A stretch of DNA of 64,000 bases from Lasiodiplodia sp. COLG20 (lineage: Eukaryota > Ascomycota > Dothideomycetes > Botryosphaeriales > Botryosphaeriaceae). This document shows, piece by piece, positions 1-64,000 of this stretch; position 1 is the stretch's first letter; each line of letters begins with the position of its first letter. The translations under genes and the position numbers were made by a program. The stretch is from the NCBI GenBank assembly GCA_009801085.1, contig VNWV01000006.1, positions 2,356,001 through 2,420,000 on the forward strand, in the 5' to 3' direction. Below the pieces are notes generated by a model, which saw nothing but the letters and a program-made list of their open reading frames with translations, was not told the origin of the DNA and did no database searches.

Positions 1-21
1 TCAAATTTAGAATAGAATTAC

Positions 22-479
22 TTACTCCGCAAACCAATTAATGTATATCTGGTTATCATAGCTAGCATCCATATAATCCAGATACTCTAACAGAGTCACA
101 TTCCCGGAGTGGTCGGTATCAGCCACAGCGAAGGCGTCATCGGTCATATAGGGAGGGTCAGGCTGATCGATGGAGGAACCATCAGCCTTTCTGCAACCTA
201 CAACGACATCTAAGCATCAGCGTATTTACGAAAGCAGATCTGGAGAGAAGCAAGGCTTGGTCTCCGCGGCTGAGAAATTAGAGACAATATACCTTTCTTA
301 CAGGCGCAGCAGAAGATGTTGCACTTGTTGACACCGCAGCATGGGGTCGATCTAGTGCCATCAGCGCAATCTCTCGGACCGCATGTTGGATCTCGGGCGT
401 CGCAGGTAGGGTTGCAGCATGCTCCGAGGACTGCAGGAAGTACGGCAAGCGTGACGGAGATGATGTGGTAGAAGAGCAT
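22..479 (-). CDS. Small secreted Cys-rich protein with an EF-hand
   Basis: Two exons (479-293 and 197-22) flank a 95-bp intron with donor GTATAT and acceptor TAG. The first about 19 residues form a signal peptide ending in VLG. A dense Cys region follows, including CCNPTCDARDPTCGPRDC and a CC-x-C cluster. Exon 2 encodes a textbook EF-hand loop, DTDHSGNVTLLE, with Ca ligands at positions 1, 3, 5, 7 and 12. The frame stops at TAA (24-22), but GTAAGT overlaps this stop (25-20), so the true 3' end may splice on beyond the window edge. Without that it is about 104 residues. It is probably an extracellular Ca-binding protein. Role in host interaction or the wall is unknown. Confidence 0.72.
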
Positions 480-1268
480 TTTCGAAAGTAAATTTGATCC
501 TTTACAGGCGCAAGAAAGTTCGAGGGAGTCTTGGAGAGGTATAAGGCTGGATAATGATGGTTTAAGGAGAGTTTATGGTCATTTTATGAGACAGTTTGAT
601 TATGCAGATATCCAGGTATTCAGCTGAAGCGGTGAAGAGTTGGTTGATTTCTTGCTGTTTGTTGTCACACGCCTCGAGTAAAAGTCGTTCTCACTTCAAA
701 TATAGTGACTTTGTAGTAAACTTAGTTCAGCAATGTAGGATGTCGTCTTCTGATTGGCCATCTTTCCAATCCTGCAGTTGCCCATTCAGCGCTGAAATAA
801 TGACTGATTCATCAAACTGTGCAACATAATCTTAAACAGACAAAAAAGTCCGTATGTGGGACGGGAGCAACATCACGAACGTGTGGTTGGCCATTGGAGC
901 CTATAAGCAAAGATTTCACGATACGCTAGAATGCCAAAAATATTGAGGACATGCGCGATGCAGACGTGTCTCAGATGCTTGTACTCAGCCTTATTACCAG
1001 GCACAATCATTCGTGCTGCACCGCCGGCGGCGGGTCCCAACTGTACTAACTCGACGCAAGGCATGCAAACATCCTGGCCTCGCGGCGCAACCTGTTTGAA
1101 TAGTGGATTAGTTGGGTTATGTCGTACAGAATGTGTGGCGCAGCATCGTTTATGGCAAACTTGTTGGTTTGGTCGAAGAATATGATTGCGGAGCAACAGA
1201 CGACACTGTAAGATTTCCCAAGAGCATGCGATGCTTCTAAGTGACATAATCCTTCCGATACGTATTAA
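480..1268. other. Intergenic, no gene recognised
   Basis: Short open frames occur on both strands (for example 873-1307 minus), but none shows a recognisable domain, signal peptide or splice-linked extension. The left end should contain the promoter of the minus-strand EF-hand gene. Confidence 0.4.
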
Positions 1269-1742
1269 TTGCACATTTACTCCTCCAAGCTCCCTAACAC
1301 GGCACAACCCTGGGTTTCAAAGACGCCGCACAGCGGCCGGGAGGCCGCCTCACAATCAGAACTGATAAAGACTCGCATTTCCAACCATCAGAATAGCTCG
1401 CCAACCTCAATGTTCAGTACTATCAACCAGCTTGCAAAGGGTACGAAGGCCATAATGCACGAGGTAGCTCTTCTCCGCGTAGAGAACTTCTCACTTCGCA
1501 AGGCCAACGAAGCATTAAGCAAGCGCCGTCGGGTAAGGAAAACACGCGCGCGACATGGAAGATTACTTACTATACAGGATGTGCAGGACTTGTTGGATCA
1601 AAAAGACGTGGATGGGCAGATAGAGCAAGAAATGCACCAAAATGGTGGTCGTATAGGCGGGGCTCGTACGAACGTTCGACGCTGTAGAATTTGCGGCAAA
1701 CCCGGCCATAATGCGCGCACCTGTCAAAGGGCTGTAGAGTAG
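1269..1742 (+). mobile_element. Relic of pogo/Tc1-like transposase C-terminus
   Basis: The frame encodes the C-terminal tail typical of fungal pogo-type DDE transposases: a stretch with SNHQNSSPTS and INQLAKGTKAIMHEVALLR, a basic KRRR segment, and a terminal CCHC zinc knuckle, CRICGKPGHNARTC. The HTH/CENP-B and DDE catalytic domains that should precede it are absent upstream, so this is a truncated remnant. A second, shorter and more decayed copy of the middle part lies at about 6950-7095 on the same strand. Confidence 0.6.
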
Positions 1743-2397
1743 TCTAGGCCATTAAATTAAAGTGAAACTGTAGTAGGTTTGCTCTGTTGTGGAAGAAAAA
1801 GCAGGACTTAATCGATAGGTGTTGGTGGAAAGTGGCCATCTGGCTTGCGTGGCCATCTCGCTTATGGAATACGTTATGGTATTGAACTCAAATTCAAATT
1901 CAAACTCAAAGTGCATAGTGTGGGACGGGCCGTAGACCTGATGACCTTTTAGTTAACTATATTTTAGACTTCCGACAGCATTTAGTCTCGAGTCAATTCA
2001 ACTGACTTATTCGTACGGAAGGGCGATGCTCCGTGATCCGTGTGATATCTCCTTGAATTTATAAGCGGACGAAGCATGGAGTAAGAATTACCAAGAACAA
2101 GCGGTTTGGCGTATTCAAAATCTTACGTCGGATTAAGAGCCTTAGTTTATACAAGTTTAATTCGGGAATAAGAGCGATTAGGAGTAGCAACGTAGGTATA
2201 AAGCTTAGGTCAACAGATCTCTTGTCGCACCTTACGTCACCTTCTAATAGTATCCTAATTTCTTCAGCGTGAATCAAGGCTCAATCTACGCGAACTATAG
2301 GTTGAAAAGACCTGCATTTACGAACCACACTCAGGTTTGGCTTCACCCCATCAGAAAATCTAGTAGATTCGAGGCTGATATCGGTGCAATTAGCGTC
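1743..2397. other. Intergenic with short CAAATT-type repeat
   Basis: No gene is supported here. About 1887-1912 carries a short imperfect 6-bp repeat (CAAATT/CAAACT). The right part is the upstream region of the SDR gene. Confidence 0.4.
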
Positions 2398-3189
2398 ATG
2401 ACGAACCAGACGCTGAAAGGCAGAGTTGCCATCGTTACTGGAGGCTCCCGTGGAATCGGCGCCGCTACCGTCGTTGAGTTAGCCTCTCGCGGTGCGAAGG
2501 TCGCTTTCACGTACGTCTCTCCCAGCAGCACCGAGCGCTCACTCGAGGTCATCGCCAGGGTTGCTGCCCTCGATAACGGTTCTTCTGCCACGGCTATTCA
2601 CGCCGACATGGCTGACCGCAACGCCCCGTCCAAGATTGTGCAGGAAACGCTCGCGGCCTTCGATACTGACACAATCGACATCCTTGTAAACAACGCGGCC
2701 GTGAACAAAAGCGCACCTCTGATGCAGTACACCCACGAGTTGTACGAAAGTATCTTCGATGTTAACGTGCGAGGCTCCATTTTCCTTGCACAGGCCGTGA
2801 TCCCTCATTTACCTGCAACCGGAGGCGGGCGTATCATCAACATCGGCTCGCTTGCAAGCCGCATCTCAGTGCCGTATAGCGCCATCATGTCGGCGTCGAA
2901 GGCCGCGCTCGAGGCTTTTACGCGGGTCTGGGCTTCGGAGCTGGGCCCACGCAGCCGCACCGTCAACTACGTGGCCGTTGGCGCAACGGAAACGGAAAGT
3001 TTTACACGGGCTGGCGAGAACCCTGCCGCCCTTATAGCGATGGAAAGAGCGCGGTCGGATACTCCGTACGAGCAGCGGTGGGGCCAGCCACAAGATGTGG
3101 CCTTGGTCATTGCAATGTTAGCCGAACCGCAGAGCAGATGGATTACGGGGCAATGTATTTCAGCGAGCGGCGGATTGAGAATGTTCTAG
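2398..3189 (+). CDS. Short-chain dehydrogenase/reductase, altered active site
   Basis: Single-exon gene of 263 residues, the usual length for a classical SDR. The start at 2398 places the cofactor motif TGGSRGIG at residues 14-21; the frame is open further upstream, but that part has no domain. NNA lies at 98-100 and the catalytic Ser at 151 (NIGS). The expected YxxxK is not intact. K168 is present in SASKAALEAFTR, but the residue four before it, and 13 after S151, is Met164. A Tyr occurs at 160 instead. Known SDRs use Ser-Tyr-Lys for hydride transfer, so this protein may be inactive or use another residue. Substrate unknown. Confidence 0.85.
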   Translation: MTNQTLKGRVAIVTGGSRGIGAATVVELASRGAKVAFTYVSPSSTERSLEVIARVAALDNGSSATAIHADMADRNAPSKIVQETLAAFDTDTIDILVNNAAVNKSAPLMQYTHELYESIFDVNVRGSIFLAQAVIPHLPATGGGRIINIGSLASRISVPYSAIMSASKAALEAFTRVWASELGPRSRTVNYVAVGATETESFTRAGENPAALIAMERARSDTPYEQRWGQPQDVALVIAMLAEPQSRWITGQCISASGGLRMF

Positions 3190-3370
3190 ACATATCTATC
3201 AACTACGATGCCAAATGACAAGCGAGTGTGCCACCTTGCTGAGCCTAAGGCACTTCAAGAACAGTGACTTATTATTTAAGGACTGTCAGTTTTCGAGAAT
3301 TGGGCGCCCAATCGCGCCGCGAAGGGATCCCGTCGCGTCGTCGCTTAAACATGTCCCTTCTGCTCCTTAA

Positions 3371-5394
3371 TTAGATGCCGGATGCGATATCTTCCCTAAT
3401 CAGATCACTGCACCTCTCTGCAACCGCGTATACGTTTGAAGACGTATGCCCATTCGTCTGAAAGGTGAAAATGCTCGCATCAACTACCCTCACGTTCTTT
3501 GTCCCATAGACCTTACATCTTGGACTCGTAACACCGCCCATCTCCCGAGGCAGCATAATGTTCGTACCAACCGGATGATAAGCTGACCGATAACTCTTCT
3601 TTATCCATGCCAGCCAGGTCTCGTCGTCCGCATCTTCTGGGACAACGTCTAGACCGGGCTGAAGTTCCGATACAACAATGTCTCGGAGCGCTTGCGTGTC
3701 GGTGAAAAGTTTGCGGATATAACGCGCTGCTTGGACTTGGAGCTGAGAATCGATACCAAGCTGGAAGAATTTGGAATCTATCGTTGGAGGGACTTCAGGA
3801 TCAGAGGACTGGATGTGGATGCTGCCGCGGGAGAATGGCATGGTCGGCCAAAGCTGAGAGCCAACAGCACGAGCTCCGAACCCACCGCAAAGGTATTCCA
3901 TGCCGGGATTTTGCTTTTCGAACAGCAGTGCGTGTTGAATGCGGAGTAATCTCAACATGTCTTTAGCGCATGTGGAGTTATCATTTTGCGCGGAAATTGT
4001 ATCGGCGTAGCTAGGAAGGGCGGCGAAGCTAGCATTGCTAAAGAAAGATGCATTGCCAGAGTAGAGATCATCGATAGCAAGGTAAGCAACACTAGCAGAG
4101 CTGTCTGCATAGTTTTTCCCCTCCTTAGGGGTAAACCTTAAGGTGTTGCAAATTTGGTCCATGCTACATAGTACGTCAGCCGGTCGTTCCGTTCAAAGAA
4201 ATTTCATAATTGAACTCGTACAGATTTTCGCCCACACCTGGCAGGTGGACCACCGTGTCGATATTATATTTCGAGAGCACCCTGTTGTGCTGGTTAGAAC
4301 TTAAAGTCATCGTACACGTAAGAAGTGATCTTGCCTCTTGTTGCCAATTCCAGAGCGTTCCAAAAGTGGTGGGCTCCCGTATGAGCCACAGGACACTATA
4401 ACTTCCCGGGTGACATTTATAATCGTGCGCTGCCCATCCGCCGTAACAACTTCCACTCCATTAGCTGAAACTTGATCTGAGTCTTCGTGAAGATCCCAGA
4501 GCAGCCGAAGAGCAGTAGTTCCGGTCATCATATGTAGATTACTCCGCGTCTGGTAAGGGTAGTAATAAGATCGACCCGAATCCGCCCTGACGTCCGGGTG
4601 GCTCTCATTACCCGGTGTAAGTGTCTTTGGATACGACTACATATGGATTAGCATGTCCCCGCTCTTTTCTTATGCCAGGATTACCTACACCGAATCCTCT
4701 CATATGACCTCCACCCAAATCCTTTTTGAACGACACATTGAGCTCCTCGAAGGACTCTCTTAGTTCCGAAAAGATGTTGGTCGCTTTACCTTCTACGGGC
4801 CACCCTGTCGTTACCGGCCCTTCAAATCCGTGAAAGCCCGGTACGAATGAGGCGCCTCGTTCCACTTCCTCCAGAGCAGGTGTGACAAGTCGCTCACTCT
4901 TTTTGTAGTACGGATACAAGTTTTCCCAGTTCCAGCCGACGTTGCCAGCTTCTTCCCAGGCATCGATTTGATGATCTTCAGCGCGTGTGTATACCATCGC
5001 TACAACAATCAGCTAATATTAGTCCCAGAGAGCACACTAACTTACAGTTGATCAAACTCGAGCCGCCGATACCCACTCCTACAGGAAGGGTTTGTACTTC
5101 TCCACCTGCGGAGATCTGAGGTACACTGGAATAGTTATGCACGAATGCCTGTATAGATTGAGGGGCGGTGAAAAGGGTGTAGAACACCGATGGTTTGACA
5201 TCAAGGGCCGAGTGTCCCGTCTCAATGACGAGAACATGTGCGGAGGGAGTCTCTGAAAGACGGTTGGCGACTACAAGGCCCGCAGTGCCTCCGCCAATTA
5301 CTACAAAATCATAAGTCTTGTTCTGCAACAATGCGCTAGCTGTTGTCACACAGCCAATGAAAAGGGTCGAAATAAGAATTTGTTGGAGAGTCAT
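3371..5394 (-). CDS. Secreted GMC oxidoreductase
   Basis: Five exons (5394-5046, 4999-4689, 4636-4335, 4281-4222, 4163-3371) join in frame to 604 residues, normal for the glucose-methanol-choline family. A signal peptide covers about residues 1-21. The FAD-binding VVIGGGTAGL is at 31-40. NSMVYTRAEDHQIDAW and ERSGIG match conserved GMC segments. The C-terminus has the two family histidines, His537 in YHPVGT and His580 in TNGHTSSNVYAVAE. Predicted introns are 46-58 bp; the third (4334-4282) uses a GC donor (AG|GCAAG). Members oxidise alcohols, sugars or aryl alcohols with FAD, releasing H2O2. The substrate cannot be read from sequence. What first looks like a stop near 4608 is removed by the 52-bp intron 4688-4637. 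Confidence 0.85.
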
Positions 5395-5890
5395 CCTGTT
5401 TTGTTGCCAGTGATTGGATTTGAGTTTTTAGAGTAGTTTGCGTCGTGTGAATCCCAATATGCACGAAGCTTTACAACATCGGCTACGTAGCAAAAATTTA
5501 TAAGAGTTCTATGCCAAGAGCTGTAACATAGGCTAAGCCTTTGGGCAGCCGTGGCTTTCGGGTAGCTCGGGAAGTTTCTTTCATTTCATCAACATGGATC
5601 TATAAACTTGTATTTTATTAAGCTTTTCCCCACATCGGCTCAAACTCATCAGCTGAAATACATCAAAGCGCTCCTTTTTTTATTATTTAGTAGCATTTTT
5701 ATCTCCTAGGTACATGCAGTCATGTTGTGCTGATGGCAATTTGTTACCCCAAGGGTGAGCCATTCAAGCTGTCGGGTTGCCTCGGAAGTCCCCGGATGGT
5801 CCGCGGAAGCTCCAGTGAAAGCTGACACCCCACTGAGAATCGCCCTCAGGCGATCCGTTACGACGTGAGTCAGCCACACGAACAAACGTC
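5395..5890. other. Intergenic, upstream of the GMC gene
   Basis: Contains the promoter side of the minus-strand GMC oxidoreductase gene. Decayed sequence of the transposon relic may begin in the right part. No gene is seen. Confidence 0.35.
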
Positions 5891-6745
5891 ACCATGCTTC
5901 CGAGCAACTAAGCTCTCCCGTCTACTGGCGGCCGGGTGCGCTGGTCTTGTATAGAAGGCTCTACCTCCTGCGTTTCTCAACCTGATTGTCTCTAATTGAG
6001 TCCTATGGCACTGCTGGCACGTCCGCTCCCTCTTGCCTGCTGTTGTTACTGATATTGCTCCCCCCCGTGAACAGCTCATGTGTCAGCACCTGCGAGTGTC
6101 ATACAGCAAGCTATGCACCATGCCACGGAACTTGGTCATGGCGAACTGGATCTCCTAATATAGCAGCTAGTCGCGCACGTTCCACCTAACATAGTCCTTT
6201 GTTGTTGTACTGTAGTGGATATTCACTCCATAAGTGCGTAGCCCTAGTATTACTGCATGTGGCTATGGCTTCCCTGACCCATGAAGCGCCGCTGAACTCC
6301 CCGTCCTCTTCCAGAGCTGCCGTTTCCAGCGCTGTCTTAACCATCATGAAACGGCCTACCTTGATGGTGGCTGACAGAATAGCTATGTTAACGCCAAGGC
6401 CACTCCGGCCGTTGTTTGTGACTCACTAAACTGCCTGAGCGCAGACCAGAGCTCTGTCGTATTCACGCTGAATGATGCTCTGATTTAAATGTTCGATGCA
6501 GAAGTCCAAGCAAGCTTTCGAATCTTGGTCAGCTGTACCAGTCCTGGACCTCGTTTGGGGACTGTACTGGCCCCATCCATGCCCTTCCAGATGGCTGCCG
6601 CGATCGGCTCCTCTTCTATGTTCGGGTTGGTATTTGGTCAATAGCTGCCAATAGCTCATCCCAAGTTGAATCCACCAGATACGGCAGCTACTGCGCCCTT
6701 TTGAGCCACGGGTTGACCTCGTCTTTTTCCCCATCTTCGACAACC
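5890..6745 (-). pseudogene. Relic of a fungal transposon ORF (RecQ-helicase-associated type)
   Basis: On the minus strand several fragments in different frames, interrupted by stops, line up in order with a protein often annotated in fungi as telomere- or transposon-associated RecQ-like helicase. They are EHLNQSIIQREYDRALVCAQ near 6440-6500, IKVGRFMMVKTALE near 6340-6390 and KFRGMVHSLLYDTRR near 6090-6140. The order and spacing fit one decayed gene, but no intact frame remains. The family assignment is from memory of conserved segments and is tentative. With the pogo relics it marks this end as a transposon-rich accessory area. Confidence 0.42.
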
Positions 6746-6949
6746 ACCCGTGCCTTCTTGTCCAGCCTCTCCAAGTTCTTGTCCGCCTTGTCCCACGCCC
6801 TTTACCATAGCTGCTCCCCCCTTACGCGGGACATTCCTGGTCCTCCCTCATCTGTTCTGGTTGATACACTCGAACATGCTGTGAGCCTTGAGAAGTGAGG
6901 AAAAGCGCTGGCAGTGGATCTGTTTACTTGCAGATGTGGCTTTTCTTCA

Positions 6950-7095
6950 CGCAGAGACCTCCTCATTTCGCCAAGCTAACGAAAAATTAAGCAAGCGCCG
7001 GAGGGCAAGAAAGACCCGCGTGCGATTTGGAGGATTACTTAGTATATAGAATACACAGGACCTATTAGACCAAAGAATATAAACGGGCGATAATC
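6950..7095 (+). mobile_element. Second decayed copy of the pogo-type tail
   Basis: The DNA matches 1485-1620 closely, including CCAACGAAGCATTAAGCAAG versus CTAACGAAAAATTAAGCAAG, then a basic KRRR region and TTGGAGGATTACTTA. In-frame stops (for example a TAG near 7055) and the missing zinc knuckle show it is a relic. Confidence 0.6.
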
Positions 7096-7303
7096 CAGTC
7101 TAGTCTAATCCTCACGAGGTCTCTTACATTTGCATTGAAGGCTCGGTTGTGCTTTATGAAACCGGTTTAATGATTGGTAATAGACTGCAGACTATCTAAT
7201 AGACAAAACAATCGACAAACGAGAAGAGCGAGCGTTGCTATACATGATTCAAAGAGACACATTCCCATCGTTCACTCATTCTTGACGGCACTTGGCAAAA
7301 CTC

Positions 7304-7678
7304 CTAAGTCTTGACGGGGCAGTTGTAGGGCCCATTGAGGTATTGGGTCGAACCACAGTAGGCGCCATCGCCACCGCCATTGCCGACGCACTGCAGAAGA
7401 GTTAGATGGTAGGATTCTTAGACTGTTGTAGCCTTGCTGCATGATCATCTCTTACCGAAGTGCCATCCGCGCAGCCATAATTGATCCCCGCAACCTTGCA
7501 GGAGGTACCGTTGCAATCCTATAGCCATTCATGTCAGTTTTTTGGATACTCGGAAGGGTGTATCTGCGGCACAGGCGGGCAAACATACACCGCAGAAGGC
7601 GTCACCGTCCCTGCAGGCCGCATTGACACCAATGGCGGCGCCGAGCATGAAAAGGATGGAGACGACGTTGAAACGCAT
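7304..7678 (-). CDS. Small secreted Cys-rich protein, family member A (8 Cys)
   Basis: Three exons (7678-7589, 7518-7456, 7390-7304) give 79 residues. Exon 1 encodes a signal peptide (MRFNVVSILFMLGAAIGVNA) and CRDGDAFCG. Exon 2 begins DCNGTSCK and ends ADGTS. Exon 3 begins CVGNGGGDGAYCGS and ends NCPVKT. Both introns (70 and 65 bp) are phase 0. The same exon boundaries and motifs recur in members B (10288) and C (11476). This copy has 8 mature cysteines where B and C have 10: it lacks the second Cys of the CC pair in exon 2 and the first Cys of the C-terminal CxxC. Function unknown; size, secretion and Cys content resemble fungal effectors or antimicrobial-like proteins. Confidence 0.82.
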
Positions 7679-7781
7679 ATTGAAGGTCGTTGATTGAAGA
7701 GGTGTTGTGAATTGATAGTGAGATGAGATGATGGTGCGTTGAGGACTGTGATGCCGGGTGGAATGAGAACGAAGAGACTGA

Positions 7782-7789
7782 TACTTATA
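7782..7789 (-). promoter_or_regulatory. Possible TATA box of family member A
   Basis: TATAAGTA on the minus strand lies about 111 bp before the start codon. Members B and C have TATA-like boxes 96 and 89 bp upstream. Confidence 0.4.
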
Positions 7790-7849
7790 CCTTAGTTCTC
7801 CTTGACTTCCTAGCCCCCGCGCGAGTGTGTGGTGTGTAGAGCTCAAAGG

Positions 7850-10014
7850 AGCTTGTTGCCTTGGGTTCAGTTCTGACAGCTTGCCACCTCAGTGAGTACG
7901 TCACGAAGGATTGGCCTCCAGGCCTGAATTCATTGTCACTGGAGCCTGGGTAGCCCTCCAGTAGAGTGCTGATGCAAGCAAATATTGATTTTTGGGGGGT
8001 ATGCGGAAGGGTGGGTGCCGGGTCAGCAACTCCATTGGTGGTGGAATGGCTGTGTATCAGGACGGCAGATGACAGATGTCAGATAGGATCTCAGCCCAGG
8101 TAGGCAGTAAAGCTGAGCGCAACATCATGGAGTAGGCCCCCCTCTTGTGAGACTGTCTGAAGAGTGTTGTGGAACAGTATGTACATCACGAAGAATTTTG
8201 TGTCGGGTCATACAACGCGCAGTAACCGGCGCACTCTAAAACAACCGTAAGCAGGTTCGAATTCCGGATGAAACATTGTGCAATCTAAGCTTCCTATTTT
8301 CTAAGATTAGGCGGATGTTGTTGTATATTAGATAAGGCAGGCCGCTACACGCTACTTGACCAGATACAAGCTTTTTCGAAGTACGGTCGTCTTCGCAGTA
8401 CGCGTTCTCTTGGGCCCGAGTAAAGGGCCTGAGTAATATTGTGGGGTACTTGCCCAGATCGATCGGCGTGTGGCGGCGGCTGTGGCTCGATCGTATTACG
8501 GTATTTGGTGGGAGGCTGCTGCAGCGCGTAAGCATTGTGACGTCGGTGTAAACAGAAACATGCATGTCTATCCTTTCGTGGTTCAAGCTTATCTCCGTCG
8601 TGCTATTCCAATTTTGTGGTGGAATCAGGCAAAAGACTTCTCTCGCATCGGAGCCTGTGACCTCGCCAACGAAGTCGCGCGATTCTGCCACGACAATCCA
8701 CACCCTGAATGCGGTAAGCAATGTATGTACCACGAAGGGATTGTCCCTCGATTCGCCAGGGGTCACTTCGCTTGTTATTGCAACAAGTTGTGCCATCTAC
8801 ACTTCTGCATAGCCCTTCGGGACTCTCGGGGCTTGAGATCCTCATGCGCAAGTTTGAATTTCGGCAATCGACGGCAAGTAAATCGGTGACTCCTTCGATC
8901 CTGATACAAGGGTACTGCCTGGTTTTCGTCATCTTGTTCAGCCCCCAAACCGTTGATTTCTGTTATTGGCGGACTGGGAAATCCATGTGGGGTACCTGAA
9001 CGGAAGAATGCCGGGTATGGTTCGCGAGGAAGTTCCAATTTGGTTGCTAAGCCCTGCAGACAGCCCTAATGATTAACGTAAATGGCACTTGATCGACATC
9101 ATGATTCGATTACGGTGTGAAGGAACATTCAAACACCAATTCAGCATTGAGGCCTACACTAGTCTGCGTAGATACATGATTACTTTACTAATACTTTGTC
9201 CGGAACCTGGTCCGGTGCGTCGCATACACATCTCCGCCCCGCCCTGTACTCGGAGATGTGTCGATCTTTCCTTTGCCAAAACGCTTGCATCTGCCCTCGT
9301 GTTCCTACCGCTCGGTCTTCCGCTCTATGCGCCGCTGCTGTCACCGCCTCTTGTTTCTTCCTTCAGGTTGGACTCCGTGGTTAGAGCGATTCTGTAAATA
9401 TCAACATCCCAAATTGCCTGTACACGCTATACTCTCCTTGTCAGACCTGCTGATAGCAATGCAGCAATTCCTTCTCCGATTCGACGAGTATGGTGCCGAG
9501 AGCTCTTCGTTCTATATTAACCAAGACTGCCTAGTCAACATAGCCACACAACGCTGCACTTGCCCTGACTCGGCACTGGTCTTGGTCTCACGATGACGTG
9601 GCTCAGCCATGCGCACACCGCTCGGCAGAGCCAGCCATAGCCGGCAGATCTACCGACGGCAGTCACTAATCCGTTTCCCTTATGCCGTTGACGGACGCTC
9701 CATGCACCGTCAGATGGTGGAAAGCTCAATTGTTTGTAATCTTCTCATCGTTTATGCCCTCTACCAAACTACCCTTCTCTTCTTCTATATACCATACCAC
9801 TCTCTGTGTCATATATGAAGGCCAGAAAAGAATAGAATGCTGCGGATCCACAAAAGGATTCCAGTGCTGAAACGGATGTGGGGGCCTAAAGAGGATTGTG
9901 CACCTCGCTTCTCTCTATATTTCATCCAATGCGATTACAGAAAGCTCCAAATAAAACGTCATCTACTGAAAAAGCCAACGCGCACGAGCTCCACTCAAGG
10001 ACTACTTGATTAAA
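7850..10014. other. Long stretch without a recognised gene
   Basis: Open frames here include 8236-8796 minus (186 codons) and 8470-8889 plus, which overlap each other and show no domain, signal peptide or splice signals that extend them. I see no conserved motif. It may be decayed transposon sequence between family members A and B. Confidence 0.35.
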
Positions 10015-10142
10015 CGGGTAGTAGTAGCTCTTCAACATTGATCAATCGGGCAGTAGTAGCTCTTCAGAGATGACCAATCGGGTAGTAGTAGTTCTTCAGT
10101 ATTGATCAATCGGGAAGTAGTAGTCCTCCAGTATTTTCTTGC
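10015..10142. repeat. 32-bp minisatellite, four units
   Basis: Units start at 10015, 10047, 10079 and 10111, each beginning CGGG(T/C/A)AGTAGTAG and exactly 32 bp apart. The first three end in GA(T/C)CAAT; the fourth diverges at its 3' end. The array ends about 145 bp before the start of secreted-protein gene B, 50 bp upstream of its TATA box. Confidence 0.9.
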
Positions 10143-10191
10143 TGATCTTCAATCGTTGTGATGGCCAGAAGGCCTCTAGCAAGCAGTCGTG

Positions 10192-10199
10192 TATAAATA
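10192..10199 (+). promoter_or_regulatory. TATA box of family member B
   Basis: TATAAATA sits 96 bp before the ATG at 10288 and directly downstream of the 32-bp minisatellite. The leader between them is rich in C and A, usual for fungal 5' UTRs. Confidence 0.55.
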
Positions 10200-10287
10200 C
10201 GTCCCTCATACGTTGCAAACAGAGCACCATCACATCTTCGAACACTTCTCGCAATCTCTACAATCCAGACTCAAACTCATCAACAAT

Positions 10288-10644
10288 ATGCGTCTCAGCA
10301 TTGTCTCCGCTTTCTTCCTTCTCGCCGGCGCAACCTTTGCCGTGGAATGCAAGGATGGCGACGTGGAGTGTGGTGTACGTCACGATCTCTTACAATTCTA
10401 ACCACAAGACGAAAGTCTAACTCTACTCGATTAGGAATGCAACGGCACAAGCTGCTGGTACAGGCTGGGAAATTGGCCTTGCTGTGAGGGGACGTCTGTA
10501 AGTATCAAAATTGCATCTAACAGTTAAACAAGACAGTATTGACATTCTACGTAGTGCGTAGGAAAGGGTGGCGGAGATGGCGCGTACTGTGGTTCCCCGG
10601 AAACGCTCAATATGGGTCTTGAGTGTTTCAACTGCCCAGTTTAG
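10288..10644 (+). CDS. Small secreted Cys-rich protein, family member B (10 Cys)
   Basis: Three exons (10288-10374, 10435-10497, 10555-10644) encode 79 residues. The signal peptide is MRLSIVSAFFLLAGATFAVE. Mature motifs are CKDGDVECG, ECNGTSC, PCCEGTS and CVGKGGGDGAYCGS, with a final CFNCPV. Introns of 60 and 57 bp fall after ECG and EGTS in phase 0, exactly as in members A and C. The ten cysteines would allow five disulfides. It lies 0.8 kb upstream of member C on the same strand. I do not recognise the family. Secretion is inferred from the N-terminus; role unknown. Confidence 0.85.
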
Positions 10645-11169
10645 AGAGGGTTCAGCGCACTGAGGGGTGGTAAACGCATTTGGACACTCCCGTAGACTAC
10701 TGCACAGTCTTTTGCTAGGCCACACAGTCTTTACCGTTTACGCAATGGATCCGTTGTTATTTACAATCACCGTGCCAATGTTCTTGAGGTTTCGTAAGAT
10801 GCTCCTGTGCATTATAGTTGATACGCTCAAGCACTAGTCGTATATTTAGCCTTTAAGTAGACCCCGAAAAGTAGGTGCTTGATCTTCGCAAGTCCAGGCA
10901 AGTCACATCTCATCGTCAAATGTCTGTTCTTTGTACATACTACCTCTATGCTTTCGTCGGCGTTGAGCACCGATCAAATTTAAATCTTTGCAGATATGTC
11001 AGAACGTGAACCATCTACAAAATGTAGATCATTACCTCCTTGCGGTTCCTTTGATGGTAACGTCTATCGCAGTTGGTGGTGATCGTGAATGCATGCAGGC
11101 TGGCATGCTGAGCGTGAAGGAGGGTTGCTGAGAAGCGTGTCCCCATCATCTGCTATGACTACGCTAAGT
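10645..11169. other. Intergenic between family members B and C
   Basis: No gene or decayed extra family copy could be recognised. Confidence 0.35.
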
Positions 11170-11310
11170 CGTTCCACGGTTCGGGATTCCGCTTCCAGGG
11201 GCTCCGCTGCCCGGAGCTTCCTTATTCGTTGTTCCGCTGCTCATAGCCCCGCTGCTTTCTGTAGTTCCGTTACTTGTAATTCCGTGGCTTGTATTTTCGC
11301 TATCTGTACT
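11170..11310. repeat. Degenerate 15-bp tandem repeat
   Basis: About nine imperfect units resembling TARTTCCGCTGCTTG run through this stretch (for example TTGTTCCGCTGCTCA, TAGCCCCGCTGCTTT, TAGTTCCGTTACTTG, TAATTCCGTGGCTTG). The 3-fold period leaves the minus strand open and Ser/Gly/Thr-rich. It may be a fragment of a repeat-coding gene or simply a minisatellite. It lies about 165 bp before secreted-protein gene C. Confidence 0.6.
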
Positions 11311-11386
11311 CAAATCTGTAGGGGTCCTATGCCCTCCATCATGCAGACCCGCAGTCACCCCCAACACATCTCTCAACAGAACTGTG

Positions 11387-11394
11387 TATATATA
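11387..11394 (+). promoter_or_regulatory. TATA box of family member C
   Basis: TATATATA lies 89 bp before the ATG at 11476, a spacing close to that in member B. Confidence 0.5.
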
Positions 11395-11475
11395 CGCTCT
11401 TTCCACATCCGAGGTACAGTTTATCAACATTCTCCGCCACGTCTTGCGACCTCTACGATCAGACGTAACAGCAAT

Positions 11476-11837
11476 ATGCGGCTTAGCATCGTCTTTGTTC
11501 TCTTCCTACTCAGCATTGGCGTTGCTGCTATTTACTACGACTGTGAAGACGGTCATAAATCTTGCGGTGTACGTTATTACTACTTGCGGTGTTTCTGTAA
11601 TGAACGGTCTAACATTCTATTCGACTAGCAATGTAACGGTCATTCTTGTAAAGTCGGTCTCTGGAACCGGCATTGTTGTGGAGGCACCAGTGTAAGTATC
11701 GACGACGATATAGTGATAATTGAAGAAGCCAGTCCTAACGGTGTGTGTAGTGTATAGGCCAGGGTGGTGGAGACGGGGAGTACTGTGGATCTTATAGTGC
11801 ATGGACCTGTTATGAGTGCCCGATAAAGGTGGGCTGA
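11476..11837 (+). CDS. Small secreted Cys-rich protein, family member C (10 Cys)
   Basis: Three exons (11476-11568, 11629-11691, 11751-11837) encode 80 residues. The signal peptide is MRLSIVFVLFLLSIGVAA. Motifs are CEDGHKSCG, QCNGHSCK, HCCGGTS and CIGQGGGDGEYCGS, with final CYECPIKVG. The introns (60 and 59 bp, phase 0) match A and B in position. B and C are closest: same MRLSIV start, intact CC pair and C-terminal CxxC. It converges on the dioxygenase gene, with 94 bp between stops. Probably a recent local duplicate of B; function unknown. Confidence 0.85.
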
Positions 11838-11931
11838 AAGCATTGTGGTACCTGTTCATGGCAGGCGGGATTGGGCGATCTTGGGGGTTTCAAACACTGT
11901 GGGGAACCACGCAACTTGATTTTGCCAAACG

Positions 11932-13046
11932 CTATATCCCATCGTCGAATGTGTATGGCTTGCACCATCTCTGTACTCGCATCAGCTCTGGTCTTAGACA
12001 AAAATAACTTCTGGGCACTGACTGAGTCATAAGGCCGTGACGCATTCACAAAACGCAAATCCGTGCCGAGCCTGATCCGGTTCTCCGGGTCTTGATTGAT
12101 CGTAGACGCGTGGATCATGTGCGGCTTGTGGAACACAACGTCACCTGCCTCGTAAGCCGTCAAGAGCCACCGACTGTTGTGCTGTCGGGCAAACCCGGCG
12201 GGTCCGTCAGCAAGGAAGCCGGTAGTCATCATGTTACGATTGAACGCATCCTTGCGTTCCTCTTCGCTGAGACCAGCAGCAGCCGCTTCCTTTGCGAAGT
12301 CGTCCTCGAACTGCTGCCCGAGCTTGTCACCTGTGGGAACTACCTGTCAGTTGCCAGCGCCGAACTCCGGAACGCGATGCCAACATACCGTGTTCGAGGT
12401 AGATGAGGCCACCCCCCTCCAGACTCACGTCCCCAATCGGCACCCACGCCGTAACAGCGGTCGGCTCGCCATGCCTCAGAAAAATCTGATCATAATGCAC
12501 GCCGATCGCCCTGTTGCCGGGGATGTTGTTCCTCAACAACGTCCGCTGGAGCGGCAGCGTGTCTTTGCCCCACCCCGTGAGCTGCTTGACGAACGCGATG
12601 AGGGCCGGGTGCTTGCAGAGGCCGTCGGCGTACCAGGGTGCGTAGTGCGCGCTGAGCGCCAGGTCGACGAAGCTGGCCGAGTTGCTGCCACCACCCGGAC
12701 GGCCGCTGGCGCCGGCTGCGTTGGCGCCGATGCCCGGGAAATCTGCCTTGTCTTTTGCGGCGTCGAAAATGCCGTCGACTGGGTTGCTGCCGGGCTTGAG
12801 CACGCCGGATGGTTCTATCGTGGAGAAGTATTGTTCCCGCGCTTTGAGGACGTCGGCTCCGGGGAGGAGACCTTTGATGAAGAGATAACCCTCATTGTGG
12901 TATCTGTGGCGCAGTTCCTCAAGCGGCTCGTCTGCCCGTGACTGCCGAAGAAAGGTGATTTCTGATGGATCGAGGGGCCCGTCGTTGACATGTAGCTCAA
13001 GCTTGGAGAGGTCGGTGCTGTACAGCATCGTTTGGACTGAAGTCAT
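11932..13046 (-). CDS. Phytanoyl-CoA dioxygenase-like (PhyH) enzyme
   Basis: Three exons (13046-12389, 12330-12023, 11970-11932) join to 334 residues. The family is Fe(II)/2-oxoglutarate oxygenases. The iron motif is His184-x-Asp186 in GVHYDQIF. A distal His is expected within VVFHKPHMIHAST, followed by the Arg of RIRLGTDLRF, which should bind 2-oxoglutarate. The last exon is only 39 bp and supplies RWCKPYTFDDGI, matching the usual RW...DDGL terminus; this supports the unusual GTCAGT donor at 12022. No signal peptide, so intracellular. Substrate unknown; relatives hydroxylate acyl-CoAs or secondary metabolites. Confidence 0.85.
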
Positions 13047-14783
13047 ATTCGAATTTGCGAATAGCGATCAAGTGAATTGTCAAATTGGAGATTGACTGGA
13101 GCACAGAGATACTGTAGAGGCATCTCCCATGCATGCTTATAAACTTTTACAATAAGTATATCAATTCCTGTGAGGATCTTAATCGGGAAGCTCTTCGGAA
13201 ACAGTTACTTTCATGATGGATTATTGGAAAGTGGGCTTACTAGATCCATGGGGAAGCCCAAGGCCCAATGATATGTAAAGAAGTCATGATGACGCGGGGA
13301 AGATGGTGCGCCATCAAACGCTTGGGTGCAAGTCGACGCGGAGAGGCTGACCGGAAGCGCGATCGAAACCGCAATTTGCTCCGCGGCTGCATCTCCAGAT
13401 CGCCGCGCAAATGATGTACATACTCCGAACAATCCTGAATTGGTACATCTGCGCCGGACCTTACCGTTCAGCGTTCTTGACGAATCCGGCAAGTCCCATC
13501 TACTTCTTTTGTAACTCCCGGCTTCGGTATACCTGCCGTTTATTTCTTTTCGCAGCATTTCCAGCCGTCTTTTCCCAGACGCCAGATTGAAGAATAATGA
13601 TCATGGAGTGTAATGTATATCGGGATTCACTCCTAGCTTCTTCCACCCTGTATGTACAGTAGCTAATTTCCTTCCATTGGAACTAGACTATGTAACGCAA
13701 GCTGTGTCCTGCAATTAAGTCTAGTTTTCTACCAGTGTTTCGAGGGGAGGTACGCACATACTGCAGAGCTGTATAAATAGTGTGGGCAGGTGTTTGATAG
13801 TCAACATGCCTACTGATGAGCTAAATATGGGATTACAGGTACTGGTTGCGGTAACTTCCCCAGAAATATTTTTTCACTCTACCAAAAACCATTCTCTTTG
13901 AAAAATGATTTTTTTCATAACAACACTTCCCATCGTCTTAACGGCCATTCTCTATACATCGATGCCCTACCTGCAGCCTCAAATGCAAGCTCTCGATATC
14001 CCTGGAATTACCGCGAATGGTGAAAGCGTGGGAATGGTGGTGGACACGTGAGTGGCCGGTGGAGTTACTCATGGTATGTGCAAATGGCTGATGCAAGTGC
14101 ATATTCCCCATAGATAAAGAAACTGTAGTGGATATCGCCTCGGGTGAAAGGATGTCTAGCAGGGATGAGTGTATGATTCGGTATATACAGAATCTTTCTA
14201 CATTATCAATTTCCTGAATCGTCAGAAAGCACTGAGATGGAGCAGCCACGCGTGCTGTGGTAATCAAGCTTGCTAACGGATACAGTTCCCAGGAATAGTA
14301 GTATATCTTTGAACTTCCAGTCCGTATTTCCTGCCGGACTGTACATCCGCATTCAGGGCTCAGCACCGAAGGCCTCATCTTGGTATTGTCTACCAAGACA
14401 CATTGTTCTGTTCCGAGATGGCCCACTCTGGCAGGCGTTTTTACGCACTCCTGAGGTGTTCCGAAAATGGTATTAGCCAGCCTGATAGATTCCTGCTACG
14501 CCAAACAACGCTTAGCTCTGCTTTGCATCAGATACGCAGAGATAGCCGTATAGGTCGCTTAACCTTGGCGCGGGATCGATTCTCCGTTTACGTAGATATT
14601 CATTTACTGAATGGACTCGCTATGCTTAGAAAGATATTATTCTCCTTGTGGTCTCGGAACCTCCGCCGAACCCTGCAAAGCTCACATGTTTTAAAGCAGC
14701 ACAGGACATTGAAACAAAGTCAGTCATCACAGAGAACCAGTCAAATCAAATCACTCATACCTCTTTTCACAAGCGCAGCCAAC
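13047..14783. other. Intergenic, no gene recognised
   Basis: About 1.7 kb. Minus-strand frames at 13211-13558 and 13938-14426 have no recognisable features. A TATAAATA lies at about 13772. The frame of the downstream dehydratase is open back to 14403, but that extension has no homology signal and is probably leader. Confidence 0.35.
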
Positions 14784-15902
14784 ATGTCTGACCTGACCAT
14801 CGCTCGTATCGATGTCTTCCAACTCGACCTCCCTTACTCGGGCGGCGTATACCGCCTCTCCGGCGGCCGGGAGTACACGAGCTTCGACGCCACCATCGTC
14901 CGCATAACGACGCACAACGGCCTCGAAGGCTGGGGCGAAAGCACGCCTTTCGGCTCCACCTACGTCGCCTCGCACGCCCTCGGCGTCCGCGCCGGCATCG
15001 CCGAGATCGCACCCAAACTCATCGGCCTCGACCCGCGCCGCGTCGACCGCGTCAACGACGCCATGGACGCCGCGCTGGCCGGCCACGAGCACGCGAAGAC
15101 CGCCCTTGACATCGCATGCTGGGACGTCTTCGGCAAGGCCGTCGGCATGCCCGTGTGCGAGCTGCTCGGCGGCCGCACCGAGGACGCCATGCCAATCATC
15201 ACGTCCATCGGCGTCGACGAGCCCGACGCCATGCGCCGCCACGTCGCCGAGTACCGCGCAATGGGCACGGTCGGCCACTCGGTCAAGATCGCGGGCGACG
15301 AGCCGGCGGCCGACGCCGCGCGCATCGCAGCGTCGCTCGCGGACAAGCGGCCGGGGGAGTTCTTCCTCGTCGACGCGAACGGCGGGCTGACGGTCGAGTT
15401 CGCGCTGCGCATGCTCAGGCTGCTGCCGCCGGGGTTGGATTTCGTGCTCGAGAGTCCCTGCGCGACGTGGCGGGAGAGCGTGTCGCTCAGGCGCAGGACC
15501 GACGTGCCCATCATCTTCGACGAGCTCGCGACGAACGACGCGTCCATCGCGCAGCTCGTCGCCGGTGACGCGGCCGACGGCATCGGGCTCAAGATTTCCA
15601 AGGCGGGCGGGCTCACGAGGGGTCGGAGGCAGCGGGACATTTGCGTTGCTGCCGGCTGCACCATCAGTGTGCAGGACACTGTGGGGTCCGACATTGCGTT
15701 TGCGGCAATTGTGCATTTGGGCCAGACGGTGCCGAAGCGGAACTTGCGATGCATTTTGGAATGCAGGGATATGGTTACGCTCAAGACGGCTGATGGAGAC
15801 TTTCCCCTTCGCGACGGCCATGTGGTGGCGCCGAGTGCTCCGGGTCTCGGGATTGCGCCTCGCTTGGATGTGCTGGGAGAGCCTGTGGCTAGCTACTTTT
15901 AG
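14784..15902 (+). CDS. Enolase-superfamily enzyme, cis-3-hydroxy-L-proline dehydratase-like
   Basis: Single exon, 372 residues, starting at the ATG 14784 that begins the N-terminal capping domain. It is a mandelate racemase/muconate lactonizing type enzyme. EGWGESTPFGSTY (48-60), AKTALDIACWDVFGK (104-118), the catalytic Lys168 in SVK, and metal ligands Asp197 (VDANGG), Glu223 (LESP) and Asp246 (FDELAT) are all present, with Lys270 in LKISKAGG. These closely resemble bacterial cis-3-hydroxy-L-proline dehydratases, which make 1-pyrroline-2-carboxylate. It is much more GC-rich than its flanks and has no intron, compatible with a bacterial origin. The exact substrate needs testing; proline-betaine epimerases are close relatives. 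Confidence 0.8.
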   Translation: MSDLTIARIDVFQLDLPYSGGVYRLSGGREYTSFDATIVRITTHNGLEGWGESTPFGSTYVASHALGVRAGIAEIAPKLIGLDPRRVDRVNDAMDAALAGHEHAKTALDIACWDVFGKAVGMPVCELLGGRTEDAMPIITSIGVDEPDAMRRHVAEYRAMGTVGHSVKIAGDEPAADAARIAASLADKRPGEFFLVDANGGLTVEFALRMLRLLPPGLDFVLESPCATWRESVSLRRRTDVPIIFDELATNDASIAQLVAGDAADGIGLKISKAGGLTRGRRQRDICVAAGCTISVQDTVGSDIAFAAIVHLGQTVPKRNLRCILECRDMVTLKTADGDFPLRDGHVVAPSAPGLGIAPRLDVLGEPVASYF

Positions 15903-16413
15903 ATCGCATTGCTTTCCGTATGTAGTTATTGAAGTCGTTTGATTGTGTTGAAAACTGAATAGATCAGCCCTCAAAAGGGCACAAGTGAACAAGCAGATAA
16001 TGTACAAAAGACAAGGAAACAAACGAAGGTAAACCTATTGCGGACTAACTAAATGAGGAAATGTCTACAGACGAGTCTTCGTTCTTCAACAGATTATCAC
16101 TGCCTTTGTTCTCCATGGCAATCTACTGGGATACTGGACCCCTTTCGAGCAACGTTTTCCGCAGCTTGGGAAAATGCAGAGGAACGGAGACGCCGAAGCT
16201 GGGTGGCTTTCGGATGCCAGAGCCGAGTCTGCAGCGGCTCGGACCGCGCTCCCGAGGCCCCCCTCATTCTCACCTCATTCTCAACCCCGCCCTCCAAATA
16301 CGCCATCGATTTGTCATGCAGTCTGCTTAATAATATCCAGATATGAAGAAAAGCTCACCACGTCTTGAAGCATTCACAATTCCAGAGAGAACCGCTCTTT
16401 CCAGGAAACAGCC
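15903..16413. other. Intergenic between dehydratase and MDR genes
   Basis: No gene is seen. It holds the 3' end of the dehydratase gene and the promoter of the dehydrogenase. Confidence 0.4.
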
Positions 16414-17561
16414 ATGGCCAACATTCCCGTCACAACCCGCCGCGCCTACCGCCGGACCGACGACCACACCCCCGGCACGCCAAAGGTCAAACTCATCACC
16501 GAAGCCCTCCCGCTCCCGCTCACCTCGACCTCCGTCCTAATCAAAGTCCACGCCGTCTCTCTCAACTACCGCGACGCCAACATCGCCAATGGCGGTAACC
16601 CCTGGCCCGTGACTCCCCACGGCGTCCCGTGCAACGACGCCGCCGGCGAAGTCATCGCCGTCGGCGAGGGCGTGACGACCTTGTCACTCGGCGACCGCGT
16701 CGCGCCCATCGTCGACACGGAGAACCTCACCGGCCGCGAGTCGGCCCGCTCGTGGCTGGCCGCCGACGAGGACGGCGTGCTGGCGGACTACCTGGTGTTT
16801 GACGAGAAAAAGGTCTGCAGGCTGCCGCCCCATCTGGACTGGGTCCAGGCGAGCATCATCCCTTGCGCTGGCGTGACGGCGTGGGCGGCGCTGAAGGATG
16901 TGGGCTTCGGCAAGTCTGTCTTGATTCAAGGTACGTCTGCGATTTGCTGGGAGGCAGCGTCTGCTGATGGTTTGCAAGGCACGGGTGGAGTTAGTATGTT
17001 CGCGCTCAAGCTTGCGAGGGCGGCCGGGCTGAAGGTCATTTTGACTTCGTCGAGTGATGAGAAGCTCGAAAGCATGCGGGAGAAGTTTCCGAGCCCGCCA
17101 CTTTTGACTGTCAATTACGGCAAGAACCCGGCGTGGCATGAGGAGGTCCTGAAGCTTACTGATGGCGTTGGCGTCGATCTCGTGATTGAGGTTGGGGGAA
17201 CGCAGTCGCTCGTGAAGAGCTTAAAGTGTACGCGACGTGGCGGGGTGATTAGCCAAGTCGGCTATCTCAGTAAGCAGGATGTGAATGAGTTGTCCGAGCT
17301 CCTGCCGCTTTTGATTGATAGGAGAGTGAACTTGAGGTAAGAAAGTATTGCAATGTTGACGGCGGAGCTAACTTGGAGAACAGGGGAATCAATGCTGGGT
17401 CAAAGCAGGATATGGATGATCTTGTCGCTGCTATTTCTGCCACGCAAATGACGTTCGACGATATCATAGACAACGTGTATCCATTTGATAAGGCTGACGA
17501 GGCAATCGAATTTATCTGGCAGGGAAGGCAGGTAGGAAAGCTCGTCATTCGTCTGGATTAG
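16414..17561 (+). CDS. MDR-family NAD(P)-dependent alcohol dehydrogenase/quinone reductase-like
   Basis: Three exons (16414-16930, 16979-17336, 17384-17561) encode 350 residues. SLNYRDANIANG, PHGVPCNDAAGEVIAVGEGV and GDRV are typical of the medium-chain GroES-like domain. The Rossmann part begins VLIQGTGGVSMFALKLARAAG after the first intron is removed. VGYLSKQD and the C-terminal AIEFIWQGRQVGKLVI complete the fold. No structural or catalytic zinc-cysteine set is visible, favouring the zinc-independent quinone oxidoreductase branch. Intron 1 is 48 bp, a multiple of three, and has no stop, so its retention would insert 16 residues into the cofactor loop. Same strand as the dehydratase, 0.5 kb away. 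Confidence 0.85.
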
Positions 17562-18186
17562 TAATTAGGCCGCTCCGTTATCAATGCGAAGTTGCTACCT
17601 CTTACGAATTTGAACGTTGTGTGGCAAAGTATTGGCTGAGTATTTTTTGGTTTGGTCAGTTTCTCCATGATGATGGCGGAATTCTGACAGAAAATGTGTG
17701 GATGAAACGATGATTTCCATACTGATAAGAAGAATCAGAAATGACATAATGAAACGATAGATACATCTATCAGCAGCCAGAGAGCGGAATGTTCATCGAA
17801 ATTTCTCTGCCCGCGAGGAAAGAGATAAGGCGGGATCGATGTCCGAGCATTTTGCAGGGATCGGGACAAACGCGGGGTGATGCACAGCCTGGCCAACCCC
17901 GCAAGACAGCGGTCGGAGAGCATCCGATGCAGCTCTCTATATCATCCAATCCGCGCCAGAAACACACGAAAATCCCGATTCTCAGAATTGGGCGATGTAG
18001 ATCGCATGCGCCAGAAATTTCCTTTTCTGGTAGGCGAATGCGATTGGAAGGCTCAAAAGTGGCGTATTAAAACAGATGTTCCAAAGCTTGCAGGCTCTAC
18101 TCTCCGTAACTTTTTTATTTCACAAAAAGTCATCCCCTTTACCAAAAGCCCACCCTTTTGAATTACTTCAACAGCTTGTTGAAACA
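17562..18186. other. Intergenic, upstream of the amine oxidase gene
   Basis: No gene is seen. It includes the leader of the amine oxidase gene, whose frame is open back to 18076. Confidence 0.35.
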
Positions 18187-19686
18187 ATGTTCGACGTTGT
18201 CGTTGTCGGAGCCGGGCTGAGTGGTCTTCAAGCGGCGTATTCTGCTCAGAAAGCGGGGCTATCCGTCGTCGTTGTCGAGGCCAGGGACCGTGTCGGAGGA
18301 AAGGTATGGAGTGTGCCACTGGCTTCAAAACGTGGCTGCGCCGATCTGGGAGCTGCTTGGGTCAATGACACGCTTCAGAAGCGGGTTTGGTCTTACGTCG
18401 AGCAGTTCGGCCTGCAGGTAGTCAAGCAAAGGCTAGATGGCAAGGCCGTCATGGAGACAGAGCGAGGAGAGAGAATTGTGTACCCTTTTGGAATCACTCC
18501 AGAGGTGGGAATCCCATGTTCCAAACTATCAGTCTTGCTCATCTTGACTCCCCACTGACACGTTCAGCAGTTCACTCCGGAGGAGAAGAAGAACCTGGAA
18601 TTCATCCGCGACCACATCCAAGCTGCTTCACTGCGTCAAGAAGGCCCTCGCCCCGAAGACGACAATGTAACCCTTGACCAGTATGTCCGCAACCTTGGCG
18701 CCGGCCCCAAGACAGTGCAAATGATCAACCTCTGGGCTCGCGTCATGCACGGTCTCGAATCTTCCCAAGAGTCGGCGGCGTGGTTCATCGACTACTGCCG
18801 TCGCAACAAAGGGCTTCTGGCTGTCCGTGCAGATGATCACACAGGCGGCAACTACATGCGTATCACGACGGGTGAGTTATTCACGCCTCAGCTGAACGCC
18901 ACGGCCAAAGACTGACGTGGAACAGGAGCACAGCAAATTCCCATCGGCCTGGCAGGCTTGGTCGGAAGCAGCAACATCCACCTATCCTCCCCAGTGGCAT
19001 CTATCGAAGACCAGAAGTCTCGCGTCACCGTCACCACCACCACGGGCAAGACATTCGTCGCCAAGAAATGCATCGTTTCCCTTCCCAGCACCATGTACCA
19101 AGACCTCAACATCTCGCCACCCCTCCCCGCCCCCGTGCAGGAAGTCGCCAACGCGACGCTGCTGGGCCACTACAACAAGGCCATCGTCTGCTTCGACAAG
19201 CCGTGGTGGCGCGACCTGGGCTACAACGGCTTCGTCATGAGCTACAAGGGCCCCGTCGTCGTGGCCCGCGACACCAGCGTTGACGAGAAGAGGTTTTACG
19301 CTCTGACTTGCTTCGTCAACGGCAATGAGGGAGAAAAGTGGGGGAAGCTGTATCCGCATGAGCGGAGGAGGGTTGTGCTCGAGCAGCTGGCGGCGCTGTT
19401 CGATGTTGGTCCGGACTCGGAGGTGTACCGCCCGATTGAGTTCTTTGAGCAGATTTGGAAGCATGAGCCGTACAGCAAGGGTGCTTTGGCGCCGGTCACG
19501 GCAATTGGACACTACACCAAGTTTGACTCTGTGTACGGCAAGCCTGTGGGTAATGTGCACTTTGTGGGGACTGAGTTCTCAAAGGAGTGGAAAGGGTACA
19601 TGGAGGGAGCTCTTTGCTCCGGAGAGCAAGGTGCTAAGGAGGTTGTTGAGGGAATTCAGCAGCAGAAGCCAAGTGCTAGATTGTAG
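18187..19686 (+). CDS. Flavin-containing monoamine oxidase
   Basis: Three exons (18187-18504, 18571-18871, 18926-19686) give 459 residues. The N-terminus has the FAD-binding VVVVGAGLSGL (4-14) and VVEARDRVGGK with the acidic ribose-binding residue. Middle segments RMHGLESSQESAAWFIDYCR and KPWWRDLGYNG fit fungal amine oxidases. The C-terminal GTEFSKEWKGYMEGALCSGE is the flavin-contacting end. Enzymes of this family oxidise primary amines or polyamines to aldehydes, ammonia and H2O2. No signal peptide; the usual C-terminal peroxisomal tripeptide is not obvious (ends SARL, only loosely like a PTS1). An alternative acceptor 3 bp upstream (18567) would add one Gln. Confidence 0.87.
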
Positions 19687-20245
19687 GCCATTAGATGTTA
19701 ATTTGGCTTGGCGTTTATGAAATAGCGTTTATGCAATGCAGTTTCGAAGTGGAGGAATCAGTGCACCTATTGCCCTTTAGCGGCTGGTTGAAGTGGCGGT
19801 AAAGTGACATCGGGCACTAGCTGCATGTGTTTTAAAAGGGATATGGATAAATGATGTCACTTGGTTTGTATTTACAACAACATTAGCATCTTGTCAGTGT
19901 TATGTAGAGTCGAGCTCCCCAACTACCAGACAAAATTTTAGCCCCAACCAAACAAGTTTCTGTAAACACGGAGCTGTAGGCGACCGACAGTTGGTAATGT
20001 GAGAGTATAATAATACGCCTAAAACCATCGTTTATGAGCTGGCACTTTGATGAAGATTGTTACTATTAATCCTACTTTTTTGAGAGAATTAAAGCTGCCC
20101 CGAGAAGAACTACACGCTTCCAATTCATCACCACACCTGTGCCTCTTAGCCAGATGTATACTCTTAGCAACATGACATAGATATACAGAGCAGACTTTCA
20201 AGAGAAGAGAACAAAAATTAAAACAAGAAGGTCGTAAAGCAAGGC
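19687..20245. other. Intergenic between convergent genes
   Basis: Low-GC 3' flanks of the amine oxidase (plus) and aspartic-protease-like (minus) genes. No gene seen. Confidence 0.4.
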
Positions 20246-21956
20246 TTAAGAAGACGGACCTTCCACACCAGACTCATCCCTTTGCTCAGACACTCCCCTT
20301 CGCTCGAACGTTCTCCCATCCTCAGTATCCCCTCTTTCGTTATTCTCTCGAATAACGGACGTAAGTTCATGACTTGCGTCCATCTCATACACAACACCTT
20401 GCACCTGTCTCCCATCTACTAGCGCCGGCAGCTCACACGAGGTGGCACCGCCATTCAGTTCATATACGCCATTGTCAGGGTCAAGCTCGGGCTGCTTCAC
20501 TTGCTGTTCTTCCCCAGCTGACAACTCAGCCTTGTGCCAATTTGGCTGCAACTCGGCTGTTGTTTCGCGCATTACCGCTCGACGTCGTGGCCGCCACCAG
20601 CAAAAGAAGATGATGATGAGCATAACGAAAACGCACACAGCGGCGCCGACAGCAATCCCAGCTTTGGCCCCGCCGCTAAGGGATGGGGATGCAGGTGTTG
20701 CATAGGAGGTAATGTTCCGAATATCCTGGTCCGGCATAGTAGCGCTAAAGTTGGCTTGCGCAAGTGAGAATTTATTCCTCTCATAATCGATAATAAGATA
20801 AGCTTCTTGTAGGAAGACGCGACCGACCGTATTCTGAGAATCATCATTTGAGCGGCGAATAGGGAAGTAGCGAGTTTTGTTCGGGTAGGCTGGGGGACCG
20901 ATAGAGAGGTCGAATGCCGCGTAAGGCAGTTCAATCTGGATATTGTCGGTGGCATTGGAGCTGGTTTCCTCATTGGCCAACGTAAATGTGAGCGTCGGAT
21001 TGTTTTCTAGAAGCTTGTTATGTGTCGTGTCGTTGATCAGGTAGTAGTTTGCATCTTGGTCGTAAGTAAGGCCAAAAGCCTTTGTAAATATGTCGCAGGT
21101 ATCCCCTGGAAGCCAGAGGTGTGACACAGTGGAATCAATGGTTGACATGTGGCTGGTAGCCAGTTTCGTTTTACCCAGGTCCGTGAGACTGAAGCTCGTG
21201 TAGATAGATTGGAGGCCAACGATAAGAAATCGATCGATAGTACCCGCGGAGGTGAAGTCGTGCATGGGACCCATGAATCGTGATTTATCGTAGCCACCTA
21301 TTACAAGGCTTTCTGGCACCGATTTGTACTCTGCACGAATTGTTAAGACTTAGAACTGATCTTGGAAATGGTCTTGGGAACTTACGGTATTGTGCACCAG
21401 CTGTATATGCATAAGAAAGGCTGGGAATTTTACCGGTTTCATTCAGTACCTTGATCAAGCTTGGTATTGGGCTGTTCGATTCCAGGTTGGTCTCTGCGTT
21501 GTTCAATCCGAGCATTCCCATCCAGTATGATGGCGACGCATATCCAACGGCTAGGCTTTTATCCACTTCCATTGCGTCGTTGTTCTGGCTGAATCCCAGA
21601 CGGATCTTGTCGAAACCAAAATACCCATTATCTTTGGGAAAGTTGAGGGGTTTGTTCTCGAGGTCGAGGCTGTAAACACCCGTAAGATTCCACGTGTCCG
21701 ATGCATCTTGCTGGAATCCAGAGCTCGATTGGCCGTCGAAAAGCTCAACACCGCGTGAGTGACAGTCGGTCTTGGTTGAATTACAGCCTTCGGGAACAGG
21801 CACGAATACTGCAGCTGCCTGAGTGGAAACTAGCACGCGGAAGTACTGGGCGGGTTTGCCGATAGAGATGCGGAAGGTTGACCAATTTCCATCGACTCCG
21901 TCCCATTCGGTCGTTGGCATAACAACGTAAGGGGCAGAAGACTGATCCATAAACAT
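20246..21956 (-). CDS. Membrane-anchored aspartic-protease-like protein (copy 1)
   Basis: Two exons (21956-21386, 21330-20246) give 551 residues. WDGVDGNWSTFRISIGKPAQ and the fold landmarks YWMGMLGL, SLSYAYTAG and LVIGGYD match fungal pepsin-like (A1) proteins. The first active-site motif, normally DTGS, reads VSTQAAAVFVP, so the first catalytic Asp is Ser. The second reads TIDSTVSHLWLP and keeps Asp. A single transmembrane helix (about AGIAVGAAVCVFVMLIIIFF) follows the protease-like domain, then a basic stop-transfer WWRPRRR and an acidic cytoplasmic tail. No clear signal peptide follows the chosen ATG; an upstream exon may be missing. Likely a catalytically dead surface protein. Confidence 0.78.
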
Positions 21957-23144
21957 GCTGCTTGACAGGATATTGGGTGCGGAATTGAGGTGGTTTTGCA
22001 GTCTGCACTGTAGACTCTCAGTAAGCCAACACCTGCGAAATGCACATGCTTATCAAAAGCAGACGAGAGAATTACTCGGGACGCGTAAATGATTCATAAA
22101 CGACTTTTTGAGGGTGGGCGACGGTAATAAAGCAAGATGGCAGTGACCCTTTCGCACATATACCGAAGATGCTGGATCAAGCACCCCGCCGCACATCTGT
22201 CGGCTATGTGGGCATAAATTCAGGTCTAGGGAAACATTTCTTCATTTTGATGGACATGCAGGGAACTCCTGGGCGAGCAGACTAATGAATAGGCATGTGG
22301 TACAGTGATAAGGCGCAGAACGACATAACTTCGTTGTACATGTAAAGTTGTGTAACTACAAGCTGTCCTGCCACAACTCCCTGCTCTGGTTACTTCGGTT
22401 ACATCGGCTTTCCAAACTCTGGATGAGCTGAAAAGTGATACATGAGTGGGGGCCTTGGAACCAAATTTTCCGTTAGCCAATAACTGGACCGGCCTACCCT
22501 CAGCTGGACCAACTTACCCTCAGCGAAGACCGTACGGACTAAAGCCACATCTATACAGGTGGGGTAGAAATATGTAAAGAGCATTATGAAGCACGCTGAC
22601 AGCCATAAAAGCTACACTTTGCAAAAAACCTTGGCCGTGATCTTTGTTTTATTTTTGGCGCAGCTTTTCAGGGCTGAGGCTCTTGGCTGTCAATTTCTAT
22701 GAGAGCATCGTGGAGCACATTGTTGCTCCCCATAGTTGAGTGTCTAGAGTCGCCTTCTTCTTGATAGAAAATGTAGTCAATCAGTGGTTTTAACTGGATT
22801 TGCCGCATTATGCTTGTGTCCATTGTACTTTTGAAAAGAGGGACTCGCAATCTGCACAGTCATGAGAAGCATCGAGGGTACCTCTCTATGGGCCTCGGGA
22901 TTGTTATACGTGTTCACCATATCGTAAATTCTATTGTAATTTCTCTCTTTGGGACCCACCGATGTTACGCCACCTCTGACCAGTGTGCATGCTGAATATT
23001 TCTAGGGCTGAGAAGCACTTGTTCTGAAGTGCGCGGCCAGGCAAAATGCATCCCCACGTGTCTGCCTGCACCAGCCATTAGGTTCAGCCCACCAGGGCAG
23101 CACATCACAAACGAGGCTGACGGCCCCACCCCTGACTACGACCT
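21957..23144. other. Intergenic between the protease-like paralogues
   Basis: Two overlapping minus-strand frames (22777-22959 and 22668-22850) might be a decayed gene, but no domain is recognisable. The right part leads into an ankyrin-like fragment. Confidence 0.3.
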
Positions 23145-23528
23145 TCAGCGGCGTAATAGACTGCCGGGCTGACTGGTTGCACCGCCGGTCTCCTGCATCC
23201 CAAAGCTGCGTGGCAATGTCTGTGTTGCCCCTGTATCGATGTGATACCCGAGATTATCCGGCGCGCGTTTCTCCACGTCAGCCCCTTCCCAGATCAGCAA
23301 GCGGGCTACACCAGCCTGGTTGTACCATACGGCTATGTGCAGTGGCGTTCCGTGATAGAACTGTTCTCGCCCTCGCCCGATGTTGTGATATCCTGACGCG
23401 AGGAGCTCATAGAACCCGTCGGCGTCGCCGGCCTTGGCAGAGACACCGCTGAAATCTCCTATTAAGTACCTTGGACGGCTATAGTTGCGCAAGCGGAAAC
23501 TAGAGTGCAACGGTGCTTCATGATGCAA
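23145..23528 (-). pseudogene. Ankyrin-repeat fragment
   Basis: The minus-strand frame contains one clear ankyrin repeat: GTPLHIAVWYNQAGVARLLI followed by WEGADVEKR. The sequence before it (SGVSAKAGDADGFYELLASG) fits a preceding divergent repeat. There are no further repeats or partner domain on either side, so I read it as a remnant of a larger ankyrin protein. A short genuine gene cannot be excluded. Confidence 0.38.
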
Positions 23529-23868
23529 TGGCTTTTTGTGTGTGCGTATGCGTCGTCAAACTTGGCTAGTTGCGGCGCTGCCTGACGAATGCAGAAATTC
23601 CCCGCTGGTCAGAGTACCTACAATCCCAGTGGGCATCAGCTCGGCACACTTTCAATGCACGTCAGATGGTGGAGCTCAAATAATACACTTCATCCACGAA
23701 GAAAAAGTTAGCAAGCGTTGTATCAACTAGACAAATACATGTGTCATTCATCGTTACTGTCTTGACGAGTATTCATACGAGAGACTGTCTCTACATATAT
23801 GCAGGGATGCACAACAATATTTTGAGAGACGAAAAGGGTGACGTCAACGAGAGAAACAGTGCGCAAAA

Positions 23869-25718
23869 TTAAGCTGGAGGAGTCTCCACCTGGGATGGCC
23901 TCGCAGGTTCAGACGGCCTCCTCTGTTCAGAGCCTCTTCTCTCCACCTGTTCACCTTCTTCCTCTACATTTCCCTGGTCAGCATCAGACGTAGCCTCATG
24001 ACCCACACCCATCTCATAGACCACAACATCCTCATCCCTCTCCTTCACCGGCGCCGGCAATTCATACGAGCTGCCGCCAACATTGACACCATCCAGTTCG
24101 GGCCGTCTGGCCTGGTTGTCCGCACCTGCCGGCATCTCAGAGACCGAGTGTTGATGTTCACGTCCCATCTGCTGCTGTTGCTGCTGTGCAGCGAGCCACG
24201 GATCGTACGGCTCCTTGCCCTCGCGGAAGTAGTGTGGCGGTGGCTCCGCCGATGATTGGTACGTTGGCGCTTGGCTAGCGATGCTGGGCCGCTTGTTGTG
24301 TGTCTTGTTCTTCTGTTTTCGCGGTCGCCACCAGCAGAGATAGACGGCGCTGAGGATGAGAGCAAGGGCAGCAATGACACCGATGGCGATACCAGCTTTA
24401 GCGCCACTATTGAGTGAAGACGAGGATGTGGAGTCCTCCCAGCCGGCGGAGTGGATCGTTTGGATGTCAGGGTCCGGCATGTTGTCAGAAAAAGTGGCTT
24501 GCGCAAGGGAAAAGCTGCTGTTCTCGTAATTGACGGTGAGGTAAGCCTCTTGCAGGAAAACCCGGCCGATTGTGTACTGTGTGTCGTTTTCTGCTCGGCG
24601 GATAGGGAAATAGCGTGTCTTGTTCACGTACGCTGGAAAGTCAATGAAGTGGTCAAACGCGGCATACGGTAGGTTGATCTCAATAGTATCTTTGGGACCA
24701 GGGTCTTTGGTATGGCCGAATTTGAATGTGAGAGATGGGTTCTTCGCTTGAAGGCTATCATGCATCGTCTCATTGATCAGGTAGTAGTTCCTTTTTGCAT
24801 CGTAGGTGAGACCGAATGCCTCTTGGAACCTGTCACATGCACCTACTGGGAGCCAGAGCTGTGAAACAGTGGAATCGATGACTGACATGTGCCCATCAGG
24901 CAGCAAGTCAATGGGACCTGTTCCCGTGGCGGCGAGACTGAAGTTGGTGTGAATAGACTGGAGGCCAACGCTCAGGTATCGGGTGTCAGATATTGAGAAG
25001 GAGAAGTTGTATGTGGGAAGTTGGAAGCGGGAGCTATCGTAGCCGCCAATCACCAAGCTACCAGGAACTCCGGGATATCCTAACCAGTATGTTAGAATCT
25101 ATCTCTGTGACGGTAGGCTTTCAACTTACGATGATAAGCGCCAGCTGTGTATCCATACGACAGACTTGGTACAGTTCCCGTATCGTTCAGTGTGTTGATC
25201 AGGCTGCGGATCGGTTTTTGATCGGTCAAGGTTGTATTGGAATACCCCAAGCCCAGTAAACCCATCCAGTAATCCGGCTCCCCATACTCTACTACTAGAG
25301 TTTCATTCACCTGCAACTCGTTTGTGTCGCCGCTGTACCCTAGGCGGACCGTGTCATAGCCGAATGTGCCCCCAGTATCTTCAAGTCCAAGGTTCGATTC
25401 AAGTCCGAGATTGTAGGTGTTTATGAGGGCCCAACTGTGGGACTGGTTGTCCTGAAACCCATAGCTCTGTTGGCCACGAAAGGTCTCCACGCCACGTCGG
25501 GACGGACAGTCTTTATCGAATTCCGGAGGACAGCCATGAGAAGTAGGCACCCACGCTGAAGATCCACGTGTGGAGATCAGCACACGGAAGTTCTGGCCGG
25601 TTTCGCTCTCGGCTTCCCTGCCGACAGATATGCGAAAAGTCGACCAATTTCCATCAATTCCATCCCAGTGTGTTGCTGGAGTAGCGACGTAGGGTGTAGG
25701 CACTGCATTCGGCGACAT
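23869..25718 (-). CDS. Membrane-anchored aspartic-protease-like protein (copy 2)
   Basis: Two exons (25718-25130, 25079-23869) join to 599 residues; the single intron (50 bp) is at the same place as in copy 1. THWDGIDGNWSTFRISVGRE, YWMGLLGLGY, SLSYGYTAGAYHR and LVIGGYDSSRF align with copy 1. The first catalytic motif reads LISTRGSSAWVP, with Ser where Asp is needed; the second reads VIDSTVSQLWLP. A transmembrane helix (GIAIGVIAALALILSAVYLC), a WWRPRKQK stop-transfer segment and a longer tail with a Gln run (QQQQQQ) follow. The frame stays open to an ATG at 25955, giving a hydrophobic stretch that could be a signal anchor. Tandem paralogue of copy 1, same strand. Confidence 0.78.
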
Positions 25719-27119
25719 CTTTTGAGTTGTCAGGCTCAGGTCAAACGAATTCCGGCAAGAAGTTCTCGCGATGTGGAAAACAGGAGGAATAACAGATTTA
25801 AGAAACAGGGAAATAATCGTTCGTATGGGGTTCAACGGTGTAGGGTGGCAAGAAGCAAGCAAAAGAACAATCAACCTTAGCGCACATGATAATGAGGAGT
25901 GGTGGCTTACATCCGTCGATGCTCTATGTTCAGCTGAAGACAACCGTCCCACCACTCTGATGCGCTTACCGGCAATCCCAGCCGAGGGCGCTGGGATTTA
26001 AAGGCATGTGGTACAGCGAGAACTCATACAGTGGCATCAGTACCACCGATAAGCGTTGTACCTCTGAGCTGTGTGACCAAGCGCCACCATGTCACACTAC
26101 GTTTCAGGAATAATATTTTCTGTGCCTTGCATGCCCCAGACTATTGATAAATGAACTCAATTATGAGATGTTCCTACTGCGATGCGGCTATATACTGCGC
26201 TTAGGGAGTGTATTTATGACGGCCAAGGTTGCTCAACGAAGTTTGCAGCGACGGAACTCTATTTGTAAGACTGTCTGCTTCTCTTCCGGTCACACCAGAT
26301 TGACCTGCCTGACGCGCATTAGGGCATTTCAAAGAAGCCCGTAACACATAGTAAAGCGGGGTATTGTAGCAGCGTAAGGTCACTCATGCAGCAGAGCGCG
26401 GCACTTAGGCAGCAATGAGGCTCATTTGCCTCGCCGCTTGAACATTGCTCAGTCGTTGCACCTTCCATTCATGGATTCAAAGAGACGCAGAGCTTGCCAC
26501 GGTGTCTTTGTTAGCGCTTAAGACTCCTACGACTAACCCTTTCGTAACGCACTAGGAAAAGAATTTATGTTTCAAGAATGCGAGGGGCCTGATTGACGGT
26601 CTTTTCCGTCTGGCTCACGTCGTGGATAATGTTTCCTTTCAGCTTCATGTCCAACCCAAGGCTGAAGGTGTTGCGATCTGCAGCGCATTGTGCAACTTGT
26701 CAGCGGGAGTTGCACGGATTTCGGAAACTAAGATCAGCTCACTTTCTTCTTGATTCGTTGGCCGTCAACTTTTTGTGGCTTATCAGGTCTGGAGTGACAT
26801 GAGTGGCTAGGAATCCATCGCCTGATGTACTTTCGCGATTCAGCCCGAAAGAGCTGTTCTGGCATCGATCCCATGTCCGAATTTGAATGCGCCACAGTTT
26901 ACACGAGGCTGCAGCTTGGACGATCATCCCACAGGAGAGCATGCACGACGTCAGGCAGAATCCGGTTTTACAATCTCATTTTATATCCATTACGCACCGC
27001 AATGACGGTTCTCACAAATTCGCAGACGGAGAAGATGTTAAGCTTTAATTTCCGCGTCCGCACCTCTATCCAAAGTCCATCAAGCTTCATCTCTTGTCGA
27101 TAGCTCCAAGCAGTTCAAG
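25719..27119. other. Intergenic, no gene recognised
   Basis: About 1.4 kb between divergent genes. The left part overlaps the open frame upstream of copy 2. No domain or repeat stands out. Confidence 0.35.
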
Positions 27120-28274
27120 ATGCATTTATCCGCTTCAGGAGCCTTCATTGCACTCTTATGCCCGCTCGTCCTCGCACAGACCACGCTTCGTCTTGCCTCC
27201 CCAGAATATCAACCGACCCCGGTTCCTTCGCAGACTTTTTACGGCACAGCCACCGTTCCCAATGCGCCAGAATGTACGGGATGCCTGCTTGAAGCTATTC
27301 ATCCAACCCTGGTTTCGTATCCTGGCACAGTTTATTGCATCGACAAATACACTATCTCGACCGTTCCTTCGCTCATTCGCTACACCACTACCAAGCCGGA
27401 TGGTTGTACCGACCACATCTACAGCCCTTACACTGCAAGCACCGGCCCAGTTAGCACAACTTCGATTACATGGGATGCGAATGGTACCACCCTGTAAAGC
27501 TCTCAACACCTCAGCTAAAATTTGACCGAAACAGCTGACACGTTAAAGGACTTGGCCTACTACGTATCTCGCATATAGTACTTTCCAAGCCGGCACGTGG
27601 AGCCACGACGGTGGCTCAGATTGCACAATCCATCCAACAACAGTGTCTGCTCAAAGTCCTATCATTTACCCTGCGTCAAGCCTTCCAGGGAGTCTTGCCC
27701 CTGTCCCATCCCAGGTTGTGCAGTCGATAATTGATGATCCCTCCATCAACCTCTCATTCGACATCGGAACCTGTACGGCCAACGGCGCACTGCCCAGCCC
27801 ATTGCGTGCGGATCCAGAGCCAGAGTGCTCATGTACAACTGCGGACCTTCCTCCTCCGTCTTGTATCCGGCTTCCTCCCATTACTACTACCATTTTGAAT
27901 ACTTTCACCCATGCTGGATACCGCCGGCGTGTCGCAGCGACACCACCTGCCTTGCTTCATATGCGTCTCAATGCGGCGGAAGCTGCTGGAGATGTTAGCC
28001 ACGAGGAGACCCACACAGTGCTTGTGCAGCGAGGAACGATAGATGGTGGCAAATATACCAGATCTACGGACGATGAAGGGACAAATAGTCCTGCGGCAAC
28101 GGCAACCTCCAGCACGCCAACTACCTCATCCTCAAGCAGCAGCACGTCTTCGACAAGCCTTGAGTCTAGTGGTAGCACCTCTTCAGCCAACTCAGGGTCC
28201 AGTAGTAGCTTTGTATGTATTCATTTCCGGACATCGGTGATATAAGCTAATTTCTTCCTCTACAGGTGGCGTGA
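27120..28274 (+). CDS. Ser/Thr-rich secreted or wall-associated protein
   Basis: Predicted exons 27120-27493, 27549-28212 and 28266-28274 give 348 residues. The signal peptide is about residues 1-19 (LLCPLVLAQ). The mature part has CTGCLLEAIHP, TVPSLIRYTTTKPDGC and TSITWDANGTTL, continuing across intron 1 as TWPTTYLAYSTFQAGTW. A Pro-rich Cys region (CSCTTADLPPPSC) follows, then a C-terminal tract of about 50 residues that is nearly all Ser, Thr and Gly. Such tails are heavily O-glycosylated in wall proteins. I see no hydrophobic GPI-anchor signal with this ending; the last splice site is the least certain part. Family not recognised. Confidence 0.6.
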
Positions 28275-29498
28275 AACGAGCCTTTGGAGATTTTCCGGCA
28301 TTTGGGATGCGTTTAATGAACGACCACAATGAGATACATGCTTTAAATGAGGGTGATGTTTCAGGGTGAGAGTTATGCCTGTTCGCGGGGAACTATTGTT
28401 TGTTTGCGGCAATTATGTTGCCATGGTTTTATGAAAATTATTGAATGGGCAGAGAAGCGGTATCCGGTCAAGATCTGTCATTTATTTGAAGGAAAATGGC
28501 TAAGCAGCAATGAGAACCACTTCTCTACCTTTTCACAACTGTTGTCTTATCATGTCACGACTTCTTAGCATAGATTATCTCACAAAAGTCAACCACAGTC
28601 AATAGTCTTACTTTCGAGCCTCCTGAGCCTAACTGGAACCAGCACATGCATGGTGAGCAATGTTATCCCTTGGACCCCAGGGCAATCTGTGGCTTTAGAC
28701 TGTTCAACCACCCGGTGACAAATAATTTCCTGTTCTAGTTCTCCAGTTGGTTTCCTCGTTAATAAAGCTAATAGCTAGCTCTACATTGTAATTGAAATGC
28801 GAAGTAGATTGATAGGGCTGCAAGTAACTCGTATCCAAGCTGCCCACCAATTCATCGCCATCACCATACTTAGAGCATCTGCGAAGCAGACAACATTCAA
28901 ATTCTTTATTTCACACCTGCATTGCCTAAGGCATTTATTTTGCCGATAGTCCGTTTTCCCCTTCCGGCTGAAAGCCCTAGCAAGCTGTGTCCGTAAACAG
29001 CCCACAATTCTGCATGTCCGCTGGCCCGTGCAAGCTCTTGAACCTTGGAGCCAGAACCGTCGTAAGTTGGGCTTTCTTGTCTTCCCCTCACCGGCCGAGC
29101 CAAGGTGATCCTTCTGTTTGCTGGCATTGGCGCACGGTCCATTAGGCGAGCAACGGAAGTGATGGAAGCAGTATGTGTGTCGCTGTGTTTCTGGCCCCCG
29201 TTTCGTATCCCCGCAAATGTGGGACCCCACGCCTGCCTTTTTGAGTTTTCTCCAGGATCAACTAAAGTTACTGATCGGCGTCCAATCCTTCAGGCACGAC
29301 CCATCACGCAGACACGAACCATCTTGCAGGTTCAATGTTGGTCTGACACGAATGCCCAGTTCGGCTATGTACCTCGACGGACCACGGTTCCGAGAAAACA
29401 CATATAAAATGCCTTCTTTCTCTCTCGAATTGGTTTCTCTCCTCATCAAACCCACCAGCTCATTCACAGTCAATTGAGTCTTTTTGAACACCGCCAAC
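28275..29498. other. Intergenic, no gene recognised
   Basis: A minus-strand frame at 28781-29230 lacks recognisable features. The right end is the promoter of the knottin-like gene. Confidence 0.35.
29403..29409 (+). promoter_or_regulatory. TATA box of the knottin-like gene
   Basis: TATAAAA lies 96 bp before the ATG at 29499, the same spacing as in secreted-protein gene B. Confidence 0.5.
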
Positions 29499-29739
29499 AT
29501 GCGTTTCACCTTCTCCATGATCGCCCTCTTCTTTGCCGCCGCCCTCGCTGCGCCGAACGCGGAACCTGAGAACTTGGGCCTCTTGCAGCCCAGGTGCTCC
29601 GCCCGTGGTGGTAAGTTGATCATTCTCCGCTTTGTTGCTATTCTGACAGAAACGATTAGTGCAATGCCAGCAGCCGGCCGAATGCTGCAGCGGCGTTTGT
29701 GCCATTGACAAGGGCTGCGCTTGCCAGAAGTGCCTTTAG
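29499..29739 (+). CDS. Small secreted knottin-like Cys-rich protein
   Basis: Two exons (29499-29610, 29660-29739) around a 49-bp intron encode 63 residues. A signal peptide covers about residues 1-18 (MRFTFSMIALFFAAALAA), followed by a short acidic propeptide-like stretch (PNAEPENLGLLQPR). The mature core is CSARGVQCQQPAECCSGVC followed by a CACQKC ending, eight cysteines in about 31 residues. The C-x6-C-x5-CC-x3-C spacing is close to inhibitor cystine knots. Function unknown; such proteins occur among effectors and antimicrobial peptides. Not related in sequence to the three-member family at 7-12 kb. Confidence 0.72.
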
Positions 29740-31614
29740 GTAAGTGATTCTTTGGAATTCAGCGTGTGTGAGATGACGATCAAGTTGCTAAGACATTACA
29801 GAAAACTCATGGTTGCTCTTTCTCACTTGTTTCGGCACAATGAGCAACGGGACATGTTGGGATCCGGACTTGAACGGATAAAAGGACATTCACTTAGGGG
29901 AGCGCTGCTGCTCATACTTTCCATTAAGAATGATGCAGGTGGAGGGTATTTGTAGATAGAACTACCCATATCCAATTAAAAAAGCCCTACGCAATCATCA
30001 AAGAATTTGTTTGTGCCTGAATCCCGTTGTTGAAAAATTTATTGACACTTGCCAAGAGATTCGGTAGTTCGGCTTCTCTGTCTGACGGACTTCCGGGCTG
30101 GGCGCCGAGACGTGTGGATACTATTCCACACTATTTGCTTGCGCGGAATCCGCGGGTTCCAGTCAGTGAACGTGGGCTTGAAAGCTACACCGGGCTTACG
30201 TTATTGAAGTTGTGGTTCTGAGAGAAGACGGAGGCGGAGTAAAGGACGGGAATGTTGTAAGTAGTGTTTGATGGCGGTAGTCACTCTGGCAGATGGATGA
30301 AAAGCTTCCCTGCGGGGGCGAAATTCGCGTATATGATATTTTCGTTGTTGATGTCTGTAGCATAGGTCTACTGAATGCGAGGGGAGGCACGATCCGTCTG
30401 GATCTCTAACATTTACATCTCTGGAAATTCTAGCGGCACTCGGCAAGGGCCTCGATTCTTGGAATTGGCCCGAGGTCCACTTCGCGAGGTCTCTTCTGAC
30501 TCACGGCCACCGTCATTTACTTTGCACCTCATCTATTCTGTAGATATTCAAAGATACAGCATAGCATTGAAAGATGTGCGTGAGTATAATTTTACAGCAT
30601 GCCGGGTATCCACCACAGGCAACAATACTTCAGAATAAATATTTCCAGTGTCACCCTTTGCCCCTCCTATGCCTACTTGCTGCAGGAACCCTTAACGTTG
30701 GGGTGTCTTCTATATATATAACCTGCTTTCTGGCGGCCCAATCTTTCGAATTGACTCGTTTAAGCTGCTGTTTTATTTTCTCATGAGGCTGCGGGAAAAC
30801 GCAGCTGTGAGGTACAGTTTACCAGTAGTAGCGAAATGGGATGGTCATCTCATGGGCGGCCGGTTATTAAATCCAAAATAAAAAGGTTGGGCGCATGGGG
30901 GTCGATAAATCGGTCAGAGCCAATAATGATCAAGCGCTGAACGTATCCCAGTAATAAATGTAGTATTAGTATTAGTATTGACATTAATAAGTGTTACTCC
31001 CTGAGTATGCAACGCACCGTCGTAGCTTGGGCAGCGACCTCGTAGACACACGTTGTTACCTAGGCATAATTAGTCCTAGTGCTTACATTAACGGCGTGAG
31101 CACCGTTTGTGGTTAGACCGTAATCGACGTGGGGCGATGTGGCGAAATATCTTATCGGAGATTGACGAGAGAAGTGGGGAAATATCCCGACATAAACCGG
31201 TATGATTCTTATGTATTTGCCTGGTTCCGCGTTGTGAGATTATAAGAAGCACCTTTCTGTGTAAACTGTTTGCTCCGTCACGTTAAAGAGCTCGAAAAAC
31301 ATGAACAGCTGAGTCGTGCGATGCGCAGCGATAGCGAAGGTCGTTGCCGCATGTGTGATTAGGGTTCTGACTGTACCTTATCGGTCGATCAACTCCGTCT
31401 CGATTCTATGGCTGCTCTCCCACTCTTAGGTGCAACGTCCATTCATGGAACGACATTGTGTCTCTAAAGCCCTACCAACTGTCTTATCTGCATGATGTCA
31501 CTGAAGCGCAGCCTCCGGAGCACAAGAGACCATTGACTATATCAGCATTGGGGGCCCCGGTCTACTGGACGGATCAGCCCAGCCCTCGGTTTTCCGAATC
31601 AGCAGTAACCCAAG
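29740..31614. other. Long stretch without a recognised gene
   Basis: About 1.9 kb. A short TAGTAT repeat (TAGTATTAGTATTAGTATTG) is at about 30962-30981. The right end is the promoter of the hydantoinase gene. No domain is seen in any frame. Confidence 0.35.
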
Positions 31615-34600
31615 ATGGCATCTACAGAGAGAGGCTACCGTCTCGGTGTAGACATTGGAGTGAGTCTCGCATCACTCGCTCTTACGACCCTCCGCTCAAT
31701 GCTACAAACAGGGAACCTTCACCGATATCTGCGTCATCACGCCTGAGGGTAGGACTGTTTCCGCGAAGGTGCCCACAAATGTCTCCGACCAGAGTATCGC
31801 CGTTAAGGACGGGGTCAACCAGGTGAGAAAGCTGCTGAAAGAGAAGTACTCTTGGGATAGCAAATTTGACTACATTCATCATCGCACAACGATTGCAACC
31901 AATGCCATTCTTGAGGGAAAGGGTGCCAAAACCGGCCTTGTTGTTACAGCTGGGCATAGAAGTATCCTCAGTACAAGACGCTCTCAGATTCCCGGTGGCC
32001 TGGGGGCCTGGATCAACTGGCAACCGCCCACACCCCTCGTGCCTCTGGAGAGGACCGTTGAGGCTCCCGAGCGAGTCTCGATTCATGGTGATATTGTTCG
32101 CCAGCTGGATGAAAAGACGTTCCGTGAAAGCCTTCAAGATCTCAAGCGTCAAAAGCCAGAGGCCATTTGCGTTAGTCTGCTCAACTCGTTTGCAAACAAT
32201 GTACATGAGGAGAGTATCAGAAGAATCATCGCGGAAGAGTTCCCCTCGAACGTTGAAGTTGTCACTTCAACTGAAGTTCTTCCGGAAATTCAAGAGGCAA
32301 GTGAGCAAGGGCACTGCCAGGGAGTGATTACTGACATTGACCAGTACGAGCGAACTGTCACCACAGCTGCCAATGCTGTCGTCAAGCCCGTTGTGAAGAA
32401 ATACCTGAACAATTTGAAGGAGCTCCTTGCACCTGATACCGACATCATCAGAATCCTCAAATCTGATGGAGATCTGACATCTGTTGAACTCGCCGGCGAA
32501 CAGCCGGTCAACATCCTGATGAGCGGACCAGCTGGCGGAGTTACCGGCGTCGGCCATGAGATTGCCAAGAACACTCCCTTCAAAAATCTCATCACCCTGG
32601 ATATGGGTGGCACTTCAACTGACTGCGCTCTTATTCCCGGCACGAACACCGTCCTCCGCCGTGAGACTGTTGTCGGCTCTCACACAGTCAAGGCCCCTTC
32701 TGTTGACGTTCGAACTGTTGGCGCTGGTGGAGGCTCGATCGCCCAATTCAACTCTCTGACGAAGGCCTTGCGTGTTGGGCCTGAGTCTGCAGGTGCAACC
32801 CCTGGCCCTGCCGCATATGGGAAAGGCGGTACCATGGCAACCGTTACCGATGCCAATCTTGTCCTTGGATATCTTCCCTCCAACATCCTGGGTGGGGCGT
32901 TCAGCCTTGATGTCCAGGCCGCAACAATCGCCGTCGAATCCATCGCCAGCCAAATGGGTATGACAGTGACGCAGGCCGCTGAAGGTATCATCGATTTGGC
33001 CAACGAAACAATGTATGGAGCTTTGCGTCTCGTATCGGTCGAGCAAGGTTACGATCCTCGGGAATTTGCACTCGTCGCGTTTGGAGGCGCTGGACCTCTC
33101 CACGCAAATGCGGTTGGAAAGCTGCTAGGGGCGTTCCCCATCATCATTCCTCCGGCACCTGGAATCCTCTGTGCTCGTGGTGATGCAGCAACAAAGATGA
33201 GCCATGAGCAATCCTGCACGTACATCAAGCTCTTTTCCAACGCATCGGCAGAGGACTTGAGGACAGCATTTGACAATCTCAAATCCAGCTCCGTAAAGAC
33301 CATGATCAAAGCTCTTGGCACAGACCAGTCTTCGTTCGAGGTGTCTTACCAAGCTGATATGCGGTACAAAGGCCAGGCTTTGATCCTCACAGTCAACATG
33401 ACGGAGTCCGAGCTCATGTGCGAGCAATCAAAGCTGCTCCCCCTTCTTCGTGAAAAGTTTGATGCAGTACACGAACAACAATTCAGCTTCACTTTGGCAC
33501 AGACGATTGATTTGGAAATCATGCGTCTTCGTGTCAAGGCCACAGATGCATCACCAGATATTCCCATCCAATCCATCGAAGATGCTCCCAGTGACACCCC
33601 TCCAGAATCAGCTATCATCTCCCGTAACCCTATCGTCTGCAATGGGGAGACGGTTGAGGCTATCTTCTGGAACCGCTCATTGATCACCAAGAAGGGTTAC
33701 AAGGTATCTGGACCATGCATCATCACCGAGATGGACTCAAACACGCTTATCCTGCCCGGCTACAGTGGTGAGATCGACAACATGGGCAATATTGTCATCA
33801 ACCCAGATCAATCTGCTCAATCCTTGACCAATGGGATTGTGGAGAGCAGAAAATCGGCTGAAGAAGTTGTTGCTACCAACCCGCTTATACCAACGCTCAT
33901 CTCCAGTGCTTTGGGCAGCATTCGCCGCGAGATGGATACGCTCATGCTGCGGTGCGCGATGAGCCCCGCCATTCGCGATCAGCAGGACGAATTCAATGTC
34001 ATCACCAACAACCGTGGCCAAATGCTCGTGGGTCAGTTCGGAAGCTTTATCACTCAATTTCTGCAGAACTGGAAGGGCACCATTGAAGAAGGTGATGTCT
34101 TCGTGACAAACGACGTGTATGGTACGGAAGGTGCCGTATCACATTTGAACGACGTCATAGTGCTCTTGCCCATTTGGTACCATGGAAAAACTGTAGGCTG
34201 GGCTGCGAACTTTGGCCATTTGACGTGAGTATCCATGCCAAGAACTGCAATGAATGGCCGCTTACAAGGATCAGAGACGTGCAAGGGAAAGTGCCTGGAT
34301 CAATGAGCATCAACGCCACCACGATCTTCGAGGATGGGTTGCAGATTCCTTCTGTCAAGCTGTACTCCAAGGGCGTATTCAACGGTGATCTGATGAAGGT
34401 GTTCCTGCGAAACAGCCGCATTCCGGAATGGTTTCAAAGCGATGTGACTGCACTGGTTGCTGCTTGCAGGACTGCTGCTACTCGCGTTTGTGAGGTAAGA
34501 CTCCACCTACCTGGAACAGTTCCTCGCTAAACATTGTGCAGCTCTGCGATCGTTACGGTGCCGAAGTATACGAAGCCGCGTGTGACAGTCTGCTCGACCG

Positions 34601-35882
34601 CTGCCGTTCAGCCATCAGCCAAATCATCGAAACGAAGATGGACGACAACCACAGCAGCTTCACCGACTTCATCGACGACAACGGCCAAGGCATCGGCCCC
34701 TGGATGATCTCCTGCTCCATGCAAAAGCAGAACAACCGCCTAATCTTCGACTGGGACGGCACCAGCCCGCAAGCCGAAACATCCATAAACTTCTACCTCT
34801 CCACCCCCATGTTCAAAATGTTCATCGGCTACTTCCTCCTCGCCATCTACGACCCGCACTGCGTCGTCAACGACGGCTTCCACGACCTCGTCGAGCTGCG
34901 CATCCCCACCGGCACGATCCTGCGGCCCATCCGCCCCGCCGCGCTGTCCTGCCGCACGCACCTCCTCGGCCGCATCATGGACGTCATCCAAGCCCTCTTC
35001 GGCCAGCGCAACGCCGCCTACCGCTCTGCCGCCGGCTTCTCCGACTCGCCGCACCTCTTCTACAGCGGCTACAAGCCGTCTGGCGATTGGTTCCTGCTGT
35101 ACCAGATCGGCTTCGGCGGCGTGCCGGCGCGCCCCGTCGGCGACGGGCCCCACTGCCACTGCCTCTTCCCGGCCATCAAGAGCATCCCGACCGAGACCAT
35201 CGAGCTGTACTTCCCGCTGCTCGTCGAGGCCAACGAGAGCGTCGCGGACAGCGGCGGCGCGGGGTTCTTCCGCGGGGGTAATGCGCAGCGCACGCTGTAC
35301 CGCTTCCTCTGCAAGGGCGAGGTGTCGATTCACGATGACAGGTGGCTGACCAAGCCGTGGGGCGTCAATGGCGGCGAGCCGGGGACGCGGTCGCGGAAGG
35401 GGATTTTCAGGGACGGTTCGTATGGCACGGAGAATCCGAGGTATGAGGCGCTGCCGAGCAAGATGGATCACCTGAGGGTGAAGCCTGGAGATGTGCTCGA
35501 GTGGGTGACGTGGGGTGGTGGTGGGCTGAATGATCCGTTGACCCGGCCGCCGGAGATTGTCGCGCTGGAGGTGCATCGGAAGCTCGTCACGCTGGATGGC
35601 GCGAGGAAGAATTACGGCGTCATCGTGCGGCCGGGGGATTTCAGCGTTGATGAGGAGGCTACAGAGAAACTACGTGAGGAGATGAAAAGAGAAAGGCCGG
35701 TAGAGTGGGGTAAAGACAGCTACAATCGCGGTGGTACCATGAAGGAGCTTATAGAGAGATGTGAAGAGGAGACGGGGATGAAGGCACCCAGACCTCAGTG
35801 GGAGGATGATCCGTATGGGCCGCACATGGCGAGACCGTACGTTCAGCAATGGTTCGAGGAGATGAGAAAGAGAGAAGAGTGA
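31615..35882 (+). CDS. Fused hydantoinase A/B (5-oxoprolinase family)
   Basis: Four exons (31615-31659, 31712-34224, 34275-34494, 34542-35882) join to 1372 residues. Exon 1 is only 45 bp and ends at the nucleotide-binding DIG; exon 2 restores GTFTD, giving the family start VDIGGTFTD. HyuA features follow: HRTTIATNAILE, NILMSGPAGGVTG, LDMGGTSTD and GAGGGSIA. The HyuB half begins near residue 760 (MRCAMSPAIRDQQDEFNV) and includes DVYGTEGAVSHLNDV and the HLTDVQGKVPG segment across intron 2. These ATP-dependent amidohydrolases open 5-oxoproline or hydantoin rings. The fused A-B order is as in eukaryotic 5-oxoprolinases, but the sequence does not settle which ring is cleaved. Cytosolic. Confidence 0.88.
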
Positions 35883-37006
35883 GATCGAGCCGGCTATCAG
35901 TGACAAGAGCGGTGGCGATAGTAGTAGTAGCTCTACTAGAACACCACCAGCCTCCGCGGCTGTGCCACTAAGAATATGACGTATGCTTCTCCAACGAGCA
36001 TCCACGGGCCTCACATGCCATCCGTTGATACTGTGCCGCCTTGTGTCACCCAAAGCATGGTCACCGACACTGCGCCCGTGCGCAATTCCCGCCCTCACCA
36101 GATCTCCCCAGTCAAACCTCAACGTCGACCATGCCACCGCCAGAACCGCTTTTGAAATATCCAGAGCGGCATGTGTTCTATTGGCTCACCCTCGAAACCA
36201 TACTCAGCCGCATCCTTCAATTTCGCCCAGGAGCCTCTTTAATTCCGAGGTCGAAAGGCTGTAGTACGGTCACCGAAGAGTAGATCAACGAACGCATTGC
36301 CGACCTCCGCACAGTCTCCACTTTTACTGAGGGGTCTCGAACCACGAGACCTTGGCAACGGTCTTTTAACTATGGCTCATCGCTTATCGGTCGCAACGAG
36401 GCAATGGCACCGTTCCGTGCATTGGCTACACTGAACTGCATTAACCGGTTTTCTTGTGAGGGGTCAACAGTGTCAAGGATGAAGTGAACGAACACACGTT
36501 TGGTGCTGTTTATTGTGACCGCCAAAGAGAACGTGGCTGGCAGCACAATGAAGTACGAAGGCGGATGGAGCTGGATAGCGGCGGAAGCTCGGATGCAAGG
36601 TGATAGTCATGGACGTTTTTATTTTGGATTTATTGGGGGCCAAAACACTGGGGCCGTGCTCGTATCCGGGCTTGAAAGAAAGGCCAAGGGTACGCAGGTC
36701 TGCTGCTCAATGGCCAATGGGACGAAGCGTGGCCGGATGATTAGTGTAGGCAGCAGTATGGCCCGCCATTTTTCCGTAATTCAATAGAACCACCTTCCGC
36801 TTCAAGCAAATTTGGTTCCGATCCCGGGAGGTGGGGCGACTCGACGCGTCGCCGTTCGCTAAGAGAGGCTGCACGTAAGCAGCTTGCTTTTATTAGGTTG
36901 CTTTGCATTCCGGCCCCGATCTCAACCTACGCCACAACCGATCCGGCCTTAATACTTCAAGAAAAGGAATAGGTAGCGTTTTTAGAATTGCTGCTTCCCC
37001 CTTGCC
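35883..37006. other. Intergenic, no gene recognised
   Basis: About 1.1 kb. A plus-strand frame at 36041-36283 has no recognisable domain. The right end is the promoter of the regulator-like gene. Confidence 0.35.
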
Positions 37007-39061
37007 ATGGCTGCGTCCCACGCGAAAAAGGATCCGCCCCCCAGTTCCATGTCGGTTTTCCAGTCCGACAAAATGCCGTTGATGCGAACTGCGCGACCGG
37101 CATTCACATTGGCTGGTGGAGGATCGTCACAGCCACCGCCCACACTGCTGTTCGTAAATGTTGGATCCGCGCAAAGTCGAGAAGAAAAGCGGCAAATCCG
37201 CGCCCATATTATGTTCACCACGCATGAGGCAAGACGACGCCAAGGAACACAGGGCCGCAAATCCAGCAACAAGAATCCCGAGGAGGATCAACAGAGGGTC
37301 GTTTACCTCCCTGCAACCGAGAATCCTCTGCAAGATGCCAGTGTTATGTGCGAAGATCCTTTCGACTCCCTACCAGTCAAGAGCTTCCCGGGAATGCATG
37401 AACTGGTTGAATACTGTACGTCGCCACCGCTCTGCATATCCGACCACCACTGACAAACCAGACTTCGATGCCTACCCCGGTGTCATGGCAATGACTGACG
37501 GTCAGTCCATGTCAAAAGCCCACCGCCACGTGTGATACTTGTTAACTCAAGTAAATAGATCTCTGGTTGAAGAAAAAGGACAAAGCAGGGAACGCAGTTG
37601 GAAGACGGAATAATACCGTCTGGGACACCATGTCATCGGAGGAGACACCGTTCCTCGTGCTCCTGGCAGAAATGTCACGTTTCCTCGACACAGCCAACCC
37701 CCACGCAAAATGGCGGAAATGCCACTTCTTACTGCGAGAAAGGGCTTTGAGATCAATCCGAGAAGGCTTGACTAAGACAGCAACCGAGCCGTGGAAAATC
37801 TCCGACGGCTACATCACCGCGGTAGCAGGCATGCAAGGCGCAGCGGTACGACTGCAACCCCGTACATCACAACCAACCACGCACACACTAATTCACATCC
37901 ACGCAGACCATCTTCGGCGAAAAGAAAGCCGCCATCTCGCACCTCGCCGGCATGCGCGAGCTCGTGCGGCTGCGCGGCGGCATCGACACGTTCCAAGGCA
38001 TCCCGCGCCGCATCATCATCTGGTGCGAATTCTACGTCTGCGCCGCGCACCACCTGCTGCCGACCATCGCCCCGATACCCCCAGCGCCCTCCTCCCCGGT
38101 CGTTGACAACGATGACGACGATGACACCTCGCCCTTCCCCGCCGCCTTCCGCTCCCTCGTCTCCCGCACGCATGCCCGCACTCTTGCGCGGCTGCCGCAG
38201 CACTGGCACCACCCCGGTAGCAGTCCTACCGTCTTCCCCCTCGTCCGCATCCTCCACGCCCTGCACCTCGTCAGCACCGCCAAGTCCGCCGCCTGGGCTC
38301 CGGACCTCATGCCGCCGGGCCCCTCGCGCGACGCCGTCACGTCGGTGCTGGACGACGCGGGGCACTCGCTGCTCGTGCAGCTGGCGCTGAGCGAGGACGA
38401 GAGCGGCGTCGTCCAAGTCCAAGACGAGGAAGACGGGGAAGATGAACAGGGGAGGTGGAGAGAAGGCGGGGTGGAGTATGAGGAGCAAGGGGAAAATGCC
38501 GAGGACCGCTGGCTCCGCGTCGTGCTGCTGCATGCGGCCCACGTCTATCTCTGGGCCACGCTGAGCCATATCCCGCCGGGGGCGCAGATGAATGTGTTGT
38601 TTTTGGAGAGGCTGAGGAGGGCGTTGGATTTGGGGGATGGGGATGGAGATGGGGAGGGGGAGGGGGAGGAGGCGCAGGGGGGTGAGGAGGAGGGAGAGGA
38701 GGTTGGGGGGCGCGGTCGTGGTGGTGGGGGGGTTAGCGTGCGTGCGGCGTTGGCTCGGTGTGGCGGCGAGGCTGGAGAGGGGCTGATGTGGGCGTTGGCG
38801 GTGGGGTGGTATCTGGCGGATAAGATTTGGATCATGGCGCAGAGCGGGAAGGACCAGGTCCGCATGGCGGCGAGAGGGGGGATGATGCTGGGGTGGTTCG
38901 AGGACCGGATTGCGGAGTTGTTGGAAGCGTTTGGCGTCGGCGAGGAAGGCGGCACGGAGCTTGCGGCGCGGGTGGTGGCGGATTTTCCGGGGACAGATGA
39001 GTTTAGGAGGGGCTGGCATTGTTTGCTGTTGCAGCAGAGATTTCGGGGGCTGCATTACTGA
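37007..39061 (+). CDS. Fungal transcription-factor-like protein without visible DNA-binding domain
   Basis: Four exons (37007-37415, 37462-37500, 37559-37845, 37907-39061) encode 629 residues. LLFVNVGSAQSREEKRQIRAHIM followed by RRRQ, and later HLAGMRELVRLRGGIDTFQG with IIIWCEFYVCAAHHLLP, are characteristic of a large group of fungal regulator-like proteins (the fungal-specific transcription factor middle region). No Zn2Cys6 cluster is present at the N-terminus. Two acidic low-complexity stretches lie in exon 4 (about 38395-38500 and 38632-38705). It could be a co-regulator or a protein that lost its zinc cluster. The hydrolase gene next door is a possible target by position only. Confidence 0.7.
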
Positions 39062-39204
39062 AAGCTGACCGAGTGCTGGCGAGTCAGAATCACATCGATG
39101 AGAGATTGCAGAATGTAGGCCCTTGTCCAACAACACCTTCTTGTAAACTGTAGCACTACCTAACGTCTTCAACATAGTTCAACCTTAATAGGTTTGTGAC
39201 ACTC

Positions 39205-40206
39205 TTAAGCCTTTTCCTTCAGCATCCTGCAAACCCAAGCAGTTCTCGTTTGGATTGACAGCTTCGCCAGCGCCGCCTCAGGCACGATCACATCAAACCC
39301 ATGCGGCCCACCCGGCCAGACATGCAACTCCGCCTGCACGCCATCGCGCCACAACTTCGACGCATACGCCACGCCCTCATCACGAAACGGCTCCGTCGAG
39401 CTGACATCCACATACGCCGGCGGCAGCCCCGACAAATCCACCGCTCTCGCCGGCGCCGCATAGTAGCTCACCTCCGCCCCACCCGCTCTCTCACCAAGCA
39501 GACACTGCCACGTAAACGCATTCGCCTCACCCGTCCAATTCCCACTCCCATCCCCCACGGCAAACTGCCGCACCGAGACAGTATCGTTCCGGTCATCCAG
39601 CATCGCCACGCCCACCACCTGCCCGCACAGCGCCGGCCCGCCCCTGTCCCGCGCCACCAGCGCCGTCGCCGCCGCCAACCCGCCGCCCGCGGACTGGCCC
39701 TCGATGAGGATACGCGTAGCGTCGATGCCCAGCTCGTCCGCGTTCTCACCGACCCATTTCAGCGCTGCGTAGCAGTCCTCGACGGGCGCGGGGAAGGGGT
39801 GCTCGGGAGGCAGCCGGTACTCGACGGACACGACGACGGCGTCGAGTTCCTTTATCCAGGGCACGGTCATGTCGACGCCGGCGAAGCGGTCGCCGGCTGT
39901 CATCCCTCCGCCGTGAATGTGAAAGATGCAGGGTTTGCGGCCGGCGGCGACGCTTTTGGGTTGTTTGAGGGAGACGATGGCGAGGGTGATGTCGTTGCCG
40001 TCGGGCCCGGGGATGGTGCGGTCGGTGTGGGCGAGCTCCGGGTCGGAGAGGAGGGCCCGCGTGGCTGGGCCGGTCATGTCCTCGAAGAATTGGCGGATCT
40101 GGGGGATGCCGGATTTGGAGGTGGGGAAGAGGTCGGTGGGCATGGGTGGGAGGAGGCTGGATATCTCGTCGTCGTATGGAGGACGGGGGAGTTGGTTTGA
40201 AGGCAT
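39205..40206 (-). CDS. Alpha/beta hydrolase fold-3 (hormone-sensitive lipase type)
   Basis: Single exon of 333 residues from the ATG at 40206; an in-frame ATG at 40290 would add 28 residues. The oxyanion motif HGGG is at 98-101 and the nucleophile Ser172 in EGQSAGGG. The acid is expected in VDVSSTEPFRDEG and the His in GPHGFD. No signal peptide, so intracellular. The family hydrolyses short-chain esters, lactones and carbamate-like substrates. Convergent with the regulator-like gene (143 bp between ends). Confidence 0.87.
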   Translation of the reverse strand: MPSNQLPRPPYDDEISSLLPPMPTDLFPTSKSGIPQIRQFFEDMTGPATRALLSDPELAHTDRTIPGPDGNDITLAIVSLKQPKSVAAGRKPCIFHIHGGGMTAGDRFAGVDMTVPWIKELDAVVVSVEYRLPPEHPFPAPVEDCYAALKWVGENADELGIDATRILIEGQSAGGGLAAATALVARDRGGPALCGQVVGVAMLDDRNDTVSVRQFAVGDGSGNWTGEANAFTWQCLLGERAGGAEVSYYAAPARAVDLSGLPPAYVDVSSTEPFRDEGVAYASKLWRDGVQAELHVWPGGPHGFDVIVPEAALAKLSIQTRTAWVCRMLKEKA

Positions 40207-41216
40207 GGTTGTGATTGGTGTTTTCAGTGTTCGTTCTGCAATTGATTTGATTGATGTGCTGGATACTAACATGCCTTTCCACCAAGACATTATATTCTAC
40301 TGCATTTACATGCGCTTCGGACTTTATCTGGTCTTTTCACTCTAAAGTCCGTACACATTTGTCAGTAGAGGACAGGTTTAATTTGTACGTCCTCGCGACG
40401 TTGCAGGTAAGGTTAGATCCGGCCGTTTGAGGAGCTCCATCCGGCTTCCCCGGAGCTGTTTTGTCAGGAGTACAAGGTATACGCCATTACTACAACTCAC
40501 ATGATAGAATTGAGTACCATTTTACGCTGCGAGAGATGTTGGAGACGCATACTTTGCTTACCAATTCTTCCGAAGTTAGCCGTCATAGGCACGTGCCACA
40601 TCCGAAGTTGGCCGTGTTCCCAGCAATCACAGCCATCCGAGAGGGCCACTTTAGGAGATCATGTTCATGTTTCTATAGTGTGCAAAGTAACTCTGATTGT
40701 TATTGTCTTTCGATCCTCAAAGCCCCAAGTGAGAGCCGCTACCTTGCCCAAAGCATGACAAAAAAAGAGCATTTCAAACTACGTAGGACGAATCGATGCA
40801 AAGTCTAGTTTAAATCCGTAAAAATCAAGCTGTAACGGCTTGTTTGTTCTTTTTTTTTTTTTTTCCTACTGGGGTCCCTTACACCAAAAAGGGCTGAGTT
40901 GCATAGCTTGGCTCAATGGTTAAGACAAGGTACTCCGCTTTTAAATGCGAACCTTATTGGTGAGCGTGGCTTTGCAGTGCTATTGCAGGCGTATATTTAA
41001 TCCCAGTTGTTGCCTACCAGCTGAACGCCCAACAATATTCGCCACTTTATGGCTGTGTAGGCTGTGCCGCATGTCTGCATTGCCACGTCAGTGTTATGTA
41101 GGCAGCAACCTGCGCCGCATGTCTGCTATGCCACGTCAAGGTGGGGGTATGCACTGCATCGGAAGAGGCACTTCACCTCTTATATATTCATCAGCCCCAT
41201 TTCAATAGCAACACGA
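40207..41216. other. Intergenic with poly-T run and tRNA-like sequence
   Basis: A run of 15 T is at 40850-40864. About 45 bp later TGGCTCAATGG (near 40911) matches the A-box consensus of tRNA promoters, but no B box or cloverleaf could be formed. A duplicated 28-bp segment lies at 41063-41138. Confidence 0.4.
41063..41138 (+). repeat. Direct duplication of a 28-bp segment
   Basis: 41063-41090 and 41111-41138 both read TGYGCCGCATGTCTGC, two variable bases, then TGCCACGTCA. It lies about 80 bp before the start of the exonuclease gene. Confidence 0.75.
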
Positions 41217-42699
41217 ATGTCATCAATACTTTTGACCAGTACCTTTAGTTCTGCATTAATTTCTCGGGCTAAAGAAAAAGTATTTCCAAGACTGCCCGAA
41301 GAACCGCTTTACAGCTTCCTTCTGAACGACAGACTGAAGCACCGATGTTGCACAACGATCCAGAATCCAATGATCCTAAGTATGTTAAACCAAGCTTTCC
41401 CTATATTTCTATGCTCGCAAAGCTCATGTTGGGGCAGGCAGGATGAAATCTCACACTCAGATGACGCCACAAGGATTCTCGACCATCTCGCTCAATTGAA
41501 AAAGCTAGTCCTTCCAGAAGAAAGTCTTGAAAGCCACGGCTACACTCTGAAATCTCTGTCTGGAGACGACTTGGAGATGAAGAAGCGTTGCCAAGGCTGT
41601 GGTAAAAGTACTCTGTCAAACGCCATTGAACAAGCGAAAATCCCTAGTACTAATGCGCTTCAAGCAATGTCACAGTTCCGAAAGAGAAAATCAAAAAACA
41701 AGTCATCAGAGCGGCTTGAAATGCCAGAGCTGAGATTGGCTCTGCCGAGCGAAGATCCATTGGAGGAGACAGAAAACCAAAGACCTGATCAGGACAGTCA
41801 GCCCGCACTCAAGGTTCCAGAACCTGTTTTAAGATGCAGGTTTCACGATGGTGCACTCAAAGCGAAGGTAATCTCTAAATTCTCTAGCGTTTCACTGAAT
41901 GGCGCGAGCTTACGACATTTACCTGTTCCAGGTCTGGTCATGTTGCGGCCAGAAGCCATCGGCGGCTCCCTGTTCCGGTAGCGAACACCACATCCCACGT
42001 CAGTACCCAGAAGGCGAGCTCGAGCATTACTGGAAGATAGTGCCTACACCTACACCGGTTTCGTGCAAAAGTACTCGGCTGGCTGTCGCCATAGACTGCG
42101 AAATGGGCACCGCTGCATCCGGAGATTCAGAGCTGATCCGCGTCACGCTGGTGGACTATTTCACTTCCGACGTCCTCCTTGACAGTCTCGTGTTCCCCAG
42201 TGTTCCCATGCGAGATCTGAGAAGCCGTTTCTCAGGCGTGACATGGTCTGAATTGAACAAGGCGCGCAAGGCACGTAATTGCATTTTTGGCCGCGAGAAT
42301 GCCAGGAAAGCGGTGTGGAAGTTCGTCGGTCCCAACACCATCGTCGTTGGGCATTCGGCATATAACGATCTCATTGCTCTGCGTTGGGCACATAAGACGA
42401 TCGTTGACACGTACTACCTCGACGCGCTACAGCCTCCGAAGCTTGACATCAAAGACGCAGGAGATGTTAATCAACCGTCCAGCGACTCAAACGAAAGCCA
42501 GCCAACCGCCACTTCAGCCAGTGGTCCAGAACCAAAAAAGGTGCCAAAACGCCCTTCGCCAAAGTCTCTCAAGGGAATGGCATTGGATAAACTCGGTCGT
42601 GAGATTCAGACGGCGGGGAAACAAGGACACGATAGCCTTGAAGATGCTATTGCAACGAGAGATTTGGCACGGTGGGTTGTCTACAACGCCGAAATTTGA
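41217..42699 (+). CDS. DEDDh RNA exonuclease (REX family)
   Basis: Two exons (41217-41867, 41932-42699) encode 472 residues. The catalytic domain in exon 2 has VAIDCEMGT (Exo I, Asp and Glu), VVGHSAYNDLIALRW (Exo II, Asp) and GHDSLEDAIATRDLARW (Exo III, His and Asp). Before it lies a Cys/His cluster split by the intron, CRFHDG...VWSCCGQ, typical of REXO1/Rex4-like fungal proteins, and a CQGCGK motif. The 5' part is uncertain: a possible 43-bp intron at about 41378-41420 would change the N-terminus and make the ATG at 41342 the start. Role: trimming of 3' ends of structured RNAs, probably nuclear. Confidence 0.75.
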
Positions 42700-42943
42700 A
42701 ACATGCGGGATCAGCGAGACAACATTTCTACAGCTCGTTTCGTTTTCATTTCAATCCCTTCTTTTCTGTTTATCCTAGGCAATTAAGTTATTGAACCATT
42801 TTGATCTAGCTGTTGCTTTCGTTAACGGCAAGAACTCATGTTCAGGATTATGACAGGTTCGATGAAAGGATGATTGAACGTGTATGCAAGTAATTTTGAT
42901 TTTGGAGACGTCTAGTGTTGAACATCTTATACTTCTCCAGTGG

Positions 42944-44776
42944 CTATTTCGTAATTGCGTAGAGCATTCCGATGCTGAATACTATTCCACCAGTAGCTGC
43001 GCAAATGCTTTCGTTGCCAACAAGAGCGATGCTCGCTGACCATTTGCACACTACAGCAGCTACCATTCCCACCCAGACAGACACGCAAATGAAGGGCGCC
43101 CAGATGTTTTTCAGTGCGTATAATAGCGTCTTGAGAGCTGATTCCTCCTTCACAGCGTTGTCCTTCTGGGCCTCATTACCCCAAGTCCCATCTAAAAAGG
43201 TTGCAGATGCCCAAAACACAATCGGGGGTTGGGGAAACTGCAAGAAGACTTGACTTGCGCACAGCCAGGGCCACTGCTTCCATCCTGCTCCTCGCCTCGT
43301 GGCCGTGTAAATGGAGCAGAGCAGAGTCCGTGCCGCGATATCAGCAGGGCTTGTCACCGCAGTCCCGGCGCCAGATCTGAGGTAGCGGATGACGATCCAC
43401 GCCTGGAGGTACGGGCCTGCTATGCGGTGCAGGGCGTAGAGCGCGAACATGGGGTTCCGCGAGGTCAGCACCCGCGGATGCGCGATCGTCTCCAGCACAA
43501 TGGCGCGGCTCCAGCGCACCTGCTGGACGATCCAGGAAGCGAAAGTGGAAGGAGCATCCGTCATGACCGTGGCTGTAGGGTGGAAGGTGACTCGGTAGCC
43601 TCGCGAGAGAAGCAGCGTGCTTAGGTGGCGGTCCTCATTGACGATCGGGCGTACTCCGAGAAAGGTCTGGGTGTACCAGGGCATGAGGATTTCGGAGAGA
43701 GCATTGGTCGTGAAAGCAGCGCAAGGTCCCGGCTGGCAGTCGGTGACATCGAATGCTGAGTTCTGCCCGGATGTGAGGGCGAGGTCTGTCCAGTATGTGG
43801 CGCTGACCAAGCGCGTAATTGTGGACTGCGCCGCGTTGTGGATCTGCAAGGCACCGCACGAGCCAGCGATGGCAGGATCCGCGGCCATGGTGGTCAGAAC
43901 CCGGTGGACTGGGGCAGCGGTGGGGTCGAGGTAAGAGTCGGAATCTGAGGACCAAATAAAGGGGATGTCCTGTGCGCGTGCGATGGCAAGAGTAAAGAGG
44001 AATGCGGTGAACATGATGTCCTTCTTTGACACATGTGGTTGGGTGATGCAGATGGCTTTGGCCAAATCACCGGTACCCAGGCTGCCGAGAAGCTTGGAGT
44101 CTTGGAGCACGGCTGCGGCTCGCCGGACCAGGACGCCAAAGACGTGCTCGAGGAACTCGTCTTCGTCTAGTGCCTGATTTTTGTCGCCGTTTGACCTCTG
44201 CACCTTCCAGTCGTCGATCATCCGTGCCGCAATGGCACCGAAGGGCTCATCGAGTTCGATCACAGATACATTGGTTGCGCCGCAGACCTGGTTCGTGCGT
44301 CAGTCCAATTTGCGGCAGTGTAAGTAGCCGCGGGCCGTACCGCGCGGGACGAGAAGGTTATTTGCTGGACGTACACTCTCGGCCAACTCTACCATCTGCA
44401 TATCTTCCGGCTCATTGCCATCAATGCCAACAACAAGCGCTCTAATCGTCCGAGTGCTATCATTCCGATAACTTTCCAAACACTTGCGGAAAAGAGATGG
44501 ATCTTCTCGGTATCCAATGACGGTGGCCACGCAGTCGGCGCGAGCAACACCTTTCTCGCCTAAATCTTCTTGATGCTGAACCCGCTTATACCGTCGCTCC
44601 TGTTTATAGTAATTCCACTCGGAGCATATAATCTGGAAGAAGCCTTCGAGAAGTAGTGGAAAGCCAAATGTGTAGCGGGCAATGACGATAAAGACAAGTA
44701 AGATAGTAACAGTCAACGACAATACCCGCACGCCCTGCGTCGAAGCGGTGCGGAGTTGAGAAAAGTTGAGTGCCAT
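42944..44776 (-). CDS. Processive family-2 glycosyltransferase (hyaluronan/chitin-synthase-like)
   Basis: Two exons (44776-44375, 44287-42944) give 581 residues; the 87-bp intron has a strong GTACGT donor. N-terminal transmembrane segments (about residues 18-50) precede the cytosolic domain. Family motifs are IGYREDP, VVGIDGNEPED, the metal-binding SDSDS, NEDRHLS, and QQVRW (QxxRW), the marks of processive GT2 polymer synthases. Three or more C-terminal helices follow (for example WAPFICVSVWVGMVAAVVC). The related fungal protein ZtGT2 of Zymoseptoria is needed for hyphal growth on solid surfaces. Divergent from a polysaccharide deacetylase gene 494 bp away, with acyltransferase and transporter beyond, suggesting synthesis of a modified extracellular polymer. 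Confidence 0.85.
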
Positions 44777-45270
44777 GACTGACTGATGTGGCGGAGACTC
44801 TCGAAGAGAATGCGATGGGCGATTGTGGTACGCGGAGCGAGTGCAATAAGTAAGGCGGCAGACTCATCGTCCGCCGACAATACCTGAGCCAGAAAATTCT
44901 CTGCGCCTACCCGAGTACCTGAAGCGCCTTTTCATGCAGCTCTGACTCAGTAGTAGTCTAGCCAAAGGTACCGAATATCAGCTGACCGGTGCAGAGTGCC
45001 TATATGGGGAGGTCGCCACACGCCATTGTATGAAACTACTTGGTAGTGTTTCGTAGAGGCTCGGCGTGGAGTTGCGGAGCAAGGCCGGACCAATCTCACT
45101 CAGGATAAGCGCCGAACAATTGACTTTTCCATCCCCGATCGGGTAAGAGGAAGGAGGCTGGTATGACATAAAATGGGACGATGCCATGCCATGTCACATC
45201 CCCCGCCCATCACTCTTGCTGTTCCACCCCAACCTCCTTCTTCATCAACAATCATATTATCTTCAGAATT
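44777..45270. promoter_or_regulatory. Shared divergent promoter region of glycosyltransferase and deacetylase genes
   Basis: The two start codons are 494 bp apart on opposite strands, and nothing coding is seen between. The arrangement allows common control; this is inference from position. Confidence 0.45.
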
Positions 45271-46411
45271 ATGTTCTCGAAGGCTGCTCCGAATGCTACT
45301 AGTTTGTGGCGAGCGTTTTGCGGGTTGGCTGTCTTAACATCCCTGATGTAAGCCGAGGGTCCCCATTGAACCCGAGAAACAAGGAGCTGAAAACCGAGAA
45401 TTCCAGCCATCTCTCAATTAGCCGCTCAAAAAGCCCAGAACTCTTCCCCCACTATCAGAATCCCCGACACTTGATCGCAGGTCAGTGCTCCCTCATCCTT
45501 TTGAAACTCCGAATACACACTCCGGGCCCGGACCTACCCATTTGCCGCCGAAACTGAGACATCATTCGTACTCTAGGTCGATGCCGAATGCCCAACCTGG
45601 CCGCCTTGACGTTCGACGACTTCCCTAATGACAGGATTGATGAGCTTCTTGAGCTCCTGGACAGGTGGAACGCCACAGCAACTTTTTTCATCAACGGGCC
45701 ATACGACCCAAGCGAGCCAGTCCTGCAGGAACAAATTTTAGGTCCCCGCTTGCAGAAGATCCATAACGCAGGTCACCAGATTGCCTCGCATACGTGAGTT
45801 TAATCCCTGCGAATGTCCGTTGGTCAGCCGGTCTAGATGCGCTAACAAACTTAATGTTTACATGCAGGTATGACCATGTCAATCTTCAGACCGCCGATGC
45901 ACCAGCTATTCTGAACGAGATGGTGAGTTGAGTCCCCACTTTGTCGCAGATACCTTGGACACGGCGATATCTGAGTCGTTGTTCCGGTCGGACCGATGCT
46001 GATGATCTTCGCATCCAGACACTGCTGGACCGATGGTTAGAAGAGGTGTTAGGCGTGACAGCTCCGCGATTCATGAGAGCCCCGTACGGTGAATGCAACG
46101 CGACGTGCGCGCGGACCCTGACTCTTGCGGGGTACAAAGTGATCGGCTGGGGCTTTGATACCGAGGACTGGAAACACGCCACTCCGGCAACAGTGCATCG
46201 CAGCATCGCCAAGGTGCACGAATACATCGGCCAGTTCAAGGAGCGAAAGATTGTCGACATGGCGGCGGACATCGTGCTCATGCACGCATTTATCAACACC
46301 ACCGTCACCACGGTGGCGCCAGCCGTTTTGGAGGCCTTTAGCCGCGAAGGGTTCCGGTTCGTATCAGTGGCCGAGTGTTTGGGCTATCCTCAGGAGATGT
46401 GGTACCGGTAA
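45271..46411 (+). CDS. Polysaccharide deacetylase (NodB / chitin deacetylase-like)
   Basis: Five predicted exons (45271-45347, 45407-45480, 45577-45793, 45868-45922, 46019-46411) join in frame to 271 residues. An N-terminal hydrophobic segment (FCGLAVLTSL) suggests secretion or a membrane anchor. Catalytic motifs are AALTFDDFP (Asp-Asp), HQIASHTYDHVNL (the two metal His), RAPYGECN, WGFDTEDW and VLMHAF. The middle and end are secure; exons 1-2 rest on splice-site reading only. Known members remove N-acetyl groups from chitin or other hexosamine polymers. Position beside the glycosyltransferase suggests action on its product. Confidence 0.8.
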
Positions 46412-46718
46412 CCGGGACGAAGTTTAATAATTTTACCGTTGGCGCCCGAGCGGGTATCTGTCCGCGGTGAGAGCCTTATCTTGAAAACCCCCGCCACCCG
46501 GGCGGCGATTTGCCGCCGGAACGGCCAAGCCAACTTCATACAGTTAAAGCAGAAATCTTAAAACCTAAAACTCCGAGACTCCTTGCCTCGGCTACCGAAT
46601 AGGCGCACGGACATGAATCTTTGCATTGTCGTGCTCTTAGCTAAATATTCACTTTCTTTGCCGTAAATATAATTGATCTCAAACCATCAGTAGTCTTTGT
46701 ACACGATTGTCCTCAAAC
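46412..46718. other. Intergenic between deacetylase and acyltransferase
   Basis: 307 bp; no gene seen. It should hold the terminator of the deacetylase and promoter of the acyltransferase gene. Confidence 0.35.
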
Positions 46719-47960
46719 ATGGAAAAATCCCTGCCTTTACATGAGCCATCAAAACCTACACCAGCTGGACGCCCCGCATCTACAGCGTGGCTCAATGGCT
46801 TGCGTGGCATGGCCTGCGTCATTGTCGCCCTCAATCACTACCTCTACGGCGAGTTTAGCGCACCGTGGCTAGGCTTTGGCAGCAGCCCAGAGAACCGCTA
46901 CCTCCACCAACTTCCATTCATCCGCGTCATCTGGTGCGGCCATGGGATGCCACCAATCTTCTTCGCCGTCTCCGGATACTGTGCCTGTTATTCTGCCCTC
47001 CGGCTTCGCGATGCCCAAGACTATGCAGCAATGGCTAAGAGTCTCTCCCGCTCTGCTTTCCGCCGCGGCCTGCGTCTCTACCTCCCCGTATTCTTCATGA
47101 GTGCACTGTCGCAGCTTCTTCTTTTCTGCGGCCTGTACAATTGGCGCTGGACCGAAACCGCCCTGATACCGTGGCATGCCCCTATGGAGCATCTCAAATA
47201 CCTCTCAACCTACCTGTTGGACATCACCAACCTCGTCTACCTTACCGACAATCCGGGCCTCAACGTACAATTTTGGGTTATTCCCCTGGAATACCTCGGC
47301 TCGCTCACCATCTACGTAACGGTTCTGGCGCTGGCTGGTGTCAAGGCTCATGTACGCCCCGCGGTTCTCGCCGCACTGATTGCTCCTTTTGTGTATCGTG
47401 GCCATTACAACACGTACACATTTTTGGCAGGCCATTTGATTTGCGAGATGAATCTTCTGCACTCCCAGCGGGGAGGGTGGCGCTTTGGCCGGCGCGCCAA
47501 CACTGCACTGTTCTTTTTCGCTTGGTATCTCATTGGTCTACCCGACAACTACTCTGATACCCCGGGCTATTCGTTCCTCTCTGCTCTCGAGCCGTCCCCC
47601 TGGGGAGCATACGCGCAACAAAATTGGCGAGGGCTCGCAGCCATCCTTTTGGTTTTCAGCATGAGCAATGACATTCGACTTCAGTCACTGCACAACAGCC
47701 GGATTCCTCAATATCTCAGCACGATCTCGTGGGAGATCTACCTAAGCCACATCGTGATATATCGTTTATGGCGGAACCCGCTCGTCAACTTTTTCATGAG
47801 CTGGTTCGAGTACGCCACTTTCCCAGGAACTTTGTTTAGCTTCGCAGCAAGCGGAGTAGTGATGGCGACAATAGTCCACTGGGGTGCAGAGCGATTAAAG
47901 ATTATTAACAATAAATTATCAGAGGTTTCAAAGAGGGCAGAAGGGAATTTATTGATGTAA
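46719..47960 (+). CDS. Membrane acyltransferase (acyltransferase_3 / OafA-like)
   Basis: Single exon of 413 residues. AWLNGLRGMACVIVALNHYL with the conserved LRG and catalytic-type His opens the acyltransferase_3 domain. FFAVSGYCACYSALRL and FRRGLRLYLPVFFMSAL follow, then about ten hydrophobic helices to the C-terminus, including ISWEIYLSHIVIYRLW. Such proteins move acyl groups, mainly acetyl, onto sugars or polymers across a membrane. Its place between a polysaccharide deacetylase and an MFS transporter fits O-acylation of an exported glycan. Confidence 0.88.
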   Translation: MEKSLPLHEPSKPTPAGRPASTAWLNGLRGMACVIVALNHYLYGEFSAPWLGFGSSPENRYLHQLPFIRVIWCGHGMPPIFFAVSGYCACYSALRLRDAQDYAAMAKSLSRSAFRRGLRLYLPVFFMSALSQLLLFCGLYNWRWTETALIPWHAPMEHLKYLSTYLLDITNLVYLTDNPGLNVQFWVIPLEYLGSLTIYVTVLALAGVKAHVRPAVLAALIAPFVYRGHYNTYTFLAGHLICEMNLLHSQRGGWRFGRRANTALFFFAWYLIGLPDNYSDTPGYSFLSALEPSPWGAYAQQNWRGLAAILLVFSMSNDIRLQSLHNSRIPQYLSTISWEIYLSHIVIYRLWRNPLVNFFMSWFEYATFPGTLFSFAASGVVMATIVHWGAERLKIINNKLSEVSKRAEGNLLM

Positions 47961-48823
47961 GATACATAGGAAAAAGCAGTAGGGCATTTGCCGATAACTG
48001 TTCTAGATTAAATTCAGCACAAGAGACCTGGTTGATATGTTCTTATTGGTCTGTATATTCATGGCGATAAAGAGACTTGGTGTTGCTGTCGGATGACCCA
48101 AAGGGTTAGGCGCCGGCGTTTGAAGGTCCATCCAACCATGTAGCTTAGCGATGTCGGCGAGCGCAATGGAAATTGCGGCATTGGTTTAATGATGGTGGGG
48201 GCCTGCGAATCAGGTCGGGTGATTGGATGTTGGGGTCCATGTGACGGAAACACGGGCCGGAACGCCCCAGGGTCTTATCAAGCATTGGGTCGTTTGATTG
48301 CTTCCTCAACGGATCTGCGTTGATGCGCCGCATCACCAGCGCTCTCAGATTTTCGTCTGACCCACAAGTCAGCGCTAAATATGTTTACTGCAACGCCGCA
48401 CCATGCGTCCTTCCCAGCTCGGAATAGTTGCCGGACGGTTGCAATTAGCATGAGTCTTGATACAGAGTCTATTAGTTGGCCTTTGGGGTCATATCTGTGC
48501 TCTCTATTTTATATATACTTGATGCGCTTTTGGGCAGAGGGAATTCGCTTCAGTGGAACGCTCATTGTATCAGTTGCAGGAGGGAGATCGTCTGCTGATC
48601 AGAGAAGTGGAGTAACCGCGACCCCGCAACAATACTTATCGCATTGCATAGCGCCACTTTCTTACAACCGAAGTTCCGCCAGTGCTGCCTGCATTATCAG
48701 TAGTCAAGAGATCCGGTGACTATATTATTTGCGCCCCTCTCTGGAAAAAAAGTTCACTTCATCCATTCAGTGCCTTCCCATCGAAAAAGCTACGGCAACT
48801 TTCTTCAGTCTACCAAAAGGAAC
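47961..48823. other. Intergenic between acyltransferase and MFS genes
   Basis: About 860 bp. The plus frame at 48381-48719 has no recognisable domain. Confidence 0.35.
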
Positions 48824-50332
48824 ATGGCTTTTGAGGATGATGAACAGACCCCATTGATCAGACATGACAAACAAGTGGACCAGGCGCGCTGGAACTCATC
48901 GACGTTGAATGCACTTCGCGTAGCTGCCACCTTCTGGTCTTTTATCATTTCGGGATTAAATGACAGCCTGTACGGGGTGAGAATCCTTCGTCCACTACAC
49001 GTTTTCTTCCTCTTGCTAACCGTCAATTGCTCCTCAGGTTCTTATTCCGCGGGTACGATTTGACTGTCGCTTCGATTGAAGGTTACGCTTCGCTGACACG
49101 GGGTACAGCTGGAGTCCTTCTACGGCCTCAACCACACGACCGTCTCTCTGCTTTTCCTCTCGCCGGTCACTGGCTACATCATCGCCTCCCTTGCAAACCA
49201 TTCTCTCCACGTTCGCCTCGGGCAGCGGGGCATTGCCTTGATTGGAGGCTCTTGCCATATCATAGCATACGCCATTGCAAGCACGCACCCACCATTTCCA
49301 ACACTCGTCCTCGTCTATACGCTGGTGGGGCTGGGCAGCGGAACGAAGCAAGGAGCATGGAACTCGTGGGTCGGCGGATTACAAAACCCGAACGAGTTGT
49401 TAGGTCTCCTGCACGGCTTCTACGGCGCTGGTGCTACTATAATGCCCATAGTAGCGAGCGTGCTCCTCAGTAAGCGGAACTGGCAATGGTTCGAGATTTA
49501 CTACCCCTTCGTCGCTGTCGCTGCTACCGATATGGTATTCTCCTCCTCCGTCTTTGCGACGCATGACGGAACTGCATATCGAGAGAAGAACGGGATTCAG
49601 CCTGAGGAGGAGCATACTCAGCACCGAAGCATGCGCGGACTCTTCGCTTCTATCAGACGCAGCCAGACTGTCGCGTGTCTCAAGGAAAAGGTCGTGCTGC
49701 TCAGCAGCGCTTTTCTGATCACCTATACCGGCTCAGAAGTTGCGCTGGGGGGATGGATGGTCACGTTCCTGATGGAGATTCGACAAGGTACAGCTTTTGC
49801 TTCCGGACTTGCCGTCAGCGGGTTCTGGGGCGGCCTCACCTTGGGCAGGTTTGTGCTTGGTTTTGTGACGGCGAAATTGCTTAACAGAAAGGGATTTTTC
49901 GGCAGCATGAAGTTTGTTGTGTCTTTCTATCTGGGGTGCGCCATGGCCATGCAGCTACTGTTCTGGCTGATACCGAGCTTCATCGCGTCCGCCATTAGCG
50001 CCGCATTTCTGGGTAAGTGTTGCCAACCCGCAACTGTTCTTCATCAAGCTCATCAACGAACAGGCTTCTTCCTCGGTCCCCTGTTTCCTGCTATTATTGT
50101 AAGCCTTACTACAGTCCTTCCAAAATCGTTGCAAGTGCCCGCAGTTGGTATTTGCTCCGCTATTGGAGCGTCTGGGGCATCTTCGGTACCATTTGCTGTT
50201 GGAGCTATAGCGCAGGCCATGGGAGTGCAGGTGCTTCAGCCTATTATTTTTGCATGTCTTCTACTTTGTTTGTTGCTTTGGGCTTCGTTCCCTGACCCAG
50301 ATTCTCCGCTCGTTGATGTTGGGACCTCTTAA
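48824..50332 (+). CDS. MFS transporter (fucose-permease/BSC6-like)
   Basis: Four exons (48824-48976, 49038-49052, 49109-50012, 50064-50332) encode 446 residues; exon 2 is a 15-bp microexon coding VLIPR, which completes the expected NDSLYGVLIPRLESFYGL. The protein has an acidic N-terminus, about 12 hydrophobic helices, a central loop (about FATHDGTAYREKNGIQPEEE) and TYTGSEVALGGWMVTFL with GFWGGLTLGR in the second half. This resembles the FucP/BSC6 branch of the major facilitator superfamily. Substrate unknown. It follows the acyltransferase by 0.86 kb on the same strand, so a sugar or precursor role in the neighbouring locus is plausible. Confidence 0.82.
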
Positions 50333-50680
50333 CAGAAATAAAAGCGATGTCTATTTACATTACCATCAAAGCAATATTTCGACACATAGATCTGTCAGAC
50401 CTTAGAAGTTTATCTTTTGCTATCGCGTTTATTTCCCGTGCATCTCGTCTTCTTCCTTTAACACCAAGGTAGATACCCTGCTAGTCTCACCACCAAAGCG
50501 TCATCCCGTCAAGATACTTCATGGTGCGTGCGCGGCCAGTTGGTGTATATATTCAGGTAGTCTCATCTGTTTTCTGCTCTTCAGCGGTATACAATTCAAT
50601 CTCTTTGCACTGCTCAACAAGATCTGATCAAGGACGAAAGGAAATAGAGAAGACACTAATTGATGAAACCCCTGTAAAAT

Positions 50681-50941
50681 TCAAAGACCAGGCCAACAGG
50701 TTAGAGAGACTGTCTTCTCTGACGGCAAGATGGTAAATCCTCTAGCGACCGATTGCAGCATTTGCTTCCATATGGACTCATACGCGTCGCGGTGCCATCC
50801 ATATTCATGACCACACCTTTTGCACGTGGTTACGACCTGCTCGTATACGAAGGATCTGAAGTCGCATTTGGGACAAGCTCCAGGCACATTGCGGGGCGGT
50901 ATTCCAGTGGAACACTCTGCTGAAGATGTGGGGTCGATCAT
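50681..50941 (-). CDS. Possible small zinc-ribbon protein
   Basis: An 86-residue minus-strand frame contains CPKCDFRSFVYEQ followed by CKRCGHEYGWHRD, two CxxC knuckles 16 residues apart, the form of a zinc ribbon. There is no other support: no intron, no clear partner. It converges on the MFS gene. It could be a small nucleic-acid-binding protein or chance. Confidence 0.4.
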   Translation of the reverse strand: MIDPTSSAECSTGIPPRNVPGACPKCDFRSFVYEQVVTTCKRCGHEYGWHRDAYESIWKQMLQSVARGFTILPSEKTVSLTCWPGL

Positions 50942-51495
50942 GGGATGCGGCGAAATAAGGTAGACACCATCATTTCATACTAAAGGAGCCGACGTGTGGG
51001 AGATGACGCGGGGCTATCACGTAAAATCAGAGATGGAAAAGAGGGGTCACACCGTGTAGGTTGCCTAATGGGCAGATGATCAGCCTTGTTCCCAGCTTTG
51101 CAAAAAGCCCAGGCGACGATCATTGCTGAGAATGGGATGACTAAGCCTGCTTGCTTAAGTGTAGTCGGCCTGGTTCGGACAACACACACACACGTCACCG
51201 TCTTCGAAGTTCCTACGCGGTCGCAGCGTAAACATCACTTTGCCGTATGGCTTCTTCTGTGACACCGAATGAGCGGTTGTAGCAGATAGGTCCTGTTCGG
51301 GCTGCTATGCAAGAACCTGTTTTTAGACCCCATTTACGGACCCCAAAAATGCGAGTATTGGGAGGGTGGGAGTAATCACAAGGAAATGTACTGGAAAACA
51401 AGGGTAGTGCACCATCATTATGGCTCACCACTTGCAGCTCGGCCTTTACACTTAAGCTGCTGCTGCTTCTACGCTCCACTTTACGTCTGGCCGCC
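50942..51495. other. Intergenic, upstream of the HET gene
   Basis: No gene supported. A (CA)n-like run is near 51182-51193. Confidence 0.35.
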
Positions 51496-53689
51496 ATGAT
51501 CCCTAAAATTTTCCATCGGTTGTTCTCTCGTTTAGCCACGATGTTGAGCTTTCAAGCTCAGTGCCAACCCCCACTTGAATATCTTCCCATTTCCAACAAG
51601 GGAACGGCATACACTTCTGACCGACTATGCACGACCTGCATTTCCTTTTTAATGTTTGCACTCTACCTGACAACGCTCTGCGATGAGTGTGAAACATTCG
51701 ACAACTGCCACACCAGATCATATCAGGACCCGAATTTCACTGCGTCACACTGCGACTTATGTACAGCGATGATCGAGGTTGAACGAGAGAAGTTTGCAAG
51801 CCGCTATAACTGCTCGATGACAGAAGCTCACAATCGCCTTCTGGCGATGAAGAGGAAGAGTAGGCCTTGCCGACTGGTTCTCGTTGAGAACGGCGGTCTG
51901 ATTGAGGTGCGAGTCCAACAAACAGAGACCCTCTTCGTTACCTTGCAGTTCTCCAGCGGTAAGTCATATCTATAAAGTCAGTCTGGACAGTCACTGACCT
52001 TTGTCAGGCCATCCACCGTTTCAGGACGCTTCAATCTTCTGGAAGGACATCGACCATAACCCCGACTTCCATATGGGACGACGTTGGATTGAAGAATGTT
52101 CCACTTCACACAGGGATTGTTCAACGGGACCAAGATCGTCACTCTTTCCAACCAGGCTCATCGACACAAAAGCGGATGAGACAGGGACAACAGACATACG
52201 CATTGTGGACTCTGTGGGACAAACAATGTCTTATCTTGCACTGAGCCATTGTTGGGGAACGATCCCGCCTTTGAGAACCACCCAAGAGAACCTTGTCCAA
52301 CACTCGCAAAAGATAGCCTTCAACAGTCTGCCATCAACATTCAAAGATGCAGTGCAAGCTACGCGGGAACTGGGCTTTCGATATCTCTGGATCGATTCTC
52401 TGTGCATAGTTCAAGACGACCCATCAGACTGGGCGCACGAGTGCGAGGGGATGTGCGAGATCTATCGCAGCGCTACCGCCGTCATCTGCGGGCCGACTGC
52501 GTGCAACAGCGCCGCAGGCTTCTTACACCCACGAAAACCCTGCAAATCAACATGTGTCACCTGCACATATCAGGACCCGACCACAAAACAGGAACAGAGC
52601 ACTACGTTCAGGCTTAAGTTCGGGACATACTCGGATCAAAAGACTCTCAATGGCGATGAGTGCGATTCTCCCGTGGAGAGGCGAGCGTGGATCCTGCAAG
52701 AGAGGCTTTTGGCACCAAGGGTACTCTACTTTGGCCGGCATAGAATGTATTGGGAATGCAAGACGCATTGCCGATTCGAGGATGTTGCTCAGCCACAACC
52801 CTGGCGACTTGAAGAGGAGCTCATAGCTAAGTCAGATGTGGCGAGATTGGAAGAGCTGTCAACAATCGGGAAACTCGATCTCTGGTACGCGCTAGTCTCT
52901 GCATATACGGACCGTACTCTGTCAAGACATTCCGATAAGCTTCGAGCCATATCTGGACTGGCGAGACAGATATGGTCAGGAGATGAAGGACAGTACGTTG
53001 CTGGATTGTTGAAACACGACCTTTGTGCAGGACTTGCCTGGTACATCTGCCAGGACTCTGGCAAGGCCAGACTTGGATCCGAACCACCAATCGGGTTGAG
53101 TCCTTCGTGGTCCTGGGCATCATCTGACCATCGAGTCGCTTTCCACTACGCCATGTGGCTCCATTCATACAGGCAAACATACTCCATGTGCCGGAAGACA
53201 TCAGTCACGGCTCTGAAAATCCGCGAAGTTGAGGTGAACTCCGTGAATGGCGACCCATTCGGTGCAATTCAGCAGGCTCACCTGAGGGTGGAAGGACTTT
53301 TACGAACTGCCGTTATTCGCGGCATACCCGCATCTACAACGTACCCTGGTGTGCGGGAAACCGTGGTGGGGAAGGAGGGAAAATATGAGCACAGTCAGTC
53401 ATCACCTGTGTTCTTCCGGGACCACCATCAACTCCGAGGTGCAACACTACCCAGGCGGGACTCATTGCTTGAATCAGAAAATGAAGATGATGAAATTCAT
53501 TGTCTTCTGCTGAGCGTTTATGCAGGGGAAGGGGCACTGACAGGCTGGATAGCCTTAGCTCTGAAGCGAGTGGGGAGGGCTGCTCAATGCTATAAGCGAA
53601 TCGGATTGATCAAGTCTTCGCAGCTCAGCCAAGAGGTGGATCTGTCATGGTTTGTAGAGGCGGAGCAAACGAATCTCACTATCATCTAG
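51496..53689 (+). CDS. HET-domain (heterokaryon incompatibility) protein
   Basis: Two exons (51496-51958, 52008-53689) encode 714 residues; an internal ATG at 51541 is an alternative start. The N-terminus has CDECETFD and a CDLC pair, as in many HET proteins. The HET domain starts YLALSHCWGTIPPLRTTQEN and continues with ELGFRYLWIDSLCIVQDD, EMCEIYRSATAVI and ERRAWILQERLLAPRVLYFG. The C-terminal half is family-specific with no extra domain (no WD, ankyrin or NACHT). Known HET proteins trigger cell death in non-self recognition; whether this one does is untested. A fragment resembling its 3' end occurs at 56364-56434. Confidence 0.88.
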
Positions 53690-53808
53690 CGCTCGACGAC
53701 CTATCAGAGAACCAAATGGAGACATTTTTCCTAACACACACACAAAAGAAAAGGGCAGAATCGAGAGTGCAATGGAACTAGGCTAAGGCTCGATACTGAG
53801 TTCATCGA

Positions 53809-55347
53809 TCATTGTTGGCCTTCGGCGGTAGCTTTATAAACCGCCAGCTCGAACTCCCGCAAAAGCTCAATCGACTTGTCATCGCCACTCGGTAACAACT
53901 GGCTCAAGTACACGCCCGCCACTTCTTGCTTCGGATCGATCCACTGTACAGGAAACCCACCACGTTAGCACCCTCATCATCTTCAAACATTGTCAAATGT
54001 TGAACGAAAAAATATCGGAAAACCACTCTGACTCACCCAGTAGCAATTCGGGAATCCACTCCAACTCATACTTCCCTCTGCTCTTGCCCTCTCCAGCCCC
54101 TCCCTGCACACTACACCGCCGAACCCGAACCCCACGCCTACCCCGCTCGGTATGCTTCCTAACACGTTGTTTCGCAACTCCTTTGGTGCGTGCTCGATCC
54201 CGCTTAATCCCTTTCCATCCGTCGTCTGCAGCTGATCCTTAAACATACTCGCCCACGTATCTGGATGAAGAATCTTTGCATCCTGACGGAGTGCCGCAGC
54301 GTAAACAGCCAAGAGTGCCGGAGCAGATGCGTAGAGGCCCGCGCCCCCGTGTGCATCGGTGATAGGAGAGGGTATGAGGGGATATTGCATTTGTTCGAGC
54401 GGGCCGGAAGGGGTACGCTGCCAGACTTTCAATCGGCGGGACTGGAGGGCGGGATGTGTGGGGAGGTGAAAGGTGGCGTCTGTAATGCTGAGGGGTTGAA
54501 AGATGTGCGTGGTAATGTAGTCGTCAAGGGTTTTGTGCGTGACACGCTCAATCTAGTGATGTCAATTTCGAGTCGACGTGAGGAGAAATTTGAAGGGATG
54601 CAACACACCATTTTCCCCGCCCAGTCGATGGCTGGCGAGTAGCGCCATTCGGTGCCAGGTTCAGAGATAAGAAACAGAGGGTAGCTCTCAGCCTACATGG
54701 AGTCATTGGTAAATAAGATTCAGGCGGTGATGAGGGGTAACACTGACGATTGTCTGATGGAGGAGGTCTAGTTCACCGCGGTTTTGCCTGTACTCTCTCA
54801 CTAAAGCACTTGTGAAACCATACGCCATCCCCGCTGAGTGGGTCAGCAGCTGTCTGTAAGCCGGCGTTCTATTAGTCCGCTGAAAGTTCTTCCGATTTGT
54901 AGGAGGGCATCACCTGAGAGTGATGGTGTTCTTCGCTGGTCTGAATATCGGCTGCTTGTTCTCATCATGACCAACCAAGATCTTTGGGTCCTTCCATTCA
55001 GGGAGTACTTTGGAAATGTCCCCGTCCAAGGTTAGAAGTCCTTTGTCCACACATTGAAGAGCTGCGATGGTTGTGATGAACTTCGTGCAGGACGCGATCC
55101 AGTAAATTCCATTACCATCAGAGGTCTCGCCTTCGGGCCCCTCAAGTTCTTCTCCGAAGGACTTAACATACTTGAGTGTGCCTTGGATGCAGCAACGGTC
55201 AGTCACAGAGCCCGAGAACCGAATCTTAGGAGTCAAGTTAAGGCCCCCCTACGTACCTGATTTGTTGACTGCACCAAGTGTGATCCTTGGCAAGGGCTGT
55301 TCTTTGTTCCCGAGAAAAGTCTGGACAACCTGGTCAAAGGACTCCAT
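53809..55347 (-). CDS. Serine hydrolase of class C beta-lactamase / LovD type
   Basis: Six exons (55347-55257, 55181-54914, 54853-54748, 54692-54609, 54552-54037, 53943-53809) join in frame to 399 residues, the usual size. The nucleophile motif SxxK is SCTK in YWIASCTKFITTIAALQC. RQLLTHSAGMAYGF and RYSPAIDWAGKM (Tyr of the second motif) follow. The third motif region is FGGVVCREGLERARAEGS with SWSGFPNCYWWIDP. Five introns of about 52-93 bp were placed by frame. Relatives include esterase EstB and the acyltransferase LovD. No signal peptide. Substrate unknown. Convergent with the HET gene, 119 bp apart. Confidence 0.83.
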
Positions 55348-57400
55348 AACGTGCTGAATTGTGGCATACGGTTTAGCTCTCAGTAGCGGCGTCGAGCGCG
55401 CTTAAATATCCCATTCGGCTTCTACGAGCTCCGACCCGACCCACGTGATATGATTAGAAACGGCAGTGATCGCTCTACCTACCGATGTTCAAGGGTTCCT
55501 AGCCAGTAAAGTTTCCACTTTCTATTAGCGCCTGCAGGCAAATCTCGGCAAGAAGCCCTCACCTTACTTAGTCATCCTGCTCATTCTGGTGGTATCTAGA
55601 GCCAAGACCGTTCGCCAGTCGGCTACTTAGTTGGCTAGCGGGCCAACTACGGTCCAACTAAAATTGGACTCGCAATCGAGGAGCTCTCACAAGGCTGGGG
55701 TAGTCATGGGAGGCTTGGCCATTTCAAGGTTTATGAGGTGATGGAAAACAGCCGATAGGACACTATCTTCTGTGCCATTTGCATCCGATCGGCTACCAGG
55801 CTGTACACGTGGCAACTCTTTTAACACGAAGACGAATCTTAGAGCCTCATTTGACTCTTAGCATTCTCCACTTTGAATGATTTCACCAGCTTGAAAATAA
55901 ACCCCGCTCTAACATTACTGTGATTCGTCGGCCGTTATGAGAGCGCTTGAGCTCTTCTTGCGGAATTCCCCAATGCATAGCCAGGTCATGTGACTACAGC
56001 TCTGGCAGAGGGCACATTCAAAGCCGCAGTCGAATTTGAGTAGGACATTGTCGTGAAGAAGTTTCTACACTCTGTATCCGCCGATGTCAACACACTGGTT
56101 TGTAAGTATTCGGGTCGGAAGTTTCCCGCGATTGAGCGGGCTGCTAATCTCTAAAACCTTCCATTGGCAACTACCATTCTAGAATCAGGAGCAGAAGCCA
56201 ATAAGACGTTTACGACTGAGGTAGGGCACGATGAACGCGTTTTTTTTTTAAAAAAAAAAAAGGGACTGTCAGGCACTTGCACACATATTCAGACTCACAC
56301 GTCTCTTCATTGCCAAAAGCGTGAAGTCTGATCGTGTCATGCTCATTTAAAACAAATTGATGGCCTGCATGGTGCGCAAATAGATCTCAATGTTATCCAG
56401 CGCTCGCTAGACCATCAGAGAACGAAATGGAGACAGTCTCCCTTGATAGAGCCTTTAGCTGAACATGTCAGCAGAACCTTTATTCCTTTCAGCCATCCAC
56501 AAGACTTGTATAGCCGCCTCTCAGAAAACAATACGCTTATTCTTTATGCCACTTTTTAAGTCTATGCAATACTATTATTTTCCATCATCTACTAATACAA
56601 AGTACTAGCGAATATAAAAGGATGCCCACCAGTGCATACGGGGGGTTACGATAATATAAAACTACTAAAAGAACTAAGCCAAACCTAATCAGAGAAGGAG
56701 AATACCGGGGATGGAAATACACAGAGGCTGAAATGGCTGTTAGACGCATTAACGGTGTCACGCAGAATTCGATCGGTCGGAATTGCAGTTGCCTAATCCA
56801 ATATCACTACCTAAAGCCTAGCTTCACTGCGCCTTGGTCTGTCTGGGCAAATATGCGTGCCGGCGTCGCTACTACTGGAGCTTCAGAGGCTACAGCCACC
56901 TGTGAGGTTAAGGTGGGGTCACCAAGCCTCGTCTTAACCAATAGGCAGCTCTCAATTCGCTAAGCGCCTGCATTGTTCATTTAAGCGCTGTGACTCTCAA
57001 CTCTTAGCCGCGTGCCAGTCTCGGTTGCTCCAGGTAGTGGGGTAACATGTATAATCTAAGAAATAATATGGACGATCCCGCCATGAAACATCTTGGCCCT
57101 CTGACTACGCCGCCCCCGCACCTAAATTTACAGAACTGTGATGCCAGATAGCTAATGCTACAGCCTTGCGCGCCTGGGATTATTTTTTCCGGCCAATCAT
57201 GCCTTGCATATTCTTTATTTATTTGTCTAATAATGGGAGGTGGAGCCAATGCGGCGTTCGCAGAAGCATGCACACATTCAGACACGCCTCTGTCCAGGCT
57301 GAAGGGATTTCTGCATAAACGACTGCCTTCCCGCAATGACTTTGTTTTATCGTACATGATCATTGTCACAAATGATTCGCGACAAGTCCATTTTGACACA
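55348..57400. other. Long stretch without a recognised gene
   Basis: About 2 kb, AT-rich in places. It contains a T10A12 homopolymer junction at 56240-56261 and a fragment similar to the 3' end of the HET gene at 56364-56434. The right end is the leader of the DUF3433 gene, whose frame is open back to 57155. Confidence 0.4.
56364..56434 (+). repeat. Fragment duplicated from the 3' end of the HET gene
   Basis: This stretch aligns with 53641-53724, covering the last codons and stop of the HET gene plus 3' flank. The best block is AGCGCTCG, a short gap, then ATCAGAGAAC-AAATGGAGACA with one mismatch. It suggests a former second copy of the gene or a small segmental duplication. Confidence 0.55.
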
Positions 57401-60400
57401 ATGAACACACACGACTCTCATACCTTTTCCCTGAATTATGAGCCTACCCAGAGCCACTCGTCGAACTCAGACACTCATTCTCCAAATGCCGTCGAGCCTG
57501 ATTTCCTCCATAACACCACCGGGGCAAACCCTCCGGACGCCCGTCCTAGTAATGGGGAATTCACGCCAGTCCACAGCAGAAGACCCGAAAGTCCACTCAG
57601 CAGTGTTTCCAGCGAAGGTCGAAGAAGTGAACAAGCTGGACCACCCAACCATTTGCAGGACGCTAGAAGCGGCGAGGACAGAGGAGAAGTTCAAACTTTG
57701 TTTTCCGGCCGTAGCATCAGCACGCTAGTGTCCGATTCAGAAGGCATTGATCAAGATGTCTCCCGCACAAGTGTCGAATCGCGGAGACCATGGACGCCGT
57801 TCTTCCTCCAGCGAGCAACGATACTGGGCTTCATTACCGCTTATGTATCGCTTCTGGCTGCACTCATCGTCCTGGCAATACTCGATGACAGGAACCAAGG
57901 CTTGGCTACGGTAGATTCAAACCTTCGATATGTCTGGACGTATGGGCCAACTGCAGGTACGGCTTTCCTCCAATATGCAAAGTTTCCATTTAGCTGACTA
58001 AATAGTTTTGGCGACCCTTGCTGGACTATGGGGACAAGTGGAACATCGAATGAAGCAGCTGATGCCCTGGGCAATCTTGCAGAATGGTCCCACATCCGCT
58101 GCAGGCCCTCTTCTTCTCAACTACATTGAATCGGCTCAGCCAGTATCTCTGTATAAATCCATCAGGAGCGGCCATTACCCAGTCTCTCTCGCTATCTTTG
58201 GTTCATTGCTTATCCAGCTATTGACTGTCACCTCAACTGGCCTTCTTATGCTCCAGATTGAGCGGACCCATCGTTACGGAGTTGACATTCAAACCACTGA
58301 AACGTTCGGACTGAGCTCAACGAACGTCTCTTTTGGAAGCTCGCCGGTACTGTCCGCAATTGCATTGAATAGTGGTGAGTCTTGACCTTATGCAAGATGG
58401 AAGTCACAGCATAAACTGAGCAGCGTGGCCCAAGGCAATCTGTCGTATCCTCTGGGAACTTCTGATGAACTGGCGTTTTCCACTTTGCATGCCAAGGATG
58501 TCCGTCCAGGTAAGAATACAACAGTGACCATAAATGCATTCGCATTTTGCTGAAGTACCTTGTAGGATCGAAGAACATTAGTATTGAGGCAACCACTGAT
58601 GTCTTTCACGCCGACATTGGCTGCGAGATTGTCACCGACTTTCACTGGGATGATGCATGCTCTGGGGATTGCGAAACAGCAGATGCTGTCGTGACCTTCA
58701 ATACGCCGTCGTGTCGTGTCAGCAATCTCACTATGAAAGGTATCATTGGACCACAGTCGAAAGGGGTGCTGGGCAGTAGCACTTCGGTGAAATGTGACAA
58801 CTCTTCATCATCCCCGCGATTTGTGGCTGCCATGGTAAGCTATCTGCTAGGACTGCAATACGACGCGTCAGGGAGCCTTCAAAGAAACCAAAAGCTCACC
58901 ATGGAAAATGTGTCACTTTTACTATGCCAGCCAAGCTACGTCATTGAGCCTCGTAGGATCACGGTCAATGACACGGGTGCTTTGGTCAGCAAAGGCAGCA
59001 CTCCTCCAATGGGATCTACGAACTCATCCAGCTTGCCCCTTTCGCACTGGGATTTTATGGAGGCTTTTCTACAGTCGATCACCAACAGCGACTCGGCTGT
59101 CTCTGGACCCGCCTCTTCTGTTGGATCTGCGAGCGACACCGAAAAAGTGCTTGATGGCTTTTTCAAAGCTCTTCTGGCCTTTTCAAACCCTCGGAACATT
59201 ACAGATCTACTCGAACCCGACATGCTGCTGAACGAGACAACTCGACTTTTTAGCATGGCATCCACACAGCTGGCGAGGAACTACCTCATGACGCCGTCAA
59301 GCAAGGTCATCACTGGAACTGTGCTCGCCGACGAACAGCGGCTGAGGATTCGAGGATTATCACTTTACCTGATGATGGCTACCCTGGTTGTTCTCATTGC
59401 TGATGCGGCGGTACTTTTCTTTGTATGCCCTCGAAGGACAGTGAGCCGCGACCCTGGTTCATTGGGCGGTCTGGCTCTGATCATGAAAAAAAGCCCGTCT
59501 ACCTGCGACATATTGCGGAATAAGAGCCTCTGGAAGGTATCCCGGCTACGCTCCTATCTCTCAAATTACGAGGGTTTGAGCGTTCTCCATCCATCCAACA
59601 ACAACAGCTCGGAATTCCGCGTTGTTCTTACTCGTTCCAGTATGCCGATCAGTAATGACATTTCGGAGAAGGTCGATGATGCTCATGTCTTACGGTGGTG
59701 GCAACCGATCTCTACGCATCTCTTGACCAAAGTTGCAACCGCACTGTTCTTGTTGGGTCTCATCGCAGCATTGGAGTCAACTTACCAAACCTCGAAGCGT
59801 CACGACGGCCTTGCGGACGTCGAGACTGAGAGCTACGTCCGGTATACCTGGGCGTATATACCCGCAATCGCCATGTTCACTGCCCAGCTCCTCGTGGGCA
59901 TGATTGGCGATTCGTGCAGGATATTATTTCCGTACCACGAGTTACGCCGCAAGCTCAACTGTACCACGCAAAGTCTTTTCAATGACGCTTTGTCGAAGGT
60001 TACGGTTCATGCACTCTACAATGCAATCCGACTTGGGCAGTATGCATTAATAGCAACGGGACTCTCGATGCTTCTTACGCCTTTTCTCACCATCATCTCC
60101 AGCGGGCTATTCTCCCCAGAGCTTACTACACGCACACTCGACTCTACATTCAAGATGGAGAACGTTTTGAACACCAGCATGAATCTGGGCATAACCGCAT
60201 ACCAGACAGCCCTCGGCCTCCAGAGCTCCTTCATTCTAAGCCTTATGCTTGCGAGTAACCTCAGCTATCCAGCATGGACCCATGACGGACTAGCCTTCCA
60301 CAAAATGACCATCGACACAATAAAGGACATAAGCAAAGGGTTGAGCACCCTCTACCCAGATGCCACCGGCCTGACAATCCGCGCGACTGTCCCCGCCGTC

Positions 60401-61579
60401 CGCCCCAGTCTCAATTGCACCTACTTCGCCCCTGAGCACGTGCAAATATCATACACAGAAAGCTCCGTCTACAACTTTGACACTGACACGGCCGATCCCT
60501 ACACTGATATCACGATCCACACCAGCGAGGCTGTGCAGCTCCACCTACCCGAGGAATGCCGCAATCAGGACGTCTACTACGGGCTTAATGGCAACTTCAC
60601 CGACTATCAATCCCAGCCCTTTGCCTGGTTCGGTGCCGCCACTGGCGGGTTCGTGCCAACGGCCTGCACCAACGTCATAGCCGCATTCGGGTCGTCGCTC
60701 CGCAACGGCTCCGCGCAGACTATGGTGTGCCTACCCATCGTCGACCAAGTCCAGACCGACACGACCTTCTCGCTGCCGTCGTACGAAGTCGTCGCCGCGA
60801 CGCCGAACGACACGACGGCGCGCCCGATCGCCAACCTCAGCACCGCCGCCATCAACGTCAACGACTTCATGCCCGCCGGTGCGTACGGAAGCCAAACGAG
60901 CGCCACCGACGGCGGCAGCTACGACGCCGCCTTCTCCGCGCTGCTCACCGCGCCGGGCGTCGCGACGCTGGAGCCCGCCGACTTTGATGCTGCCAGCGGC
61001 GCACATGCCAAGATCGCCGCCGCGCTGCAGCGTCTATTCGGCCTGGCGTACGTGCAGACGCTGAATCTGGTCGCGCGGAGTGACGTGCCTGCGAATGCCA
61101 GCACAGTGGCCAGCGGCAACATCAGCATGCCAACGATGCTGGAAGGCCAAATTGTAGATCCGATATCGCAGATGAGACTGAAGCAGAGCGCCGTGTCGAC
61201 GAGGATTCTGGAGGCGCTGCTGGGCGCGATTGTGGTGTGTTTGCTGGTTTCATTCTGGCTGCTGGACACAAGGAAGGTGATGCCGGAGAATGCCTGCACC
61301 ATTGCTGTAGCGGCGAGCTTGATCGCGGGAGCGGACATGCTGCGTGAGGTGCCGAGCGGCGCGGAGTGGTGGAACGATGATGAGGCGGTCAAAAGGGAAG
61401 TCTTCGGGAAGGATGTAGTGTTCAGCCTTGGATGGTGGGATGGAGAGAAACATGACGGAGAGATGGGTGACCGCGAAGGGAGCACGGAGGCTGTGGTGGA
61501 GAGAGATGGAAGTGGAGAGGTGCGGGGAGTGAGAAGACGGAGGTTCGGAATTGATAGAGGGAGGGCGAGTTGGGATTAG
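57401..61579 (+). CDS. DUF3433 multi-pass membrane protein
   Basis: Four predicted exons (57401-57956, 58006-58378, 58424-58509, 58566-61579) give 1342 residues. A disordered polar N-terminus of about 130 residues is followed by a helix and VLATLAGLWGQVEHRMKQLMPW, the signature of DUF3433; the signature recurs in part as TWAYIPAIAMFTAQLLVGMI. Two large extracellular-type loops with many Asn glycosylation sites (NLSYP, NVSLL, NLSTA) alternate with helices, and a last helix (GAIVVCLLVSFWLL) precedes a charged tail. At intron 2 the best donor (GTGAGT, 58375) gives the wrong phase; a weaker GTCTTG at 58379 restores the frame. Function unknown. Confidence 0.8.
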
Positions 61580-62357
61580 GGTCATTTTTTATACATTCGT
61601 ATTTAGTTGAGTATTTTCACTGTCAAAGAATTCGAGGATTACCACTTCACTTGAATGACTTCTCAAGTGTCGCTCATCGCTTATACGGCTATAACAAATC
61701 AGGGTCTTTGAAAGAGATCTCGGCCCGAAAGGGTGAGTGGAGAATGCTCATGGGCATCAGGGGAAAAAAGGTGCATTGCTGATCACTTTTCAGTTGCGGC
61801 TTCTCCGATGTGTGTAAGATGCTCCATGCCTAGAAAGGTCTGCTCAGTCGGGCCGTCCGTGTGTGTTGGCCCACCTGGCCCACACAGAGCGCGAAAGCCG
61901 CGGAATAATGCGTTTTCAGCTCGACTTTGCTTTTTTTGTTGCCTTCAGCCGGGCTGAAACTTCAGCGATCGCCTGTAGTTGCACGAGTCGTAGTGGAGAC
62001 ACCATGCATGATACGAAGACAATCGGAGAAGGCGCGTGGTTGATCATAGATTTCCGAGCAATGCAGTGATAAGCGAGATGGGTATTTTTCTGTGCAACAG
62101 CGAATAGGATTCTGTATCTCAGAGGGGTTTCAGCCCCCATATTACAAAAAGCAAGATCGGATCCACAATGCTACTCATTGACAGCCGACAGTGAATGCAA
62201 GCTGCTTCATTCAGCTTTGATGAAAATCCGGCAGAGAAACATACTTAATGCCTTGCCTGATCTTCAGCGAGCTTTCGATTCCCTCTTAACAACAACTCCA
62301 GTTCTCATTGCACGCTCTTTAACCTCCAAACATTTGTCCCCAATTCTTCGGCACACG
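61580..62357. other. Intergenic between DUF3433 and STAND genes
   Basis: No gene recognised. The frame of the STAND gene is open back to 62178 with no domain signal, so this part is taken as leader. Confidence 0.35.
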
Positions 62358-64000
62358 ATGGATACGTCCACCACAAATGCCGATGCGGATCTAGAAGCAG
62401 CCTTCAAAGATGCAGTACAAAAGTATTGTGAAGCAACGGGGATATCTTTTGTTATCGATACGCCGTTCACAATGGAAGACATGGAGAGAGAGATAAGCAA
62501 GCTCGAAGTCAACCCCACCAACAACAACAGGTTGAACGAGAAAGCGCGTCTGACCTTGGATATTCTCATGAGGATGGGAGAATTCGGCGCTGAGGCAGCT
62601 TCGGCAGTAAGTCATGTTCTCTCTCAAGCAATGCACTAAGGCTGAGCCATCTGAACACAGGTATGGCAACCTGCCGCCATTTGTTTCAAGGCCACGCAGG
62701 AGATAGTCAACTGCGCGCAGCACTACCGAGAGAATTTTACCGTGAAGGGCGTTCAAACTCAGCTGGACAACATCTTATCGATACTTGATGACGTCAAGCT
62801 GTACGTCGATGCCCTCAGAAAAGGGGCCAAGATGCAGAAAGCACATCGAAAAATAATCCTCGAGCGCTTGGTGCATTTCCTAGCTGTTTGTGCGATCTTC
62901 ACAAAAGTCCAAACGAATTCTTGGAATGTGGTAGGAATACTCAAGAACATCGCAAAGACAATTGCGAGAGATGACGACGGCATTGCCAATGAACTCAAAA
63001 CAATCGAGGATCTCAAGGACAGAGAAAGAGGAGCCCTCATGATTGATGACTGGTCCACCAATCAGTTGGTTTTCAACTATATCAAGCGACAGGATCGCGA
63101 GGTTATGTCCAACCAGAAACTGCAATCAGTCAGAGACGCTCTCGGTCTCTCCGGAAAAAGTAATGATTGGGAGTCATGGCAACGGATTCATTCGTCTCTC
63201 AAAAACAGCGACTCAATGAAGGCCCATCCCTGGATATTGGACCACGAGACGTTTAAGGAGTGGGCATCGGTTGAAAAGGATCCTCTGAAGCCGGTTTTAA
63301 TCCTTCAGGCTCCTAAGGGTAGCGGTTGCACTCATCTGTGCTATTCGGTTGTTGAAAAACTTTCCTCCACCCAAGGAAAAACTCTATTTCCGCTCTCAGA
63401 GGAGGATGCGAGAAATATCGACTTTCAGAAATATCGGTCACAGATCGCTTACTTCTACTTTGAGGATCTCCGGAAAGGTGATTCGTCCAAGGACAGGGGC
63501 ATAATGAAGACGCCTATTCGCGATGCCTTGGCCGCCCTGATCTGGCAACTCACGAAAAAGGACCATACATTCCAAACTTTTGTCTCGCGACCTCAAAACA
63601 AATTGGGCACTACAACCGAGCTTTTGGAAACCTTGATTACGCATTTTCCATGGAGACAAGACTCGAAACAGAAGCTGGTGTTTTTCTTGATCCTTGATGA
63701 AGTCAATTTGGCTGCCCCAGGGAGCCGCGAAGACATGACAAGCATTCTCAATCATCTGATTAGAGGAGCAGGAGAACTCCGAGGGAAAGAAATACCAAGT
63801 CCGAATAATCCTCACTGGAAGGCCAGAAACGTTCAGAGATCTCTCCCAGGATGCCAGCCATGCAGCCGAAACATTTCAGGTGCAGCTGGAGAATCGAAAA
63901 GATATCGCAGCATTCATTAAAGATGGGATATCGAAGACCAAACAGCTGTGGGGCAGTAGCGATGTAGAACAGAACAACCTCCTGGACCGTATCGAGGCAC
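62358..64000 (+). CDS. STAND NTPase with N-terminal Goodbye-like domain, partial, apparent frameshift
   Basis: Exons 62358-62606 and 62661 onward run off the window. The N-terminus (ATGISFVIDTPFTMEDMEREI, then WQPAAICFKATQEIVN and HRKIILERLVHFLAVCAIF) fits the fungal STAND N-terminal Goodbye domain. The NTPase follows: PVLILQAPKGSGCTHLCYS is the P-loop, but Cys replaces the Walker A Lys. FFLILDEVN is Walker B. The frame ends at 63920, yet the family's next motif (ILTGRPETF) and further sequence continue in another frame from about 63790 to 64000. No intron fits, so a one-base frameshift lies near 63755-63795. Either a decaying gene or a sequence error. Confidence 0.72.

Follow-up and report, generated by a model that had tools for sequence, protein, structure and literature searches.

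Four adjacent genes in a 64,000-nucleotide stretch of the Lasiodiplodia sp. COLG20 genome (the window) may constitute a lineage-restricted Botryosphaeriaceae cluster for a surface glycan that is GlcNAc-based, partly deacetylated and re-acylated, a reading to which we give roughly an even chance. They lie at 42944-50332, in an assembly of 43.5 Mb and 88 contigs, and encode a processive GT2 synthase, a CE4 deacetylase, a multi-pass acyltransferase and an MFS transporter. To our knowledge, the responsible gene cluster has been established for only a few extracellular polysaccharides of fungi. Here, a single small locus seemingly joins synthesis, deacetylation and acylation, and single deletions could therefore reveal the product. 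Deacetylated or acylated chitin-derived molecules also influence plant perception of fungi. The features of the locus are as follows.

42944..44776, minus strand: GT2 processive synthase (581 aa; exons 44776-44375 and 44287-42944; intron 44374-44288)
44777..45270, no strand: divergent intergenic region between GT2 and deacetylase (494 bp, the distance between the gene models)
45271..46411, plus strand: deacetylase with CE4/NodB domain (271 aa; exons 45271-45347, 45407-45480, 45577-45793, 45868-45922 and 46019-46411)
46501..46517, no strand: palindrome GGCGGC-N5-GCCGCC in the deacetylase-acyltransferase intergenic region
46719..47960, plus strand: Acyl_transf_3 multi-pass acyltransferase (413 aa; single exon)
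48824..50332, plus strand: MFS_1 transporter (446 aa; exons 48824-48976, 49038-49052, 49109-50012 and 50064-50332)

The gene models were built by hand from splice signals, and the splice sites are predictions. After splicing, each gene has an uninterrupted frame from ATG to stop codon, and all four proteins score above the curated Pfam cut-offs. The first-pass annotation had described a GT2 gene divergent from a deacetylase gene, with acyltransferase and MFS genes following on the strand of the latter; the set is found where it was described, and the Pfam families agree. The GT2 and deacetylase genes are divergent, with starts 494 bp apart; the acyltransferase gene follows after 307 bp and the MFS gene after a further 863 bp. 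The divergent region may act as a bidirectional promoter common to GT2 and deacetylase, and the palindrome is a possible regulator site. Because close relatives exist in other Lasiodiplodia, the genes are not chance frames; the nearest relatives show 94% identity over 78% of the query for GT2, 96% over 80% for the deacetylase and 93% over 93% for the acyltransferase, and their public models are shorter than those built here.

Other genes of the window were also noted. The segment 31769-35882 contains two long frames of the hydantoinase/oxoprolinase type, matching Hydantoinase_A and Hydantoinase_B. At 20246-25955, two adjacent genes that resemble aspartyl proteases and carry a transmembrane tail seem to have arisen by tandem duplication; one frame was assigned by Pfam (Asp, 1.4e-5) and the other by eye. 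Downstream of the cluster are a HET-domain frame (52001-53689) and an NPHP3_N frame (62742-63920).

The spliced GT2 model carries the motifs SDSDS, NEDRH and QQVRW, the first and last of which had been reported in the first-pass annotation. Pfam assigns Chitin_synth_2 (1.7e-9), Glyco_tranf_2_3 (3.2e-8) and Glyco_trans_2_3 (5.6e-8). The best matches in a sequence search of the PDB are hyaluronan synthases (HAS), and the DxD, E/DDR and QxxRW motifs of HAS are all present. The HAS fold was observed by structure match of the model of a Botryosphaeria dothidea orthologue, P0002 (67% identical to GT2; pLDDT 88.6), rather than of the window protein itself. In the NCBIfam scan, which took in the main exon only (447 aa), the top family is NodC (TIGR04242; 94.7 bits, E 5.4e-27), below its curated cut-off of 550 bits. 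GT2 groups with fungal proteins. The likely donor, we infer, is UDP-GlcNAc. The GPC motif counts against the glycan reading, as at least 11 of the 38 family rows have Ser instead of its Cys. The genome encodes another GT2 of this HAS-like clade; this protein (L035; C15, ~221.9-225.4 kb), 34.6% identical to the window GT2, is divergent from a Fringe-like frame; the GT2 family is thus found again head-to-head with a carbohydrate enzyme.

The deacetylase is assigned to Polysacc_deac_1 (2.5e-25; 89.3 bits against a cut-off of 23.1). Its domain aligns with solved chitin deacetylases, including an Aspergillus niger protein, and the motifs TFDD, SHTYDH, RAPY, DTEDW and LMH align with those of the solved fungal deacetylases. 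The D-H-H metal-binding and catalytic motifs of CE4 enzymes, whose roles we presume to hold in this protein, are therein retained. Residues 12-30 are weakly hydrophobic (mean 1.57) and look like a signal anchor. In a tree of 29 rows, the deacetylase falls within a supported five-row Botryosphaeriaceae group whose sister is Bipolaris and Corynespora, and is separate from NodB and from the remaining fungal deacetylases. The polymerisation and de-N-acetylation suggested in the first-pass annotation are thus consistent with the processive synthase family of GT2 and with the intact catalytic motifs of the deacetylase, as judged from their sequences.

The acyltransferase belongs to Acyl_transf_3 (PF01757; 8.5e-17, 61.6 bits against a cut-off of 31). 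Its structure model matches human HGSNAT at 11-13% identity; Foldseek alone gave no match under E 0.001. HGSNAT N-acetylates the amine of glucosamine across a membrane, and its fold provides a concrete hypothesis for trans-membrane re-acylation of a deacetylated chain. Since the model matches an N-acetyltransferase, O-acylation is just one option. The transporter is assigned to MFS_1 (1.3e-20, over the curated cut-off), and is a possible member of the gene unit. NCBIfam returned no match for the acyltransferase or the MFS protein.

The analysis establishes the protein families and folds, the catalytic residues and part of the linkage, whereas the following chain of four reactions for the glycan cluster is inferred. 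The membrane-bound GT2 would polymerise UDP-GlcNAc on the cytosolic side and extrude the chain, the donor being presumed and the fold taken from the orthologue. The CE4 enzyme, probably membrane-anchored, would then strip N-acetyl groups outside the membrane, a location and substrate that are likewise putative. The Acyl_transf_3 protein, as its fold suggests, would move an acyl group from cytosolic acyl-CoA to the glycan, either by O-acylation or by re-acylation of the free amines generated in the second step. The weakest step is the last, in which the MFS protein might transport a precursor, the product or a breakdown sugar. Because two UDP-sugar dehydrogenase loci are located elsewhere in the genome, the polymer might also contain uronic acid.

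How far the four genes form one unit depends on their linkage in other genera, which was read from equal longest-contig sizes within one species, taken as one contig. The GT2, deacetylase and acyltransferase orthologues of Diplodia corticola are all on contig size 159,497, and the GT2 and acyltransferase orthologues of Neofusicoccum parvum are both on contig size 954,347. The N. parvum deacetylase match is on contig size 22,545, in a record of strain UCRNP2. The three genes thus appear linked in D. corticola and two of them in N. parvum. The GT2 and deacetylase relatives of Corynespora cassiicola, however, are on different contigs (2,505,719 and 482,245). The longest contigs for Lasiodiplodia theobromae are 760,005 for the deacetylase and 173,279 for the acyltransferase, perhaps from different assemblies. 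Macrophomina has deacetylase and acyltransferase relatives, yet it contributes no GT2 of this clade to the 49 GT2 matches. The Corynespora split would suit a chance neighbourhood of four unrelated genes, yet the equal-sized contigs of Diplodia and Neofusicoccum and the compact spacing of the locus make such a coincidence very improbable. It is possible, if doubtful, that the unit consists of GT2 and deacetylase alone, producing a chitosan- or chitin-like glycan, and that the acyltransferase and MFS genes are an older, separate module adjoining by chance, for example for acylation of a small molecule and its efflux or uptake. Paralogues of the latter two are paired on C2 (527/535 kb, 8 kb apart; L032/L033, C2 527-537 kb), and their closest paralogues are 46 kb apart on C1 (L037/L039, C1 398-445 kb). 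If 5 by 5 loci were placed uniformly, 0.057 such pairs within 50 kb would be expected against the two observed, an excess that favours an acyltransferase-MFS module of long standing. Near these paralogues, the examined stretches of C2 and of C1 outside 410-436 kb contained neither a GT2 nor a deacetylase match (E up to 1e-4). Against a separate module, the acyltransferase orthologue is on a contig equal in size to that of GT2 in the two other genera.

The identity of the polymer admits two further readings. GT2 may be a true hyaluronan-type synthase with two donors, the deacetylase acting on GlcNAc residues to give a de-N-acetylated, acylated hyaluronan-like capsule. This is favoured by the fold of the orthologue, the PDB matches and the two dehydrogenase loci of the genome; it is nevertheless unlikely, as the window contains no dehydrogenase match and the active-site motifs look closer to NodC and to a chitin-synthase-like frame than to HAS. 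A lipo-chitooligosaccharide (LCO) pathway, in which GT2 would act as NodC, the deacetylase as NodB, the acyltransferase in place of NodA and the MFS protein as exporter, is very improbable. Both the NodC and NodB profiles match below cut-off, and the HGSNAT-like fold belongs to an enzyme generally known to work on glucosamine amines. The corresponding version, equally improbable, is that a transmembrane HGSNAT-fold acyltransferase acylates the freed glucosamine amine as a convergent, membrane-based counterpart of nodABC; if true, a plant-inhabiting fungus would possess such a counterpart. PdaB, however, outscores NodB for the deacetylase (3.8e-26 against 3.8e-22, both under cut-off), and HAS-type enzymes usually produce long chains. 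Nor was NodA (PF02474) matched over its cut-off in the genome (best E 0.13, 16.3 bits against 22), in a search that lacked a positive control since none of 14 control genomes matched. In an excerpt of PMC5122149 the enzymes for Myc factors are described as not identified, and fungal LCO synthesis is left as an open question in the 2020 text of PMC7403392, as far as excerpted. Of the 59 fungi tested in PMC7403392, 53 had LCOs, a distribution far wider than the apparent spread of the cluster.

Comparison of the glycan cluster with known systems begins with galactosaminogalactan, a polymer that undergoes de-N-acetylation and whose cluster enzymes belong to families other than those of the window. 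GH114 (PF03537), which we take to be the family of Ega3 in that cluster, gave no match in the genome at E up to 0.001, the profile having matched 2 of 14 control genomes; this upholds the earlier view that the locus differs from the Aspergillus galactosaminogalactan cluster. For ZtGT2/Cps1/CpsA, a processive fungal GT2, an outer-wall glycan has been proposed in the sections available of PMC5653360 and PMC9500679. The window GT2 is likewise processive, and the first-pass annotation had regarded ZtGT2 as its relative. That kinship is not supported: against the two Cps-like frames of this genome (L042/L043), which we take to be Cps genes and which stood in for ZtGT2, similarity to GT2 by blastp is not significant (E 0.35 and 3.5; one frame is a fragment), and the kin of GT2 are hyaluronan synthases and NodC. 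The resemblance of the acyltransferase to human HGSNAT is a structural match at low identity, without a sequence match in the PDB.

A closer parallel in gene content is provided by the CHS8-CDA1-UNGD-type clusters of Trichoderma and further fungi, with a chlorovirus-like chitin/hyaluronan synthase, for which the excerpts of PMC7053769 and PMC5122149 propose a protective layer of chitin-type glycopolymer. Trichoderma carries a chs8-cda1-UNGD cluster whose synthase has the motif QRKRW (PMC7053769, in part), and CV and ESV synthases are accompanied by UNGD, those of CV also by a polysaccharide deacetylase (PMC5122149, in part). A fungal HAS/chitin-synthase-like GT2 adjoining a CE4 deacetylase is common to these clusters and the window. 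In contrast, the window has QQVRW in place of QRKRW, a divergent rather than head-to-tail gene order, and an added acyltransferase and MFS gene. No UDP-sugar 6-dehydrogenase is found beside the synthase in the window; PF00984 has 2 matches in the genome (C23 and C38) and PF03721 has 9 at E up to 1, all of them outside the window. On C38 (~30.0-33.8 kb; L053/L058) a 426-aa UDP-sugar dehydrogenase frame is ~200 bp from a QRRRW frame identified by eye, a pair that resembles the algal-virus-like CHS-UNGD gene pair of the PMC5122149 excerpt. On C23 (1588.7-1596.1 kb; L054/L057, L002) a UDP-sugar dehydrogenase is ~3 kb from another polysaccharide deacetylase, and no synthase frame was seen in the stretches examined, which end close by. 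Both loci seem to be candidate relatives of the CHS8-CDA1-UNGD cluster. Since synthase-deacetylase linkage is already known in fungi (CHS8, CV), the window locus is a variant of that kind: a third arrangement with another synthase clade, without dehydrogenase and with an acyltransferase.

Rhizobial nodABC with its decorating enzymes (L051, L052) resembles the window in NodC-like motifs, a NodB-domain deacetylase, an acyltransferase and a transporter. The window GT2 and deacetylase, however, group with fungal proteins, the acyltransferase is a membrane protein unlike that of the rhizobial set, and an MFS protein takes the place of the NodIJ ABC transporter. We propose by analogy that the locus may work as a synthase-deacetylase-decorator set like nodC-nodB-acyltransferase or CHS8-CDA1, assembled from fungal enzymes; its likeness to the rhizobial Nod-factor genes is probably one of logic and not of descent.
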